Origin: Amycolatopsis nalaikhensis
GTDB taxonomy: Bacteria; Actinomycetota; Actinomycetes; Mycobacteriales; Pseudonocardiaceae
Assembly (NCBI RefSeq): GCF_030264295.1
Contig: NZ_CP127173.1
Location: 193,501-257,500 of the forward strand
Length of the DNA stretch: 64,000 nucleotides
Direction: 5' to 3'
In this document: piece after piece, positions 1 through 64,000 of the stretch
Layout: every line of letters starts with the position of its first letter
Numbering within the stretch: position 1 is the first letter of the stretch
Position numbers and translations under genes: made by a program
Notes under the pieces: model-generated
Told to the model about the DNA's origin: nothing
The model's database searches: none
Seen by the model: only the letters and a program-made list of their open reading frames with translations

Positions 1-1037
1 GCCAGCACCAGCTGGAACCTCGCCGGGTACGTGATCGAACCCTTCACGCGCGCTATGCGGACCTCGCCCTCTTCCAGCACCGTTCGCAGCGACTCCAGGC
101 ACTGCGCGCCGAACTCGCAGACCTCGTCCAGGAACAGCACGCCACGGTGCGCCCGGCTGATCGCGCCTGGCGACGCTATTCCGCTTCCGCCGCCGATCAG
201 GGCCGCTATCGAGATCGAATAATGCGGTGCGACGAACGGCGGCACGATCACCAACGGCGACGACTTCGACAGCGAGCCGTCGACCGAGTGGACCGCCGTG
301 ACCTCCAACGACTCCTCCGGTGACAACTGCGGCAGCAGGCCGGGCAGCCTCTTCGCCAGCATCGTCTTGCCCACCCCGGGCGGACCCGTGAGCAGGAGGT
401 GGTGCCCGCCCGCCGCGGCGACCTCCAGCGCCCACCTCGCCTCCGGCTGGCCCACCACGTCGGCCAGGTCCGGGACCTCCGGCGGGGTTGCCGGGCCCGG
501 TGGCCGCGGGCTCGCCAGGTCGGCTTCGGCCTTCAGCCACGCCACCAGATCTCGCAGGTGCGGTGCGCCGACGACGTCGATGCCCTCCACCAGCGCCGCC
601 TCGACCAGGGACTCCGTCGGCACCACCGCCCGCCCGTAGCCCGCCGCGCGGGCCGCCAGCAGGCCCGGGAGGATGCCGCGGACCGGGCGGATGCGGCCGT
701 CCAACGCCAGCTCGCCCAGCAGCACCGTGCCCAGCAGGCGCGTCGCCGGGACCGCGCCCGATGCCGCCAAGACCGCTGCCGCGATGCCCACGTCGTACGC
801 CGAGCCCATCTTCGGCAGGTTCGCCGGGGACAGCCCGAGCGTCACCTTGCCGTCCGGCCAGGGCTGCCCGGAATTGCGCACCGCCGAGCGGACGCGGTCC
901 TTCGCCTCCCGCAACCCGGCGTCCGGGAGGCCGACCAGCGTGACGCGGCTCAGCCCGCCGCCGAGGTCGGCCTCGATCTCGATCACCCGGCCGTCGATGC
1001 CGAGCAGCGCCGCCGACCAAGCCTTGGCGATGGGCAT
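1..1037 (-). CDS. comM: YifB/ComM family Mg-chelatase-like AAA+ ATPase (3' part outside window)
   Basis: The first 345 codons are visible; the C-terminal end lies beyond base 1. The N-terminal domain begins MPIAKAWSAALLGIDG and resembles the Lon-protease-like fold of this family. The AAA+ domain follows, with Walker A GPPGVGKT near residues 219-226 and a Walker B segment VLFLDEV near 310. Relatives (ComM in Haemophilus) are helicases that promote branch migration during natural transformation, so a role in DNA uptake or recombination is likely but not shown here. The ATG shares its A with the TGA of yraN (TGATG), so the two genes are probably translationally coupled at the end of the rnhB-DUF2469-yraN series. 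Confidence 0.93.
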   Translation of the reverse strand, partial: MPIAKAWSAALLGIDGRVIEIEADLGGGLSRVTLVGLPDAGLREAKDRVRSAVRNSGQPWPDGKVTLGLSPANLPKMGSAYDVGIAAAVLAASGAVPATRLLGTVLLGELALDGRIRPVRGILPGLLAARAAGYGRAVVPTESLVEAALVEGIDVVGAPHLRDLVAWLKAEADLASPRPPGPATPPEVPDLADVVGQPEARWALEVAAAGGHHLLLTGPPGVGKTMLAKRLPGLLPQLSPEESLEVTAVHSVDGSLSKSSPLVIVPPFVAPHYSISIAALIGGGSGIASPGAISRAHRGVLFLDEVCEFGAQCLESLRTVLEEGEVRIARVKGSITYPARFQLVL

Positions 1038-1414
1038 CAGAACGCCGCCTCGATGTGCTGGATCCGGGGCCGGGTTCCCGGCTCCGCCAGGATCGTCACG
1101 ACGTCGTAGCGGACCGGGCACCAACCGATGCGGTGCTCGCGCAGCCAGCGCTGGGCCGCCCGGCGCACCCGGCCCGCCTTCTCCTCCGTCACCGTCTCCG
1201 ACGGCAGGCCGAACTCCGTGCCCGTGCGGGTCTTCACCTCGCAGAACACCACTCGGGCCCGGTCGGTGAGGACGAGGTCCAGCTCGCCTTCGCGGCAGCG
1301 CCAGTTGCGGCCCAGCAGGATGAGGCCTTGCTCGCGCAGGTGCCGGAGCGCCAGGTCCTCGCCCCAGGCACCCAGGTCGCGCCGGTGTCTGGCGAGCTGG
1401 TCCGTGCCCGTCAT
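1037..1414 (-). CDS. YraN/UPF0102 family nuclease-like protein
   Basis: This 125-residue protein has the UPF0102 pattern: GAWGEDLALRHLREQG, then NWRCREGELDLVL and VVFCEVKTRTG. The E-x(n)-D and ExK residues form the restriction-endonuclease-like core. The family is conserved in bacteria but its function is not settled; a Holliday-junction or repair nuclease has been suggested. I chose the ATG at 1414 because a GGAGGAGGGGG Shine-Dalgarno lies about 6 bases upstream. Longer in-frame starts would add a Pro/Arg-rich stretch not expected in the family. It lies between DUF2469 and comM, its usual place in actinobacteria. Confidence 0.9.
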   Translation of the reverse strand: MTGTDQLARHRRDLGAWGEDLALRHLREQGLILLGRNWRCREGELDLVLTDRARVVFCEVKTRTGTEFGLPSETVTEEKAGRVRRAAQRWLREHRIGWCPVRYDVVTILAEPGTRPRIQHIEAAF

Positions 1415-1626
1415 CTGTTCGCCCCCTCCTCCGCGCCCGTCACCGGGGCGGTCCCGGGGATCACGGTGCGTGTGCGTTCGACGATGCCAGGGGGCGGGAC
1501 GGCCGATCCAGAGCCGGATCGCCGGGCTGTGGACAACCTGGGGGATGGGGACAACCGGTCCACCGGTCGCCCGGGACGGGCCGGTTTCGTCGGTCCGTTG
1601 TGCTAGGGCGCGGGCGCGCACAAAGA

Positions 1627-1655
1627 ACCGGCCCATCCGTGGCGGATGGGCCGGT
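1627..1655 (-). terminator. Perfect 13-bp hairpin between the DUF2469 gene and yraN
   Basis: ACCGGCCCATCCG (1627-1639) and its exact reverse complement (1643-1655) enclose a 3-base loop. On the minus strand the hairpin is followed by TTCTTTG, so it could be an intrinsic terminator or attenuator for the rplS-to-DUF2469 transcript. It lies 12 bases past the DUF2469 stop codon and over 200 bases before yraN. Confidence 0.75.
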
Positions 1656-1667
1656 GGAAACCGCTGG

Positions 1668-1991
1668 TCAGCCCGAGAACGGGCCGTCCTCGGGGAGGCG
1701 CAGGTCGGGTTTGTCGAGCTCCTCGACGTTGACGTCCTTGAACGTGATCACCCGGACGTGCTTGACGAACCGGGCCGGGCGGTACATGTCCCAGACCCAC
1801 GCGTCGGACATGCGGACCTCGAAGTACACCTCGCCGCCGCCGTCGCGGACCTGGACGTCCACCGCGTTCGCCAGGTAGAACCGGCGTTCGGTCTCCACCA
1901 CGTACGAGAACTGGCCGACGATGTCGCGGTACTCGCGGTACAGCGAGAGCTCCATCTCGGTCTCGTACTTCTCGAGATCCTCCGCACTCAT
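1668..1991 (-). CDS. DUF2469 domain-containing protein
   Basis: This 107-residue acidic protein starts MSAEDLEKYETEMELSLYRE and matches DUF2469, a family largely confined to actinobacteria and nearly always found next to rnhB. No biochemical role is established. The aromatic-rich core (VVETERRFYLANAV, DAWVWDMYRPARFVKHV) suggests a small compact fold, but no catalytic motif is evident. Its ATG overlaps the rnhB stop by four bases (ATGA), which points to coupled translation. A 13-bp hairpin follows directly. Confidence 0.92.
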   Translation of the reverse strand: MSAEDLEKYETEMELSLYREYRDIVGQFSYVVETERRFYLANAVDVQVRDGGGEVYFEVRMSDAWVWDMYRPARFVKHVRVITFKDVNVEELDKPDLRLPEDGPFSG

Positions 1992-2881
1992 GAAATCCGC
2001 GCCCCTCCTCGGGTTCGTGCTGCTGCTCCGCCGGCGGAGCGTTCATTGTGACCCACACCCGCGGCCGGGGCATGCAGCGGCAGGCTGAGTTGTGGCTCGA
2101 GTGCCTCGTCGAGGACCGCGGCCAGCCCCGCGGACGCTCCGGTCTCGATCGCCTTTTCCAGCGCCGCGTAGGTCAGCAGGACCGGCCGCGCGGGGCGCAT
2201 GCCGTGCTTGATGGCCGCCGTGGCGACGTTCGTGTACGACCAGCGGTGGACGTCGCTGGGGCCGTGTTCGCGCAGCGCCGCCAGGTGGTCGGTCGTGCTG
2301 TAACCCTTGTGCACGTCGAAACCGTAGTGCGGGAGGTCGTCGTGGTAGCCCGCCATGATGCGGTCGCGCGTCACCTTCGCCAGCACCGACGCGGCCGCGA
2401 TGCACGCCACCGACCGGTCGCCCTTGATCACCGCCGTGTTCGGGGTCGTGAGGCCCGGGACCCGGAACCCGTCGGTGAGGATGTAGCCGGGGGACACGCG
2501 CAACGCCGCCGCCGCGCGCCGCATCGCCTCCAGGTTCATCACCCGGATGCCGTAGAGGTCGACCTCTTCGGTCGGGACGACGATCACCGAATAGTCGACG
2601 GCTCGCTTGAGGATCAGGTCGTAGACGCGGTCGCGCGCCTTGGCCGTCATCAGCTTGGAGTCCGTCAGCTCGGTCAGCTTCGCGTCGCCTTGCTTGAGCA
2701 CGCAGGCCGCGACCACCAGCGGGCCGGCGCACGCGCCGGCGCCTGCTTCGTCCACACCGGCGACCGGGCCGAGGCCACGGCGGTCGAGGGCGCCCTGCAG
2801 ACCCCAGAAGAGGTCGCCGCGCACCACGGCCCGCGGTGGCCGGATCGGCTCGGCCGCGGTGAGGGGAACGGGAAGAGTCAA
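1988..2881 (-). CDS. rnhB: Ribonuclease HII, with Ala in place of the GRG-motif Arg
   Basis: RNase HII nicks RNA in RNA-DNA hybrids and removes single misincorporated ribonucleotides. The catalytic acids D44 and E45 are in VAGVDEAGAG; a later acid is in LTDGFRV, and IKGDRSVACIAAASVLAKVTR and HKGYSTTDH are typical. Family members normally read DEAGRG here, and the Arg of this GRG motif contacts the ribonucleotide 2'-hydroxyl. This copy reads GAG (GCC codon). The protein (297 residues) has an unconserved C-terminal tail of about 50 residues. The listed start is TTG at 2881; no better ATG exists and an internal GTG near codon 20 is an alternative. It overlaps the DUF2469 gene by ATGA. Confidence 0.92.
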   Translation of the reverse strand: MTLPVPLTAAEPIRPPRAVVRGDLFWGLQGALDRRGLGPVAGVDEAGAGACAGPLVVAACVLKQGDAKLTELTDSKLMTAKARDRVYDLILKRAVDYSVIVVPTEEVDLYGIRVMNLEAMRRAAAALRVSPGYILTDGFRVPGLTTPNTAVIKGDRSVACIAAASVLAKVTRDRIMAGYHDDLPHYGFDVHKGYSTTDHLAALREHGPSDVHRWSYTNVATAAIKHGMRPARPVLLTYAALEKAIETGASAGLAAVLDEALEPQLSLPLHAPAAGVGHNERSAGGAAARTRGGARIS

Positions 2882-2918
2882 GGCTGGATCACCCGTCTGC
2901 CGGAAACGGTTCGGGTGG

Positions 2919-3857
2919 CTAGCGTTTCCGCCCGGCCGCCCGGCGCATGCCCGACTTCAGCTTGCGCCCCAGGAACAGCACCGGCCACGCCGCCGCGACG
3001 CCGGCACCGAGCGGGATCCCGCTCTGCCAGGCCGGCGCGCCGAGCGCCACCGGCTGGGCCGACTCCTGCGGGTTGTGGTCGGTGATCCCGCCCCACCGGC
3101 TCGGCGGCAGGACGATGATCCGCGCCTTGCCGATGATGTTGTCCACGGGGACCGCGCCGTTCACGCCGCCGCCGCCCTGGAACCGCGAGTCGTCGGAGTT
3201 GTTCCGGTTGTCGCCCTGCACCCAGACGGTCCCGGCCGGGACCTTGACCGGCTCGAACGTCTTCTGCTGCTGGTTCGAGGGGTCGTCCCAGTAGATGTAC
3301 GGCTCGTCGAGTGCCTTGCCGTCCACGATCATGCGGCCCTGCGGGTCGCAGCACTGGACGGTCTGGCCGCCGACCGCGATCACCCGCTTGACGAAGTCGC
3401 GCTCGTCCGGCGGGGCGAACCCGACCAGCGAGCCGAGCCCGCGCAGGCCCCGGACGATGATGTTGCCGGACTCCTGCGGCGGGATCTCGTTGTTGATCCA
3501 CGCCGGCGGGCCCTTGAACACGATCACGTCGCCCGGGGAGGGCTCGGTGAAGTCGTAGGTGACCCGGTCGACGAGGATCCGGTCACCGGTGCACCCCGGG
3601 CACCCGTGCAGCGTGGCCTCCATGGACCCCGAGGGGATCATGAAGACCTTCGCGAGGAATGTCTGGATCAGGATCGTGAGCACCAGGGCGATCACGAGCA
3701 GGATCGGCAGTTCCTTCCAGAACGACCGTTTCTTGGCGGGCTTGGCACGCCGCCGGCGGGATCCCCCGCGCTCCTCGGAGCGGGACAGCCGAGGCTTGTC
3801 CTCTTCGGAGCGATCGGGGTCATCCTCAGGAGCGTTCTGGGACACGGGTTCGGCCAC
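2919..3857 (-). CDS. lepB: Signal peptidase I
   Basis: This is the membrane serine protease that removes signal peptides from Sec and Tat exported proteins. A charged cytoplasmic N-terminus of about 45 residues, rich in Arg, Lys, Glu and Ser, precedes one membrane helix (LPILLVIALVLTILIQTF). The box IPSGSME contains catalytic Ser78, and RDFVKRVIAVGG contains the Lys general base. WVQGDNRNNSDDSR is the conserved C-terminal box. A second hydrophobic segment near the end (about 275-297) gives a second membrane anchor, as in several actinobacterial homologues. The start is GTG at 3857, with a weak ribosome site. It lies between rplS and rnhB. Confidence 0.95.
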   Translation of the reverse strand: MAEPVSQNAPEDDPDRSEEDKPRLSRSEERGGSRRRRAKPAKKRSFWKELPILLVIALVLTILIQTFLAKVFMIPSGSMEATLHGCPGCTGDRILVDRVTYDFTEPSPGDVIVFKGPPAWINNEIPPQESGNIIVRGLRGLGSLVGFAPPDERDFVKRVIAVGGQTVQCCDPQGRMIVDGKALDEPYIYWDDPSNQQQKTFEPVKVPAGTVWVQGDNRNNSDDSRFQGGGGVNGAVPVDNIIGKARIIVLPPSRWGGITDHNPQESAQPVALGAPAWQSGIPLGAGVAAAWPVLFLGRKLKSGMRRAAGRKR

Positions 3858-3888
3858 GTCGTCAGGCTACCGGTAACCGGGTTGTGAC

Positions 3889-4257
3889 TCAGTTAGCCGA
3901 GGCCGTCTCGCGGTTCTCGCGGCGCTCCTTGATCTTGGCGGCCTTGCCGCGGAGGTCACGCAGGTAGTACAGCTTCGCCCGGCGGACGTCACCGCGCTTG
4001 AAGACCTCGATCGAGGCGATGTTCGGCGAGTGCACCGGGAAGGTGCGCTCGACGCCGACGCCGAACGAAACCTTGCGCACGGTGAAGGTCTCCCGGATGC
4101 CACCGCCCTGACGGCGGATGACCACGCCCTGGAAGACCTGGTTGCGCTCGCGGTTGCCCTCGATGACGCGGACACTCACCTTGAGCGTGTCGCCCGGGCG
4201 GAAGTCCGGGATGTCGGAACGCAGCGACTGCTTGTCCAGCGCGTCCAGGGTGTTCAT
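3889..4257 (-). CDS. rplS: 50S ribosomal protein L19
   Basis: L19 (122 residues) sits at the 30S-50S interface. The sequence [20 protein letters not shown], then [21 protein letters not shown] and [20 protein letters not shown], is diagnostic. ATG at 4257 is chosen because it gives the standard N-terminus; an in-frame upstream extension has no family support. About 155 bases separate it from trmD. That leader holds a perfect palindrome, ATCGGGCCCGAT at 4392-4403, and a TTGACT hexamer on the minus strand (4371-4376) that could be the -35 of an rplS promoter. Confidence 0.97.
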
Positions 4258-4412
4258 CGGTGGTCCGTCCTCGTCTTCGGTATGGCTTGCGTACAGATCC
4301 CGGGCGCGCAACGGTGCCGCTGCGGGCGACCAGGGGGCTGGTGGTGGGCTTGATTCCTGCCCACCGCAAGAGTCAAGTATTACAGACCGAGATCGGGCCC
4401 GATGACCCGGCC

Positions 4413-5159
4413 CTAGGTCTGCTCGGGGTCCAAGCCCTCCAGGACCCCGAGGTCGTGCCTGTCGAGACTACCTTCCGGCAGCCGCGCGAGGAGATCGGGG
4501 CGGCGCCGGGCCGTGCGTTCCAGGGCCTGGTCGCGCCGCCAGCGGTCGATCAGGGCGTGGTTGCCCGACCGCAGCACCTCCGGCACGGCCAGGTCCCGCC
4601 ACACCTCCGGGCGCGTGTAGCTGGGGCCTTCGAGCAGGCCGTCGGAGAACGAGTCCTCGGCGGCCGAACGCGCGTTGCCGAGCACGCCGGGCAGCAGCCG
4701 GACGACGGCCTCGACGATGACCAGCACCGCAGCCTCGCCGCCGACCAGCACGTAGTCGCCGATCGACACCTCGTCGACCGGCATCCGGCGCGCGGCGTCG
4801 TCGACGACCCGCTGGTCGATGCCCTCGTAGCGGCCGCAGGCGAACACCAGGTGCTTCTCCGCCGCGTAGGCGTGGGCCAGCTCCTGGGTGAACGGCTTCC
4901 CGGCCGGGGTCGGCACGACCAGGCGCGTCTCGGACGTGCAGACGTCGTCCAGGGCCGGGCCCCAGATCTGCGGCTTCATCACCATGCCGGGGCCGCCGCC
5001 GTACGGCGCGTCGTCGACCGCGCGGTGGACGTCGTGGGTCCAGTCGCGCAGGTCGTGCACGCCGACCTCGATGAGGCCGCGGTCGATGGCCCGGCCCAGC
5101 AGCGCCGCGCGCAGCGGGTCGAGGTACTCGGGGAAGATCGTGACGACGTCGATCCGCAT
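4413..5159 (-). CDS. trmD: tRNA (guanine-37-N1)-methyltransferase
   Basis: TrmD (248 residues) methylates G37 next to the anticodon using S-adenosylmethionine and prevents +1 frameshifting. [16 protein letters not shown] is the standard N-terminus. [26 protein letters not shown] and the trefoil-knot cofactor loop [16 protein letters not shown] are all present. The C-terminal helical region includes [23 protein letters not shown]. It follows rimM with a one-base gap, so the rpsP-khpA-rimM-trmD genes are very probably one transcript. Confidence 0.97.
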
Positions 5160-5160
5160 G

Positions 5161-5673
5161 TCAGGCGTCCAGGAGCCCTTCCGGCGGGTCGAGCACGACC
5201 CGGCCGCCCGCGACGTCCACCGTGGGGACGATCGCGCGGACGAAGGGCACCAGGACCGAGCGGCCCTCGACGTCGAGTTCGAGGAGCTCACCGGCCGGGG
5301 AATGGACGACCTCGACGACCTTGCCGACGACCGTGCCGTCGGCCAGCTCGGCCCGCAGGCCGGCCAGCTCGTGGTCGTAGAACTCGTCCGGGTCCGACGT
5401 CGGCGGCAGCGTCGAGGTGTCGGCGAGCAGGAGGGCGCCCCGCAGCGTCTCGGCGACGTCGCGGGTCAGGACCTCCTCGAAACGCACCAGCAGCCGCCCG
5501 CTGTGTTCGCGGGCGGCTGCGATGGTGAGTTCCCTTGAGCTGCCGTCACGCAGCTTCGTCGTGACCGCCGCACCGACCTTGAACCGCTCTTCCGGCGAGT
5601 CCGTGCGCACGTCCACCGCGAGTTCCCCGCGGATGCCGTGCGCCTTGGCGATGCGGCCGACTACGACGTCCAT
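5161..5673 (-). CDS. rimM: 16S rRNA processing protein RimM
   Basis: RimM (170 residues) is a two-domain 30S maturation factor that binds ribosomal protein S19. The start [17 protein letters not shown] is typical. The C-terminal PRC-barrel includes [27 protein letters not shown] and [30 protein letters not shown] at 5673 is chosen because it gives the canonical VGRI(A/G)K(A/P)HG N-terminus. It lies between khpA and trmD, its usual position. Confidence 0.96.
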
Positions 5674-5695
5674 CCTGACCGTTTCCGAAAGGCGC

Positions 5696-5935
5696 TCAGC
5701 GGTCGGTGTCGACGACGTCCACGCGGACGCCGCGGCCACCGATGCCGCCCATGACGGTGCGCAGGGCGGTCGCCGTGCGACCGCCCCGGCCGATCACCTT
5801 GCCGAGGTCGTCGGGGTGCACGTGCACCTCGAGCGTGCGGCCACGACGCGTGGTCAGCAGCTCGACCCGGACCTCGTCCGGGTTGTCGACGATCCCGCGC
5901 ACCAGGTGCTCGAGGGAGTCCGCGAGGAAACTCAC
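5696..5935 (-). CDS. khpA: KH-domain RNA-binding protein KhpA
   Basis: This 79-residue protein is a single type II KH domain. The RNA-binding GxxG loop is in [15 protein letters not shown]. Orthologues form dimers or pair with KhpB (Jag) and affect cell envelope growth and small-RNA stability in other bacteria. The start is GTG at 5935, overlapping the rpsP stop codon (GTGA). Gene order rpsP-khpA-rimM is conserved across actinobacteria and Firmicutes. Confidence 0.94.
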
Positions 5936-6375
5936 TCGGACTTCTCGCCCTCAGCCGCCTCCGCCTTCTCGGCCTCGGCCTTCTTCGGGGCGGACTTCTT
6001 CTTCGGCGTGGTGGCCTCGGTGGAGGGCTCCTCGCCGGCCGCGGCCAGCGCCGCGTTGAACAGGTCCTGCTTGGACGGCTTCGGCTCGGCCACCTTCAGG
6101 GTGCCCTCGGCGCCCGGCAGGCCCTTGAACTTCTGCCAGTCACCGGTGATCTCCAGCAGGCGCTGGACCGGCTCGGTCGGCTGCGCGCCGACACCCAGCC
6201 AGTACTGGGCGCGCTCGGAGACGACCTCGATCAGGCTCGGCTCTTCCTTCGGGTGGTACTTGCCGATCGTCTCGATGGCCTTGCCGTCCCGGCGGGTGCG
6301 CGCGTCGGCGACGATGATGCGGTAGTACGGCGCACGGATCTTGCCGAGGCGCTGCAGCTTGATCTTGACGGCCAC
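5932..6375 (-). CDS. rpsP: 30S ribosomal protein S16 with Ala/Lys/Glu-rich tail
   Basis: The first 85 or so residues are canonical S16: [40 protein letters not shown] and [16 protein letters not shown]. The protein continues to 147 residues with a low-complexity tail rich in Lys, Ala and Glu. Such tails occur in actinobacterial S16 and are probably disordered. The start is GTG at 6375 behind a CGAGGAGAA ribosome site. It is the first gene of the khpA-rimM-trmD series. Confidence 0.97.
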
Positions 6376-6546
6376 GGGTGTGGGTTCTCCTCGAATCTCT
6401 CTGGTGCTGGGCTGGGCGCACGCGGGCCGAGTGGGGACACGGACGCGGGCACCCGAAGGTCAGGAGCTTTCGCACGGTGAGAGGGTCCGGCGGAAGCAGG
6501 CAGTGCACCATTCTGCCAGACGGCCCGCGCGGACCCGGCAAGAGGC

Positions 6547-7344
6547 TCAGAAAGAGGCCACGCCGAGCGCCCCGAGCAGGATGGTCAGGGCCGGCAGGAA
6601 GTTGTTGACCTGGTGCGCGACGATGCTGCCCGGCAGCCGTCCGGTGACCAGCCGCGCCAGGCCGATCGGGATGGCGATGACCAGCAGCAACGTCGTGCGC
6701 AGCGGCTCGAGGTGGCTGGCCGCGAACACCGCCGTGGACAGCAGGAACGCCGCCACGCGGCCCCACTGCTCACTGCGCCACTGCAGCTGTTCCGCGGCGC
6801 CCCAGAGCAGGCCGCGGTAGATGATCTCCTCGCAGATCGGCCCCAGCAGCCAGAGGTAGACGAACATCACGACGGCCGCCGAGACCGACATCTTCCGGTC
6901 CTCGACCAGGGCGCTGATCGCCGACGTCGCGTTCGCGTTGCCGACGATCTGCGTCCAGAGGTAGGCGCCGAGGGTGGTGAAGACGAGCCCGACGCAGCCG
7001 TAGCGGAACCCCGTCTTCACGTCGGCCCAGCGCCACTCCAGCCGCAGGTCGGCGACCGGGCCGTTGCCGCGCACGTACGTGATCAGCACCGCGACCCCGG
7101 CCGCGATCATCGTCGGCAGCATGGTGCCCAGCAGCACGACCCGCATCGGCAGCGGGCCGGGGCCGGTGTCGCCGACCAGCACGGACACGAACGCCGCCGA
7201 GGCCAGCAGCACCGCCTCGACCAGCAGGAAGGCCCCGAAGCCCCAGCGGTGCCGCCGCGCGGGCGGGAGGAAGGCGGTCGCGGCGGGCTCCTCGCGTTCC
7301 GGCAGCGCGTCCGGAGCCGGGTCCCGGGGCTGGGAAGTGGTCAC
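6547..7344 (-). CDS. CPBP-family intramembrane glutamic endopeptidase, copy 1
   Basis: This 265-residue membrane protein has about seven hydrophobic segments. The signature motifs of the CPBP (Abi/CAAX) family are present: EEIIYRG near residue 172, and FAASH and a late HQVNNFL element that supply the conserved His and Asn. Relatives cleave prenylated proteins or bacteriocin-like peptides in the membrane; the substrate here is unknown. The start is GTG at 7344, after which the N-terminus is a Pro/Glu-rich cytoplasmic tail. A second CPBP gene lies 103 bases upstream in the same orientation, probably an old tandem duplication. Confidence 0.88.
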   Translation of the reverse strand: MTTSQPRDPAPDALPEREEPAATAFLPPARRHRWGFGAFLLVEAVLLASAAFVSVLVGDTGPGPLPMRVVLLGTMLPTMIAAGVAVLITYVRGNGPVADLRLEWRWADVKTGFRYGCVGLVFTTLGAYLWTQIVGNANATSAISALVEDRKMSVSAAVVMFVYLWLLGPICEEIIYRGLLWGAAEQLQWRSEQWGRVAAFLLSTAVFAASHLEPLRTTLLLVIAIPIGLARLVTGRLPGSIVAHQVNNFLPALTILLGALGVASF

Positions 7345-7446
7345 GCCTTGCCCTCCGCGCTCGGTCGGCTCCAGCCTCCGAGCCTAGCCGCCGGGATGTG
7401 ATCGCACAGTATCCGTCCCACTACTGTCCATCGATCTTCGCAACGT

Positions 7447-8172
7447 TCAGTGCGCGACGAACAGGAGCACGGCGGGCGGCAGGTTGTTCGCCGCGTGGGC
7501 GATCACGCCGGCGCCGACCCGGCCGGACAGGTGCCGCGCGAGCCCGATCGCGATGCCCTGGCCGAACAGCGCGATCGTGCGCGTCGGCTCGCCGTGGAGC
7601 TGGGCGAACACCAGCGCCGTCACCACCAGCACCACCCACGGCGGGATCCGGTGCGCCGACAGCCCGTTCCACAGCGTGCCGCGGACCAGCAGCTCTTCGG
7701 TGATCGGCGCGCCCGCGATGACGATCACCGCGGCGAGCACCAGCCAGACGGTGTCGCCGTCGTAGGTGTCGGCGAGGTCGGTCAGCGGGCTGTCGGAGAC
7801 GTCGTCGGCGCCGTAGACCGCGATCAGCACCAGGTTGAGCAGGTAGCCGACGACCAGCGCGAGCACGCCGCAGGCGAGGCCGATCCGGACGTCGCGCCAC
7901 GTCGGCTTGAGGCCGAAGTCCGCGCGCAGGCCGTGGCCCCAGAGCCACGAGCCCGCCGCCGGGCCGAGGCCGAGCAGCAGGTTCGGGACGAACGCCAGGA
8001 GCAGGAGCGGGCCGACGTCGCGCAGTTCGAGGGGGTCGAACTCGCCGACGTTGCGGTTGACCGCGGCGGCGATGATCAGGTTGGCGAGGTAGTAGCCGGC
8101 GATCCCGATGAAGAACGCCACGAAACACCAGTGCGCTCCCAGCACGCGCCGTGCGCCGTCGTCGTCCGTCAC
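7447..8172 (-). CDS. CPBP-family intramembrane glutamic endopeptidase, copy 2
   Basis: This is a paralogue of the adjacent CPBP gene, with the motifs EELLVRGTLWNG (about residue 158), FAQLHG and a late HAANNLPPA. About seven membrane segments are seen. I place the start at GTG 8172 (MTDDDGARRVLGAHW), with a GGGG ribosome site just upstream; a TTG at 8202 would add ten residues. The two paralogues differ widely outside the motifs, so they probably have different substrates. The stop is about 100 bases from copy 1. Confidence 0.85.
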   Translation of the reverse strand: MTDDDGARRVLGAHWCFVAFFIGIAGYYLANLIIAAAVNRNVGEFDPLELRDVGPLLLLAFVPNLLLGLGPAAGSWLWGHGLRADFGLKPTWRDVRIGLACGVLALVVGYLLNLVLIAVYGADDVSDSPLTDLADTYDGDTVWLVLAAVIVIAGAPITEELLVRGTLWNGLSAHRIPPWVVLVVTALVFAQLHGEPTRTIALFGQGIAIGLARHLSGRVGAGVIAHAANNLPPAVLLFVAH

Positions 8173-8217
8173 GCGCCCCACGCTAAAGTGCCGCCCCCGC
8201 AAGGAAATCGGCGGGGT

Positions 8218-9294
8218 CTAGGCGTACACCACGCCGCCGAGGACGATGTGCGAAGGATGCCGGAGGACGCCCAGGTCCTCGCGGGGATCGCTCGGGTAGA
8301 CGAGCAGGTCGGCGGGGGCGCCGTCGGCGATGCCGGGGTGGCCGAGCCAGTCGCGGGCCGCCCAGGACGCGCTCGCGAGGGCCTGCTCGCGGGTCATGCC
8401 CGCGCGGTGCAGGGCCTCGATCTCGTCGACGAGCCTGCCGTGCTCGACCAGGCCTCCCGCGTCACTGCCCGCGAAGACGCGTACGCCCGCTTCGATCGCC
8501 GTGGCGACCATCTCGCCGACGCCCGCGTGCAACGCGCGCATGTGCGCCGCGTACGCCGGGTATTTGCCCGCCTTGTCCGCGATGCCGGGGAAGTTGTCGA
8601 TGTTGATCAGTGTCGGGACGAGCGCGACGTCGTTGCGCGCGAGTTCGGCGAGCTGGTCGGCGCTCAGCCCGGTGCCGTGTTCCAGGCAGTCGATGCCGGA
8701 CGCGATCAGCCCGGGCATCGCGGCTTCGCCGAACACGTGCGCGGTGACGCGGGCACCGTGGTCGTGCGCGACCTTGACGGCTTCGGCGAGGACGTCGTCC
8801 GGCCAGAGCGGGGCGAGGTCGCCGGCGCCGCGGTCGATCCAGTCGCCGACCAGCTTGCCCCAGCCGTCGCCGTCGCGGGCCTGCTCGGCGACGGCGGCGG
8901 GCAGCTGCGCGGGGTCCTCCAGCTCGATGCCGAGGCCGGGGATGTACCGCTTGGCCAGGGCGAGGTGCTGCCCGGCGCGGATGATCGTCGGCAGGTCGGC
9001 CCGCCGCTGCAGCGGCCGGACGTCGATCGGCAGACCGCAGTCGCGGATGAGCAACGTGCCCGCCGCGCGGTCGGCGAGCGCCTGCTCGGTCGCCTCTTCC
9101 AGCGAGACCGGCCCGCCGACGCCGATGCCGGGGTGGCAGTGCGCGTCGACCAGGCCGGGCACGAGGAAGACGTCCCGGCCGAGCGTCTCGGCGCCGCGGA
9201 CCGGCTCGAACGAGATCCGGCCGTCGGTGATCCACAGGTCGCGGGACTCGCCGCCGGGCAGGACCACCCCGGCGGCGTGGAGCGCGGTGCTCAA
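8218..9294 (-). CDS. Metal-dependent amidohydrolase-family protein
   Basis: This 358-residue protein has the amidohydrolase (TIM-barrel) layout. A short beta domain is followed by the metal motif VDAHCHPG near residue 50, then RDCG, the metal-ligand region ARVTAHVFGEA, SGIDCLEHGTGL, and the final acid in VRVFAGSDAGG near residue 280. It resembles imidazolonepropionase-like hydrolases that open amide or lactam rings; the substrate cannot be told from sequence. The start is TTG at 9294, which overlaps the ffh stop (TTGA) and has an AAGGAC ribosome site. It is therefore probably translated from the ffh message. Confidence 0.85.
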   Translation of the reverse strand: MSTALHAAGVVLPGGESRDLWITDGRISFEPVRGAETLGRDVFLVPGLVDAHCHPGIGVGGPVSLEEATEQALADRAAGTLLIRDCGLPIDVRPLQRRADLPTIIRAGQHLALAKRYIPGLGIELEDPAQLPAAVAEQARDGDGWGKLVGDWIDRGAGDLAPLWPDDVLAEAVKVAHDHGARVTAHVFGEAAMPGLIASGIDCLEHGTGLSADQLAELARNDVALVPTLINIDNFPGIADKAGKYPAYAAHMRALHAGVGEMVATAIEAGVRVFAGSDAGGLVEHGRLVDEIEALHRAGMTREQALASASWAARDWLGHPGIADGAPADLLVYPSDPREDLGVLRHPSHIVLGGVVYA

Positions 9295-10829
9295 TTGTCC
9301 TTCGGGTTCTTCGGCAGCTTGAACTTCGACGGGTCGAAGCCCGGGACGTCGTTCATGCCGCCCAGCTGCGACAGGTCGGGCATCCCGCCGCCGCCCATGC
9401 CGCCGGGGGGCAGCATCGGCATGCCGCCGGGGAAGCCGCCGCGGACCTTGGGCGGGGTCGGTCCGCGCCCCTTCTTGCCCTTCTTGCCCTTGCGCGACTT
9501 GGAGCCGCCGCCCCCGCCGCCGAAGCCGAAGCGCCCGGCCATCTGGGCCATCATCTTGCGGGCCTCGAAGAACCGGTTGACCAGGTCGTTGACCTCGCGG
9601 ACGGTGACGCCGGAGCCGTTGGCGATGCGCAGCCGGCGGGACCCGTTGATGATCTTCGGGTCGTCGCGCTCGGCCGGAGTCATGCCGCGGATGATCGCCT
9701 GCAGCTTGTCCAGGTGCTTGTCGTCGACCTGGGCCAGCTGGTCCTTCATCTGCCCGGCGCCGGGCAGCATGCCGAGCAGGTTGCCGATCGGGCCCATCTT
9801 GCGGACCGCGAGCATCTGCTCGAGGAAGTCCTCCAGGGTCAGCTGTCCGCTGGACAGCTTTTCGGCGGCCTTCTCGGCCTGCTTCTGGTCGAAGGCCTGC
9901 TCGGCCTGCTCGATCAGGGTGAGCACGTCACCCATGCCGAGGATGCGCGACGCCATCCGGTCCGGGTGGAAGGTGTCGAAGTCCTCGAGCTTCTCGCCGT
10001 TGGAGGCGAAGAGGATCGGCTGGCCGGTGACCTCGCGGACGCTCAGCGCGGCACCACCGCGGGCGTCGCCGTCGAGCTTGGTGAGCACGACGCCGCTGAA
10101 GCCGACGCCGTCCTGGAACGCCTGCGCCGTCGTGACGGCGTCCTGGCCGATCATCGCGTCGACGACGAACAGGACCTCGTCCGGCTCGACGGCGTCGCGG
10201 ATGTCGGCGGCCTGCTTCATCAGCTCTTCGTCGACACCCAGGCGGCCCGCGGTGTCGACCACGACGACGTCGTGCTGCGCGTGCTTGGCCTCGGCGATCG
10301 CGCGGCGGGCGACGTCGACCGGGTCGCCGACGCCATTGCCCGGCTCGGGCGCGAACGTGACGACCCCGGCGCGCTCGCCGACGACCTGCAGCTGGGTGAC
10401 GGCGTTCGGGCGCTGGAGGTCACAGGCGACCAGCATCGGCGCGTGGCCCTGCTTCTTCAGCCACAGCGCGAGCTTGCCCGCGAGCGTCGTCTTACCGGCA
10501 CCCTGCAGACCGGCCAGCATGATGACGGTCGGCGGCGTCTTGGCCAGGTTCAGCCGACGCGTCTCGCCGCCGAGGATCCCGACGAGCTCCTCGTTGACGA
10601 TCTTGACGACCTGCTGCGCGGGGTTGAGCGCCTGGGAGACCTCGGCGCCCTTCGCCCGCTCCTTGATCCTCGCGATGAAGGTCTTGACCACGCCGAGGGC
10701 GACGTCGGCCTCCAGCAGCGCGATGCGGATCTCGCGCGCGGTGGCGTCGATGTCGGCGTCGGACAGCCTGCCCTTGCGCGTGAGCGTCTGCAGGGCGGCG
10801 GTGAGCCGATCGGAGAGGGTGTCGAACAC
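9291..10829 (-). CDS. ffh: Signal recognition particle protein Ffh
   Basis: Ffh (512 residues) binds 4.5S RNA and targets nascent membrane proteins to FtsY, also encoded here at 52466-53749. The N domain begins FDTLSDRLTAALQTL. The GTPase motifs are GLQGAGKTTLAGKLA, DTAGRLGVDEELM and LTKLDGDARGGAALSV. The M domain follows, then a Gly/Met/Pro-rich tail with a Lys-Gly-rich patch. The start is GTG at 10829, which gives the standard N-terminus; a longer in-frame start would add about 34 unconserved residues. Confidence 0.97.
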   Translation of the reverse strand: MFDTLSDRLTAALQTLTRKGRLSDADIDATAREIRIALLEADVALGVVKTFIARIKERAKGAEVSQALNPAQQVVKIVNEELVGILGGETRRLNLAKTPPTVIMLAGLQGAGKTTLAGKLALWLKKQGHAPMLVACDLQRPNAVTQLQVVGERAGVVTFAPEPGNGVGDPVDVARRAIAEAKHAQHDVVVVDTAGRLGVDEELMKQAADIRDAVEPDEVLFVVDAMIGQDAVTTAQAFQDGVGFSGVVLTKLDGDARGGAALSVREVTGQPILFASNGEKLEDFDTFHPDRMASRILGMGDVLTLIEQAEQAFDQKQAEKAAEKLSSGQLTLEDFLEQMLAVRKMGPIGNLLGMLPGAGQMKDQLAQVDDKHLDKLQAIIRGMTPAERDDPKIINGSRRLRIANGSGVTVREVNDLVNRFFEARKMMAQMAGRFGFGGGGGGSKSRKGKKGKKGRGPTPPKVRGGFPGGMPMLPPGGMGGGGMPDLSQLGGMNDVPGFDPSKFKLPKNPKDN

Positions 10830-10942
10830 GGGTGTGCACGCTCCAGCTGGGTCGAGAGTGGCGCGCCGGACGAGGCCGGCCCCTCCGAGGGTAGTCGCTC
10901 CGGGTGGTTCTCCTCGCGGGTACGCGGACATTGCTCAACATA

Positions 10943-10954
10943 CGGTAACTACCG
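10943..10954. promoter_or_regulatory. Palindrome CGGTA-AC-TACCG upstream of ABC exporter and MarR genes
   Basis: A perfect 12-bp palindrome lies in the AT-richer part of the ffh / ABC-exporter intergenic region (10830-11025), about 70 bases before the exporter ATG. MarR proteins often bind such short palindromes, and a marR-like gene closes this operon. The assignment is inference. Confidence 0.35.
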
Positions 10955-11025
10955 CGTTTCCTGACGTCCGCTTTACCAAGCCGAAATCGGTCGATTACCC
11001 GCACGGATTTAGTAAACATACGTGT

Positions 11026-12813
11026 ATGACTTCTGTGCCCGTCCTCCGCGAACCGGCCGCCGACGCCGACGAACCGGTCCCGCTCCGGCGGATCGCCGGG
11101 CTGTTCCACCCGCACCGCGCGCCCCTCACCGCGCTGTTCGCGCTGATCGTGCTGCAGGCCGGGCTCGGCGTCGTCTCGCCGTTCCTGCTGCGCGCGATCC
11201 TCGACGACGCCCTGCCGCACCGCGACACGCTGCTGATCAGCCTGCTGGCCGCGGGGATGATCGCCTGCGCGGTCGGCAGCGGCTCCCTCGGCGTCGCGAC
11301 CACCGGGCTCTCCAACACGATCGGGCAGCGCGTGATGAACGAGCTGCGCGTCTCCGTCTACGGCCACCTGCAGCGGATGTCGCTCGGCTTCTTCACGCGG
11401 ACGAAGAGCGGCGAAGTGCTTTCGCGGGTCTTCAACGACATCGGCGGCGTCGACAACGTCATCACCACGACGGCCGGTTCGGTGGTGCAGAACGCGACCA
11501 CCACGATCGCGATCGCCGTCGCCCTGATCGCGCTCGACTGGCAGCTGGCCGCGTTGTCGCTGATCGTCGTCCCGCTGTTCCTGCTGTTCACGCTGCGGCT
11601 CGGCAAGAAGCGCCGGACGCTGGCCCGCGGCCGCACGCGGCGGATGGCCCGGCTGACGACGATGGTCGAGGAGTCCCTGTCCGTCACCGGCGTGCTGCTC
11701 GCCAAGACGATGGGCAACGAGCGGGCGGTGCGCGAGCGGTTCGGCGCGGAGTCGCGGGAGATCGCGGCGCTGGAACGCGCCGCCGCGCTGGCCGGACGCT
11801 GGCAGATCGCGTCGCGCGGGATGAGCCTGACCGTCATCCCCGCGCTGGTCTACTGGATCGCCGGGCTCGCGCTGGCCGGCGGCGCGACGCCGTTCTCGCT
11901 CGGCACCGTCGTGGCGTTCACCAGCATGCTCAACCGGCTGGTCGCCCCGGCGACCGCGATGCAGACGATCGGGCAGAACGTGGCGACGTCGAAAGCGCTG
12001 TTCGGCCGCATCTTCGAGGTGCTCGACCTGCCGGTGGAGATCGCCGACAAGCCGGACGCGCGCGTGCTCGAGGTGCGCCGCGGCGACGTCGCGATGCGCG
12101 GGGTGTCCTTCCGCTACGACGAGTCCGACACCGCCGGGCCGCTGACCCTGGCGGACATCGACCTCGACGTCCCGGCCGGCACCACGACGGCGCTCGTCGG
12201 CTCGACCGGCTCCGGCAAGACGACGCTCGCCTACCTGGTGGCGCGGCTGTACGAGGTGAGCGGCGGGTCGGTGACGATCGACGGCGTCGACGTCCGGGAC
12301 GTCACCCTCGCGTCGCTCGCGGCGGGCGTCGGGCTGGTGTCGCAAGAGACCTATCTCTTCCACGACACCGTCCGGGAGAACCTGCGCTTCGCCAAGCCCG
12401 ACGCGACCGACGACGAGATCGAGCGGGCCGCGAAGGCCGCGCACATCCACGACACACTGGCCGCGCTGCCCGAGGGGTACGACACGGTCGTCGGCCAGCG
12501 CGGTTACCGCTTCTCCGGCGGGGAGAAGCAGCGGATGGCCATCGCGCGGATCCTGCTGCGCAACCCGCCGGTGCTCATCCTCGACGAGGCGACCAGCGCG
12601 CTCGACACGCGCACCGAACGCTCGGTGCAGGCCGAGCTGGACCGCCTCGCCGCGGGCCGCACGACCCTGACCATCGCGCACCGGCTGTCCACAGTGGAGC
12701 ACGCCGACCAGATCGTCGTGCTGCACGAAGGCCGGATAGTCGAACGGGGAACGCACGAAGAGCTGCTGGCCCGCGACGGGCGCTACGCGAAGTTGGTGCG
12801 CGGAACCGCCTAA
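11026..12813 (+). CDS. ABC exporter (fused membrane and ATPase domains)
   Basis: This 595-residue half-transporter has six membrane helices (about residues 35-320, from LTALFALIVLQAGLGVVSPF on). The ATPase domain follows, with Walker A GSTGSGKTT near 390, signature FSGGEKQRMAIAR, Walker B VLILDEATSALD and the H-loop in TLTIAHRLST. The type is that of multidrug and lipid exporters working as dimers. The ATG at 11026 follows a long AT-rich stretch with no clear ribosome site, so leaderless translation is possible. A MarR regulator begins 9 bases downstream, suggesting drug-inducible expression. Confidence 0.93.
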   Translation: MTSVPVLREPAADADEPVPLRRIAGLFHPHRAPLTALFALIVLQAGLGVVSPFLLRAILDDALPHRDTLLISLLAAGMIACAVGSGSLGVATTGLSNTIGQRVMNELRVSVYGHLQRMSLGFFTRTKSGEVLSRVFNDIGGVDNVITTTAGSVVQNATTTIAIAVALIALDWQLAALSLIVVPLFLLFTLRLGKKRRTLARGRTRRMARLTTMVEESLSVTGVLLAKTMGNERAVRERFGAESREIAALERAAALAGRWQIASRGMSLTVIPALVYWIAGLALAGGATPFSLGTVVAFTSMLNRLVAPATAMQTIGQNVATSKALFGRIFEVLDLPVEIADKPDARVLEVRRGDVAMRGVSFRYDESDTAGPLTLADIDLDVPAGTTTALVGSTGSGKTTLAYLVARLYEVSGGSVTIDGVDVRDVTLASLAAGVGLVSQETYLFHDTVRENLRFAKPDATDDEIERAAKAAHIHDTLAALPEGYDTVVGQRGYRFSGGEKQRMAIARILLRNPPVLILDEATSALDTRTERSVQAELDRLAAGRTTLTIAHRLSTVEHADQIVVLHEGRIVERGTHEELLARDGRYAKLVRGTA

Positions 12814-12822
12814 CCTGGGGGC

Positions 12823-13287
12823 ATGCACCCCGAACCCGACGTCGCTCCCCCGGTCAGCGCCGACGCCGAGCTCGCCGACCTGGCCCGGCGGGTCCGCGAA
12901 GGCGTCGGGCGGCTGAACTGGCGGATGCGCGCGGAGCGGGACCCGAGCGGCCCGGGCCCGGCCGTGCTCGCGGTGCTGAGCAGGCTCTACCGCGCGGGCA
13001 CGCACACGCCGACCGAGCTGGCCGAAGCGGAACGGCTGCAACCGCAGTCGCTGACCCGGATCCTCGCGTGGGCGACCGAACGCGAGCTCGTCACCCGCAC
13101 GCCCGACCCGGAGGACGGCCGCCGCTCGCTGATCAGCATCACGCCGGCCGGGCTGGCGGTGCTCCGGGACTACAGCGCGCGACGGGAACGGTGGCTGGCC
13201 ACGGCGCTGGAAGCGACGCTCTCACCGACCGAGCGGCAGCTGCTGAAGCTGGCTTCGGACCTGCTCGTGCGCGTCGCGGACGCCTGA
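12823..13287 (+). CDS. MarR-family transcriptional regulator
   Basis: This 154-residue winged-helix protein has the recognition region TPTELAEAERLQPQSLTRILAWATERELV and the wing motif RTPDPEDGRRSLISITPAG. It sits 9 bases downstream of the ABC exporter in the same direction and probably represses the pair until a ligand binds. The palindrome at 10943-10954 is a candidate site. Confidence 0.9.
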   Translation: MHPEPDVAPPVSADAELADLARRVREGVGRLNWRMRAERDPSGPGPAVLAVLSRLYRAGTHTPTELAEAERLQPQSLTRILAWATERELVTRTPDPEDGRRSLISITPAGLAVLRDYSARRERWLATALEATLSPTERQLLKLASDLLVRVADA

Positions 13288-13289
13288 GG

Positions 13290-14288
13290 TCAGTCCGCGA
13301 GGTTCGCCCTGGTCGCGACCCACTTGGGCACCGCCGAGTCGCCAAGACCGGCGTACTCGGTGACGATCCGTTCGGCGGGGAAGATCCGCTCGAGGTTGCG
13401 TACGACTGCGTCGCTGTAGTCGACGGGGATGATCTTTGCGTTCGCGTTCAGCTCCGTCGCCAGCATCGAGCTGACTATCTGGTCCGACGGCGGCAGGCTG
13501 AATCCCATGATCACCAATTCCTCCGCCTCGCGGAGCGCTTCCGCGGCCTGACGCCACATGGCCCGGATCGTGTTGTTCACGTAGTACGGACTCTTCACCG
13601 CCGCGGGTGGAACGATCATGGGCACCTTGTCGACGCTCAACTCGTCGACACCGACGATCGGTGGCGTCGAACTGGCCGGACCCCACGGATCGATCCGCGT
13701 GCCATATAGCTGATCCCCTGGCGGACTCGCTGGTCCGGAATACCACCAACCCAGTGACCCGTGCAGCTTCAGAAGGCGTAGTCCGCCCGTGTTCTTCCTG
13801 CTACCCAAGATACCGCTCGTACGGATGCCCAACGGAGCAATCGGAACTGGATAGATTCCCGTCCATCTGAGACCTGCGGCCTCGGTCAGCAGCGTCCTCT
13901 CGACGAGAAGGTCGTAGTTGAAAGTAATCACAACGGCCCCGACTCCCTGCCAATATCGAACGAGTTGGGGCAACCAGCCCGGCGGCGCGTCCTCTGCCGC
14001 CAGTGCCTGCAGTGCCGACAAGACCGAGTGCAGACTTTCGGCCACGTCGCTGAAGGCAGCGCGATTTCGAAACTTTTGCCCGTCGTCCAGCCATGGCGGG
14101 TCCTCGATGAGGTAGCTCAACCACTGTTCGAAGTTGTCCGCCAGTGGGGTGTCCTCCCCAGGCAGGGTCGGCCGTCCTCTGGCGCGTAGATCGCTTCGAA
14201 TGGCCGCGGAAAGGCCGTCCATCGTCGGCATGTGTTCGCTGATCGCACGACTGAACCCCGAGCCGAGCAGGTAAACCGAAGACGTCAC
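13290..14288 (-). CDS. SIR2-like domain protein (possible defence NADase)
   Basis: This 332-residue protein matches SIR2-like domains of the SIR2_2 type. It has a nucleotide-binding loop LLGSGFSRAI (about 7-16), TFNYDLLVE (about 122-130), KLHGSLGWWY, a strand with IVPPAAVKS, and VIMGFSLPPSDQIV near the C-terminus. Such domains in phage-defence systems (Thoeris ThsA, DSR, SIR2 short Argonaute partners) destroy NAD; true deacetylase zinc cysteines are absent. No partner gene of those systems is adjacent. The start is GTG at 14288 (MTSSVYLLGSG). Codon choice is visibly less GC-rich than in neighbouring genes, which suggests recent transfer. It converges with marR with a 2-base gap. Confidence 0.8.
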   Translation of the reverse strand: MTSSVYLLGSGFSRAISEHMPTMDGLSAAIRSDLRARGRPTLPGEDTPLADNFEQWLSYLIEDPPWLDDGQKFRNRAAFSDVAESLHSVLSALQALAAEDAPPGWLPQLVRYWQGVGAVVITFNYDLLVERTLLTEAAGLRWTGIYPVPIAPLGIRTSGILGSRKNTGGLRLLKLHGSLGWWYSGPASPPGDQLYGTRIDPWGPASSTPPIVGVDELSVDKVPMIVPPAAVKSPYYVNNTIRAMWRQAAEALREAEELVIMGFSLPPSDQIVSSMLATELNANAKIIPVDYSDAVVRNLERIFPAERIVTEYAGLGDSAVPKWVATRANLAD

Positions 14289-14345
14289 CGCACCTCCCGC
14301 ACCGAGTGGGCAAGCGTAACTCCGCCCAGCTCAGGACGCCTGAAA

Positions 14346-14562
14346 GCCGCCGCGGAGACCCCTCGATCCCTCCGCGGCGGCGTTCGAGACACCCCCTTGC
14401 TCGCGCCGCCTCCCCGCGGTGCGAGACGGGTTCCGGGCACGGACCGCTCCTCCTCCGGCCCGCCCCGGAACCCTGGTGCCCGGACGGCTCACCTCCCCAG
14501 GGGCCGTCCGGACTTCCCCCCTCACCAGCGATCCGGTACCCGCTGGCAGAACGAAGTCTGCC
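14346..14562. other. Hairpin-dense non-coding region between Ku and the SIR2-like gene
   Basis: The gap 14289-14619 has no credible gene but holds several perfect inverted repeats in a row: 12-bp arms at 14346-14357/14370-14381, 9-bp arms at 14429-14437/14464-14472, 9-bp arms at 14480-14488/14503-14511, and 6-bp arms at 14545-14550/14557-14562. A further palindrome, ACCCGTGGGT, lies near 14602-14611. The region could be a structured RNA, the Ku terminator, or both. It is directly upstream of the SIR2-like gene on the minus strand. Confidence 0.4.
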
Positions 14563-14619
14563 GCTCCGGAGGCGGCGGGTTGAGTGTGAGAACCCTCAAT
14601 TACCCGTGGGTAGTAATAC

Positions 14620-15492
14620 TCAAGGCGTCTTCGTGCGGCCGCGGTTCGCGGCCCGCTTCGCCGTCGTACGCGCCTTCGCCGCTCGCGCCGCGGCGGCCTT
14701 GGCCTTCGCGACGGCCGCGTTGCGCGCGTCTTCGGCTTCCCCAGCGCTCTCCTGCAACGCCGCCAGCAGCCGGGTGACGCCCTCGGCTTGCTCGGCGGCC
14801 GTCGGCTGGACCACCTCGGCGCCGTCGATCTTCGAGCGGATCAACGACTCCAAGGCCGCACGGTACCGGTCCGGGTACCGTCCGGGGTCGAATTCGCCGG
14901 TCAGCTCCTCGACGAGGTTCACCGCGCGCCGCAGCTCGCCGGGCCGGATGTCGACGTCGGCGTGGCGGAACGGGAAGTCGGGTTCGCGGATCTCCTCGGG
15001 CCACAGCATCGTTTCGAGCACGATCACCTGGTCGCGCACACGCAGCGCGCCGAGCGTCTCGCGGCGCCGCAGGGCGACAGTGACCAGCGCGATCCGGCCC
15101 GACTGCTGCAGCGCTTCGCTGAACAGCACGTACGGTTTCGTGCCCTTCGGCTCGGGTTCGAGGTAGTAGCTCTTCGCGAACCAGATCGGGTCGACGTCGG
15201 TGAGCGGGACGAACCCGCGGATGGCGATCGTGCGCCCCGGCATCGGGAGCGACGCGAGCTCGTGGTCCGACAGCAGCACGACGTCGCCGCCGGGGACGGG
15301 GTAGCCGCGGACCATCTCGCCGGGCGGCACCTCTTCGCCGTCGACCTCGCACACCCGCTTGACCCGGACGCGGCCGCCGTCGGCCTCGTGGACCTGGTGC
15401 AGCGGGATCTCGCGCTCTTCGGTCGCGCTGTACGCCTTCACCGGAATGGCGTAGCCGCCGAACCCGATCGTGCCCGTCCACACCGCGCGCAT
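14620..15492 (-). CDS. ku: Ku protein, non-homologous end joining
   Basis: Bacterial Ku forms a homodimeric ring on DNA ends and recruits LigD. This 290-residue protein begins MRAVWTGTIGFGGYAIPVKA and contains VRVKRVCEVDGEEV, IWFAKSYYLEPE, YVLFSEALQQSGRIALV and REPDFPFRHADVDI, all typical of the core. The C-terminal 45 residues are Ala/Lys/Arg-rich, as in actinobacterial Ku tails that bind DNA. No ligD gene is in the window. The ATG at 15492 gives the standard N-terminus. Confidence 0.95.
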   Translation of the reverse strand: MRAVWTGTIGFGGYAIPVKAYSATEEREIPLHQVHEADGGRVRVKRVCEVDGEEVPPGEMVRGYPVPGGDVVLLSDHELASLPMPGRTIAIRGFVPLTDVDPIWFAKSYYLEPEPKGTKPYVLFSEALQQSGRIALVTVALRRRETLGALRVRDQVIVLETMLWPEEIREPDFPFRHADVDIRPGELRRAVNLVEELTGEFDPGRYPDRYRAALESLIRSKIDGAEVVQPTAAEQAEGVTRLLAALQESAGEAEDARNAAVAKAKAAAARAAKARTTAKRAANRGRTKTP

Positions 15493-15542
15493 GGGCCACC
15501 TCCGCAGCTCCAGGCTAGGGGGACGGTCGCGCGCGCCGACAG

Positions 15543-15905
15543 CTACAAACGGGTGTCGGGCGCGACGGATTCGCTCACACATTCGAACGACGGCGTGACT
15601 TCGTCGAGCGCTTCGGCCGAACAGCGGGCGGCGATGGCGGCCGCGCGGAGTACCTCGGTGACCACCTCGACGTCCAGCGGCGGGGCCGCGGCGAGCGCGT
15701 TCGACCCGGCTTCGACGCGGGCGGCGAGGCCGGCGAGCGCGTGCGAGATGGCCTCCTGCCCGGCGACGAGCTGGGCGACGACGTCGGTGAGCTCGGTCGT
15801 CGTGGCGCCCGGGCCGCCGCACCGCAGGCTCGCGGCGAGTTCGTCGGCGCAGGAGCGCAGGTGGGTCGCGACGACCGTGGGCGGCAGCGTCAGCCGATCC
15901 TGCAT
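15543..15905 (-). CDS. Hypothetical protein, Ala-rich helical
   Basis: This 120-residue protein (MQDRLTLPPTVVATHLRSCA...) is not recognised. It is predicted mostly helical, with heptad-like stretches (ELTDVVAQLVAGQEAISHAL) and three scattered cysteines. No signal peptide or membrane segment is seen. It lies upstream of ku on the same strand, 50 bases away, and divergently to the TetR gene at 16027. Confidence 0.6.
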   Translation of the reverse strand: MQDRLTLPPTVVATHLRSCADELAASLRCGGPGATTTELTDVVAQLVAGQEAISHALAGLAARVEAGSNALAAAPPLDVEVVTEVLRAAAIAARCSAEALDEVTPSFECVSESVAPDTRL

Positions 15906-16026
15906 CGCTCACCCCCTCGGGCCGGTCAGAGCAGCCATAGTGCCACCGCACGCGCCGTCACCGGACGCGACACACCGCCGGGTGCTTATTTGACCGACCG
16001 TTCTCGAAAGAGCTAGGGTTTCGATC

Positions 16027-16611
16027 ATGTCCCGGGTGAAGGAGTTCGACGTCGGCGAAGCGTGCGAAGCGGCGCTCGCGCTCTTCCGGCGTCAGGGCTA
16101 CGAGGCGACGTCGGTCAGCGATCTCGTCACGCACCTGGGCGTCGCGAAGGCGAGCCTGTACGCCACCTTCGGCACGAAGCACGACCTGTACGTCGCGGCC
16201 TTGAAGCGCTACGCCGAGCAGACGGACGCGCGGGTCGTGGCCGAGCTGTCGAAGCCGGGATCGGGCGTCGCGGCGGTGAAGCGGCTGCTCGACGGCTACG
16301 TCGCCGACATCCTGGGAGAAGCCGGGCCGATCGGGTGCTTCGTAGTCAACGCGGCGATCGAGCTGCTCCCCCACGACCCGGCGGTCGCCCGGGTCGTGGA
16401 ACGCAGCTGGGACACCCTCGAAGTCGCGCTCACGATGGCGCTCGAGCGCGCGAAGGCGCAGGACGAGCTGTCCGCGGACAGCGACCCGGCGACGATCGCC
16501 CGGTTCCTGCTGACCGTGCTCCAGGGCCTGCGGGTGCTGGGCAAGGGCAGCGACGCGGCGGACCGGCTCCACGCGGCCGTCTCGCAGGCTCTTCGGCTCA
16601 TTCAAGACTGA
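16027..16611 (+). CDS. TetR/AcrR-family transcriptional regulator
   Basis: This 194-residue protein has the N-terminal HTH ALALFRRQGYEATSVSDLVT with recognition helix KASLYATFGTKHDLYVAAL. The C-terminal half (GPIGCFVVNAAIELLPHDP) resembles the TetR_C ligand domain of regulators that control small oxidoreductases. The SDR gene begins 23 bases downstream and is its likely target. A GACCGACCG motif at 15991-15999, about 30 bases before the ATG, could be part of its operator. Confidence 0.9.
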   Translation: MSRVKEFDVGEACEAALALFRRQGYEATSVSDLVTHLGVAKASLYATFGTKHDLYVAALKRYAEQTDARVVAELSKPGSGVAAVKRLLDGYVADILGEAGPIGCFVVNAAIELLPHDPAVARVVERSWDTLEVALTMALERAKAQDELSADSDPATIARFLLTVLQGLRVLGKGSDAADRLHAAVSQALRLIQD

Positions 16612-16634
16612 TCGGACCAGAAAGAAGGCACTCG

Positions 16635-17387
16635 ATGGGGGCACGTTTCGCAGGCAAGGTCGTCCTGGTGACGGGCGGCAGCTCGGGCATCGGCCGCGAG
16701 ACGGCGAAGGCGTTCGCGGCCGAGGGCGCGACGGTGGTCGTGGCCGGACGCGACGAGCAGCGGCTCGCGACCGCGGTGAAGGAGATCGGCGGCGACGCGA
16801 GCGCGGTCACCGTCGAGGTGACGGACTCGGCGAGCGTGGCGCGGATGGTCGAGACGGTCGTCGCGCGGCACGGCGGCTTGAACGTCGCGGTCAACAACGC
16901 GGGCATCCTCGGGTCGCCCGCGGCGGCCGCGGACCTCGACGAGGACGGCTTCGGCGCGGTGCTGACCACGAACGTCACCGGCACCTGGCTGTGCCTGAAG
17001 CACGAAGTCGCCCACATGCGGGCGCACGGCGGCGGCGCGATCGTCAACATCGCGTCGAACATCGGCGCGCACGGCAGGCTGCCGCGCATGGCGGCCTACG
17101 CGGCGTCGAAGGCGGCGGTGAGCGCGCTGACCCGCACGGCGGCGCGCGACCACATCGCCGAAGGCATCCGCATCAACGCGGTCAGCCCGGGCGCGACCGA
17201 CACCAAGATGTCACGGCGACCCGGCGAGACGGACGCCGACCGCGCGGAGCGGCTGAAGGGTGCGATCCCGCTGGGCCGGGTGGGTGCCACCGCCGAAGTG
17301 GCGGCCGCGGTGCTGTGGCTCGCTTCGGACGAAGCGGCCTTCACCGTCGGGCACGACCTCGTGGTCGACGGCGGGGCGACCGCCTGA
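16635..17387 (+). CDS. Short-chain dehydrogenase/reductase (SDR)
   Basis: This is a classical SDR of 250 residues. It has the cofactor motif TGGSSGIG (about 14-21), NNAG (about 88-91), the catalytic Ser in IVNIASNIG, and Tyr/Lys in YAASK (about 155-159). VSPGATDTKM and a GHDLVVDGGATA ending are typical. An Arg after the first strand (VVAGRDEQ) suggests NADP preference. The substrate is unknown. It forms a two-gene unit with the TetR gene; AAAGAAGG precedes the ATG. Confidence 0.92.
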   Translation: MGARFAGKVVLVTGGSSGIGRETAKAFAAEGATVVVAGRDEQRLATAVKEIGGDASAVTVEVTDSASVARMVETVVARHGGLNVAVNNAGILGSPAAAADLDEDGFGAVLTTNVTGTWLCLKHEVAHMRAHGGGAIVNIASNIGAHGRLPRMAAYAASKAAVSALTRTAARDHIAEGIRINAVSPGATDTKMSRRPGETDADRAERLKGAIPLGRVGATAEVAAAVLWLASDEAAFTVGHDLVVDGGATA

Positions 17388-17415
17388 GCGGTCCCACCCG
17401 GGCCGGCGGTTCCGT

Positions 17416-17436
17416 TCACGACTCACGGTTGCGCAT
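17416..17436 (-). CDS. Six-codon ORF 4, peptide MRNRES
   Basis: GAGAAGGGA lies 8 bases before an ATG start. The second Arg codon is CGT instead of CGC and Ser is TCG, both silent. It is the last copy; transcription continuing past it would run antisense into the SDR gene, which ends at 17387. Confidence 0.6.
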   Translation of the reverse strand: MRNRES

Positions 17437-17482
17437 GGTGACGATCCCTTCTCGTAATGGGACGAAAACGGGGCACGGGGGC

Positions 17483-17503
17483 TCAGGACTCGCGGTTGCG
17501 CAC
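17483..17503 (-). CDS. Six-codon ORF 3, peptide MRNRES
   Basis: GGAAGGAGA lies 5 bases before a GTG start. The remaining codons are identical to copy 1, including TCC for Ser and TGA as stop. Confidence 0.6.
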   Translation of the reverse strand: MRNRES

Positions 17504-17544
17504 GGGGCTCTCCTTCCGGGCGAAGCGGACAGGCGGCACTGGAC

Positions 17545-17565
17545 TCACGACTCGCGGTTGCGCAC
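17545..17565 (-). CDS. Six-codon ORF 2, peptide MRNRES
   Basis: GGGAAGGGAG lies 7 bases before a GTG start. The codons after it specify Arg-Asn-Arg-Glu-Ser with TCG for Ser, then TGA. It differs from copy 1 only in the start codon and the silent Ser codon. Confidence 0.6.
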   Translation of the reverse strand: MRNRES

Positions 17566-17605
17566 GGCACGGCTCCCTTCCCGCGTTCGGACCGGCGGTG
17601 ACGGC

Positions 17606-17626
17606 TCAGGACTCGCGGTTGCGCAT
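17606..17626 (-). CDS. Six-codon ORF 1, peptide MRNRES
   Basis: This is the promoter-proximal copy on the minus strand. GAAGGGAGG is followed by 8 bases and then ATG CGC AAC CGC GAG TCC and TGA. The product would be Met-Arg-Asn-Arg-Glu-Ser. No homologue is recognised. About 40 bases separate its stop from the next start. Confidence 0.6.
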   Translation of the reverse strand: MRNRES

Positions 17627-17650
17627 GGCGACGGCCTCCCTTCACTGCTC

Positions 17651-17674
17651 CGATCGTGTGGCAATCATCGATCG
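17651..17674. promoter_or_regulatory. Paired CGATCG sites upstream of the tiny-ORF array
   Basis: Two CGATCG hexamers, 12 bases apart, frame the sequence between the array and the diguanylate cyclase gene. They form an inverted and direct repeat at once. They lie 25 bases upstream of the first tiny start codon on the minus strand and could be an operator or promoter element. No confident -10/-35 pair was found. Confidence 0.25.
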
Positions 17675-17736
17675 CGGCCGCCCGGTGTGATGGGGTGGAC
17701 GCGGATCGTCGGATCACCCAGGGGAGTTGCACCGCC

Positions 17737-19047
17737 TTGAGTATGGACGGCGCCCGGCCGGCCGAGCCCCGCGTGGGCCGGATCCGTGGGGTGCTCGACC
17801 CTGCTCACTGGACCCTGTGGAAGCAGCGCCCGTCGCTGGTCTTCTACTGCTTCCTGGTCGAATCCGTCGCGCTCGTGGCGACCGTCTGGACGGCCGCGGT
17901 CGTGCCCGTGCGGGCCTGGGACCTGGTGGTCTTCGGCGTCCTGGCCGGGCTCGGCGTGCTGCAGGCGGAGCTGGGCAGGCAGGTCGAGCGCGTCCGGCGG
18001 CTGGTGTCGGACACCCCGCACATCAACCTGACGTCGGTCTGGACGTTCGCCGGCGTGCTGCTCCTGCCGCCCGCCCTCGGCACCGCCCTGATCGCCGTGC
18101 TGTACGTGCACCTGGCGACGCGCAGCCTGGCGCGGATGAAGCGCGTGCCGCCGTTCCGGACCACGCTGAACGCGACGCTGGTCGTCGTCACCTGCTACTC
18201 GGCCGACTTCGTGCTCGCCAGGCTCGGCGTCAGCGACATGTACGCGGCGCTCACGGCGGGCTGGCGCGGCGTCACGGCCATCGCGCTGGCCGCGGTGACG
18301 TACTTCCTGGTCGCGGCGATCACGATCCTCCCGGCGCTGACGATCACGACGCGGTCGGTGAAGGCGTTCTTCGGCGGCCTCGGCGACAACCTCCTCGAGG
18401 TCGCGACGCTCTGCCTGGGCATGCTGACGGCGTTGACGCTGGCGACGCTGCCCGCGCTCACGCTCGCGATCGTGCCGCCGCTGCTGGTGCTGCACCGCGC
18501 GGTGCTGATCAAGCAGCTGGAGATCGCCGCGACGACCGACGAGAAGACGGGCCTGTTCAACACGACGGGCTGGCACCTGCTCGCTTCGCGTGAGCTGGCG
18601 CGCGCCCAGCGCAGCACGCGGAGCACGTTCGGCGTGCTGATGATCGACCTGGACTACTTCAAGCTGATCAACGACGAGCACGGCCACCTGGCGGGCGACA
18701 CGGTGCTGCGCGCGGTGGCGGCGACGATCAAGACCGCGGTCCGCGACTACGACTCGGTGGGCCGCTTCGGCGGCGAGGAGTTCGTGGTCCTGCTCCCGGA
18801 CATCGGCCCGGCGGCGGTGCTGGCGGTGGCGGAGCGCATCCGGTCGGCGATCGAGCAGCTGAAGGTCGAGTACGAGGACGGCAGCCGCACGCGCGTGATC
18901 GGCGACCTGTCGGCCTCGATCGGAGTGGCGACGTACCCCGACGGCGGCACGGCCGTCGACCGCCTGCTGCAGGCCGCGGACAAGGCCCTGTACCGGGCGA
19001 AGGACGCGGGCCGCAACCAGGTGGTCGACGGCACGGCGACCGCCTAG
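17737..19047 (+). CDS. Membrane-bound diguanylate cyclase (GGDEF)
   Basis: About six to seven membrane helices occupy residues 30-265 (for example YCFLVESVALVATVWTAAVV). A GGDEF domain follows: DEKTGLFNTTGW, MIDLDYFKLINDEHGHLAGD, then the active-site loop GRFGGEEFVVLLPD. GGEEF is a functional variant, so synthesis of cyclic di-GMP is likely. No RxxD inhibitory site is obvious before it. GGGGAG at 17721-17726 fits a TTG start at 17737; ATG at 17743 is an alternative. The stop overlaps the convergent DUF262 stop by four bases (CTAG). Confidence 0.92.
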   Translation: MSMDGARPAEPRVGRIRGVLDPAHWTLWKQRPSLVFYCFLVESVALVATVWTAAVVPVRAWDLVVFGVLAGLGVLQAELGRQVERVRRLVSDTPHINLTSVWTFAGVLLLPPALGTALIAVLYVHLATRSLARMKRVPPFRTTLNATLVVVTCYSADFVLARLGVSDMYAALTAGWRGVTAIALAAVTYFLVAAITILPALTITTRSVKAFFGGLGDNLLEVATLCLGMLTALTLATLPALTLAIVPPLLVLHRAVLIKQLEIAATTDEKTGLFNTTGWHLLASRELARAQRSTRSTFGVLMIDLDYFKLINDEHGHLAGDTVLRAVAATIKTAVRDYDSVGRFGGEEFVVLLPDIGPAAVLAVAERIRSAIEQLKVEYEDGSRTRVIGDLSASIGVATYPDGGTAVDRLLQAADKALYRAKDAGRNQVVDGTATA

Positions 19048-20738
19048 GACGCGGCCGCGTCCAGCCGCCAGAGGTTGCTGAGCACCTTCAGGAGGATCTC
19101 CTGACGCTCTTCGAGGACGGCCGGGGTCCACCCATCCGTCGCGAGCACCTGGGAAGTCAGCACGAACGGTGGCCAGCTCGTCTTCTCGAAGTACTTGGTC
19201 TTCTTCGCCTCGAACTCGAGATTGCTCGCCTGGGAGTTCTTCCGTCGCGAAAGCAGGACGAGGTTCGCCAGCCGATGCACCCAGTAAGCCCGTTCCTGCG
19301 CGGTGAACGTGCTGGTCCACCCGCTGCCCGCGGCCGGGGACTGCGGGAGGACGTGCTCCACGCTGATCAACGGGTAGCCGTCGTAGCCCGCTCCGCCGTC
19401 CGACAAGGCCGAGTCGAGGCGCAGCAGCACGTATAAGCGGATCCTCGTCACCGTGTAGATCTCCGCGCCCAGCTTCGCGAGGGTTTCCGTCTGCTCTTCT
19501 CCGGAAAGCTGCAACGGGGACTCCGCGGAGTAGAGGTCGTGATCTTTTTCCATCCAGTCCAGGACGCGGCCGTACCGCTCGACCCGCCGAGTGATGTCGA
19601 CCCGGCGAACGAGCATGCTGGCTGCGAGTCTTTCGAGGTCGACCAGGAAACGGAGCAGCGCCGCGGAATCGGCGGTCGGCCGGCTGAAGTAGCTGATCGC
19701 CGGGGGAACCCAGTCCGTGTTGTCCAACTGTTTCAGCCAGCCCAGGAGCCAGTTGATCTCCTCGGCGCCCGGTCCCCCGGCGTAGCTCGCGCGCGTGACC
19801 ACCTCGAAGGCATCCGAGAAGGGAACCAGCACGTCGTCGATGAACTTCTTCCCGTCGGGTACGCGGTGCAGCACCGACGCCCGGAATTCCTTGAGGATCG
19901 ACTCCCGGGCTTTCGTCTTCGCGTACACCATGCGGATGTGGGAGAAGAGGTCACCGAAGTCGCTGCGGCCGAGGTCGTCTTCTTCGTGAGACCACTTGTT
20001 GGTGTAGGCGTCCTGGTCGGCCTCCGGGATCTTGCCGATGATCTCCGACTTCAGGATGTCCGTGTGCGTGAGATCCAGGCCGCGCTCGTTGAGCACGGAG
20101 AAGATCCGGTAGGCGGACTCGAAGTCGGCAGTCGCCACGACGACGAGGTACGTGTACCCGTAGATGAACGAGACCAGTCGCTCGCGGTCGGCGCTCGGCA
20201 AGGCGCTCAATCGGGACTTGAACACGAGCGCGTTCTCGACCAGTCGGAGGCGGCTGTCCGGCCTCACGTCCTGGAGCCCGGACAGCAAATCGTTGCCCGC
20301 TCGCTCCTGGATGTACTTTTCGAAAAACCCCTGGTCCTGATCCTTCAGCCGAAGGCGGGGTTGATCGGCGGTGCCCTTGACCGGGTCGCCCTCCTGGAAA
20401 ATTCGTTTCTCGAGGGACGCGGCGAAGCCCGGCGAGACGTAGTCGCGGAGGACGCTGAGGAGCACCGTCAAGGTTGTGAGGCGCTGCTGCCCGTCGACCA
20501 CCTCGGCACGCGGATGCTTCTCCGCTTTGACGAGGACGATGCTCCCCAGGAAGTACGGATCCGACTCGGACAGCGAATCTTTCGCCTGGGAGGCGGCGAG
20601 GAGATCGTCGAACATCTCCCCGGCCTGCTCCGTCGTCCAAGCGTAGGGACGCTGGTAGCGAGGGATGGTGAATTGATAAGGGTCGTCGAAGATCTCGACG
20701 ACGGGATGCTCCGCTGCTTGGATTTTGGTCCCGGCCAT
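19044..20738 (-). CDS. DUF262/DUF1524 protein, GmrSD-like modification-dependent restriction enzyme
   Basis: The N-terminal DUF262 (GmrS-like, ParB/DndB fold) contains IPRYQRPYAW, YFLGSIVLV and the signature VVDGQQRLTTL near residue 80. The C-terminal DUF1524 is an HNH nuclease: ISVEHVLPQ, RLANLVLLSRRKNSQASN. Fused GmrSD proteins cut DNA carrying sugar-modified hydroxymethylcytosine, using NTP; single-chain forms also occur in BREX loci. At 564 residues it is close to full length for this class. ATG at 20738 is preferred; a GTG at 20765 would add nine residues. Third positions are less GC-rich than in adjacent glnD, consistent with transfer. No methylase or BREX gene is adjacent. Confidence 0.88.
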   Translation of the reverse strand: MAGTKIQAAEHPVVEIFDDPYQFTIPRYQRPYAWTTEQAGEMFDDLLAASQAKDSLSESDPYFLGSIVLVKAEKHPRAEVVDGQQRLTTLTVLLSVLRDYVSPGFAASLEKRIFQEGDPVKGTADQPRLRLKDQDQGFFEKYIQERAGNDLLSGLQDVRPDSRLRLVENALVFKSRLSALPSADRERLVSFIYGYTYLVVVATADFESAYRIFSVLNERGLDLTHTDILKSEIIGKIPEADQDAYTNKWSHEEDDLGRSDFGDLFSHIRMVYAKTKARESILKEFRASVLHRVPDGKKFIDDVLVPFSDAFEVVTRASYAGGPGAEEINWLLGWLKQLDNTDWVPPAISYFSRPTADSAALLRFLVDLERLAASMLVRRVDITRRVERYGRVLDWMEKDHDLYSAESPLQLSGEEQTETLAKLGAEIYTVTRIRLYVLLRLDSALSDGGAGYDGYPLISVEHVLPQSPAAGSGWTSTFTAQERAYWVHRLANLVLLSRRKNSQASNLEFEAKKTKYFEKTSWPPFVLTSQVLATDGWTPAVLEERQEILLKVLSNLWRLDAAAS

Positions 20739-20827
20739 GCGGGAGATCTCGGTGAGCAAGTGCACTTTGTTACAGGAGTTACCGCATCGTTCGAAGCCGC
20801 GGAATGCCCGCGGCTTCGAACGACCGC

Positions 20828-23143
20828 TTAGGAAGCGGCAGCCAGCACAGCCTGCTCCACCTCACGACGCCAGCCGGGCTCGATGCGGCCACTCCGCGGG
20901 GTGACCGCGAACGAGTCCACCACCGCACCACCGAGCGTCGACGCCTTCGCCCAGCGGACCTCCGCGTCGCAGCGGCGCAACGCCCCCGCCACCCGGAACA
21001 GCAGCCCGATCCGGTCGGCTGCGCGCAGCTCGAGGACCACAGTGTCGGGGCCGCTCGTCTCGTCGTCGAACCAGAGGACCTTCGGGGCGACCGGAGGCGC
21101 GTCGAGCGTGCCGTAGTCCCGTTCCTTCGCCGCCAGGCGCTGGGTCAGTGGCAGCGTTCCCGCCACCGCGCGGGCGAACTGCTCGCGCAGCAGCGTCGCG
21201 TCCGGCAGGGAACCGAACTTCGGGGACGCCGTGAACACCCCCGCGCGCCCGCCGTCGTGGCCGCGCAGGACCGCCGAGTGCACCTCCATCGAGTTCAGCG
21301 CCAGCACGCCCGCCGCCGGGGCGAGCAGCTCCGCTCGGGCCGGGACGGCCAGCAGCACCGTGACGACCTTGCCGTGCGCGCTGATCCGGATCTCGCCCGT
21401 GCCCGACGCCACCGCCGCCGCGACGAGCTCGCGCTGTTCGGCGTCCATCGGCTCCGGGGCCGTGAACCCCTTGCCGTGCAGAACTTCCTCGCAGCCGGAG
21501 ACCAGCTCGGCGAGCAGCCGCGCTTTCCAGTCCGTCCAGACGCCGGGGCCCGTCGCCAGGGAGTCGGCCTGCGTCAGCGCGTGCAGCAGCTCGACCAGGA
21601 CCAGATCGCTGTCGAGCGTCTTCACCACCCGCGCCACCGTGGCCGGCTCGCTGATGTCGCGGCGTGTCGCCGTGTGCGGCAGCAGCAGGTGGTGGCGGAC
21701 CATCGCCGATACCGTCGCGACGTCGGCGGGCGCGAGGCCCAGCCGAGTCGCCACCTGCGCGGAGATCTTGGCGCCCAGCTCCGAGTGGTCGGCGTCGCGG
21801 CCCTTGCCGATGTCGTGCAGCAGCGCGCCGATCAGCAGCAGGTCCGGCCGCGAGACCGTGGTGGTCAGCTTGGCCGCCTCGACGCAGGTGCGGATCAGGT
21901 GCCGGTCGACCGTCCACTGGTGCACCGGCGAGCGTGGCGGCAGGTCGCGGACCGCGCCCCACTCGGGGAACAGCCTGGACCACAGCCCGGTCCGGTCGAG
22001 CGACTCGACCGCGTCGACCAGGCCCTCCCCCGCGCCCAGCAGCTCCACCAGCGCGTTCAACGCCTCGGGCGGCCACGGCGCGCGCAGCTCCGGCGCCGAC
22101 TCCGCGAGCGCCTTGAGCGTGCCGAGCGCGATGGGCTTGCCGGTCCGCGCCGACGCCGCGGCGACCCGCAGCAGCAACGCGGGATCCTTCGCCGGGACGG
22201 CGTCACGGGCCAGGGCGACCTCGTTGCCGTGCAGGACGACGTTTTCCGCGAGCGGCGTCCGCGACGGGCGCCGCCCGAACCGCGCCTTCGGCGGCTCCAC
22301 AGTGGACCGGAGCGCGACGTCCAGCGCGTACGCGATCGTGCGGCCCGCACCGGAAAGCTTGCGCGCCAACGTGAACCGGTCGCCGAACCCGAGCTCGGCG
22401 GCGACCAGCTCGGCTTCCGGGGCGGACAGGACGTCCCGTTCGCGCCGGATCTCGCGCCGCAGTTCGGTGCGGACGTCGAGCAGCAGTCCCTTGGCCTCCA
22501 ACAGTTCCTCACCCGGGCGCGCGGTGAGCTGCGCCGCGGCCAAGGCTTCCAGGACGGCGAAGTCCCGCAGCCCGCCCCGGCCGTGCTTGAGGTCCGGTTC
22601 GGCGGACTGCGCGATCTCCCCGCTGCGGGCCCAGCGCTGCCGGACCGACGCCGTCATGTCGGGGATCTGCTTGCGCGCGGTGCGACGCCACTGGTCGCGC
22701 GCCGCGGAAACCAGCCGCCCGCTCAGCTCGGCGTCCCCGGCGAGGTGCCGGGCGTCGAGCAGCCCCATGGCCACGCGAAGGTCCTCGGAAGCGACCTTCA
22801 GCGCTTCGCCGGGCGTGCGGACCGAGTGGTCCAGCCCGACTTTCGCGTCCCACAAGGGATACCAGAGCGCGTCCGCGATCTCGCCGACGCCGCTGTTGCC
22901 GTTGTGCACCAGCAGCAGGTCGAGATCGGAGAACGGCACCAGCTCCCGGCGGCCGAGCCCGCCCACGGCGACCAGCGCGACACCCGGTTCCGCGGTGTCG
23001 ACGCCGGCCGCCGAGGCTCCCCTGCCCAGCCAGAACTCGTAGAGGTCGACCAGGGCCGCCCGCAAAGCGGACGCCCCCAGCCTCCCGTGCCTGCCCTCGA
23101 GCAGTCGCTCGGTGGCCTTGACCAGTTCGCCCCCGTCGGCCAT
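20828..23143 (-). CDS. glnD: [Protein-PII] uridylyltransferase GlnD
   Basis: This 771-residue enzyme modifies and demodifies PII. The nucleotidyltransferase domain carries GGLGRRELVPFSDLDLLLVH, with the metal-binding DxD near 75. PDLKHGRGGLRDF follows. The HD domain motif LLHDIGKGRDADHSELG is near 450-466, and two C-terminal ACT-like domains bind glutamine. In Streptomyces relatives GlnD adenylylates rather than uridylylates PII; which applies here cannot be told. The ATG at 23143 lies 11 bases past the glnB stop, completing the amt-glnB-glnD operon. Confidence 0.95.
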   Translation of the reverse strand: MADGGELVKATERLLEGRHGRLGASALRAALVDLYEFWLGRGASAAGVDTAEPGVALVAVGGLGRRELVPFSDLDLLLVHNGNSGVGEIADALWYPLWDAKVGLDHSVRTPGEALKVASEDLRVAMGLLDARHLAGDAELSGRLVSAARDQWRRTARKQIPDMTASVRQRWARSGEIAQSAEPDLKHGRGGLRDFAVLEALAAAQLTARPGEELLEAKGLLLDVRTELRREIRRERDVLSAPEAELVAAELGFGDRFTLARKLSGAGRTIAYALDVALRSTVEPPKARFGRRPSRTPLAENVVLHGNEVALARDAVPAKDPALLLRVAAASARTGKPIALGTLKALAESAPELRAPWPPEALNALVELLGAGEGLVDAVESLDRTGLWSRLFPEWGAVRDLPPRSPVHQWTVDRHLIRTCVEAAKLTTTVSRPDLLLIGALLHDIGKGRDADHSELGAKISAQVATRLGLAPADVATVSAMVRHHLLLPHTATRRDISEPATVARVVKTLDSDLVLVELLHALTQADSLATGPGVWTDWKARLLAELVSGCEEVLHGKGFTAPEPMDAEQRELVAAAVASGTGEIRISAHGKVVTVLLAVPARAELLAPAAGVLALNSMEVHSAVLRGHDGGRAGVFTASPKFGSLPDATLLREQFARAVAGTLPLTQRLAAKERDYGTLDAPPVAPKVLWFDDETSGPDTVVLELRAADRIGLLFRVAGALRRCDAEVRWAKASTLGGAVVDSFAVTPRSGRIEPGWRREVEQAVLAAAS

Positions 23144-23154
23144 GTCCCGGTCGC

Positions 23155-24875
<1,721 letters not shown>

Positions 24876-24925
24876 ATCGTCCTCCCGTGCCCTGGGTTGG
24901 TGCGTTGGCAGTTTTGGCGCGCGGT

Positions 24926-24995
24926 GTTTCACGGGGCGGCGCGCGACGTTTCACCCGCGTGAACTGTCCGCGCCCGGTTGTTACGGGCAGGTTTC
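24926..24995 (-). promoter_or_regulatory. GlnR-type box array upstream of amt
   Basis: Read on the minus strand, 5-base elements recur every 11 bases: GAAAC, GTAAC, GCGCG, TTCAC, GAAAC, CGCCG, GAAAC. This fits the actinobacterial GlnR consensus of alternating gTnAC (a) and GaAAc (b) sites separated by six bases. TTCAC-N6-GAAAC (24948-24963) is a perfect a-b pair; two degenerate pairs flank it. The array ends 50 bases before the amt start. GlnR itself is not in the window. Confidence 0.75.
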
Positions 24996-25048
24996 CCGGG
25001 ACCTGTGCTGGAGTGTCCGGTTGCGAAACGTCGTGGTCGAATACCGCC

Positions 25049-25900
25049 ATGACTTCGAGCGGCCGCGGTAATGACTCACTGCCACCCGACGTCGTCGCGG
25101 CGCTGCGGTGTTCGGTGTGCGGCGACCCGATCGGGGCAGCCGGTCGCACGCTGCGTTGCGACCAGGGCCACTCGTTCGATCTAGCGCGACAGGGTTACGT
25201 GAACTTGTTGCACGCGCGAATCCCGGCCGGCACGGCGGACACCGCCCCGATGGTCGCGGCGCGCGCGGACTTCCTGGCGTCGGGTGCCTACCGGGCGCTG
25301 GCGGACGAGCTGGCCCGCGTGTGCGCATCGGCGGACGGTCTCGTGATCGACGCGGGCGCGGGCACCGGCTACTACCTCGCGCACGTGCTCGACGCGGCCC
25401 CAGCGGCGACGGGCCTGGCGTTGGATGTGTCGGCGGTGGCCCTGCGCCGCGCGGCCCGCGCCCATCCGCGGCTGGGCGCGGCGGTCTGGAACCTGTGGGA
25501 GCGGTGGCCGGTGGGCGACGGGGTGGCGTCGGCGGTGCTGAACGTGTTCGCGCCCCGCAACGGCCCGGAGTTCCACCGCGTCCTGCGCCCGGGCGGCCTG
25601 CTGACGGTGGCGGCCCCGGCCCCGGACCACCTGGACGAGCTGGGCGACCTGGTGCTGTCGGTGGACGAGCGCAAGGACGAACGCCTCGACGCCACGCTCG
25701 GCGCCTACTTCACCCGGACCAACCGGACGTCGGTCCGGCAGCGCGTGGAGCTGACGCCGCAGCAGGTCCGCCAGGCGGTCGAGATGGGACCGACGGCCTT
25801 CCACCTGGACCGTGGCGGCCGCCGGGAGCGCCTGGACGCCCTCACCGAGCCCCAGGTGGTGACGGTGTCGTTCACCGTCTCCACGTACCGCCGCGTGTGA
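25049..25900 (+). CDS. RlmA-like 23S rRNA (guanine-N1) methyltransferase
   Basis: This 283-residue protein has an N-terminal zinc ribbon (LRCSVCGDPI and LRCDQGHSFD). The sequence QGYVNLL is typical of RlmA. A class I methyltransferase follows, with motif I VIDAGAGTGYYLAHVL near 103 and NVFAPRNGPEFHRVLRPGG. RlmA-I and -II methylate G745/G748 in 23S rRNA, the latter linked to tylosin resistance in producers, so this may protect ribosomes; substrate base is unknown. ATG at 25049 is divergent from amt. Confidence 0.85.
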   Translation: MTSSGRGNDSLPPDVVAALRCSVCGDPIGAAGRTLRCDQGHSFDLARQGYVNLLHARIPAGTADTAPMVAARADFLASGAYRALADELARVCASADGLVIDAGAGTGYYLAHVLDAAPAATGLALDVSAVALRRAARAHPRLGAAVWNLWERWPVGDGVASAVLNVFAPRNGPEFHRVLRPGGLLTVAAPAPDHLDELGDLVLSVDERKDERLDATLGAYFTRTNRTSVRQRVELTPQQVRQAVEMGPTAFHLDRGGRRERLDALTEPQVVTVSFTVSTYRRV

Positions 25901-25918
25901 GTCTGGAAGGCTGGAGGG

Positions 25919-26654
25919 GTGAAGCCCGACTGGACGGCCCCGGCGAGCCTGCTCGCGGACGCGGAGTGGGTCCGGGCCCGCGTCGGCGGCGCGGCGAAGC
26001 TCTACGGCTGCGCGCGGCCGGAGGTGCTGGGGACGATCTGGTGGTACTCCCTCTCGTCGGTGCTGGTGGCGCCCGCGGTGGAAAGCCTGGTCAGCTGGTG
26101 GCCGGGCGACACGGAACCGGTTGATCGACACCCGACGAACGCGAACCCGGCCTCGGTCTCCACCGACCGCCGGGGGAAGCTCGCACCGGACGCCGCTCGC
26201 CACCCGTCGCTGGCCGACCCGTCGCTCGAGGCCATGGAGCTTCGACCTCGTCGCCGACGGCCGCTTCCTCGGGGCCCGGTCCACCCGGCCGCTCTCCGGC
26301 GGGCTGCGCGAGCTGGGCGCCGCGTTGGCCGGTGCCCTCGGGACCGCGATCGCCACGATCTCCGCCGTCACCGGGGCCCGCGAACGCGCCCTCGGCGCCA
26401 TCGCCACGGACTCGATCGGCAACCGGCTCCTGTGGACTCCCGACCCGGAGCGGGCGATGGCCTTGGCCGAGCCGCTCGTCGCCGCCATCGGGCTGGACCT
26501 GCCGAAGCCCCGCTTCGTGCACGTGGGCCGCACACCCGCCGTGCGCCGGGCTTCGTGCTGCTTGATCTACGAAGTCGGCAACCCCAAGTGCGTGAGCTGT
26601 CCGCGTCAGACCCCCGCGGAGCGCGAAGCTCGCCTCCGCGCCGCCCTCGGCTGA
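25919..26654 (+). pseudogene. FhuF-like (2Fe-2S) ferric-siderophore reductase, frameshifted
   Basis: The GTG at 25919 opens a frame with LYGCARPEVLGTIWWYSLSS and APAVESLV, the N-terminal part of this family. From 26237 a different frame carries FDLVADGRFLGARS and the C-terminal iron-sulfur motif ASCCLIYEVGNPKCVSCP (CC-x10-C-x2-C). Removing one G in ATGGAGC (26234-26240) would join them as ...EAMSFDLVADGR. The segment between ESLV and DPSLEAM (about 40 residues) also seems longer than in relatives I recall. Either a mutation or a sequencing error is possible. The stop abuts the stop of the convergent sigma gene. Confidence 0.75.
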
Positions 26655-27512
26655 TCAGTCCAGGACGGCCAGCTCCAGCCCTCGCAGCCGGTCCGGGTCG
26701 GCGATGACCTCGATGCCCGTGATGCGGTCACCGTCGACCTGGAACGCCAGGACCACCGCGAGCCGCCCCTCGCGCACCAAAAGCAGGCCGGGCGTGCCGT
26801 CGACCAAGGCCAGCTCGCTGGCGCGGGCCCGCTCGGACGCCAGGATCGCGCCCTTGCGCACGCTCTCGACGCCGCGAAGGACGATCGGAGCCGCGCTCGG
26901 CCCGACGAACCGGTCGGCGTGCAGCACCACGTCCGGGGCGAGCAGGGTGAGCAGTGCTTCGAAGTCGCCACCCCGCGACGCGGCCAAGAACGCCTCGACG
27001 ACCTTGCGCCGCCGGGACACGTCCGCGTCCGCCGCGGTGCCGCCCCTGACCCGGCGGCGGGCACGGCTCGCCAGCTGCCGCGTCGCGGCCGGGGTCTTGT
27101 CGATCATCGGCGCGATCTCGTCGAACGGCACGGCGAACATGTCGTGCAGCACGAACGCGACCCGCTCGGCGGGCCCCAGCGCGTCGAGCACCACCAGCAG
27201 CGCCTGCCCGACCGAGTCGGCCAGCTCCGCCTCCTGCTCGGGGTCCCGGCGCTCCTCACCCGGCTCGGGCCGGCCGTCCAAGGGCTCCTCGCGGTGGTTG
27301 CGACGAGCCCGGAGCATGGACAGGCACACCCGCGCGACGACGGTCGTCAGCCACGCCCCGACGTTCCCGACCTCGGTCGTGTCGGTGCGGTCGAACCGCA
27401 GCCACGCCTCCTGGACGGCGTCGTCGGCCTCGCTCGCCGAACCGAGCATCCGGTAGGCGACGGCCCGCAGCCTCGGCCGCTCGTGCTCGAAACGCTCGGT
27501 CAGTGCGTCCAC
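26655..27512 (-). CDS. ECF41-type RNA polymerase sigma factor with SnoaL-like tail
   Basis: Region 2 (HERPRLRAVAYRMLGSASEADDAV, split here at the helix) and region 4 (PAERVAFVLHDMF, DEIAPMIDKTPAATRQLASR) are standard. The C-terminal 110 residues form a SnoaL-like domain with DRITGIEVIADPDRL, matching the NPDKL-type motif of ECF41. In that group the fused domain, not an anti-sigma factor, controls activity. GTG at 27512 is the start. The usual oxidoreductase partner gene of ECF41 may be replaced here by the PPOX-type gene 113 bases upstream. Confidence 0.88.
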   Translation of the reverse strand: MDALTERFEHERPRLRAVAYRMLGSASEADDAVQEAWLRFDRTDTTEVGNVGAWLTTVVARVCLSMLRARRNHREEPLDGRPEPGEERRDPEQEAELADSVGQALLVVLDALGPAERVAFVLHDMFAVPFDEIAPMIDKTPAATRQLASRARRRVRGGTAADADVSRRRKVVEAFLAASRGGDFEALLTLLAPDVVLHADRFVGPSAAPIVLRGVESVRKGAILASERARASELALVDGTPGLLLVREGRLAVVLAFQVDGDRITGIEVIADPDRLRGLELAVLD

Positions 27513-27568
27513 CGTGTCCCGGTCCTTCCCCTCGGCGTCGTAGGAGTAGATCCCGCGACGACGGCCGA

Positions 27569-27575
27569 TGTGACA
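27569..27575 (-). promoter_or_regulatory. Possible ECF41-type -35 element
   Basis: TGTCACA on the minus strand matches the -35 consensus recalled for ECF41 promoters, about 57 bases before the sigma GTG. A clean CGTC -10 at the expected 16-base distance is absent (GATC at 27549-27552), so autoregulation from here is only suggested. Confidence 0.3.
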
Positions 27576-27625
27576 CGAACGCCCCCATCCCGCACGTGAT
27601 CCCGGTCATCCCGGCGATCGATCGA

Positions 27626-28039
27626 TCAGTCGTGCACCGCCTTCCTCGGCTCGTACCAGGTCTCCCCCGCGGGTTCGCCCGCCATGTTCCAGCTCCACGA
27701 AACGCGGGGCGTGATCCGCGAGTACAGCCCCGGCCCGACCACGCCGGTCCGTTCCACGGGGTCGTCCGCGACGCCGTACACCCGGATCGCCCGCGCGATG
27801 AACGGCTGGAGCGACACCAGGTCGTCGACGAGCAGGGCGACCTTCCGGCGGCCCGCGGCGACGTTGCGGAACTTCCGCGTCGCCGCCACCGCCGCCCCCA
27901 CGCCACCGACCCAGAAGTACTCACCGTCGTATTCGAAGGCGAGCGGGACGAGGTCCGGCTGCCCACCCGCGCCGAGCGTGGCGACGCGGGCGAGCGGCTG
28001 GGATCGCAGGTACTCGATCTCTTCGGCCGTGAACGCCAT
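27626..28039 (-). CDS. PPOX-class F420-dependent oxidoreductase family protein
   Basis: This 137-residue split-barrel protein starts MAFTAEEIEYLRSQPLARVA and includes GGQPDLVPLAFEYDG and KFRNVAAGRRKVALLVDDL, the pattern of F420-binding PPOX proteins of actinobacteria. It probably forms a dimer that binds F420; the reaction is unknown. AAGGAG lies 6 bases before the ATG. It is upstream of the ECF41 gene on the same strand and 62 bases downstream of the VOC gene. Confidence 0.85.
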   Translation of the reverse strand: MAFTAEEIEYLRSQPLARVATLGAGGQPDLVPLAFEYDGEYFWVGGVGAAVAATRKFRNVAAGRRKVALLVDDLVSLQPFIARAIRVYGVADDPVERTGVVGPGLYSRITPRVSWSWNMAGEPAGETWYEPRKAVHD

Positions 28040-28101
28040 GGCAGCTCCTTCGTGGTCCGGGTCCACCCACCACACGAACGGGCGGCGCCCGGATCGACGG
28101 C

Positions 28102-28539
28102 TCAGAGCACGCAGAACTCGTTGCCCTCGGGATCCGCCATCAGGATGTGGTCCGGGCGGCCGTCGAGGTCGTACTCGCGCACGACCTTCGCGCCCGCCGC
28201 GGTGAGCCGGGCGACCGCTTCGACGACCCGCTCCCAGCGGGTGTCCCACGGCACCTCCCGCCCGCCCCCGGCCTGGACGTCCAGGTGGAGGCGGTTCTTC
28301 ACCACCTTCCCCTCGGGCACCTTGAGGAAGCTTAGGTTCGGGAGGACGCCCTCCGGGTCGGCCAGGTACGCGCCGTCGTCCCATTCCGCCTCCGGAACGC
28401 CGTGGTGGGTGAACCAGGCCTCCCAGCTCGCGAACCCGGTAGGGGGTGGCCGCTCGATGTAGCCGAGGGCCACCGCCCAGAACCTCGCCAGCGCGCGGGG
28501 ACTCGCGCAGTCGATCGTCAGGCTCCACCGCACTGTCAC
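28102..28539 (-). CDS. VOC (glyoxalase/dioxygenase-like) family protein
   Basis: This 145-residue protein starts TVRWSLTIDCASPRALARFW and has two beta-alpha repeats with VKNRLHLDVQ and HILMADPEGNEFCVL, typical of actinobacterial VOC proteins of the Glyoxalase_6 type. A metal or substrate role cannot be assigned. GTG at 28539 overlaps the stop of the beta-lactamase-fold gene (GTGA), so the two are probably co-translated. Confidence 0.85.
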   Translation of the reverse strand: MTVRWSLTIDCASPRALARFWAVALGYIERPPPTGFASWEAWFTHHGVPEAEWDDGAYLADPEGVLPNLSFLKVPEGKVVKNRLHLDVQAGGGREVPWDTRWERVVEAVARLTAAGAKVVREYDLDGRPDHILMADPEGNEFCVL

Positions 28540-29834
28540 GGACGAAGCGTAGCCGCGAGAAGGGCCACCGCACCCTTGGCGACGGCGATTCCCCGCGCCG
28601 CGACGTGGTTCTCGTTCAGCGGGGCGACCGGATCCGACACCATGACGCTGGTGACCAGCGACCGGCTGTCCGCGGTGCGCGCCAGGTAGTTCAAGGTCAG
28701 CACGCCGGGTTCGCTGCCGCCCTTGAACCAGACCTCCGGGAACTTCGCCCGGTCGAGCCCCAGTCCGCCGTCGTTCAGCGACAACGCGTGCGCGATCTCC
28801 GGCTGGTTCTCCTTCTTCAGCCCGGAAAACGCGCGACAGATGTCGTCCGGCGAGCCGAACCACTCGATGTCGTCGATCTTCTCGGGTGCTGTCCAGCCCG
28901 CGAGCCCGGTGAGCGGCAGCCGTTCCAGCCCGGCGACCGCCGCCGGGCGCGCCCAGCGCGGCAACGCCAGGTAGGCGTCGGCGCGGGCCGGGTACTGCGC
29001 CGCCTTGAGTTCGAAGAACGCCTTCGTCGTCAGGAACGGCACGTTCGCCGACGGCCGCTGGTTGCCGAACGCGGTGACCTGCCGCTGCACGGCGTCCCGG
29101 CCGAGCCGGTGGATCAGGTGGTCGGTGGCGGTGTTGTCGCTGATCGAGATCATCTTGTCCGCGTAGGCAGACAACGGCAGCCGCGTGCCCGCGGGCTCGT
29201 TCTGCAGCACGCCCGACGGCAGGCTCTTCCAGTCGTCGCGGATCGCCAGCTGCTCGGTCCAGGACGCCTTGTGCTCGGCGACCGCCTTGCCCAGCGCGCC
29301 CAGTACGTAGAGCTTGAACGCCGACCCCAGGGGCCGTTGGACGTCGTCGCGCACACCGTGGACGTCCCGGCAGCGCCCGTCCGGCAGGATCTCCGACGCG
29401 CCGAAGGACACGCGGCCGCCGAGCGCCGCGAGTTGCGCGTCGAGCTCCGGCCACGACGCCGGCACCGGGTCGTCCGGAGTGGAGCGGAGCCCGTCGATCA
29501 GCCCGGCCTGGTCGACGTGCAGGTCGAGCAGGTAGTCGTCGGTGGTGCCGTGGACCGCGGCCTCGACGTGGTCCGGTGTCTCGGTGACGAGTCGCTTCAC
29601 CTCGAGCCGGCCGAGCCCGCCGAGGGCGGCGTTGACCCCCGCCGTGCCCCCGGCCGCGGTCAGCAGCACCTCCGCGATGTGCTGCCGCACTTCGGCATCG
29701 GACACCGGGACGCGCCCGGACGCGTCGACCACCCAGCCGAGCTGGTCGGTCGCCGTCGGCGGTTCGGCGGCGTCGGCGGCCGGAGCCACCAGCGACGTCA
29801 CTACCGCGAGCACACCCGCTATCGCCGTTTTCAT
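28536..29834 (-). CDS. Secreted class A beta-lactamase-fold serine hydrolase
   Basis: The first 22 residues are a signal peptide (MKTAIAGVLAVVTSLVAPAADA). A domain of about 140 residues follows. The penicillin-binding core has the nucleophile motif GSAFK (SxxK), SISDN (SDN) and a KGGSE box in place of KTG. The total of 432 residues is longer than ordinary class A enzymes; the extra N-terminal part resembles fused Cpe-like domains. Whether it hydrolyses beta-lactams or acts on the wall is unknown. It is third in a unit with the Zn-HTH and DUF3887 genes. Confidence 0.85.
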   Translation of the reverse strand: MKTAIAGVLAVVTSLVAPAADAAEPPTATDQLGWVVDASGRVPVSDAEVRQHIAEVLLTAAGGTAGVNAALGGLGRLEVKRLVTETPDHVEAAVHGTTDDYLLDLHVDQAGLIDGLRSTPDDPVPASWPELDAQLAALGGRVSFGASEILPDGRCRDVHGVRDDVQRPLGSAFKLYVLGALGKAVAEHKASWTEQLAIRDDWKSLPSGVLQNEPAGTRLPLSAYADKMISISDNTATDHLIHRLGRDAVQRQVTAFGNQRPSANVPFLTTKAFFELKAAQYPARADAYLALPRWARPAAVAGLERLPLTGLAGWTAPEKIDDIEWFGSPDDICRAFSGLKKENQPEIAHALSLNDGGLGLDRAKFPEVWFKGGSEPGVLTLNYLARTADSRSLVTSVMVSDPVAPLNENHVAARGIAVAKGAVALLAATLRP

Positions 29835-29873
29835 CGTTCCCCCCGTTGTTCCATCGTTTCCCCCTTGGTCCGG

Positions 29874-30155
29874 CTACTCCTCGGGCGGCCGGATCCACAG
29901 CCCGGCCACCTGGCCGTCTTCGCGGTAGGTCACCAGCACGGTCCGCTCCCCCGCCTCGAAGGACAGCGGCATGTGGACGACGGTGTACTCGCCCGTGGAC
30001 CGCGCATACGGTTCCCCCCGCCCCTCGTACCGGCCGACCGAGCCGGCCACCTGAGCCCAGGCGAGCCGCAGTTGCTCTTCACCGACCGCCTCGCGCATGC
30101 GGTCGTCGAAGTCCCGGCACACCTCGTGCCACCGGCAGTCGACGAGCTCGGTCAC
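29874..30155 (-). CDS. DUF3887-like small protein
   Basis: This 93-residue protein (TELVDCRWHEVCRDFDDRM) has the pattern of DUF3887: an N-terminal helix pair, then PLSFEAGERTVLVTYREDGQVAGLWIRPPE. In other bacteria this domain precedes serine hydrolases, and here a serine hydrolase gene follows 39 bases downstream. Start GTG at 30155 overlaps the stop of the upstream regulator (GTGA). Confidence 0.75.
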   Translation of the reverse strand: MTELVDCRWHEVCRDFDDRMREAVGEEQLRLAWAQVAGSVGRYEGRGEPYARSTGEYTVVHMPLSFEAGERTVLVTYREDGQVAGLWIRPPEE

Positions 30156-30562
30156 GAGCCTTCGGCCCGGTGGATCACGTCCGGCGGTTTCAGTTCGGTC
30201 ATGGACCGGCCCGTGGTCGGGTCCACCGGCCTGCCGAACCGCTGGAAGGCGGCTTGCCTGCTGGTGCCCAGCAGATCGCCGATCTCCTGCCAGGTGTGCC
30301 CGGCCGCCCGGGCCGTGTCCACGGCCTCGCGCAGCGCCGCCTCGGCGACGCGGACTTTCCGCAACGCCTCCTCGACCGCGGTCAGCGGCCCCTCGTGCGG
30401 CACGATGTCAACCCTGCATTGACGCGATGGAAATGTCGAGTCGACCTTTACGCGGTCGCGCTCCCGCCGGGCGGCACTCCGGCAGGTGGCGTCGCAGTAC
30501 AAGCGGCTTCGCCCGGCTCCGCGCTTGTGCGGCAGCGGCTTGCCACAGAAAGCACAGTTCAT
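30152..30562 (-). CDS. Zinc-finger and HTH DNA-binding protein
   Basis: This 136-residue protein starts MNCAFCGKPLPHKRGAGRSR. Cys pairs in CAFC and YCDATCRSAARRERDR form a zinc site. The C-terminal region HTWQEIGDLLGTSRQAAFQR is a helix-turn-helix widely seen in actinobacterial proteins. It may regulate the DUF3887 and beta-lactamase-fold genes that follow with overlapping or close starts. ATG at 30562. Confidence 0.82.
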   Translation of the reverse strand: MNCAFCGKPLPHKRGAGRSRLYCDATCRSAARRERDRVKVDSTFPSRQCRVDIVPHEGPLTAVEEALRKVRVAEAALREAVDTARAAGHTWQEIGDLLGTSRQAAFQRFGRPVDPTTGRSMTELKPPDVIHRAEGS

Positions 30563-30681
30563 ACTTTCGAGTGTAGCGCACGCAATTCGATTCCGTGCTG
30601 CCCTCGACAGCACGAAATGGCCTCGCCCACCTCCTGGGAAGCGTGGCCACCCGGAGGGGAGGACGGTTACGGTGAGAACCG

Positions 30682-31968
30682 ATGAGTGAACGCACCTGGG
30701 GCTTCCGCACCCGCGCACTGCACGCGGGCGGCACCCCCGATCCGGCGACCGGCGCGCGGGCCGTGCCGATCTACCAGACGACCAGCTTCGTCTTCGAGGA
30801 CGCGGCCGACGCGGCGAACCTGTTCGCCCTGCAGAAGTACGGCAACATCTACAGCCGCATCGGGAACCCGACTGTGGCGGCGTTCGAGGAGCGGATCGCC
30901 AGCCTCGAAGGCGCGATCGGCGGGGTCGCCACCGCGAGCGGCCAGGCCGCCGAGTTCCTCACCTTCAGCGCGCTCGCCGAGGCCGGCGACCACATCGTGT
31001 CCGCGAGCGGTCTCTACGGCGGCACGGTCACCCAGCTCACGGGCACGCTCCGGCGGTTCGGGGTGGAGACGACGTTCGTCAGCGGCGGCATCGACGAGTA
31101 CGCGGCGGCGATCACCGACCGGACCCGGCTGCTCTACACCGAGGTGATCGGCAACCCGCGCGGCGGCATCGCCGATCTCGCCGCGCTGGCGGACCTGGCG
31201 CACTCGCACGACATCCCGCTGGTGGTCGACGCGACGCTGGCGACCCCGTACCTGTGCCGTCCGATCGAGCACGGCGCCGACATCGTGCTGCATTCGGCGA
31301 CGAAGTTCCTCGGCGGCCACGGGACGACGCTCGGCGGGATCGTCGTGGAGTCCGGGCGGTTCGACTGGGGCAACGGCAAGTTCCCGCGGATGACCGAGAC
31401 CGTCGACAGCTACGGCGGCCTCAGGTACTGGGAGAACTTCGGCGAGTACGCGTTCTGCACCCGGCTGCGCGCCGAGCAGCTGCGGGACATCGGCGCGGTC
31501 CTCTCACCGCACTCGGCTTTCCTGTTGCTGCAAGGGGTCGAGACGCTCCCGCACCGGATGGACGCGCACGTCGCGAACGCGCGGGCGGTCGCGGAGTACC
31601 TCGAGCAGGACCCGCGGGTCGCGTGGGTGTCCTACGCCGGGCTGCCGTCGCACCCGGACCACGAGCTGGCGAAGAAGTACCTGCCGGCGGGCCCGGGCGC
31701 GGTGTTCTCGTTCGGCATCGACGGCGGCCGCGCCGCCGGCGAGAAGTTCGTCGACTCGGTGGAACTGCTGTCGCACCTGGCGAACGTCGGGGACGCGCGA
31801 ACGCTCGTGATCCACCCGGCGTCGACGACGCACGCGCAGCTGTCGGAAGACCAGCTGGCGGCGGCGGGGGTCGGTCCGGACCTCATCCGGCTGTCGATCG
31901 GCTTGGAGGACATCGACGACATCCTCTGGGACCTGGACCAGGCCCTCGGCAAGGCGGTGGCCGGATGA
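30682..31968 (+). CDS. O-acetylhomoserine/O-acetylserine sulfhydrylase
   Basis: This is a Cys/Met-metabolism PLP enzyme of 428 residues, the usual MetY length. Features are [36 protein letters not shown], and the PLP lysine in [13 protein letters not shown] near residue 208. Long loops such as [13 protein letters not shown] mark the MetY rather than the MetB branch. It makes homocysteine from acetylhomoserine and sulfide. A 7-bp hairpin (CGTGCTG/CAGCACG, 30594-30614) is in the leader but no SAM riboswitch pattern is seen. It is coupled to the CoA-binding gene by ATGA. Confidence 0.94.
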
Positions 31969-32441
31969 CGCACGAGGTGGGGGCCGTCGAGCGGCGCGCG
32001 ATCCTGAGCCGGACGAAGTCGGTGACGCTGGTCGGCGCGTCGGACAACCCGGCGCGGCCCAGCTACTTCGTCGCGACGTACTTGCTCTCGTCGACACGCT
32101 ACGAGATCAACTTCGTCAACCCGCGGCTGGAGACGCTGTTCGGGAAGCCGGTGTACGCCTCGCTCAAGGACGTGCCGGGAAAGCCGGACTTGGTGAGCGT
32201 GTTCCGGAAGCACGACGACCTGCCCCAGGTGGCCGAAGAGGTGATCGACGCCGGCGCGCGGACCCTGTGGCTGCAGCTCGGCCTGTGGCACGAGCCGGTG
32301 GCGGACCGGGCGCGCGAGGCCGGGCTGGACGTCGTGATGAACCGGTGCGTGAAGATCGAGCACGCACGGTTCGCGGGCGGGTTGCACCTGGCCGGGTTCA
32401 ACACCGGCGTGATCAGTTCGCGGAGGCAGACTGGACCCTAG
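31965..32441 (+). CDS. CoA-binding domain protein (YccU-like)
   Basis: This 158-residue protein has a Rossmann CoA-binding domain: SVTLVGASDNPARPSYFV, NPRLETLFGKPVYASLKDVP, and the C-terminal GLDVVMNRCVKIEHARF. YccU-like proteins are common beside metY in actinobacteria and their role is unknown. The ATG overlaps the metY stop. Confidence 0.88.
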   Translation: MTHEVGAVERRAILSRTKSVTLVGASDNPARPSYFVATYLLSSTRYEINFVNPRLETLFGKPVYASLKDVPGKPDLVSVFRKHDDLPQVAEEVIDAGARTLWLQLGLWHEPVADRAREAGLDVVMNRCVKIEHARFAGGLHLAGFNTGVISSRRQTGP

Positions 32442-32478
32442 GGGAAGAGAGGGCCCGTTCCCGCTGTTGTCCCCGGGT

Positions 32479-33234
32479 ATGACCGAGAAACTGGGGATCA
32501 CGTTGTCCGGCGGCCCGACCGCGCTCCTCGAACTGGGCGGCGTCCGGCTGCTCACCGACCCGACCTTCGACGCTCCCGGCGACCACCCCGTCGGCAACCG
32601 CGTACTGGTCAAGACCGAGGACTCGGTGCTGACGGAAGACGCCGTCGGCGTGGTGGACGCGGTCCTGCTGTCGCACGACCAGCACCCGGACAACCTGGAC
32701 GACCGGGGGCGCGCGTACCTCGGGTCGGTGCCGCTGACCCTGATCACGCCCAGTGGGGCCGAGCGGCTGGGCGGGACCGCGAAGGGCCTGGCGCCGTGGG
32801 AGGAGACGCGCGTCGGACCGCTCACGGTCACGGCCGTCCCGGCACTGCACGGACCGGAAGGCGCCGAGAAGTTCACCGGCGAGGTCACCGGGTTCGTGCT
32901 CCGCGGCGAAGGCCTGCCGACGGTGTACGTCAGCGGGGACAACGCGTCGGTCGAGCTGGTGCGGGAGATCGCCTCGCGCTTCGAGGTCGACATCGCGGTG
33001 CTCTTCGCCGGTGCGGCCCGGACGGTCTTCTTCGACGGCGCTCCCCTGACGCTGACCAGCGCGAACGCCGTCGAGGCGGCGAAGGTGCTCGGCGCGGCGA
33101 AGGTCGTGCCGCTGCACTTCCGGGGCTGGCAGCACTTCAGCGAGGGCCCGGACGAGCTGCGGAAGGAGTTCGAGGCGGCCGGTCTGGCCGACCAGCTCGT
33201 GCTGCTCGAACCCGGGGAGCGCGCGGAGGTCTGA
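32479..33234 (+). CDS. Metallo-beta-lactamase-fold hydrolase (UlaG-like)
   Basis: This 251-residue protein has ALLELGGVRLLTDPTFD, then LLSHDQHPDNLDDRG at the place of the HxHxDH motif, AVPALHGPEG, YVSGDNAS and a late HFRGWQHFSEG. The usual first His of HxHxDH appears as H-D-Q-H-x-D, a variant seen in this subgroup. Metal binding is likely; the substrate is unknown. ATG at 32479 lacks a clear ribosome site; a TTG at 32467 is in frame. Confidence 0.82.
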   Translation: MTEKLGITLSGGPTALLELGGVRLLTDPTFDAPGDHPVGNRVLVKTEDSVLTEDAVGVVDAVLLSHDQHPDNLDDRGRAYLGSVPLTLITPSGAERLGGTAKGLAPWEETRVGPLTVTAVPALHGPEGAEKFTGEVTGFVLRGEGLPTVYVSGDNASVELVREIASRFEVDIAVLFAGAARTVFFDGAPLTLTSANAVEAAKVLGAAKVVPLHFRGWQHFSEGPDELRKEFEAAGLADQLVLLEPGERAEV

Positions 33235-33259
33235 CGGAGGCCCGTGAGAGGCTGGCGGC

Positions 33260-33433
33260 ATGGCCAAACCGACCCCGCTGCAGCTCCGGAACATCCTCGT
33301 CGCCCTCCTGGCGGCGGCGGGCTTCGTGTGGAGCATCGTGGCCGGCTTGCCGTGGTGGGTCAGCGCGATCATCGGCTGCGCTTGCGTCCTGTCGCTGGCC
33401 TCCGCGTACCTGAACCGTCCCGACGCGAACTGA
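33260..33433 (+). CDS. Small two-helix membrane protein
   Basis: A 57-residue product starts MAKPTPLQLRNILVALLAAA and ends YLNRPDAN. Two hydrophobic segments (ILVALLAAAGFVWSIVAGL and VSAIIGCACVLSLASAYL) are joined by PWW. Start codon ATG lies 25 bases after the MBL-fold gene. No homologue is recognised but codon use is normal. Confidence 0.65.
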   Translation: MAKPTPLQLRNILVALLAAAGFVWSIVAGLPWWVSAIIGCACVLSLASAYLNRPDAN

Positions 33434-33644
33434 CTCCGCCGGGGCCGGACACCGCTCGGCGCGCCCCGAGTCGGGCGCGTTCCGGCAGCGACCGCGCACG
33501 GGCCGGGGAGCAGGCGGGCTGCGGGCTGCGGGCTGCGGGCAAGCTGAGCAGTTCGGCGGCGGGCCCAGGCACGAGCCTGCGTCTCCCCGAACTGCCCGGG
33601 GCGACCTGGGGCGAGCCACGCGCGGCCCACCGTCCCGACGCGAA
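33414..33644. repeat. Direct 16-bp repeat flanking a 199-bp segment
   Basis: ACCGTCCCGACGCGAA occurs at 33414-33429, at the end of the small membrane gene, and again at 33629-33644 just before the hairpin at 33650. The segment between holds 3.6 tandem copies of GGGCTGC (33516-33540) and no gene. This could be a local duplication or an insertion that separated the gene end from its terminator. Confidence 0.5.
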
Positions 33645-33649
33645 GTGAG

Positions 33650-33680
33650 CGCGAGCCGCCGAGAAGACCGGCGGCTCGCG
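33650..33680. terminator. Perfect 12-bp hairpin between convergent genes
   Basis: CGCGAGCCGCCG (33650-33661) pairs exactly with 33669-33680 around a 7-base loop. It lies 5 bases past the alc stop codon (minus strand) and downstream of the small membrane gene (plus strand), so it may terminate both. There is no long T run. Confidence 0.7.
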
Positions 33681-33685
33681 GCACC

Positions 33686-34699
33686 TCACCGCGTCTTGGA
33701 GAACCGGGCCTTGAGGTTGGTCCGACCCGCTTCCGTGAGCCTGCCGAACAGCCGGAGCCTCGCCAGCCCGCCGTCCGGGTAGATGTCGAGGCGGGCCTCC
33801 GTCACCTCCGGGCCGTCCTTGAGCGCGAAGCGGTGGCGGGTGTCCGGCTGCAGGCGGGTCTTCGGGAGCAGGTCGACCCACTCGCCGTAGGTGTCGCGGC
33901 CGCTCACCGATGCCCAGCCGGGCGCGTTGCCCTTGAGGTTGCTCGTGTCCAGCTCGGCGAACCGGATGATGCCCGCGCCGGCCAGGCGGAGGGTCACCCA
34001 GTCGTTGCCGTCGTCGCGGCGGCGGGCCGTCTCCCAGCCCTCCGCCTGGTGCGCCGCCAACCCCGGGGACAGCAGGTTGTTCGGCGACGAATAGAACTTG
34101 TTGCTGCAACCGGTGACCACCGCACCGTTCTCCAGAGCCGCCAGGTCGAGCGCGTCCAGGTCCAGCAGGTCCGGGTCCGGGATCGGAGCGCCGTGGACGC
34201 GCAGGCGGGCTACGCCGCCGTCGGGGTGCTGCGTCAACCTCACGTGCGTGTACCGGCGCGAACCGTTGACCGCGTAGAAGTTCTCCGTGTGGCCGGCCGC
34301 CGGGGCGTGGTCGACCAGGACGTCCCAGTCCGCCTCCCGCAGCTCCGCCGCCGACGGGTAGCCCGGCACCGACGTCGCCTCGACCGACACGAACGGCGGG
34401 TAGTTGCCCTTGAAGAACGCCGTGTCGACGATGACGCCGGCGACCGTGCCCGCCAGGCCGAGCCGGAGGATCGCCTGGTCGTCGCCCGGCTCGCGGTGGC
34501 GGCGGGTCTCCCAGCCGTCGTAGACCTGGCCCTTCGGGCCGAACGTCTCGGCGCGGTGCGCCGGCGTCCACGGGTTGACCAGGTTCTCCTTCTCCGCGAA
34601 CAGCTCGTCGGTCGCCCACATCACGGTCCCGCCGAAGCGGCGCGACGCGAGGTCGGGCAGTTCTGTCCACTCGGGACGGTCGGACACAGCGGCCTCCAT
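33686..34699 (-). CDS. alc: Allantoicase
   Basis: Allantoicase (337 residues) hydrolyses allantoate to ureidoglycolate and urea. The duplicated jelly-roll repeats are visible: GWETRRHREPGDDQAILRLG with KGNYPPFVSVEA, and GWETARRRDDGNDWVTLRL with LKGNAPGWASV. The start MEAAVSDRPEWTELPDLASR, with GGTVMWATDEL, is typical. ATG at 34699 begins two bases after the allantoinase stop codon, so the two form one operon. Confidence 0.95.
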   Translation of the reverse strand: MEAAVSDRPEWTELPDLASRRFGGTVMWATDELFAEKENLVNPWTPAHRAETFGPKGQVYDGWETRRHREPGDDQAILRLGLAGTVAGVIVDTAFFKGNYPPFVSVEATSVPGYPSAAELREADWDVLVDHAPAAGHTENFYAVNGSRRYTHVRLTQHPDGGVARLRVHGAPIPDPDLLDLDALDLAALENGAVVTGCSNKFYSSPNNLLSPGLAAHQAEGWETARRRDDGNDWVTLRLAGAGIIRFAELDTSNLKGNAPGWASVSGRDTYGEWVDLLPKTRLQPDTRHRFALKDGPEVTEARLDIYPDGGLARLRLFGRLTEAGRTNLKARFSKTR

Positions 34700-34700
34700 T

Positions 34701-36029
34701 TCAGCAGTCCCCCCGGTTCAGCAACGCGCCACGAGGCTCGTCGCCGGTGATTTCGGTGCCCCGCAACCACGTCGAGCGCACGACGCCGGCGAGCGGCCGC
34801 CGGTCGTAGGCGCTGACCGGGTTGCGGTGCTTCAGCTTCGCGACGTCGACCACGAAGGCCTCGTCCGGCGCGAACACGCAGAAGTCGGCGTCGTAGCCCA
34901 CGGCCAGGTGCCCCTTGCGGCGCATCCCGGCCTGCGCCGCCGGCCGTTCGGCCATCCAGCGGACGACGTCGGTGAGGGCGAACCCGCGCTGCCGCGCCTG
35001 CGTCCAGACCACCGGGAGCCCCAGCTGCAGGCTCGAAATCCCGCCCCACGCCAACCCGAAGTCGCCGCTGTCGAAGCGTTTCAGCTCCGGTGTGCACGGC
35101 GAATGGTCGCTGACGACGCAGTCGATCACGCCGTCGGCGAGCCCCTGCCAGAGCTGCTCGCGGTTGGCCGCCTCCCGGATCGGCGGGCAGCACTTGAACT
35201 GGGTCGCGCCGTCGCGGATCTCCTCGGCGATGAAGCTGAGGTAGTGCGGGCAGGTCTCCGCCGTCAGCGCGACGCCGTCGTGGCGCGCCGAAGCGATCAG
35301 CGGCAGTGCGTCCGAAGAGGACAGGTGCAGGATGTGCGCGCGAGCCGAGTGGCGCCGGGCCGCCTCGATCACGTGCGTGATCGCGAGGTTCTCCGCGTTC
35401 CGCGGCCGCGAGCGGAGGAAGTCGACATAGCGACCGCCGTGCGGCTCCGGAGCTTCGTCGATCTCGTGCGCGTCTTCGGCGTGGACGATCATCAGCGCGT
35501 CGAAGGAACTCAGCTTCCGCAACGCTTCGTCGAGCCCGTCCGGGTCGAGGGGAGGGAACTCGTCGACGCCCGAGTGCAGCAGGAAGCACTTGAAGCCGAA
35601 CACCCCGGCTTCGTGCAACGCGCGCAGATCCGTGACGTTGCCGGGAATCGCGCCGCCCCAGAAGCCGACGTCGACGTGCACCCGGCCGGCCGCCGCCTTG
35701 CGCTTGACCTCCAACGCCGCGACGTTCACCGTCGGGGGCAGGCTGTTGAGCGGCATGTCCACGATCGTGGTCACCCCGCCCGCGGCGGCCGCGCGGGTCG
35801 CCGTCTCGAAGCCCTCCCACTCGGCGCGGCCGGGGTCGTTGACGTGGACGTGCGTGTCGACCAGACCCGGCAGCAACACGACGTCGTCACCGAGGTCGAC
35901 CACGCGGTCGCCCGTCAGCGACGCGCCGCCGGGTTCGACCGCGACGATTCGCCCGCCGTCGACGCCGAGGGTCGCCGGAACCTCGCCCTCGGCCGTCACG
36001 GCCCGGGCTGCACGCACCACAAGATCCAT
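34701..36029 (-). CDS. allB: Allantoinase
   Basis: AllB (442 residues) opens the allantoin ring to allantoate. Metal ligands are in [14 protein letters not shown] (about 55-68); the carbamylated Lys is in [11 protein letters not shown]; further ligands are in [15 protein letters not shown] and [11 protein letters not shown]. This ordering and DHSPCTP fix the allantoinase subgroup within cyclic amidohydrolases. ATG at 36029 has GAGAAGGG upstream. It precedes alc and is divergent from an HTH regulator gene. Confidence 0.96.
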
Positions 36030-36067
36030 CCGAAAACCCTTCTCCGGGAGGATTGACCACCGCCGAT

Positions 36068-36091
36068 TTCACAGTACGGAAAGGCGGTTTC
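36068..36091. promoter_or_regulatory. Candidate operator upstream of allB
   Basis: TTCAC-N6-GAAAG (36068-36083) resembles one GlnR a-b pair, and GAAA-N5-TTTC (36079-36091) is an inverted repeat. Both lie 40-60 bases before the allB ATG in the divergent promoter region with the HTH gene at 36160. GlnR control of purine breakdown would make sense, but only one pair is seen. Confidence 0.35.
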
Positions 36092-36159
36092 GCACAACGA
36101 CAGTAACCACGGCGCGCGCCGCTCGTCAACGACGGACGCGGCGCGTTACGGTCATCCTC

Positions 36160-36648
36160 GTGCGGCTTGAAGCGGAGTTCACCAGCGAACCGTTCCGCGG
36201 CGAGGGTTCGCCGCCCGAGCATGCCATCGCGGCGCGCGACGCCGCGACGGAAGCGGGACTGGAGACGGACTTCGGGCCGCTCGGGACGTTGGCGCGCGGC
36301 GAGGCGAAGGAGCTTTACGACGCCCTTCCAGCGATCGCGAAAGCGGCACTCGACGCGGGCGCGACGCAGGTGACCCTGCAGGTCCGCCAAGCCGAGCCGG
36401 GACGTGCCGGGGTGAAGTCCGGCGGGCCGGTCGCGCTCAACGACGCCCTCGACCGGCTGATCGCCGACGTCGAGCGCGAACTGGGCGCCAAACTCGGCGA
36501 ACTCGACCGCGCGGGGAAGCAGCGGGCCGTGCGGCTGCTGCGCGAGCGCGGGGCCTTCGGCCTGCGGAAATCCGTCTCGTCGGTGGCCGACGCGCTGGGG
36601 GTCACGCGCTTCACCGTCTACAACTACCTCAACCGGGAAGCCGACTGA
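36160..36648 (+). CDS. HTH protein with thiamine-binding-like N-terminal domain
   Basis: The first 90 residues (VRLEAEFTSEPFRGEG, ADFGPLGT-like TDFGPLGTLARGEAKELYDA, ATQVTLQVRQ) resemble the MTH1187/YkoF-like ferredoxin fold. The last 45 residues form an HTH, LLRERGAFGLRKSVSSVADA followed by GVTRFTVYNYLN. Genes of this type recur beside urate-degradation genes of actinomycetes and are probably ligand-sensing regulators. The likely start is GTG at 36160. It precedes uraD by 79 bases. Confidence 0.75.
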   Translation: MRLEAEFTSEPFRGEGSPPEHAIAARDAATEAGLETDFGPLGTLARGEAKELYDALPAIAKAALDAGATQVTLQVRQAEPGRAGVKSGGPVALNDALDRLIADVERELGAKLGELDRAGKQRAVRLLRERGAFGLRKSVSSVADALGVTRFTVYNYLNREAD

Positions 36649-36657
36649 CCAGCACTT

Positions 36658-36672
36658 TCAACAAAATGTTGA
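36658..36672. promoter_or_regulatory. Perfect palindrome TCAACA-AAA-TGTTGA upstream of uraD
   Basis: The 15-bp site begins 10 bases after the HTH gene stop and lies 55 bases before the uraD start. It is a strong candidate operator for the uraD-uraH-uox operon, perhaps for the HTH or IclR-type regulators in this island. Confidence 0.6.
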
Positions 36673-36727
36673 CGGAACTCCGGGGGCGACGTACGGTCAG
36701 CGGGACGCCACTCACGAGGAGTTCCCC

Positions 36728-37207
36728 GTGCCGCTCACCCTCACCGACTTCAACACCGCCACCGCCGACGACGTCCGTCCGGCGCTGACGGCCTGCCTCG
36801 CCGTCCCCCGCTGGGTGGACGCGCTGCTCGACCGGCGGCCCTACGAAAGCCGCGACGCGCTGCTGGCCGCCGCCGAGCTGCCGCTGCGCGACGACGAGAT
36901 CCGGCAGGCCATGGCCGCGCATCCCCGCATCGGCGAAAAGCCGAAGCAGCAAGGAACCGAGGCCGACTGGTCTCGCAGCGAACAGTCCGGTGTGGACAAC
37001 GCCGACGCGTTCGCCGCCGCGAATGCCGAGTACGAAGCCAAGTTCGGGCACGTCTACCTGGTCTGCGCCAGCGGACGCAGCGGCGAAGAGCTGCTGAAGA
37101 TCTTGCGCGAACGACTGGACAACGACCCGGCGACCGAGCTGGCCGTGGCCGGGCAAGAACTGCTGAAGATCGCCGAACTGCGGCTGGCCAAGGCGGTGAC
37201 CGCGTGA
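36728..37207 (+). CDS. uraD: OHCU decarboxylase
   Basis: UraD (159 residues) converts 2-oxo-4-hydroxy-4-carboxy-5-ureidoimidazoline to S-allantoin. The catalytic His is in MAAHPRIGEK (near residue 66); FNTATADDVRPALTACLAVP, SRSEQSG and VYLVCASGRSGEELL are further signatures. GTG at 36728 is preceded by GAGGAG. It overlaps the next gene by GTGA. Confidence 0.95.
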   Translation: MPLTLTDFNTATADDVRPALTACLAVPRWVDALLDRRPYESRDALLAAAELPLRDDEIRQAMAAHPRIGEKPKQQGTEADWSRSEQSGVDNADAFAAANAEYEAKFGHVYLVCASGRSGEELLKILRERLDNDPATELAVAGQELLKIAELRLAKAVTA

Positions 37208-37521
37208 GCCTCGTGACCACCCACGTCCTGGACACGGCGAAGGGCCGTCCCGCGCCGGGGATCGCCGTCCGGTTCGAGACGGCCGACGGCAAGCCGATCG
37301 CCGAGGGACAGACCGACGACGACGGCCGCATCCGCGACCTCGGCCCGGAAACCCTCGAGCCCGGCGCCTACCGCCTGGTCTTCGACACCGGCGCCTACCT
37401 GGGCCCGGACGCTTTCTTCCCGGAGGTGGCGCTCACCTTCCGGATCACCGACGGCACCGCGCACCACCACGTGCCGCTCCTGCTCAGCCCGTTCGCCTAT
37501 TCGACCTACAGAGGGAGCTGA
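37204..37521 (+). CDS. uraH: 5-hydroxyisourate hydrolase
   Basis: This is a transthyretin-like protein of 105 residues. The N-terminal TTHVLDTAKGRPAPGIAVR, the central ALTFRI, and the ending HHHVPLLLSPFAYSTYRGS (YRGS is the family signature) identify HIU hydrolase. It converts the urate oxidase product to OHCU for UraD. The start is GTG at 37204, overlapping the uraD stop. Confidence 0.97.
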   Translation: MSLVTTHVLDTAKGRPAPGIAVRFETADGKPIAEGQTDDDGRIRDLGPETLEPGAYRLVFDTGAYLGPDAFFPEVALTFRITDGTAHHHVPLLLSPFAYSTYRGS

Positions 37522-37524
37522 ACC

Positions 37525-38406
37525 GTGGCCATCACCCTGGGCCCCAACCAGTACGGCAAGGCGGAGGTCCGCCTGGTGACGGTGCGCCGCGACGGCCCCG
37601 TGCACCACCTGAAGGACCTGACCGTGTCGACGTCGCTGCGCGGCGAGCTGGCCGCGACGCACCTGACCGGCGACAACGCGGGCGTGCTCGCGACCGACAC
37701 GCAGAAGAACACCGTGTACGCCTTCGCAAAGGAGGCACCGGTCGGCGAAATCGAGGACTTCGGGCTCCGCCTGGCCCGGCATTTCGTCGGCACGCAGGAG
37801 AACATCAAGGGCGCGCGGATCAAGATCGACGAGCACGGCTGGGACCGCATCGCGGTGGGCGGCGAGCCGCACGACCACGCGTTCAGCCGTTCAGGCGACG
37901 AGCGCCGCACGACTGCCGTCTCCCTGCAGGGCGACCGCGCGTGGGTGGTGTCGGGCATCGACGGCCTGACGCTGCTCAAGTCGACGGGCTCGGAGTTCCA
38001 CGGTTTCCCGCGCGACGAGTACACGACGCTCGCCGAGACGGACGACCGGATCCTGGCGACGGCGGTCACGGCGCGCTGGCGTTACGAGGGCGAGGACATC
38101 GACTGGGCGGAGAGCCACCGCGAAATCCGGCGGCTGATGCTGGAGACGTTCGCGACGAAGCACAGCCTTTCGCTGCAGCAGACGTTGTACGCGATGGGCG
38201 AGGCGGTGCTGAAGGCGCGCGAAGAGGTGGCCGAGGTACGGCTGTCGCTGCCGAACAAGCACCACTTCCTGGTCGACTTGAGCCCGTTCGGGCTGAAGAA
38301 CGACAACGAGGTGTTCTACGCGGCGGACCGGCCGTACGGGCTGATCGAGGGCACCATCCTGCGCGACGACGCCGAGGACGCGGGCCCGGCCTGGGACCTC
38401 CACTAG
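37525..38406 (+). CDS. uox: Urate oxidase (uricase)
   Basis: Cofactor-free uricase of 293 residues. It has GPNQYGKAEVRLVTV, LATDTQKNTVYAFAKE with the catalytic Thr, and the late LPNKHHFLVDLSPFGLKNDN. The usual two tunnelling-fold repeats are both complete. GTG at 37525 is behind GGGAG. It is last in the uraD-uraH-uox operon and is followed by a large hairpin at 38413-38448. Confidence 0.97.
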   Translation: MAITLGPNQYGKAEVRLVTVRRDGPVHHLKDLTVSTSLRGELAATHLTGDNAGVLATDTQKNTVYAFAKEAPVGEIEDFGLRLARHFVGTQENIKGARIKIDEHGWDRIAVGGEPHDHAFSRSGDERRTTAVSLQGDRAWVVSGIDGLTLLKSTGSEFHGFPRDEYTTLAETDDRILATAVTARWRYEGEDIDWAESHREIRRLMLETFATKHSLSLQQTLYAMGEAVLKAREEVAEVRLSLPNKHHFLVDLSPFGLKNDNEVFYAADRPYGLIEGTILRDDAEDAGPAWDLH

Positions 38407-38412
38407 CCACCG

Positions 38413-38448
38413 CGCCCGGATTGATAGAACGCTCTATCAATCCGGGCG
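38413..38448. promoter_or_regulatory. 36-bp palindrome with perfect 16-bp arms (TetR operator and/or terminator)
   Basis: CGCCCGGATTGATAGA (38413-38428), a 4-base spacer and the exact reverse complement (38433-38448) lie 7 bases after the uox stop and 10-13 bases before the TetR start. The AT-rich core TTGATAGA-N4-TCTATCAA is like many TetR operators. As RNA it would form a stable hairpin and could end uox transcription. Confidence 0.7.
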
Positions 38449-38460
38449 TATCGTGACGTG

Positions 38461-39046
38461 GTGGCAGGGACCAAGGAACGCATCATGGCCGCCGGCGCGG
38501 AACTCTTCCGGCGCAACGGCTACACCGGCACCGGGCTCAAGCAGATCGTCTCGGAAGCGAACGCTCCCTTCGGGTCGCTCTACCACTTCTTCCCCGGGGG
38601 CAAGGAGCAGCTCGGGCAGGAGGTCATCCGGAGCTTCCGGGCTCGCCTACATCCAGCTCTTCGACCTCTTCATCGCGCCCGCTCCCGACCTGATCAGCGG
38701 GATCGAAGCCTTCTTCGCCGCCGGGATCGCCACCCTCGAAGCCACCGACTACGTCGAAGGGTGCCCGATCGCGACCGTCGCCCTGGAAGTCGCCGCCACC
38801 AACGAACCGCTGCGGCAGGCCACCGCCGACGTCTTCACCGCCTGGATCGACGCCGGGACCGAGAAGTTCGGGAAGTTCGGGCTCGGCCGGACCGCCGCGC
38901 GGACGCTGACGATCACGGCTGTCAACAACCTCGAAGGCGCGTTCGTCCTCTGCCGCTCGCTGCGGGACACCGAGGCCATGGCCGTCGCCGGGGCCGCCAC
39001 CGTGGACGTGGCCCGGCGTCTACTCGACGAGAACGCACAACTTTAG
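38461..39046 (+). pseudogene. TetR-family regulator, frameshifted
   Basis: The GTG frame encodes the HTH half AGTKERIMAAGAELFRRNGY, KQIVSEANAPFGSLYHFF and GKEQLGQEVIRS. From about 38641 the next frame continues IQLFDLFIAPAPDLISGIEA, then ALEVAATNEPLRQATADVF and DVARRLLDENAQL. One extra T near 38635 (GAGCTTCCGG) breaks the gene; without it the join reads EVIRSSGLAYIQLFDL. This may be a true mutation or a base-calling error. The intact operator-like palindrome just upstream argues for a recently functional gene. Confidence 0.82.
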
Positions 39047-39112
39047 TCGGGAATCCAACACGAATACTCAAAATGGCGCTTGACCGCGCAGCACCCGACA
39101 CGGATGCTGCCC

Positions 39113-39128
39113 AGTGGTCTAGTCCTCC
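39113..39128 (+). promoter_or_regulatory. dre-like (DasR) site upstream of alpha-galactosidase
   Basis: AGTGGTCTAGTCCTCC matches 13 of 16 positions of the DasR element AGTGGTCTAGACCACT, with the left half perfect. It lies 32 bases before the ATG. DasR is the GlcNAc-responsive GntR repressor of actinomycete sugar and chitin genes, so sugar-dependent repression is plausible. Confidence 0.5.
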
Positions 39129-39160
39129 TGCCTCACACCGCCGTCCGGTTGGGAGCCGCC

Positions 39161-40735
39161 ATGCGTCGAGTCTTCGCCGTCCTTGCCGCCGTCCTGGCGG
39201 GCGCCGCACTCAGCAGCCCGCCCGCGCAAGCCCTCGAAAACGGGCTTCTCCGCACACCCCCGATGGGCTGGAACACCTGGAACACCTTCGAGTGCGACAT
39301 CAACGAGACGCTCGTCAAGCAGACCACCGACCTCATGGTCAGCTCCGGAATGCGCGACCGCGGCTACACCTACGTCAACCTCGACGACTGCTGGATGACG
39401 CGAACCCGCGACGGCAACGGCAACCTCGTCGCCGACTCCGCGAAGTTCCCCAGCGGCCTCAAAGCCCTCGGTGACTACATCCACGCCCGCGGCATGAAGT
39501 TCGGCATCTACGAAAGCGCGGGCACCGAAACCTGCCAGCACTACCCCGGCAGCCTCGGCCACGAGCAGGCCGACGCGAACCTCTTCGCCAGCTGGGGCGT
39601 CGACTACCTCAAGTACGACAACTGCGGCAGCCCCGCCGGGGAAACCCAGCAGGACTACGTCCGCCGCTACTCCGCCATGCGCGACGCGCTCAAGGCCACC
39701 GGCCGCCCGATCGCCTACAGCATCTGCGAATGGGGGAACTTCAGCCCGTCCACCTGGGCGCCGGACGTCGGCAACCTCTGGCGCACCACCGGGGACATCA
39801 CCAACAACTGGGGCAGCATCGACTCCATCTACCGCCAGAACGTCGGCCTCGCCTCCGCCGCGAAGCCCGGTGCCTGGAACGACCCCGACATGCTCGAAGT
39901 CGGTGACGGCATGGACTTCCAGGAGGACCGCGCCCACTTCACGCTCTGGGCCGCGATGGCCGCGCCGCTCATCGCGGGCGCCGACCTCCGCTCCGCCAGC
40001 GTCGCCACCTTCTCGACCTACCTCAACGCCGACGTCATCGCGATCGACCAGGACCCGCTCGGCAAGCAGGCCACCCGGATCGCCACCGGCAACGGTCTGG
40101 ACGTCCTCAAGAAGCCCCTCCAAAACGGCGACGTCGCCGTCGTGCTGTTCAACGAAAACAGCACCACCAAGACCATCTCCACGACAGCCGCCGCGGCCGG
40201 GCTGCCCGCCGCTTCGACCTACCGGCTCACCAACCTCTGGTCCAAGGAGCAGACCACCAGCACCGGCACGATCAGCGCGAACGTCCCCTCGCACAGCACC
40301 GTCGTCTACCGCGTCACGGCCGGTGCCACCGGCAGCAGCACCGCCCGGCCCCTCCAGGGCGCGTCCTCGGCACGCTGCGTCGACATCAACGGCAACGTCA
40401 CCACGCCCGGCACCAAGGTCGACATCTGGGACTGCGACGGCGGCGCCAACCAGACCTGGACCTTCACCGGCGCCGGTGAGCTGAAGGCCAACGGCCTCTG
40501 CCTCGACGCCGCCGAGGGCGGCACCACCGCCGGGACCAAGCTCATCGTCTGGACCTGCCACGGCGGCGCGAACCAGAAGTTCAAGCTCAACCCCGACGGC
40601 TCGATCACGGGAACCCAGACCGGCCTGTGCGTCGACGTCACCGGCGGCGACAAGCCCGCCGGCAACGTCAACGGCACGCAGCTCGAACTCTGGGGCTGCA
40701 ACGACGACGCCAACCAGAACTGGCGGCTCAAGTAG
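39161..40735 (+). CDS. Secreted GH27 alpha-galactosidase with ricin-B lectin domain
   Basis: A signal peptide (MRRVFAVLAAVLAGAALSSP...AQA, 24 residues) is followed by a GH27 catalytic domain: RTPPMGWNTWNTFECDINET, VNLDDCWM, the nucleophile in DYLKYDNCG, and AWNDPDMLEVGDG. A beta-sandwich domain follows. The last 130 residues are a ricin-B (CBM13) trefoil with three QxW-type repeats: NQTWTF, NQKFKL and NQNWRL. The enzyme removes terminal alpha-galactose from plant oligo- and polysaccharides outside the cell. GGGAG lies 6 bases before ATG 39161. It converges with and overlaps the xanthine dehydrogenase gene by 8 bases. Confidence 0.95.
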   Translation: MRRVFAVLAAVLAGAALSSPPAQALENGLLRTPPMGWNTWNTFECDINETLVKQTTDLMVSSGMRDRGYTYVNLDDCWMTRTRDGNGNLVADSAKFPSGLKALGDYIHARGMKFGIYESAGTETCQHYPGSLGHEQADANLFASWGVDYLKYDNCGSPAGETQQDYVRRYSAMRDALKATGRPIAYSICEWGNFSPSTWAPDVGNLWRTTGDITNNWGSIDSIYRQNVGLASAAKPGAWNDPDMLEVGDGMDFQEDRAHFTLWAAMAAPLIAGADLRSASVATFSTYLNADVIAIDQDPLGKQATRIATGNGLDVLKKPLQNGDVAVVLFNENSTTKTISTTAAAAGLPAASTYRLTNLWSKEQTTSTGTISANVPSHSTVVYRVTAGATGSSTARPLQGASSARCVDINGNVTTPGTKVDIWDCDGGANQTWTFTGAGELKANGLCLDAAEGGTTAGTKLIVWTCHGGANQKFKLNPDGSITGTQTGLCVDVTGGDKPAGNVNGTQLELWGCNDDANQNWRLK

Positions 40736-42986
40736 CGGTCAGGTGCTCCGGCCGCACCGGGACGCGCGTGAGCGCGAGCCCGGTCGCGGCGCGGATCGCG
40801 GCCACGATCGCCGGGGTCGACGAGATCGTCGGCGGCTCGCCGACCCCGCGCAGGCCGTACGGCGCGTGCGGGTCCGGGCGCTCCAGGACGTCGATGCTCA
40901 TCGGCGGCATGTCCAGCACCGTCGGGATCAGGTAGTCGGTGAACGACGGGTTCCGGATCTTGCCGCCCGACGTCTGGATCTCCTCCATCACCGCCAGCCC
41001 GAGCCCCTGCGCCGAGCCGCCCTGGATCTGGCCCATTACGGCCTGGGGGTTCAGCGCCTTGCCGACGTCCTGTGCGCAGTCCAGCGCGACCACCTTGACC
41101 AGGCCCAGTTCCGTGTCGACGTCGACGACCGCCCGGTGCGCCGCGAACGCGTACTGCACGTGCGCGGTGCCCTGCCCGGTTTCCGGGTCCAGCGCGGACG
41201 TCGGCCGGTGCCGCCACTCCACAGTTTCGTCGTAGACGTCGTCGCCGAGGACGTCCACCAGGTCGGCGAGCACCTGCCCGTCGGCCGCGACGAGCTTGCC
41301 GCCGACCACGCGCACCCGGTGGTCGAACCGGGACAGCAGCCGCGCCCGGACCGCCGCGCACGCCGCCTGGACCGCCCCGCCGGTGACGTAGGTCTGGCGC
41401 GACGCCGACGTCGAGCCGCCGTTGCCGATCGACGTGTCCATCGGCAAGATCGTCACCTGGTCGACGCCCAGCTCGGTGCGCACGATCTGCTGCATGATCG
41501 TCACCAGGCCCTGGCCGACCTCGCACGCCGCTGTGTGCACGGTCGCCGCCGGTTCGCCGCCGACCAGCTGCAGGCGCACCCGGGCCGTCGAGTAGTCGTC
41601 GAAGCCCTCGGAGAAGCAGACGTTCTTGATGCCCACGGCATACCCGACTCCGCGGACGACGCCTTCGCCGTGCGTCGTGTTCGACACCCCGCCCGGCATG
41701 TGCCGCAGGTCGAACGGCCGCTCCGGCGGCATCGGCATCTCCCGCACGCGGGTCAGCAGCTCCGCGACCGGTGCCGCGGAGTCGACGACCTGGCCGGTCG
41801 GCATCAGGTCGCCTTCGCTCATGGCGTTGCGGACGCGGATCTCGACCGGATCGAGGCCACAGGCAAGAGCGAGTTTGTCCATTTGGGACTCGTAGCCGAA
41901 CGCGGCCTGCACGGCGCCGAAGCCGCGCATCGCGCCGCACGGCGGGTTGTTCGTATAAGTGCCCCAGCAGTCCACCGCCACGCTGTCCACTTTGTACGGT
42001 CCGACGCCGAGGGTCGCCGCGTTCGCGACCACCGCGCCGGTCGAGGACGCGTACGCGCCGCCGTCCAGGAACAACCGCGTGCGCACGTACACGAGACGTC
42101 CGTCGCGAGTGGCGCCGTGCTCGTAGTACATCTTCGCCGGGTGGCGGTGCACGTGGCCGTAGAAGGACTCTTCGCGGTTGTAGACCATCTTCACGGGCTT
42201 GCCGGTGTGCAACGCCAGCAGGCACGCGTGCACCTGCATCGACAGGTCCTCGCGGCCGCCGAACGCGCCGCCGACACCACCCAGGGTCAGCCGCACCTTC
42301 TCCGTGGGCAATCCCAAAGCGGCGACGATCTGCTGCTGGTCGACGTGCAGCCACTGCGTCGCGACGTACAGGTCGACGCCGCCCTCGGTGTCCGGCACGG
42401 CGAGCCCCGACTCCGGGCCGAGGAACGCCTGGTCCTGCATGCCGACCTCGTACACGCCCGAAACGACGACGTCGGCGGCAAGATCTTGCGGACCACGCCG
42501 GATCTTCACGTGCCGCACGACGTTGCCGCCGTCGTGCAGCGAAGGCCCTTCGCCCGCGACAGCCGCTTCGGAGTCCGTCACCGGCGAAAGCTCTTCGTAG
42601 GCGACGACGATCCGCTTCATCGCCCGCCGCGCGGTTTCCGGGTGGTCGGCGGCGACCAGCGCGACCGGTTCGCCCTGGTACCGCACGACGTCCGACGCGA
42701 GCACCGGCTGGTCGGCGTGCTCGAGGCCGTAGCGGTTGACGCCGGGGACGTCCTCGTGCGTCAGCACCGCGTAAACACCGGGCACCGCAAGGGCATCGGC
42801 GATGTCGATCGACGTGATCCGCGCGTACGGATGGGGGCTGCGCAACGTCACGCCCCACACCATGTCCTCGTGCCACAGGTCCGAGGAGTACGCGAACTCG
42901 CCGCGTACCTTCACCGTGCCGTCGGGCCGCCGCGGCGACGCGCCGACGCCGTTCGCGGTCGGCGTCGTGACGGAAGTCGTGGTCAT
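40728..42986 (-). CDS. Xanthine dehydrogenase, molybdopterin-binding subunit
   Basis: This 752-residue chain oxidises xanthine (or hypoxanthine) at the molybdenum site. It has KVRGEFAYSSDLWHEDMVWG, TLGGVGGAFGGREDLSMQVH, CGAMRGFGAVQA, AACEVGQGLVTIMQQIV and GVGEPPTISSTPAIV with the catalytic Glu. ATG at 42986 overlaps the deaminase stop. It is the last of four genes transcribed away from the PucR gene. Confidence 0.94.
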   Translation of the reverse strand: MTTTSVTTPTANGVGASPRRPDGTVKVRGEFAYSSDLWHEDMVWGVTLRSPHPYARITSIDIADALAVPGVYAVLTHEDVPGVNRYGLEHADQPVLASDVVRYQGEPVALVAADHPETARRAMKRIVVAYEELSPVTDSEAAVAGEGPSLHDGGNVVRHVKIRRGPQDLAADVVVSGVYEVGMQDQAFLGPESGLAVPDTEGGVDLYVATQWLHVDQQQIVAALGLPTEKVRLTLGGVGGAFGGREDLSMQVHACLLALHTGKPVKMVYNREESFYGHVHRHPAKMYYEHGATRDGRLVYVRTRLFLDGGAYASSTGAVVANAATLGVGPYKVDSVAVDCWGTYTNNPPCGAMRGFGAVQAAFGYESQMDKLALACGLDPVEIRVRNAMSEGDLMPTGQVVDSAAPVAELLTRVREMPMPPERPFDLRHMPGGVSNTTHGEGVVRGVGYAVGIKNVCFSEGFDDYSTARVRLQLVGGEPAATVHTAACEVGQGLVTIMQQIVRTELGVDQVTILPMDTSIGNGGSTSASRQTYVTGGAVQAACAAVRARLLSRFDHRVRVVGGKLVAADGQVLADLVDVLGDDVYDETVEWRHRPTSALDPETGQGTAHVQYAFAAHRAVVDVDTELGLVKVVALDCAQDVGKALNPQAVMGQIQGGSAQGLGLAVMEEIQTSGGKIRNPSFTDYLIPTVLDMPPMSIDVLERPDPHAPYGLRGVGEPPTISSTPAIVAAIRAATGLALTRVPVRPEHLTAT

Positions 42987-44323
42987 CTGCCCTCCCTCAG
43001 CCGGGCGCTCGCGGCCGCCAGCTCGCCCGCGATGGCGGACTCGTCGGCTTCGCGCAGGGTGCCGTCCTCGACGACGGCCTTGCCGCCGACGAACAGCCGG
43101 CGCAACGGCGGCGTCGTGCCCAGCACCAGCGCCGCGACCGGGTCGGTGATCCCGGCGTAGTTCAGCCCGGTCAGGTCCCAGACGGCGAGGTCGGCGAGCT
43201 TTCCGGGCTCGAGCGAGCCCAGGTCGCCGTCGCGGCCGAGGCAGCGGGCGCCGCCCATCGTTCCCATCCACAGCGCTTCGCGTGTGGTCAGCCCGCGTGG
43301 CCCGCCGCGCTGGCGGGCCTGCAGCAACGCCTGGTGCAGCTCTTCGCCGAGGCCGCCGGACTCGTTGGACGCGGCCCCGTCGGCGCCGAGGCCGACCGGC
43401 ACGCCCGCGTCGAGCAGGTCGCGGACCGGGGCGATGCCCGCGCCGATCCGGCCGTTGGACGTCGGGCAGTGCGCCGAGCCCGTGCCGGTCGCGCCGAAGC
43501 GGCGGATCGCCTCGGGCGCGAGGTGGATGGTGTGCGCGAGCCAGACGTCGTCGGCGAGCCAGCCGAGCTTGTCGGCGTACTCGGCGGGCGTGCAGCCGAC
43601 CTCGGCCAGGCACTGCCGCTCTTCGTCGAGCGTCTCGGCGAGGTGCGTGTGCAGGCGGACGCCCTTGCGCCGCGCCAGCTCGGCCGCGCCGGACATCAGC
43701 CGCTCGGTGACCGAGAACGGCGAGCACGGGCCCGCGGCGATCTGCAGGTGCGCCTCCGGCGAGTCGTCGTGGAAGCGGTCGATCGCCGCCTCCGTGCCGG
43801 TCAGCGCGTCCTCGGTCGACTCGACGAGGTTGTCCGGCGGCAGGCCGCCGTCGGACTCGCCGCGGTCCATCGAGCCGCGCACGACGTGCAGCCGGACGCC
43901 GATCCGCTGCCGGGCCGCGGCCAGCGCCGCGACCTGGTCGCCGCCGTCGCGCGGGAAGACGTAGTGGTGGTCGGCGACGGTCGTGCAGCCGGTCAGGGCC
44001 AGCCGGGCCATCCCGGCCGTGCCCGCGGCGTGCGTGATCTCGTCGTCGAGGCGGCCCCACACCGGGTAGAGCGCGACCAGCCACTCGAAGAGCGTGTGGT
44101 CGGCGGCCAGCCCGCGGGTCGCCCACTGGTAGAGGTGGTGGTGCGTGTTGATCAGGCCCGGCGTGACCAGGCAGCCCGAGGCGTCGACGCGCTCGTCGAA
44201 CTCGCCGGTGTACACGCCCTCGCCGACCGCGGCGATCCGGTCGTTCTCGATGACGACGTGCCCGCTCGCGTACTCCTCGCCGGTGACCGTGGCGATCGCC
44301 GCGCCGCTGATGAGCGTCTTCAC
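42983..44323 (-). CDS. 8-oxoguanine/guanine deaminase-like amidohydrolase
   Basis: This is a 446-residue ATZ/TRZ-type amidohydrolase with zinc ligands in PGLINTHHHLYQWATRG (about 55-70), RLHTHLAET, HTIHLAPE and VGLGADGAASNE. The motif NTHHHLYQ is typical of bacterial 8-oxoguanine deaminases, which release ammonia to give urate; guanine as substrate would give xanthine. Its position inside the xanthine dehydrogenase operon fits both. Start GTG at 44323 overlaps the iron-sulfur subunit gene. Confidence 0.88.
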   Translation of the reverse strand: MKTLISGAAIATVTGEEYASGHVVIENDRIAAVGEGVYTGEFDERVDASGCLVTPGLINTHHHLYQWATRGLAADHTLFEWLVALYPVWGRLDDEITHAAGTAGMARLALTGCTTVADHHYVFPRDGGDQVAALAAARQRIGVRLHVVRGSMDRGESDGGLPPDNLVESTEDALTGTEAAIDRFHDDSPEAHLQIAAGPCSPFSVTERLMSGAAELARRKGVRLHTHLAETLDEERQCLAEVGCTPAEYADKLGWLADDVWLAHTIHLAPEAIRRFGATGTGSAHCPTSNGRIGAGIAPVRDLLDAGVPVGLGADGAASNESGGLGEELHQALLQARQRGGPRGLTTREALWMGTMGGARCLGRDGDLGSLEPGKLADLAVWDLTGLNYAGITDPVAALVLGTTPPLRRLFVGGKAVVEDGTLREADESAIAGELAAASARLREGR

Positions 44324-44787
44324 GCGACACCGCCCTTCGCGACCGCGCGCACCGCGTCGAGAATCTTCTCGTAGCCGGTGCAGCGGCAGAGGTTGCCCGC
44401 CAGTGCCTCGCGGATCTCCTCGTCGGACGGGTCCGGGACGCGGTTCAGCAGGTCGTGCGCCGCGACGACCAGGCCCGGCGTGCAGAAGCCGCACTGCACC
44501 GCACCCGCGTCCACAAAGGATTGCTGGACCGGGTCGAGCGTGTCGCCGTCGGCCAGTCCCTCGACCGTGCGGACGACGCGGCCCTCGGCCTGCCCGGCCG
44601 CGACCAGGCAGGCGCACACCGGGACGTCGTCGAGGTAGACCGTGCACGAGCCGCATTCGCCCTGCTCACAGGCGTTTTTCGAGCCCGGCAGGCCGAGTCG
44701 CTCCCGCAGCACGTAGAGCAGGCTTTCGCCCTCCCAGACGTCGTCCGTCTGGCGATTTTCGCCGTTGATCGTGACATTCAGGCGCAT
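44320..44787 (-). CDS. Xanthine dehydrogenase, [2Fe-2S] subunit
   Basis: The 155-residue protein binds two iron-sulfur clusters. The N-terminal plant-ferredoxin-like motif is CEQGECGSCTVYLDDVPVCAC; in this entry only its cysteines matter. The C-terminal helical cluster site is CGFCTPGLV with LCRCTGYEKI. It passes electrons from the molybdenum centre to the FAD subunit. It overlaps the upstream FAD gene by 10 bases and the deaminase gene by 4. Confidence 0.95.
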   Translation of the reverse strand: MRLNVTINGENRQTDDVWEGESLLYVLRERLGLPGSKNACEQGECGSCTVYLDDVPVCACLVAAGQAEGRVVRTVEGLADGDTLDPVQQSFVDAGAVQCGFCTPGLVVAAHDLLNRVPDPSDEEIREALAGNLCRCTGYEKILDAVRAVAKGGVA

Positions 44788-45641
44788 GCGCGCTCCCCCG
44801 TCCGGTGTTCGTCCCAAGCCCAGGTCAACGTCCGCCGCGCGAGTACCCCCAGCGCGTGCTTCCGATACGCGGCACTGCCCCGGACGTCGTCGATCGGCGA
44901 CGCCGCTTCGGCCACCAGGTCGCCGAAGCGGCGCTTCAGCGAGTCGGGCAGCGCGTCCGTCGAGCCCCACGGCAGCTCGGCGGCCAGGAACTCCTCGGCG
45001 GCCGGAGCGCGGCGGGGCGTCGGCGCGGCGGACCCGACCGCGGCGCCGACCCGGCCGTCCCGGAGGGACAGTGCGAAGGAGCAGACCGCGATGACCATCG
45101 CGTTGCGCGTACCGACCTTGGCGAACTGCTGCGGCCCGGCGTTGTCCGGCAGGTGGACGGCGGTGATCAGCTCGTCCGGCGCGAGGGCGTGGCGTTTCAC
45201 GCCGACGTAGAAATCCTCCGCACGGAGGATCCGGCTCCCCCGGACGGAGGCCACCTCGACCCGCGCGTCCAGGGCGAGCAGCACGGGGTGGGTGTCGCCG
45301 GCGGGCGAGGCGGCGCCGAGGTTGCCGCCGACGGTGCCGCGGTTGCGGATCTGCGGCGAGCCGACCGTGCGCGAGGCCATGGCGAGCGCCGGGACGGATT
45401 CACCCAGCTCAGTGATGACGCGGCTGTACGGGACCCCGGCGCCGAGCCGGACCGTGCCGTCCGATGTGGACCACTCGGCCAGCTCGGGGACGCTGGTCAG
45501 GTCCAGCAGAGCGTCGGGGCGCCGGTGGTCGAAATTCAGCTCGACCATGACGTCGGTGCCCCCGGCGATGGGCACGGCGTCCGGCCGCTCGGCCTTGACG
45601 GCGAGGGCCTCGGCGAGCGTCGTGGGACGCAGGAAGTCCAC
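44778..45641 (-). CDS. Xanthine dehydrogenase, FAD-binding subunit
   Basis: This 287-residue protein is the FAD/NAD-binding chain. DFLRPTTLAEALAVKAERPD, then VPIAGGTDVMVELN, and the second FAD loop TVGSPQIRNRGTVGGNLGAA are diagnostic. The C-terminal CO-dehydrogenase-type domain is complete. It starts at GTG 45641 and leads the operon, divergent from the PucR gene 124 bases away. Confidence 0.94.
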   Translation of the reverse strand: MDFLRPTTLAEALAVKAERPDAVPIAGGTDVMVELNFDHRRPDALLDLTSVPELAEWSTSDGTVRLGAGVPYSRVITELGESVPALAMASRTVGSPQIRNRGTVGGNLGAASPAGDTHPVLLALDARVEVASVRGSRILRAEDFYVGVKRHALAPDELITAVHLPDNAGPQQFAKVGTRNAMVIAVCSFALSLRDGRVGAAVGSAAPTPRRAPAAEEFLAAELPWGSTDALPDSLKRRFGDLVAEAASPIDDVRGSAAYRKHALGVLARRTLTWAWDEHRTGERACA

Positions 45642-45740
45642 TCTTGCTCCTTCGCGTGCGGGCGATAGACCAGTAGACGCCCAACCGGGAGCGGGCGGCA
45701 ACGGCAGCGAGCATGAAACGCACGGCAGCGGAACGGGCCC

Positions 45741-45762
45741 GGCTTGTGCTTTCCTACAAGCC
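45741..45762. promoter_or_regulatory. Inverted repeat GGCTTGT-N8-ACAAGCC before the PucR gene
   Basis: A 7-bp perfect inverted repeat ends 2 bases before the PucR ATG, in the divergent region with the xanthine dehydrogenase operon. It could be the PucR operator, or an RNA hairpin that covers the start region. No clear Shine-Dalgarno is present here. Confidence 0.4.
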
Positions 45763-45764
45763 TG

Positions 45765-47087
45765 ATGACGACCGTGAAAACTCTGCTGGGCCTGCCCGGG
45801 CTGCGGCTGCGCCCGCGCGCCGGCGCCGACCTGCTCGACCGGCCGGTGACGCGCATCTACGTCACGGAGCTGTCCGACCCCGGACGGTATCTGTCGGCCG
45901 GTGAGCTGGTGCTTTCCGGCCTGCTCTGGTGGCGCGCGCCGGGCGACGCCGAGCCGTTCGTGGCCGCGCTGGCCCGCTCGGGCGCGGCGGCGCTGGCGGC
46001 GTCGGGCGCCGACTCGGGCGGGATCCCGGACGATGTCGTCGACGCCTGCGTCCGGCACCGGATCCCGCTGCTGGAGGTGCCGGCCGACCTGTCGTTCTCG
46101 GTGATCACCGAGCAGGTGGTGCTGGCACTGGCGGCGGCCTCGGACAGCGCGCGCAAGCGTTTGCAGGCGGCCGCCGACGCGCCGGTCGAGACGCTGCTGG
46201 AGCGCGCGTCGGCGGAGCTGGGGCTGCCCTGCTGGGTGCTGTCGGGACTCGGCCGGGTCGTCGCCGGGACGTCGCCGCTGCCGACGCCGGGCGAAGACGT
46301 CGTCCGCCGGTACGCCGCGCGCGAGCCGGGGTCGCTGACGCTGGTCCCGGTCGAGGGGCGGCACGCGGTGCCGTGGCTGGTCGCCGTCGGCGGGCCGTTG
46401 AGCACGGCGCAGGCCGAGCTGGCCGAGGAACTGGCCGGGCTCGTCGGCGTCACGCGGGCGCGGTCGATTCCGCCCGAGGCCGAACTACCCGGCGAAGCGC
46501 GCGTTGTCGCGTTGCGGACCGAAGGCAGCGATGAGAGCCGAGACGTCCTGCGAGAACTGCTGCCCGACGGCGTGCTGCTCGACTCCGCCGGGGACACGTC
46601 GTACGCCGCCACCGCCCTGCGGCCGTCCGCGACCGAACTGTCCACTGTGGAGCCATTACTCCAGGCGAAGCGGATCCTGTGCGGGGTCAGCGATCCCGGC
46701 TCGCGCGACGAGGCCCGGGAGGCCGCGCACTACGCGCTGTCCGTGGCGGCCCGGCGTTCGGGGCGGGTCGCGGTGGTGGCGGCGGGCGAGGTGGACGTGC
46801 ACCAGCTGCTCCTGGCCGGTGCCCCGGACGGCCTGCGCGCGGCCGTGCGGCGACGCGTCCTCGGGCCGCTGCTGGACTACGACGCCGAGCAGCACACGGA
46901 CCTGGTGCACACGGTCCGGGTGTTCCTCGAGTGCTCGGGATCGCCGACCCGGGCGGCGAAAGCCCTGCACGTCCACGTGAACACGTTGCGCTACCGCATC
47001 GGCCGGGCGGGCGAGCTGCTCGGCGCGGACCTCACGGAGTTCACCGACCAGCTCGACGTCTACCTCGCGTTGCGCGTGGAGGAGTGA
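45765..47087 (+). CDS. PucR-family transcriptional regulator
   Basis: This 440-residue protein has the PucR N-terminal domain (RITRIYVTELSDPGRYLSAGELVLSG in part; core TELSDPGRYLSAGELVL) and GIPDDVVDACVRHRIPLLEV. A C-terminal PucR HTH_30 domain, FLECSGSPTRAAKALHVHVN followed by LRYRIGRAGELLG, binds DNA. PucR activates purine degradation genes in Bacillus. Position opposite the xanthine dehydrogenase operon strongly suggests the same role. ATG at 45765. Confidence 0.93.
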   Translation: MTTVKTLLGLPGLRLRPRAGADLLDRPVTRIYVTELSDPGRYLSAGELVLSGLLWWRAPGDAEPFVAALARSGAAALAASGADSGGIPDDVVDACVRHRIPLLEVPADLSFSVITEQVVLALAAASDSARKRLQAAADAPVETLLERASAELGLPCWVLSGLGRVVAGTSPLPTPGEDVVRRYAAREPGSLTLVPVEGRHAVPWLVAVGGPLSTAQAELAEELAGLVGVTRARSIPPEAELPGEARVVALRTEGSDESRDVLRELLPDGVLLDSAGDTSYAATALRPSATELSTVEPLLQAKRILCGVSDPGSRDEAREAAHYALSVAARRSGRVAVVAAGEVDVHQLLLAGAPDGLRAAVRRRVLGPLLDYDAEQHTDLVHTVRVFLECSGSPTRAAKALHVHVNTLRYRIGRAGELLGADLTEFTDQLDVYLALRVEE

Positions 47088-47088
47088 A

Positions 47089-47577
47089 GTGGACCCCGAG
47101 ATCACCTCGGCGAAGCAGGCGGGGTACGACCCCCGCATCCTGGCCTTCGGACGGCTGCAGGGCGCGGCGAACCGGCTGGAGTACCTGCTCGGCCGGGCCC
47201 TGGAACGCGAATGCGGGATCACGCACCTGATGTACGAGGTGCTGCTGATCGTCGGCCGCGCGGGGGATGCCGGGCTCACCATGCGGTCCATCGCGCAGGA
47301 GCAGGTGCTCACCTCCGGCGGTGCCACCCGGCTCGTCGACCGGATGGCGGCCATGGGCCTGGTGACCCGGACGGTCTCCCCCGACGACGGCCGCGTCCAG
47401 CTCGTGCGGCTGACCGCGCTGGGCGACGAAACCACCGTGCGGGCCAGCCGCGTGCACGTGGAGAACATCGAGCAGTTCTTCTTCAAGCCGCTGCCGCCGG
47501 AGCACCGCGAGCGGTTCGCGGCGGATCTGCGGACGCTGAGCCACTTCGCGCGCGACGCCCTGCCGCGGCTGCGTTAG
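47089..47577 (+). CDS. MarR-family transcriptional regulator
   Basis: This 162-residue winged-helix protein has LTMRSIAQEQVLTSGGATRL in the recognition region and RTVSPDDGRVQLVRLTALG as the wing. The GTG at 47089 lies one base after the PucR stop, so the two are co-transcribed. The convergent DoxX gene overlaps its stop by four bases and may be a target. Confidence 0.9.
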   Translation: MDPEITSAKQAGYDPRILAFGRLQGAANRLEYLLGRALERECGITHLMYEVLLIVGRAGDAGLTMRSIAQEQVLTSGGATRLVDRMAAMGLVTRTVSPDDGRVQLVRLTALGDETTVRASRVHVENIEQFFFKPLPPEHRERFAADLRTLSHFARDALPRLR

Positions 47578-47897
47578 ATCGCCGCCGCGGCCAGGCCGAG
47601 GAAGAACAGCGGGGCGACGCCGGTGGCGAACTTGCGCGCCCTTATGTGGGCGACGATCGCGCCGACGTAGAACAGGACCAGGCCGACCGCCGCGGCGACG
47701 CCGATCAGCGGCACGCCCAGCAGGCCGAGCGTGAGACCGGCGGCTCCGGCGAGCTTGAGCGCCCCGAGCGCGGGCAGCCAGCTCGGCGGGACGTCGACCG
47801 CGGCCGATGTCGCGAGGACGAACTTCGCCTTGGCCAGGTCGGCGAGGCCGACGGCGGCGTTGAGCACGATCGTGATGACGATGAACGTGGTGTGCAT
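47574..47897 (-). CDS. DoxX-family membrane protein
   Basis: A 107-residue protein with four hydrophobic segments: FIVITIVLNAAVGLADLA, LGALKLAGAAGLTLGLLG, GVAAAVGLVLFYVGAIV and GVAPLFFLGLAAAA. PALGALKLAGA and FYVGAIVAHIRA match DoxX-like proteins. The role is unknown; some relatives connect thiol or quinone redox in the membrane. ATG at 47897. Confidence 0.82.
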   Translation of the reverse strand: MHTTFIVITIVLNAAVGLADLAKAKFVLATSAAVDVPPSWLPALGALKLAGAAGLTLGLLGVPLIGVAAAVGLVLFYVGAIVAHIRARKFATGVAPLFFLGLAAAAI

Positions 47898-47931
47898 GCC
47901 TTCCCGACGGCCCGGCCGCCGGGAAGGTGAC

Positions 47932-49119
47932 TCACCCCTCGCGCCGGGCGTACTTCTCCAGCTCCGGCCGCCCGAACGGCAGCTCGCCCTCGTCCAGCGC
48001 CCCGCAGTCGAGCCCGCGCAGCAGGTAGACCGCCAAGGCCTGGGCCGTCGCCGGTTCGTCCAGCACTCCCCCGGCCACCTTCGACGCGTATGCCGTCAGC
48101 CGCTCCGCCGCGGCGGCGGATCCCGAGCGGAAGAACGTGTACGTCGCCGCGAAGCGCGTCGGCAGCTGGTGCGGGTGCAGGTCCCAGCCCTGGTAGAAGC
48201 CGCGTTCCAACGACCGCCGGACCAGGCGCAGGTGCTCGGCCCACGCCGACGGCAGCGCGTCGCCAATCGGGAGGCGGTTGGTCGAGCCGTCCGACAGCCG
48301 GACGCCCGTGCCCGCCGCCGAGACCTGCATCAGCCCCTTCGCCAGGTCCGCCGCCGGGTGCTCCATGCTCTGGTACGCCGCCGCGATGCCGAGCCCGGCG
48401 CTGTAGTCGTACGTCCCGTAGTGCAGGCCCGCGCACCGGCCCTCGGCCGCGTGCACGATCCGCGCCACCGACAACGTCCCGTCGAGGTCCACAATGGACT
48501 GAGCGGTCTCGATCTGGACCTCGAAGCGCAGGACACCCGAAGCGAGCCCGTACGCCGATTCCAAGTGCGCCAACACTTCCGCGGCCACCGAGACCTGCTC
48601 GACCGCCGTCACCTTCGGCAGGGTGACGACGAAGCCGGGCGGCAGCGGCCCGTTGTCCAGCAGCGAGCCCAGGAACAAGTCCAGGGTGCGGATCCCGCGA
48701 CGGCGCGTCGCCGCCTCGAAGCTCTTGAAGCGGATGCCGCAGAACGGCGTCCCGCCCGTGGTCGCCAGAGTCTGCCCGGCCGCCAGCGCGGCCGCGTCTT
48801 CGACGTCGTCGGGCACGCGGCCGTAGCCGTCTTCGAAGTCGATCCGCAGGTCCTCGATCGGCTCGGTGAGCAGCTTCGCCCGCACGCGCTCGTAGACGTC
48901 GGCATCGACGTCGAGGAGGTCGGCGTGCTCGATGAACACGCGCATCGCCTGCTTGCCCCAGTCGGCGACCAGGCGCGTCCGGTACTGCGACGCCGGGACG
49001 TACACGGTGTGCACCGGCTGCCGCCCCGGCCGCTCGCCCGGGTACGCCGCCGCGACGCGCGCGTCGGCCGAAGCCAGGCGCGCGTCGGCGGCGGTGTAGA
49101 CGTCTTCGGGAAGACGCAC
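47932..49119 (-). CDS. DUF6986 aldolase-like protein
   Basis: This 395-residue protein resembles the HpcH/HpaI aldolase / citrate lyase beta fold: DLRIDFEDGYG (metal-binding acids), RFKSFEAATRRRGIRTLDLF, RFEVQIETAQSIVDLDGT and WDLHPHQLPTRFAATYTFF. In actinobacteria such genes follow malate synthase genes of the allantoin regulon; here it starts with GTG directly after the aceB stop codon. It probably acts on a glyoxylate- or malyl-type compound, but no reaction is known to me. Confidence 0.82.
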   Translation of the reverse strand: MRLPEDVYTAADARLASADARVAAAYPGERPGRQPVHTVYVPASQYRTRLVADWGKQAMRVFIEHADLLDVDADVYERVRAKLLTEPIEDLRIDFEDGYGRVPDDVEDAAALAAGQTLATTGGTPFCGIRFKSFEAATRRRGIRTLDLFLGSLLDNGPLPPGFVVTLPKVTAVEQVSVAAEVLAHLESAYGLASGVLRFEVQIETAQSIVDLDGTLSVARIVHAAEGRCAGLHYGTYDYSAGLGIAAAYQSMEHPAADLAKGLMQVSAAGTGVRLSDGSTNRLPIGDALPSAWAEHLRLVRRSLERGFYQGWDLHPHQLPTRFAATYTFFRSGSAAAAERLTAYASKVAGGVLDEPATAQALAVYLLRGLDCGALDEGELPFGRPELEKYARREG

Positions 49120-50697
<1,578 letters not shown>

Positions 50698-50766
50698 GGG
50701 GAAACACCTCGAGGGTTCGGATCTTTGGATAACGGCCCTACGGTTTTCTACCAGCCGGACTATAGT

Positions 50767-50781
50767 TTCTGCATAGCGGAA
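50767..50781. promoter_or_regulatory. IclR-type palindrome TTCTGC-ATA-GCGGAA
   Basis: The 15-bp site has one mismatch between arms. It resembles the TTCCGC/GCGGAA-like operators of IclR regulators. It lies 29 bases before the IclR GTG and 70 bases before aceB, so one site could control both genes. Confidence 0.6.
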
Positions 50782-50809
50782 GCTCAACGCCGACGTAAGG
50801 AGGGCCACC

Positions 50810-51586
50810 GTGCCGGCGGAGAAGAACGGTCGCGACGGCGGCGTCCAGTCCCTGCAGCGCGCCTTCGAGCTGCTGGAACACCTCGCGGACACCGGTGGCG
50901 AGGCCAGCCTGTCCGAGCTGGCGACGCTGTCCGGGCTGCCGATGCCGACGATCCACCGGCTCATCCGCACGCTGGTCGACCTGGGGTACGTCCGGCAGAA
51001 CACCAACCGCCGCTACGCGCTGGGCGCCCGGCTCATCCGGCTGGGCGAAAACGCGAGCATGCAGTTCGGCGCGTGGGCGCGGCCGCTGCTGGCGGAGCTG
51101 GTCGAGGAGGTCGGCGAGACGGCGAACCTGGCGGTCCTGGAGCGCGACGAAGTCGTGTACGTGGCCCAGGTGCCTTCGAAGCACTCGATGCGGATGTTCA
51201 CCGAGGTCGGGCGGCGGCTGCTGCCGCACGGCACCGGCGTCGGCAAGGCGATGCTGGCCCACCTGCCGCTCGACGACGTGCGCGAACTGCTCTCGCGGAC
51301 GGGCATGCCCGCCTACACCGAGCACACGTTCACCGACCCGGACGCGCTGGCCGTCGAGCTGTCGCGGATCGCTTCGCAGGGCTACGCGCTCGACGAAGCG
51401 GAGCAGGAGCTGGGCGTCCGGTGCGTCGCGGTGGCTGTCCCGGGCGCGCCGGTCCCGGCGGCGGTGTCGGTGTCGGGCCCGTCGGGGCGGCTGACCGCCG
51501 AGGCGGTGGCGCACATCGCCCCGGCGGTGCAGCGGGTGGCCGACGCGCTGGGCGCGAGCCTCTCCCAGGCCGCGGTCACGGTCTAG
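50810..51586 (+). CDS. IclR-family regulator, probable AllR
   Basis: This 258-residue protein has a winged HTH, GGVQSLQRAFELLEHLAD, then LSELATLSGLPMPTIHRLIR. The IclR effector domain includes YVAQVPSKHSMRMFTEVGRR, GTGVGKAMLAHLP and GVRCVAVAVPGAP. In Streptomyces the IclR-type AllR represses allantoin genes and malate synthase, with allantoin or glyoxylate derivatives as ligand. The divergent aceB and nearby allB-alc support that role here. GGAGGG precedes the GTG at 50810. Confidence 0.9.
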   Translation: MPAEKNGRDGGVQSLQRAFELLEHLADTGGEASLSELATLSGLPMPTIHRLIRTLVDLGYVRQNTNRRYALGARLIRLGENASMQFGAWARPLLAELVEEVGETANLAVLERDEVVYVAQVPSKHSMRMFTEVGRRLLPHGTGVGKAMLAHLPLDDVRELLSRTGMPAYTEHTFTDPDALAVELSRIASQGYALDEAEQELGVRCVAVAVPGAPVPAAVSVSGPSGRLTAEAVAHIAPAVQRVADALGASLSQAAVTV

Positions 51587-52083
51587 GCCAGCTCACCGAC
51601 CAGCAGGTCCATGAGCAGGCCGTCGTGCCAGGTGCCGTCCGGCGCGCGTTCGTAGTCGCGCAGGACGCCGACCGGCCGGAATCCCACTTTCGTGTAGACC
51701 CGGATCGCGGCTTCGTTGGCCGCCGCCGGGTCGATGGTCAGCCGGTGGTGGCCGCGGGCGAACAGGTGCCGGGCGAGGGTGCGCAGGGCGTCGGTGCCGA
51801 GGCCCCGGCCGTGGAAGTCCGGGTGCACCCCGATGTCGATCCCGGCGTGGCGGTAGAGCGGGTCCAGCTCTTCGGAACTTTGGATCACCCCGACGGCGAC
51901 GCCGTCGAGTTCGATGACGTAGCTGGCGAAGCCCTCCTCGACGGCGAAGAGGCCTTCGGTTTCCCGGTCCGGCTCGCCCCACCAGCGGGCGACTTCCGGG
52001 GTGCCCAGGATCTCGCGCACGCGAGCCCGGTCGGTTTCGGCGATCGGGCGCAGCAGGACCCGGTCGCCGTGGATGGTGGTCAT
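51583..52083 (-). CDS. GNAT-family N-acetyltransferase
   Basis: This 166-residue acetyltransferase resembles AAC(6')-type enzymes: DRVLLRPIAETDRARVREIL, YRHAGIDIGVHPDFHGRGLG with the acetyl-CoA-binding R/Q-x-x-G-x-G/A form GRGLGT, and NEAAIRVYTKVGFRPVGV. The substrate is unknown. ATG at 52083 follows GAGAGGAA. Its stop overlaps the convergent IclR stop by four bases (CTAG). Confidence 0.88.
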   Translation of the reverse strand: MTTIHGDRVLLRPIAETDRARVREILGTPEVARWWGEPDRETEGLFAVEEGFASYVIELDGVAVGVIQSSEELDPLYRHAGIDIGVHPDFHGRGLGTDALRTLARHLFARGHHRLTIDPAAANEAAIRVYTKVGFRPVGVLRDYERAPDGTWHDGLLMDLLVGELA

Positions 52084-52465
52084 GGCGGTTCCTCTCGTGA
52101 CGGGCGACGGCTTGGCGGCGTCGGTCACGAGGAGGGGCACGCGCGGACGGGCGTCAACCGGGCATGTCCGGATTGTGCGCCGGTGCCCACCGCAAGTCAC
52201 CCGAATATCGCGGTATCAAATCCCGGCGCCGGAGCCTGTCGCTCAGCTGGCTGGGGCAGACGGCGGGCGCCGCCTTCGTCGGACGGTTCGCCGAGCTGGC
52301 GGAACCGCAGGCAGGTCGTCGTGCCGCCGCCTCCGCCGCGGCGGCACGAGCTGGCGGCCTTGGACAACCGGCAGGGCCAGGCCGCGCCAGGCCGCGTCGA
52401 GCCCACGAGGACGCTCTGAAGCGAGGGCAGCCCGTTTACGACAGGCTCAGCGGCCGCCGGATCGG
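52084..52465. other. 382-bp gap without a convincing gene
   Basis: The region between the GNAT start and the ftsY stop holds Ala/Arg-rich open frames with no family signal. A 12-bp hairpin at 52319-52349 is its only clear structure. It may contain degenerate coding remains. Confidence 0.5.
52319..52349 (-). terminator. 12-bp hairpin downstream of ftsY
   Basis: TCGTGCCGCCGC (52319-52330) and its reverse complement (52338-52349) enclose a 7-base loop. It lies about 120 bases after the ftsY stop on the minus strand. There is no T run, so it is a possible I-shaped terminator. Confidence 0.45.
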
Positions 52466-53749
52466 CTAGCCGAGCAGGGCGTCCACGAAGGCGCCCGGCT
52501 CGAAGGGGGCCAGGTCGTCCGGCCCCTCGCCGAGCCCGACGAGCTTCACCGGGACCCCCAGCTCCTTCTGGACCTGGAACACGATGCCGCCCTTGGCGGT
52601 GCCGTCCAGCTTGGTCAGCACGATGCCCGTCACGTCGATGACCTCGGCGAACACGCGGGCCTGCATCAGCCCGTTCTGGCCCGTCGTCGCGTCGAGGACC
52701 AGCAGCACCTCGTCGACCTTCGCCTGCTTCTCTACGACGCGCTTGACCTTGCCCAGCTCGTCCATCAGGCCCGTCTTCGTGTGCAGACGGCCCGCCGTGT
52801 CCACCAGGACCGCGTCGACCCCCGTGTCCACGCCGCGCTTGACCGCGTCGAACGCCACCGCCGCCGGGTCCGCGCCCTCCTTGCCGCGGACGACCTCCGC
52901 GCCCACGCGCTCGGCCCACGTCTGGAGCTGGTCGGCCGCCGCCGCGCGGAACGTGTCCGCCGCGCCCAGCACCACCGTCTTGTCCTGGGCCACCAGGACG
53001 CGGGCGAGCTTGCCCGTGGTCGTCGTCTTGCCCGTGCCGTTCACGCCAGCCACCAGGACCACCGCCGGCTGCTTCTTGCCGTCGACGATGTGCGGCAGCG
53101 CCCGCACCGCGCGCTCGCTGTCGGTCGACAGCTGCGCCGTCAGCACCTCGTGGAGCACTTCGCGCGCCTCGGCCGACGAGCGGATCGCGCGGCGGGACAG
53201 CTCGTCACGCAGGCGCTCGACGATCTGGTTCGTCGTCGCCGCGCCGAGGTCGGCCAGCAGGAGCGTGTCTTCGACGTCCTGCCAGGAGTCCTCGTCGAGG
53301 TCACCGGCGCCGAGCAGGCCCAGCAGGCTCGTCCCGAACACCGACCGCGACTTCGACAGCCGCCCGCGCAGCCGCTCCATGCGGCCCGACGCGGGTTCGA
53401 TCTCCTCGACGTCCGGCGCCGGCGCGGGCTCGTCGGGCAGCTTGACGTCGGTGACCGTGCGCTGGGCCGAGTCGCGCGGAACCGCCGCGTCGTCGCCCAC
53501 CGCGGGCTGGCCGTCGACCTCCGGCCGGTCTTCCACCGGGTGCTCGACTTCCGGGGCTTCGGCCGTGCCGCCGGGGGCGAGCGCGATGCCGCCGCTCGCC
53601 GCGTACGTGCCGCCCTTCGGTTTCTCCTCGACCTCGCGCTGGGCGTCCAGGCTGATCCGGCGCTTGCGCGCGACCAGCAGGCCGGTCACCAGCAGGGCGA
53701 CCAGCACGACGACGGCGATGACCACGAACAGGAACCAGGTGCTCGACAC
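52466..53749 (-). CDS. ftsY: Signal recognition particle receptor FtsY
   Basis: This 427-residue receptor has one N-terminal membrane helix (FLFVVIAVVVLVALLVTGLL), an acidic A domain of about 90 residues, and the NG GTPase: VNGTGKTTTTGKLARVL, DTFRAAAADQLQTWAER, VDTAGRLHTKTGLMDEL and VLTKLDGTAKGGIVFQV. It works with Ffh at 9291-10829. The GTG at 53749 has AGGATGGG upstream. In many actinobacteria it directly follows smc; here four genes lie between. Confidence 0.96.
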   Translation of the reverse strand: MSSTWFLFVVIAVVVLVALLVTGLLVARKRRISLDAQREVEEKPKGGTYAASGGIALAPGGTAEAPEVEHPVEDRPEVDGQPAVGDDAAVPRDSAQRTVTDVKLPDEPAPAPDVEEIEPASGRMERLRGRLSKSRSVFGTSLLGLLGAGDLDEDSWQDVEDTLLLADLGAATTNQIVERLRDELSRRAIRSSAEAREVLHEVLTAQLSTDSERAVRALPHIVDGKKQPAVVLVAGVNGTGKTTTTGKLARVLVAQDKTVVLGAADTFRAAAADQLQTWAERVGAEVVRGKEGADPAAVAFDAVKRGVDTGVDAVLVDTAGRLHTKTGLMDELGKVKRVVEKQAKVDEVLLVLDATTGQNGLMQARVFAEVIDVTGIVLTKLDGTAKGGIVFQVQKELGVPVKLVGLGEGPDDLAPFEPGAFVDALLG

Positions 53750-53888
53750 GCGCCCATCCTTTCATCCGCGCCGTCCGGTCCCGGACACCCCGTCCGCACA
53801 GGCAATTCGTAACGACGTTGGTCCCGATTGGGCCAAGACTTCACCACGTGGGTTGCGTCACCCCGGGGCCTGCACTAAACCCCACCGG

Positions 53889-55088
53889 ATGGGGACGCAC
53901 GGCTTCCGCGTGATCGGGTTGCTTTCGGGCACGTCCGTCGACGGCATCGACGTGGCCGCCGCCGACTTGCACGCCGAGGACGACACGATCGTCCTGACGC
54001 CGCTGGGTGAGCTGGAGATCCCGTATCCCGAGCCGCTGCGCGAGCGCCTGCTCGCCGCCCTGCCGCCGAACCCCTGCACCGCGGGCGAGCTGACCCGGCT
54101 CGACACCGGCGTCGGCCAGGCGTTCGCCGACGCGGCCGTCCGCGGGGCCGGGGAACTGGCCGGCGGCACCGCGGACCTGGTCGCGTCGCTGGGCCAGACC
54201 GTCTACCACTGGGTCGAGGACGGCGAGGTCCGCGGCACGCTGCAGCTCGGCCAGCCCGCCTGGATCGCCGAGCGCACCGGGCTGCCGGTGCTCGCCGACC
54301 TGCGGGCCCGCGACGTCGCCGCGGGCGGGCACGGCGCGCCCCTGGCCGGCACGCTCGACCACCTGTGGCTGCGCGGCGTGGCCGAGGACACCGGCCGGCC
54401 GGTCGCCGCGCTGAACCTCGGCGGCATCGCGAACATCACCGTCGTCGCCGCGGGCGAACCCGCGATCGCCTACGACACCGGCCCCGCCAACGCCCTGCTC
54501 GACCTCGCGGCCCACCGCGTCACCGGGCGGCACAGCGACGTCGACGGGCGGCTCGCGCTCGCCGGGACGGTCCGCTCCGACCTGCTCGCCCGGCTGCTCG
54601 CCGACCCGTACTTCGCCGCCGCGCCGCCGAAGTCCACCGGCAAGGAGCACTTCAACGCGCCCTACCTCGACGCGGCGCTCGCCGGGCTCGAACCGGTCGA
54701 GCCCGCCGACCTGCTGGCGACGTTGACCGAGCTGACCGCGGTGACGGTCGCCGACCAGTGCCTGCGCCACGGTGTGACGACGGTGATCGCCTCCGGCGGC
54801 GGCGTCGCGAACCCGGCGGTGATGGCCGCGCTGGCCGGGCACCTGCCGTCGGTGGTCCTCAAGACCAGCGACGACCTCGGCCTGCCCGGAGCGGGCAAGG
54901 AGGCGTACCTGACCGCCCTGCTCGGCTGGCTCACCTGGTGCGGCGTGCCCGGTACGGTGCCGTCGGCCACCGGGGCCCGCGGGCCGCGCCTGCTCGGCGC
55001 GCTCGTCCCGGGCGCCGGGCCCCTGATCCTTCCCGCCCCGCTGGGGGGCACCGTGACGCGGTTGCGAGTCGCGGAGAAGGCCGGATGA
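53889..55088 (+). CDS. anmK: Anhydro-N-acetylmuramic acid kinase
   Basis: AnmK (399 residues) phosphorylates and opens 1,6-anhydroMurNAc from cell-wall recycling. It has VIGLLSGTSVDGIDVAAADL, LGQTVYHW, NLGGIANITVV, YDTGPANALLDLAAHRVTG and VIASGGGVANPAVMAAL. ATG at 53889 has no strong ribosome site, so it may be leaderless. A sodium symporter gene follows 15 bases later in the same direction, possibly importing a substrate such as a muropeptide sugar. Confidence 0.95.
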   Translation: MGTHGFRVIGLLSGTSVDGIDVAAADLHAEDDTIVLTPLGELEIPYPEPLRERLLAALPPNPCTAGELTRLDTGVGQAFADAAVRGAGELAGGTADLVASLGQTVYHWVEDGEVRGTLQLGQPAWIAERTGLPVLADLRARDVAAGGHGAPLAGTLDHLWLRGVAEDTGRPVAALNLGGIANITVVAAGEPAIAYDTGPANALLDLAAHRVTGRHSDVDGRLALAGTVRSDLLARLLADPYFAAAPPKSTGKEHFNAPYLDAALAGLEPVEPADLLATLTELTAVTVADQCLRHGVTTVIASGGGVANPAVMAALAGHLPSVVLKTSDDLGLPGAGKEAYLTALLGWLTWCGVPGTVPSATGARGPRLLGALVPGAGPLILPAPLGGTVTRLRVAEKAG

Positions 55089-55103
55089 CAGTAGGAGATG
55101 TCC

Positions 55104-56670
55104 ATGCGCGGTGTTGACCTCGCGATCATCGTGGTCTACCTGGCGGCGATGCCGCTGATAGGCGTGCTCGTCGGCCGGAAGCAACGGTCGGCGGCCGACT
55201 ACTTCGTCGGCGAGCGCAGCCTGCCCTGGGGTGCGGTGATGCTGTCCGTGGTGGCCACGGAGACGTCGACCCTGACCGTGATCAGCACGCCCGGGCTCGT
55301 GTTCGGCAACGCGTTCCTGTTCCTGCAGCTGGCGTTCGGCTACATCATCGGCCGGACCGTCGCCGCGTTCGTGCTGCTGCCGCGGTACTTCCGCGGCAAC
55401 CTCGTGAGCGCGTACGCGTTCCTCGGGAAGCGGTTCGGCTCGGGGCTGCAGGGCACGGCGTCGGTGACGTTCGTGATCACCCGGCTGCTCGCCGAGGGCG
55501 TGCGCCTGTTCGCCGGCGCGATCCCGATCAAGGTGATCCTGGGCCACTACAACATCCACCTGGACTACTGGGTGATCGTGGTGATCCTGACCGCGCTGAC
55601 GTTGATCTACGCCTACATCGGCGGGATCAAGGCGGTCGTCTGGGTCGACGTCATCCAGCTGTCGCTCTACCTGGGCGGCGCGGCGGTGGCCGCGATCGTG
55701 CTGCTGAACAAGCTGCCGGGTGACTGGGCGTCGCAGGCGTCGGCGGACGGCAAGTTCATGCTCGTCGACTTCACGAAGAACCTGCTGACCAGCCCGTACG
55801 CGTTCGTCACGGCGGTGCTCGGCGGCGCGGCGCTGTCGATGGCTTCGCACGGCGCGGACCAGCTGATCGCGCAGCGGCTGATGGCCACGCGCAGCCTGCG
55901 CGACGGCCAGAAGGCGCTGATCGGCAGCGGGATCATCGTCACGATCCAGTTCGCGCTGTTCCTGCTGGTCGGGGCGATGCTGTGGGTGTTCAACGGCCGC
56001 AAGTCGGTGGCGCAGCTGGGCCTGCAGAGCCCGGACGACGTGTTCTCGCGGTTCATCATCGACGACCTGCCCGTCGGCGTCTCGGGGCTGCTCATCGCCG
56101 GTGTCCTCGCCTCGACCATGGGCGCGCTGGCCTCGGCGCTCAACGCGCTGTCGACGTCCACGGTGGCCGATCTCTACCAGCGGTTCACCAAGCGCTCGCC
56201 CGAGGATTCGAAGCTGCTGCGGCACGGTCGCATGTGGACACTGATCTGGGCCGTGGTGTTCGCGGTGTTCGCGTCGCTGTTCTCCACCACGAAGAACTCG
56301 GTCATCGAGACTCGGGCTGGCGATCACCGGCTACACCTACGGCGCGCTGCTCGGCTCGTTCCTGCTGGGCCTGCTGATCAAGAAGGCGCGGCAGGCGGAC
56401 GCGGTCATCGCGTTCGTCACGACGGTCGTGGTGATGGCGTTCGTCATCCTCGGGGTGAAGTTCAGCGCGAAGACCGGCTCGCTGATCGGCGTCGACTTCA
56501 GCAAGGCGGCCGGGGACAAGGTCGCGCTGGCCTACCCCTGGTACACGCTGCTGGGGGTGGTGATCACGCTGGTCGTCGGCGGGCTGCTTTCGCTGCGGCA
56601 CCGGACGCCGGACCCGAAGGCGGCCGAAGCCGAAGAGGCGCCGCCGGCCGAGGAGGTCACCGCCGCCTGA
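55104..56670 (+). pseudogene. Sodium:solute symporter (SSS family), frameshifted
   Basis: The first frame gives ten or more helices: LAIIVVYLAAMPLIGVLV, SVVATETSTLTVISTPGLVF (sodium-site region), RLLAEGVRLFAGAIPIKVIL and LLIAGVLASTMGALASALNA. After VFASLFSTTKNSVIE the frame changes; the second frame continues LGLAITGYTYGALLGSFLLG to a C-terminal Glu-rich end. One extra A at 56310 accounts for the break. AGGAG at 55093-55097 favours ATG 55104 over 55098. It may be an error in sequence rather than a dead gene. It follows anmK by 15 bases. Confidence 0.85.
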
Positions 56671-56756
56671 TCCGTCTGAACCGTTTCCGGCGGGCGCCCG
56701 TGTCGGGTTGCGGGAGCCCGCCGAGAAGCGGCGGGAGGACAGCGAAGGTGGACTTC

Positions 56757-57257
56757 ATGAAGCGGATGACGGTGGCGCTCGCGATCGGTGCCCTGTTCCT
56801 GGGCGGCGCGGCGACGGCTTCGGCCACCCCGGCACCGGCGAAGGTGCCCGACGCGATCAAGGTCCCGGACGGCAACCGGCCGCTGGCTTCGTACCCCGCC
56901 GAAGGCGTGCAGATCTACGGGTGCACCGCGGGCGCGTGGACGTTGCTCCAGCCCGCCGCGGTGCTGACCCGGCACGGCAAGCCGGTGGCGCTGCACAGCA
57001 AGGGTCCGGTGTGGACGTCCGTTGTGGACGGAAGCACGGTCGGCGCGGCGGCGGTGGCCAATTCGCCGCGGGAGGGCGCGATCCCGGAACTGCTGCTCAA
57101 GGCGAACCTCAACACCGGCGACGGCGTCTTCGGCAAGGTGACCTACATCCAGCGCCTCCACACACGCGGCGGCGTGGCCCCGGCGGGGAGGTGCGCGGAC
57201 GGCGCGCAGACGGCGGTGCCCTACTCGGCGGACTACGCCTTCTGGGTAGCGGGCTGA
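56757..57257 (+). CDS. Secreted DUF3455 protein
   Basis: This 166-residue protein begins with a signal peptide (MKRMTVALAIGALFLGGAAT, cleavage near ASA-TP). VPDGNRPLASYPAEGVQIYG, GPVWTSVVDGSTVGAA, and VTYIQRLHTRGGVAP with C...C spacing match DUF3455, a secreted family of unknown function. GAAGG lies 8 bases before ATG 56757. Confidence 0.85.
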   Translation: MKRMTVALAIGALFLGGAATASATPAPAKVPDAIKVPDGNRPLASYPAEGVQIYGCTAGAWTLLQPAAVLTRHGKPVALHSKGPVWTSVVDGSTVGAAAVANSPREGAIPELLLKANLNTGDGVFGKVTYIQRLHTRGGVAPAGRCADGAQTAVPYSADYAFWVAG

Positions 57258-57258
57258 C

Positions 57259-57402
57259 AAGCGCCCCAATGCGGCCTTCGGTGCGTTGAATGGGCGCTGC
57301 GGCGCGAAGCGCCTCCGTTGAGGGTGGCGGTGGGGGCATGGGAGGAGCACCGAAGGCCGCCTTGGGTGCGTCGGACGCAACCAAGGCCACCTTGGGGCGC
57401 TT
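57259..57402. repeat. TIR-bounded intergenic repeat, copy A
   Basis: The 144-bp element begins AAGCGCCCCAA and ends with the exact inverse TTGGGGCGCTT. Its core (57282-57358) is 77 bp and differs from copy B (62513-62589) at two bases. Flanking subunits carry AAGGCCGCCTTGG-like palindromes. It starts just after the DUF3455 stop and ends 30 bases before the next gene. Confidence 0.8.
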
Positions 57403-57432
57403 TCCCGTAACCTGGGCGCCGGAGGGGATCAC

Positions 57433-57654
57433 ATGGGGTTCTTCATCGGCATCGGCGTGGTGCTCGTCGTGGTCATCGCCGTCGCGCTGGTCATGGACCG
57501 CGCCGACCGGAAGCGGAGCGTGAAGCGCGGCTTCATCACCCCGCGCGGCCGCCGGGCCCGGATCGACGACGGACGCTGGGTCGGCAACGACCTCGCCACG
57601 TTCGACCCCCGGGCGCGACCCGACGAGCGCGCGCCGCGGGAAGACGAGATGTGA
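57433..57654 (+). CDS. Small single-helix membrane protein
   Basis: This 73-residue protein has one N-terminal helix (FFIGIGVVLVVVIAVALVMD) followed by a basic then acidic tail (KRSVKRGFITPRGRRARIDD, EDEM end). It is not recognised; similar small proteins occur beside smc in Amycolatopsis-like genomes by my recollection. Its stop is 4 bases from the convergent smc stop. Confidence 0.7.
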   Translation: MGFFIGIGVVLVVVIAVALVMDRADRKRSVKRGFITPRGRRARIDDGRWVGNDLATFDPRARPDERAPREDEM

Positions 57655-57658
57655 CGGG

Positions 57659-60600
57659 TCAGCTGACCGGGACCGGCTCTTCCTCGCTGGTGCGCAGGCG
57701 CTGCGAGATCACCTTCGTGATGCCGTCGCCCTGCATGCTCACGCCGTAGAGCGCGTCGGCGATCTCCATCGTCGGCTTCTGGTGGGTGATGATGATCAGC
57801 TGCGACGAGTCGCGCAGCTGCTCCAGCAGCCCGATCAGCCGGCGCATGTTCGTGTCGTCCAGCGCCGCCTCGACCTCGTCCATCACGTAGAAGGGTGAGG
57901 GGCGGGCGCGGAAGATCGCGACCAGCATGCCCACCGCCACCAGCGACTTCTCGCCACCGGAGAGCAGCGACAGCCGCTTGACCTTCTTGCCCGGCGGGCG
58001 CGCCTCGACGTCGACGCCGGTGCTGAGCAGGTCGTCCGGCTCGGTGAGGACCATCCGGCCTTCGCCGCCGGGGAAGAGCACGCCGAACACCGTCTCGAAC
58101 TCGCGCGAGACGTCCGCGTACGCCGAGGCGAAGACCTCGAGGATCTTCTCGTCGACCTGCTTGATGACGGCTTCGAGGTCCTTGCGGGTGTCCTTGAGGT
58201 CCTCCAGCTGGGTGGAGAGGAACTTGTACCGCTCCTCCAGCGCCGCGAACTCCTCCAGCGCGAGGGGGTTCACCTTGCCCAGCAACGACAAGTCCTTCTC
58301 GGCGCGCTTGGCGCGGCGGGCCTGGGTGTCGCGGTCGTACGGCATCGGCGGCGGCGGGGTGACGTCCTCGCCGCGGTCCTTGGCCGCCTCGTACTCGGCC
58401 ATCTCGCCCGCGCTCGGCGGGACCGGGACGTCCGGGCCGTACTCCTGCACCAGATCGTTGAGCCCGATGCCGAAGTCCTCGGCGATCTTGGCTTCCAGCG
58501 TCTCCAGCCGCAGGCGCTGCTCGGCGCGCAGGACCTCGTCGCGGTGCACGGCGTCGGTCAGCTTCTCCAGCTCGCCGGTCAGCTCGCGGACCTTGGCGCG
58601 GACGCCGGTCAGCGCCTGCTCGCGGGTCTGGCGGCGGGCCTGGACCTCGTCGCGCTCCTGCGCCGCGCGCTGGACCGAGTGCTCGATGCGCTCCAGCGCG
58701 ATCTCGCCGCCGTTGACGACGGCGTTGGCGATCTCGGCGCCGCGCTTGCGGGCCGCGGCGGCGCGCTCGGCGCGTTCGCGGGCCTGCTGCTCGGCGTGCG
58801 CGGCGCGGCGGAGCCCTTCGGCCTTGCCCGCGATGCTGCGCGCCCGCTCTTCGGCGGTGCGCTGCGCGAGCCGCGCCTCCATCTCCTCCTGCCGGACGAC
58901 GGCCAGCTCCTCGACGGCCTGGTCGCGCTCGGCGGTGTCCGGGTCGTCCTCGACCGGCTGCTCGGCGACGGCGGCGAGCCGCTCCTCCAGCTCGGCGAGC
59001 TGGGCCAGCGCCTGCACGCGGCTCTGCTCGACCTTCGCGCGCTGCCCGGACAGCCGTTCGACCTCGGCCTGTGCCTGGCGGGCGGCCTGCTGCAGCCGGT
59101 TGAGCCGCTCCGACGAGCGGGCCTTGCGGACCTTCGCCTCGCCGAGGGCGTCCTTGGCCTGCGACACCTCTTCGCGGCGCGCCTGCTGCTCGGCGCGGGC
59201 GCCTTCCAGCTCGGCCGCGTACCGCTCCAGCGAGCGCTCGGCCAGGCGGAGCCGCTCGGCCGCCTCGTCGACGGCGGCCTGGACCTCGATCACGCTCTCG
59301 CGCTTGCCGGAACCGCCGATCGCCCAGCGGGTGCCGAAGACGTCGCCCTCGGCGGTGACCGCCCGGACGTCCGGGTGCGCCGCGACGAGGTGCCGCGCCG
59401 AGTCGAGGTCGCGGACGATCGCGAGCTTGTCGAGGGCCTGCTCGACGGCGGCCCGCAGCTGCGGCGGCGCCGTGACGACCTCGCGGGCCCATCGCGCGCC
59501 TTCCGGCAACGAGGGCCAGGAGTACGTGTCCACAGTGGACTCCGGGCCGCCGAGCAGGATGCCCGCGCGGCCGGAATCGGTGTCCTTCAAGTACTTCAGC
59601 GCCCGCAGCGCTTCTTCGCCGCCCGAGACCGCGACCGCGTCGGCCACCGGGCCGAGCGCCGCGGCCAGCGCGACCTCGTGGCCCGGCTCGACGGTCAGCA
59701 GCGCGGCGACCGAGCCGAGCAGGCCCGGCAGCTCGTGGGACGCGCCGAGCAGGGCGCCCGCGCCGTCCTTGCGCTTGAGCCCCATGGACAGCGCCTCGAC
59801 GCGCGCCTTCTCCGATGCGATCTCGCGCTCGGCCGCGCGCTCGGCCTTGACCAGCTCTTCGACGCGCGCCTTGGCCGCGTTGTTGGCTTCGACGGCGCGG
59901 TCGTGACGGTCCATCAGCCCGGCGTCGTCGGATTCCTCCGCGCCGCCCTCGGCCTTGGCCATTTCCAGTTCTTCGACGGCGATCTCGGCGCGCTCGGCGG
60001 CTTCTTCGAGGGAGACGCTGAGGCGGTCGATTTCGTCGGACGTGGCGCCGTTCTTGCTGCGCAGGGCCTCGACCTGGCCGGTCAGCTTGGCCATGCCCTC
60101 GCGGCGGTCGGCGATGGCGCGGACGGCGGCCCAGTGCGCGCGTTCGGCGGCCTGGACGCGCTGTTCGAGGTCTTCGCGGCGCAGCACGGTCTGGGCGAGC
60201 AGCTCCCGGGCCTCCATGACGGCCTCGTTGAGCTCCTCTTCCTGCTCGGCGACGCGCTCGGCTTCCTCCAGGAGCTCTTCCGGGTCGCGGCCGCCGGTCG
60301 ACGTCGAGACGTCGGCCGACAGGTGCCGCTGACGCTCGATGGCGAGCCGGACGGTGCCGCGGAGGCGTTCGGCCAGCGCGGAGAGCTTGTACCAGGTCTC
60401 CTGGGCGGTCTGCAGCAGCGGCGCGTCCTCGGCGAGCGAGGCCTCCAGCTCGGTCTCTTCGGCGGAGACGATCTCGAGGGTCTGCTCGACCTCGGCGCGG
60501 CGCGCGCGGGCCGTCTTTTCGTCGGCCTCCTCGCGGGCGATCGCCTCGCGCTGGGTGACGAGGTCGTCGGCGAGCAGGCGGAGGCGGGCGTCGCGCAGCT

Positions 60601-61261
60601 CGGACTGCACCGACTGCGCCTTGCGGGCGATCTCGGCCTGCTTGCCCAGCGGCTTGAGCTGGCGGCGCAGCTCGGTGGTGAGGTCGCCGAGGCGGTCGAG
60701 GTTGCCCTGCATGTTGGCCAGCTTGCGCAGGGTCTGTTCCTTGCGCTTGCGGTGCTTGAGGACGCCGGCGGCCTCCTCGATGAAGGCGCGGCGCTCTTCG
60801 GGCTTGGACTCGAGGATCGCCGAGAGCTGGCCCTGCCCGACGATGACGTGCATCTCACGGCCGATACCGGAGTCCGACAGCAGTTCCTGGACGTCCATCA
60901 GGCGGCAGCGGTCGCCGTTGATCTCGTACTCGCTCGCGCCGTCGCGGAACATCCGGCGGGTGATCGACACCTCGGAGTACTCGATGGGGAGCGCGCCGTC
61001 GGCGTTGTCGATGGTGAGGGTGACCTCGGCGCGGCCGAGCGGGGCGCGGCCCGCGGTGCCGGCGAAGATGACGTCCTCCATCTTGCCGCCGCGCAGGTCC
61101 TTCGCGCCCTGGGTGCCCATGACCCAGCGCAGCGCGTCCAGCACGTTGGACTTGCCCGAGCCGTTCGGCCCGACCACGCAGGTGATGCCCGGCTCGAAGC
61201 GCAGCGTGGTGGCCGAGGCGAAGGACTTGAAGCCCTTGAGCGTCAGGCTTTTCAGGTGCAC
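57659..61261 (-). CDS. smc: Chromosome segregation ATPase SMC
   Basis: SMC (1200 residues) is the core of condensin with ScpAB. The N-terminal ATPase half has HLKSLTLKGFKSFASATTLR and Walker A VVGPNGSGKSNVLDAL. Two long coiled coils flank a hinge near residues 510-640 (PGLLGSVAALLTVEPGHEVA). The C-terminal half has the signature LLSGGEKSLVAVGML and Walker B FYVMDEVEAALDD. The start is GTG at 61261. It follows acyP on the same strand and converges with the small membrane gene. Confidence 0.97.
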   Translation of the reverse strand: MHLKSLTLKGFKSFASATTLRFEPGITCVVGPNGSGKSNVLDALRWVMGTQGAKDLRGGKMEDVIFAGTAGRAPLGRAEVTLTIDNADGALPIEYSEVSITRRMFRDGASEYEINGDRCRLMDVQELLSDSGIGREMHVIVGQGQLSAILESKPEERRAFIEEAAGVLKHRKRKEQTLRKLANMQGNLDRLGDLTTELRRQLKPLGKQAEIARKAQSVQSELRDARLRLLADDLVTQREAIAREEADEKTARARRAEVEQTLEIVSAEETELEASLAEDAPLLQTAQETWYKLSALAERLRGTVRLAIERQRHLSADVSTSTGGRDPEELLEEAERVAEQEEELNEAVMEARELLAQTVLRREDLEQRVQAAERAHWAAVRAIADRREGMAKLTGQVEALRSKNGATSDEIDRLSVSLEEAAERAEIAVEELEMAKAEGGAEESDDAGLMDRHDRAVEANNAAKARVEELVKAERAAEREIASEKARVEALSMGLKRKDGAGALLGASHELPGLLGSVAALLTVEPGHEVALAAALGPVADAVAVSGGEEALRALKYLKDTDSGRAGILLGGPESTVDTYSWPSLPEGARWAREVVTAPPQLRAAVEQALDKLAIVRDLDSARHLVAAHPDVRAVTAEGDVFGTRWAIGGSGKRESVIEVQAAVDEAAERLRLAERSLERYAAELEGARAEQQARREEVSQAKDALGEAKVRKARSSERLNRLQQAARQAQAEVERLSGQRAKVEQSRVQALAQLAELEERLAAVAEQPVEDDPDTAERDQAVEELAVVRQEEMEARLAQRTAEERARSIAGKAEGLRRAAHAEQQARERAERAAAARKRGAEIANAVVNGGEIALERIEHSVQRAAQERDEVQARRQTREQALTGVRAKVRELTGELEKLTDAVHRDEVLRAEQRLRLETLEAKIAEDFGIGLNDLVQEYGPDVPVPPSAGEMAEYEAAKDRGEDVTPPPPMPYDRDTQARRAKRAEKDLSLLGKVNPLALEEFAALEERYKFLSTQLEDLKDTRKDLEAVIKQVDEKILEVFASAYADVSREFETVFGVLFPGGEGRMVLTEPDDLLSTGVDVEARPPGKKVKRLSLLSGGEKSLVAVGMLVAIFRARPSPFYVMDEVEAALDDTNMRRLIGLLEQLRDSSQLIIITHQKPTMEIADALYGVSMQGDGITKVISQRLRTSEEEPVPVS

Positions 61262-61407
61262 GTGGTGCTGACCCCTCTGGCCGCTAAAACTGGCGTTTCA
61301 ATCGTCCCAGGCTACCTGGGGGCCTCCGGGGACCGCCGGACGCGCCCCCTCCTCGGCGCGCCCTAGCACAGGCGACGTCGTCCCGGCAACCTCATGAGTC
61401 CCACGCG

Positions 61408-61695
61408 TCACCGCTCGACGAAGCCGGTGAGTCCCCCTTTCGGGTCGGACCAGCGCTCGGCGACGTGCTCCACACGACCGGGTGATTCCCCCGACCGCAA
61501 CGCGGCCAACAACCGCTCACAGTGGTCTCGGCTACCCTCCGCTATGACCTCGACACGGCCGTCGGCCAGATTGCCGGCGCTGCCGACCAGGCCCAGTTCG
61601 AGCGCCCGGCTGCGCGTCCACCAGCGGAAACCGACCCCCTGCACCCGGCCGCGGACCCACGCCGTCAGCCGCGTGTTCGTTTGTTCCTCACCCAC
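61408..61695 (-). CDS. acyP: Acylphosphatase
   Basis: This 95-residue protein has the catalytic pair: Arg in VRGRVQGVGFRWW and Asn in GSAGNLADGRVEVIAEG. It hydrolyses acyl phosphates; in actinobacteria it commonly precedes smc, as here. GTG at 61695 is preferred because GAAGGGAGA lies 7 bases upstream; a longer start would lack family support. Confidence 0.92.
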   Translation of the reverse strand: MGEEQTNTRLTAWVRGRVQGVGFRWWTRSRALELGLVGSAGNLADGRVEVIAEGSRDHCERLLAALRSGESPGRVEHVAERWSDPKGGLTGFVER

Positions 61696-61873
61696 GCGTT
61701 TTCTCCCTTCCGGGTCAACCGACCGCGCACAGTAACGGATCAAGGCCACTACCTGGGCGAATACCCGCACGCCGGTGATAACCTCCCCGCCGAGGTCGCT
61801 CCCCCGCCGCGGGCGGCACGCCCCGAGTCACGACCTCGACCGCGCCTCCCCGCCATCCCCAAGGAGAGCCTGT

Positions 61874-62455
61874 ATGCCCCGCCCCGACGGGATCACCAGG
61901 ATCGACACCGCGCCGCCCAAGAGCAGCAAACCGAACCGCACCGGGTACGTCGTGCTCGGGGTCGCCGGGCTGGTGGTCGCCACGGCGTTCGCCGCCGTCG
62001 CCGAGCTCGCCGGGCCCGACCCCGCGAGCACCGCGGGCGGCACCGGCGGGACGGGCGGCCAGGGCACCTCCCAGGCCGGCCTGCAGACGCTGCCGAGCAC
62101 CCCGACGAGCGGGCCGTCGACCGTCGGCGCCCCGACGTCGGAGTCGTCGGCCACGTCCTCGGCCCCGCCGAGCACGGTGGTGTCGGTGAGCCCGGACGGC
62201 AAGACCACGACGACGGTGGTCACCCAGGCCCCACCGCCCCCACCGCGCAGCGACACGGGCGGCAACCCGCCCCCGCAGACGACGCCCACCCAGAAGCCGC
62301 CGACGAGCACACCGAAGCCGCCGACGAGCACACCGCCGACCACGACTCCCCCGCCGGAGACCACGCCGACGACGCCGACGACCCCGACCGGCGGCGGCTC
62401 CAGCTCCGCGGGCGCCCCGTCGGCCTCGACGACCGGCACCAGCCCGACCCCGTAG
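61874..62455 (+). CDS. Membrane-anchored Pro/Thr/Ser-rich protein
   Basis: This 193-residue protein has a short cytoplasmic N-terminus, one helix (YVVLGVAGLVVATAFAAVAE) and a long extracytoplasmic tail of Thr, Pro, Ser and Gly with PPTSTPKPPTSTPPTTTPPP-type repeats. Such tails are likely to span the wall and be glycosylated. No enzymatic domain is seen. AAGGAGAG precedes the ATG. Confidence 0.75.
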   Translation: MPRPDGITRIDTAPPKSSKPNRTGYVVLGVAGLVVATAFAAVAELAGPDPASTAGGTGGTGGQGTSQAGLQTLPSTPTSGPSTVGAPTSESSATSSAPPSTVVSVSPDGKTTTTVVTQAPPPPPRSDTGGNPPPQTTPTQKPPTSTPKPPTSTPPTTTPPPETTPTTPTTPTGGGSSSAGAPSASTTGTSPTP

Positions 62456-62459
62456 ACCC

Positions 62460-62663
62460 AAGCGCCCCAAGGCGGCCTTGGTTGCGTCTCACGCACCGAA
62501 GGCCGCCTTGGTTGCGTTGAATGGGCACTGCGGCGCGAAGCGCCTCCGTTGAGGGTGGCGGTGGGGGCATGGGCGGAGCACCGAAGGCCACATTGGGGCG
62601 CGTCCAACGCACCGAACGCCACATTGGGTGCGTCCAACGCACCCAACGCCACATTGGGGCGCT
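62460..62663. repeat. TIR-bounded intergenic repeat, copy B
   Basis: This 204-bp element begins AAGCGCCCCAA and ends TTGGGGCGCT. It contains the 77-bp core shared with copy A plus extra subunits of about 30 bp (AACGCCACATTGGGTGCGTC type). It fills the gap between two convergent genes. Confidence 0.8.
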
Positions 62664-62671
62664 CGGGCCGG

Positions 62672-63313
62672 TCAGTCCAAGACCGCCGCCGTCACCGCGG
62701 CGCGGAGGAACTCGCCGTAGCGCTGTGGGCTCCAGCCGCGCTCCTGGCACAGCAGCTCGTACTGCTCCGGCCCGTGGTACGTCCACAACACGTCGCGGAC
62801 GTCCTCGGCCGACAACCCCGCGCGGACCTCTCCCGTGTCCAGCAGGTCGGCCGAAAAGTACGTCATCGCCGTGAGCGTCTCCGCGCGCATCTGGGCCCAC
62901 ACCTCGGCCGCCGCGGGGTCGGCCGCCGCCGCGTCGCGGGCCAGGAGCTGGACCGGGAACACCGCCGGGCCCACCCCCGCCAGGTGGGCGAAGTACATCT
63001 CGATCTTGCGGGCCGCCGACGGTTCCGCCTGGATCGCCGCGATGAAGTCGCGGTCGGCGATCGGGACGTCCTCGTCGTCGCCCGCGACCGTCACGTCGAA
63101 GACCGCCTTGAGCAGCGTCGCCTTGTTCGCGAACGCCTTGTACACCGTCTGCACCGAAACGCCCGCCGTCTTCGCGACCTCGGGCATCGCCGTGCCCGCG
63201 TACCCCTTCTCGCGGAAGAGCCCCGACGCCGCGGTCAGGATGCGGCGGCGGTTCTCGCGTGCCTGTTCCGCGCGCCGCGAAGTGTCATAACGCCGCTTGA
63301 CAGGGCCGGTCAT
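62672..63313 (-). CDS. TetR-family transcriptional regulator
   Basis: This 213-residue protein has the HTH RRRILTAASGLFREKGYAGT and PEVAKTAGVSVQTVYKAFAN. A C-terminal ligand domain of TetR type follows. It is divergent from an acyl-CoA dehydrogenase-like gene 65 bases away, its likely target, with two inverted repeats between them (63319-63352). Confidence 0.92.
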   Translation of the reverse strand: MTGPVKRRYDTSRRAEQARENRRRILTAASGLFREKGYAGTAMPEVAKTAGVSVQTVYKAFANKATLLKAVFDVTVAGDDEDVPIADRDFIAAIQAEPSAARKIEMYFAHLAGVGPAVFPVQLLARDAAAADPAAAEVWAQMRAETLTAMTYFSADLLDTGEVRAGLSAEDVRDVLWTYHGPEQYELLCQERGWSPQRYGEFLRAAVTAAVLD

Positions 63314-63318
63314 TTAGG

Positions 63319-63352
63319 TAGAGACTCCTCTATCGAATAGACGTCCATCTAT
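63319..63352. promoter_or_regulatory. Pair of TetR operator-like inverted repeats
   Basis: TAGAG-ACTC-CTCTA (63319-63332) and ATAGA-N6-TCTAT (63337-63352) lie in the 65-bp gap between the divergent TetR and flavoprotein genes. Both arms are perfect. They probably bind the TetR dimer and control both genes. Confidence 0.6.
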
Positions 63353-63378
63353 CATGACACCCTGAGGGGGCGTTGACC

Positions 63379-64000
63379 ATGATGGGACAAGCCACCACCG
63401 CCGCCGTCACCGCCGCGCGGGACATCGCTCCGGAACTGAGCGCCCGCGCCGTGGAAGCCGAACAGCTCCAGACCCTGCCCCGCGACCTCGTCGAGCGGGC
63501 CCGGGAAGCCGGGCTCTTCCGGCTGGCGACGCCCCGCGCGCTCGGCGGGCTGGAGCTGCCGCCCGCCGAAATCGTCGAGGTGGTCGAAGAACTCTCGCGC
63601 GCCGACGGCTCCGCGGGCTGGACCATCACCATCGGCAACGGCTCGGCGTTCCTCGCCTGGCTCGACCCGGCCGTCGCCGCGGACCTCGTCAAGGGCGTCC
63701 CGGACCCGATCGGCGGCGGCGTCTTCGCCCCGATGGGACGCCTCACCCCCGACGGCGAGGGGAAGTTCGGGCTCACCGGCCGCTGGGCGTTCTGCAGCGG
63801 CAGCCCGCACTCGGACCTCTTCTTCAACGGCGCCATGGTGTTCGACGGCACCGCGCCCCGGATGGTGCCGGGCCGCGGGCCGGACTGGCGGCTGGCCGTC
63901 GTCCCCGCCGCGCAGGTGCGGGTGCTCGACAACTGGGACGTCACCGGCCTGCGCGGCACCGGCAGCCACGACGTCACCGTCGAAGCCGTCGTCCGCGAGG
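63379..64000 (+). CDS. Acyl-CoA dehydrogenase-fold flavoprotein (3' part outside window)
   Basis: The first 207 codons are visible. RAREAGLFRLATPRALGGLE, ELSRADGSAGWTITIGN and GRWAFCSGSPHSDLFFNGA match the acyl-CoA dehydrogenase-like group that includes two-component FMN/FAD monooxygenases (HsaA-like). Substrate is unknown. It starts at ATG 63379 (or 63382) and is divergent from its probable TetR regulator. Confidence 0.87.
   Translation, partial: MMGQATTAAVTAARDIAPELSARAVEAEQLQTLPRDLVERAREAGLFRLATPRALGGLELPPAEIVEVVEELSRADGSAGWTITIGNGSAFLAWLDPAVAADLVKGVPDPIGGGVFAPMGRLTPDGEGKFGLTGRWAFCSGSPHSDLFFNGAMVFDGTAPRMVPGRGPDWRLAVVPAAQVRVLDNWDVTGLRGTGSHDVTVEAVVRE

Follow-up and report, generated by a model that had tools for sequence, protein, structure and literature searches.

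What is the role of four neighboring genes, each only six codons long and all encoding the same peptide? The genes lie in the window, by which we mean the whole 64,000-nt stretch of the Amycolatopsis nalaikhensis chromosome that was analysed. They form a tandem array of four minus-strand units, each led by a Shine-Dalgarno sequence (SD) and encoding MRNRES followed by TGA, at 17416-17626(-). All four have CGC, AAC and GAG as their second, third and fifth codons and TGA as their stop. The first, fourth and sixth codons are ATG, CGC and TCC in unit 1 (17606..17626; SD 17635-17643), GTG, CGC and TCG in unit 2 (17545..17565; SD 17573-17580), GTG, CGC and TCC in unit 3 (17483..17503; SD 17510-17517), and ATG, CGT and TCG in unit 4 (17416..17436; SD 17445-17453). 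The SDs of the four units are GAAGGGAGG, GAAGGGAG, GGAAGGAG and GAGAAGGGA, and the start-to-start distances are 61, 62 and 67 nt. The initial annotation of this DNA had described four minus-strand units 61-67 bases apart, with strong SDs and only silent differences; the units lie at exactly the positions it gave, and they differ solely by ATG/GTG, CGC/CGT and TCC/TCG. The array is real and not a product of chance, because the pattern RTGCGNAAYCGNGARWSNTGA matches only these four places in the whole 10.67 Mb genome, with no match for the reversed control pattern.

Is it the peptide that is conserved? The MRNRES pattern is found in 27 of 80 Amycolatopsis genomes (including this one), as one-strand clusters with 2-11 copies per genome. 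In the draft genome G051 the cluster is divided between two contigs, and this genome was left out of a peptide-blind scan of 26 arrays. That scan returned 171 SD-led units, every one of them MRNRES with no missense change, and also two longer in-frame starts of MRNRES units (MAMRNRES and MVRNRES). Silent variation occurs at all five sense codons, and one genome has switched a TCN serine codon to AGC. Starts are ATG in 59 units and GTG in 112, while TGA is the stop in all 171; L009 has one further unit, in which GTT stands in place of a start codon. Units are mostly spaced 59-70 nt apart (exceptions 82, 93, 95 and 127), and the spacers between them diverge, as had been claimed for the spacer DNA of the window. 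Within the 500 nt adjoining the neighboring GGDEF gene, tandem minigenes sharing a C-terminus occur in 26/26 loci of the MRNRES clade, in 0/26 on the opposite strand and in 0/520 dinucleotide shuffles. As judged by these sequence comparisons, purifying selection acts on the translated hexapeptide. The initial annotation had proposed such selection, and had advised searching relatives for SD-led MRNRES units; these were found, with a GGDEF ortholog adjoining. It had also named non-synonymous copies, or absence from relatives, as evidence to the contrary, and here the search found no missense unit and the one start-less unit of L009.

Which protein might the peptide act on? The array is divergent from a gene at 17743..19047(+) (alternative start TTG 17737), whose 434-aa product is a predicted diguanylate cyclase with a membrane sensor at about residues 20-255 and a GGDEF domain at 263-426 (PF00990, E 5e-44), and is the predicted receptor. 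It has a GGEEF motif and an RxxD I-site. The initial annotation had allowed for a signalling function, which has held up well, but overlooked this divergent gene. The intergenic region between the two (17644..17742) contains the putative promoters of the array and the GGDEF gene, and is well conserved in the MRNRES clade among the 12 loci listed from an alignment of 25. On the far side of the array, and convergent with it, is a gene for an SDR-type dehydrogenase (16629..17387(+)), sitting where many related loci have an MFS transporter gene; it is probably outside the system. Antisense to the SDR gene is an ORF of 107 codons (17096-17419(-)), whose overlap with the stop of the last MRNRES unit reads GTGA; it is probably spurious, since last units elsewhere often end TCCTGA.

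An ortholog of the GGDEF gene adjoins the array in 27/27 Amycolatopsis genomes with the MRNRES pattern. Among Amycolatopsis orthologs that are at least 61% identical, 32/32 have a divergent minigene, because those without exact MRNRES (61-82% identical) have minigenes encoding MRNRDS, MSNRDT or MRNRET. In a second genus, single MRNREW genes occur in 12/25 genomes, with the same divergent arrangement in 12/12. Exact MRNRE-S/W, the sole peptide pattern sought genome-wide, is present in 39 of 390 whole genomes of the bacterial family, and in 39/39 it lies beside this GGDEF family. The catalytic motifs are largely kept: of the 117 first-batch ORFs that bear minigenes, 105 have the GGEEF active site (eight of the other 12 are truncated at the locus end), and 95 of those 105 have the RxxD I-site.

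How far does this arrangement extend? Loci were gathered in two batches, picked by sensor family in chosen genomes of the bacterial family, and each place was counted once (L197 = L069, L207 = L067), giving 272. A minigene was defined by a fixed rule: an SD, a start and 4-9 codons, within 900 nt, with either an M..[RK][DE]x motif or a tandem partner sharing the last three residues. On the divergent strand, this rule finds minigenes in 167/272 loci, with 519 units, 117 peptides and 65 C-terminal tetrapeptides; the controls give 0/272 loci for the opposite strand and 10/2720 for dinucleotide shuffles. The units found are whole ORFs of 5-8 aa, with up to 11 per locus. For the 132 loci of the first batch that lie outside the two clades found first, a narrower rule (500 nt) detects the motif in 65 and tandems in 41; the opposite strand gives 0/132, and shuffles give 4 (motif) and 0 (tandem) of 2640. 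Peptide types are diverse, and include MRSKDL/MSKDL (11 units, L131), MSSRDF (8 units, L183), MTVRDW/MSVRDW (9 units, L166), MRNKSW (9 units, L219), MRNHNW (8 units, L224) and MRDKIW (3 units, L110). A single genome may have several pairs. In genome G058, for example, the rule finds five different pairs, with MRNRDS, MRNREN, MSRDN, MRGRDQ and MRNKEV (L060, L061, L062, L241 and L244). The genome of the window itself has eight sensor-GGDEF genes; beside them are MRNRES (four units), MCGRDN, MRGKEQ, and MRNRDA with MANRDG, a fifth has the MRDVNW pair described below, and three are without minigenes. At the level of sequence, both the divergent pairing with a motif-intact GGDEF gene and the existence of many paralogous pairs with different peptides are well established.

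These counts have a defined scope. Since the loci were chosen by their GGDEF sensor, arrays standing without a sensor are beyond the reach of the count, except for exact MRNRE-S/W, and their frequency cannot be derived from it. Left out were L016 (at the start of a contig), L028-L030 (repeats), L043-L055 (from named copies of genomes already present), L148 and L184 (short upstream DNA), L076-L078 and L132 (duplicates), L194, L217 and two others. Before duplicate removal, an exact 80-mer links 27 of 274 loci to an earlier locus; apart from the L197 and L207 duplicates, these are close relatives from other genomes. The representatives used for covariation share <80% sensor identity, and so are unaffected by duplicate loci. 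Within the bacterial family, the sensor matches 53/63 chosen genomes at E<=1e-15 and 56/60 at E<=1e-25. Outside it, there was no match in 197 genomes at E<=1e-20 (scoring was limited to 13 candidates per genome), and when every candidate was scored, 1/17 genomes had a weak partial match (L194) at E<=1e-3. A protein search gave 177 matches; among the 120 listed, one name is from outside the family, Fodinicola feengrottensis.

Which residues of the peptide matter? Within-array comparisons of 499 hexapeptide unit pairs, from 53 arrays other than MRNRES, show a difference in amino acid at position 2 in 151/499 pairs. At position 3, which the search rule leaves free, the amino acid differs in 0/499 pairs, with silent differences in 83. 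Silent differences at positions 4, 5 and 6, which the rule partly fixes, are found in 88, 46 and 9 pairs. Because position 3 never varies and position 2 does, the constraint sits in the four C-terminal residues, leaving position 2 nearly free.

Have peptide and sensor diversified together? Among 92 representatives with <80% sensor identity, a partial Mantel test associates peptide with sensor given the catalytic domain (r=0.294, p=0.001), whereas peptide and catalytic domain given the sensor show no association (r=-0.065, p=0.93). In the 45 loci with an MFS gene, the peptide-sensor association persists given both the catalytic domain and the MFS protein (r=0.177, p=0.004), with p=0.74 for MFS and p=0.39 for the catalytic domain, each given the others. 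Site-level coupling was scored with average-product correction, using catalytic-domain columns of similar entropy as surrogate labels. Peptide position -3 couples with sensor residue 192 (z 6.5; surrogates reaching the maximum, 0/40), position -4 with residues 187 and 101 (Tyr187 and Thr101; z 5.9 and 5.5; 0/33), and position -1 with residues 36, 202, 199, 142, 198, 32, 138 and 195 (0/38). Position -2 has no significant sensor coupling in the full set of 92 (0.231). Among the 92 representatives, Lys(-3) occurs with Ser/Thr192 in 26/26 and Arg(-3) with Ser192 in 0/57; Asn(-4) occurs with Thr101 and Tyr187 in 45/49; and Asn(-1) occurs with Cys36 and Ser/Asn142 in 10/10, while Trp(-1) occurs with Val/Ile/Leu36 and Phe142 in 33/35. 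A salt bridge between Lys(-3) and Glu215 was also considered; the 26 Lys peptides have Glu215 in 15 cases, Asp in 10 and Ala in one, mostly within one large clade, so this is a lead only.

How robust are the coupled positions? In the first 65 representatives, the surrogate fractions are 0.040 for -4, 0.061 for -3 and 0 for -1. With MFS columns as surrogates in the 45 loci, -1 holds (0.029), and the maxima for -4 (0.141) and -3 (0.174) are singly not significant. A replicate consists of 28 second-batch representatives, each <80% identical to the first batch. There, residue 192 ranks first for -3, residues 187 and 101 rank second and fifth for -4, and residues 198, 195, 202, 142, 32 and 36 are within the first eleven for -1; of the maxima, only that for -3 stands out from the surrogates (0.027), those for -4 (0.289) and -1 (0.85) being ordinary. 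The second set of loci recovers the coupled positions, with weaker statistics. On a tree built without 16 pocket columns, 5/5 changes at residue 192 coincide with a branch on which -3 also changes (null mean 0.30, 0/2000), -4 (13 changes) and residues 101/187 (16 changes) share nine (null 0.89, 0/2000), and -1 (24 changes) and residues 36/142 (33 changes) share 11 (null 5.5, p 0.0055), although these p values flatter the association because the tested sites were found in overlapping data. Statistically, peptide and sensor sequences co-diversify beyond what the catalytic domain or the MFS neighbor can account for, and do so at a few sensor positions.

Where in the protein are these positions? 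An AlphaFold2 model of the 434-aa protein (pLDDT 84.5) has helices at 30-53, 58-88, 97-107, 110-130, 137-160, 174-194, 213-235 and 237-264. The coupled positions would be near the cytoplasmic helix ends: 32/36 in TM1, 101 in TM3, 142 in TM4, 187/192 in TM5 and 195-202 after TM5. Residues 138/142, 187/192, 195-202 and 32/36 are at predicted cytoplasmic ends when counted back from the GGDEF domain with the positive-inside rule; this placement derives from the predicted model and that rule, not from coordinates. Of the top 18 positions for -1, the cytoplasmic side has 16 in the first set, 14 in the full set (surrogates 0.053) and 15 in the second batch (0.025); the positions coupled to -4 and -3 show no comparable excess. 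The location of the coupled residues near cytoplasmic helix ends suggests that the peptide is sensed from inside the cell. No Pfam family, MASE-family profiles included, matches the sensor part above its cut-off; MASE9 and FxsA each appear in 1/15 members, below cut-off. A Foldseek search with the full model gave, among the 50 matches listed, only GGDEF proteins and none to the sensor.

What is the most plausible function of the array? Our preferred reading, to which we give a probability of about 0.7, is that the divergent diguanylate cyclase has a ligand made by the minigenes, which it probably binds on its cytoplasmic side. The hexapeptide is a likely switch of the cyclase because peptide and enzyme have changed together in evolution. 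Specifically, the MRNRES minigenes would be the ligand-gene half of a two-part Pseudonocardiaceae system, in which tandem leaderless genes of 5-8 codons would produce a short peptide directly. That peptide would bind the membrane sensor from inside the cell and so set c-di-GMP output, with the last four residues giving specificity and position 2 being free. An array of several units, every one with a strong ribosome-binding site of its own, would provide a higher dose of ligand. It may also be, more tentatively, that the MFS transporter beside many but not all arrays moves the peptide, making the signal partly shared between cells. The broader proposition goes further and deserves somewhat less confidence, though we lean toward it: a large family of membrane diguanylate cyclases would have its ligands encoded in tandem leaderless arrays, a new kind of signalling with a residue-by-residue code (-3 Arg/Lys to Ala/Ser192, -4 to 101/187, -1 to 32/36/142) and at least five pairs in one genome.

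There are two other ways in which the peptide could act through the cyclase. It may be a secreted pheromone, exported by the MFS protein and then sensed outside or re-imported, placing c-di-GMP under quorum control. An MFS gene lies beyond the minigenes, convergent with them, in 90/170 first-batch loci, 89 of them in the same orientation, and it is associated with minigenes: among the 132 loci that remain when the second genus (12/12 with an MFS gene) and the MRNRES clade (1/26) are set aside, 77 have it, including 60/79 with minigenes and 17/53 without (Fisher p 7.6e-7, kinship ignored). Two MFS proteins that were scanned belong to PF07690 and match exporter-type models below those models' cut-offs, and having several distinct pairs per genome resembles specificity-separated pheromone systems. 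Against this, the peptides have no leader or export signal, the coupled sensor positions are on the predicted cytoplasmic side, and peptide and MFS do not co-diversify once the sensor is allowed for. Moreover, MFS export cannot be required in the MRNRES clade, since 25/26 loci there are missing the gene. We regard the pheromone as a possibility, on the unlikely side. Rather unlikely, too, is an intracellular gauge of translation, in which the level of minigene peptide tracks free ribosomes and is read by the cyclase with no role between cells. Repeated strong SDs, leaderless peptides, unstructured array RNA and a predicted cytoplasmic-side pocket are all consistent with such a gauge, but it predicts neither an MFS neighbor nor many distinct specificities.

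The other readings dispense with the cyclase, and are far less probable. The initial annotation had offered three functions, of which a signalling peptide is now the best supported; the other two, a RiPP precursor and a ribosome-acting minigene, have fared poorly. MRNRES is short and contains Arg-x-Arg, and was said to fit the +x+ motif of ribosome stalling, as in macrolide-type stalling or resistance peptides. However, [RKH]x[RKH] occurs in only 45/117 distinct peptides, position 2 varies within arrays, and action on the ribosome would not predict pairing or co-diversification with a GGDEF sensor, making this explanation barely tenable. The precursor of a modified, biarylitide-like natural product is very improbable: MRNRES has no aromatic residue, from which the initial annotation had already judged a biarylitide unlikely. 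Biarylitide precursors are comparably tiny (PMC13417212) and some arrays of the family are Trp-rich, but the window's array neighbors are an SDR gene and a GGDEF gene, the recurring neighbors are GGDEF and, in many loci, MFS, with no modifying enzyme noticed to recur among the flanking genes annotated, and the residue coupling is to the GGDEF sensor. There is also scarcely any likelihood that the array is a structured non-coding RNA, a set of DNA-binding repeats or an antisense control of its neighbor, with its coding look incidental. The spacing is regular in most MRNRES arrays and the array runs toward a convergent gene, but silent-only codon changes (TCN/AGC included), interchangeable starts, retained SDs and divergent spacers all argue for coding. 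In addition, the window has no match in Rfam or in a tRNA search, the array RNA folds less than all 200 of its shuffles, and the convergent neighbor varies between SDR and MFS.

If the minigenes do encode ligands of the cyclase, which known systems do they resemble? Phr/Rap and other RRNPP systems of Bacillota use peptides of 5-7 residues, with many paralogous pairs per genome, recognition in the cytoplasm and specificity residing in few residues; a Phr peptide is released by cleavage of a secreted precursor, and its receptor is a soluble TPR protein. By analogy, the present system would work most like Phr/Rap signalling, sharing short peptides, many paralogous pairs and predicted cytoplasmic recognition by few residues. 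It lacks the defining features: the peptide is the entire product of a 5-8-aa ORF in a tandem array rather than part of a secreted precursor, and the partner is a membrane sensor with a GGDEF domain rather than a TPR receptor. Like MASE-type sensor diguanylate cyclases, the partner has a multi-helix N-terminal membrane sensor, a GGEEF active site and an RxxD inhibition site, but its sensor has the distinction of matching no Pfam family above cut-off. Macrolide-resistance and ribosome-stalling minigenes (E-peptides, MRLR-type) are also very short ORFs, and MRNRES is likewise Arg-rich; here, however, the motif is not conserved and the partner is a GGDEF gene. Biarylitide genes are similar in size, at about six codons. 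In PMC13417212, the precursors have five residues from an 18-bp gene, genes of this type escape automatic detection, and a P450 partner and an aromatic core are required; neither was seen at the window array. The minigene-cyclase system is apparently undescribed. Neither these minigenes nor peptide ligands for sensor-linked diguanylate cyclases were found in the literature searched, which covered few subscription papers and no bioRxiv; a search for five peptide strings matched only a sugar-beet bZIP paper, and PMC8325347 concerns RsiG.

What would follow if the preferred reading is true? A class of signals would be hidden under the size limit of gene annotation, finished hexapeptide ligands would be made directly, without leader or processing, and c-di-GMP enzymes would gain a genetically encoded class of ligand. 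To our knowledge, the ligands of most diguanylate cyclase sensors are a long-standing open question, and the covariation gives a concrete, testable recognition code. Many antibiotic producers belong to the bacterial family, and c-di-GMP controls development in Streptomyces, so the peptides may also offer a handle on both development and the making of antibiotics.

Not all sensor-family loci have an array. By the fixed rule, 105/272 have no minigene; only some of them can be put down to clusters in which additional GGDEF genes accompany a single array. Representatives without minigenes (92) and with them (101) differ at conserved sensor residues: Arg86 is present in 60% versus 93%, Asn216 in 43% versus 87% and Thr222 in 61% versus 92%, as if minigene-less sensors, changed at 86, 216 and 222, read a different input. 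In the genus g30, several sensor-GGDEF genes are set close together with an array at one only (L095/L129/L142; L218/L242; L219/L247/L252/L282; L221/L243/L276; L265/L250/L255). For example, genome G276 has an array beside one of four neighboring GGDEF genes (L219) and none at L247, L252 or L282. In such clusters, to go by their gene order, one array may serve several receptors. In the genome of the window, inspection by eye found MRDVNW and MRDDVNWTR beside a paralogous GGDEF gene (L081; G000:C1, about 831 kb); this pair is outside the automatic rule and uncounted, and resembles the MRDNNWT arrays of L160 and L164. Finally, a set of two genes about 100 nt apart, MRNRDM and M(F/I/S)DNRDM, a hexapeptide and a heptapeptide sharing NRDM, recurs at L103, L107-L109, L261, L266, L267 and L274.
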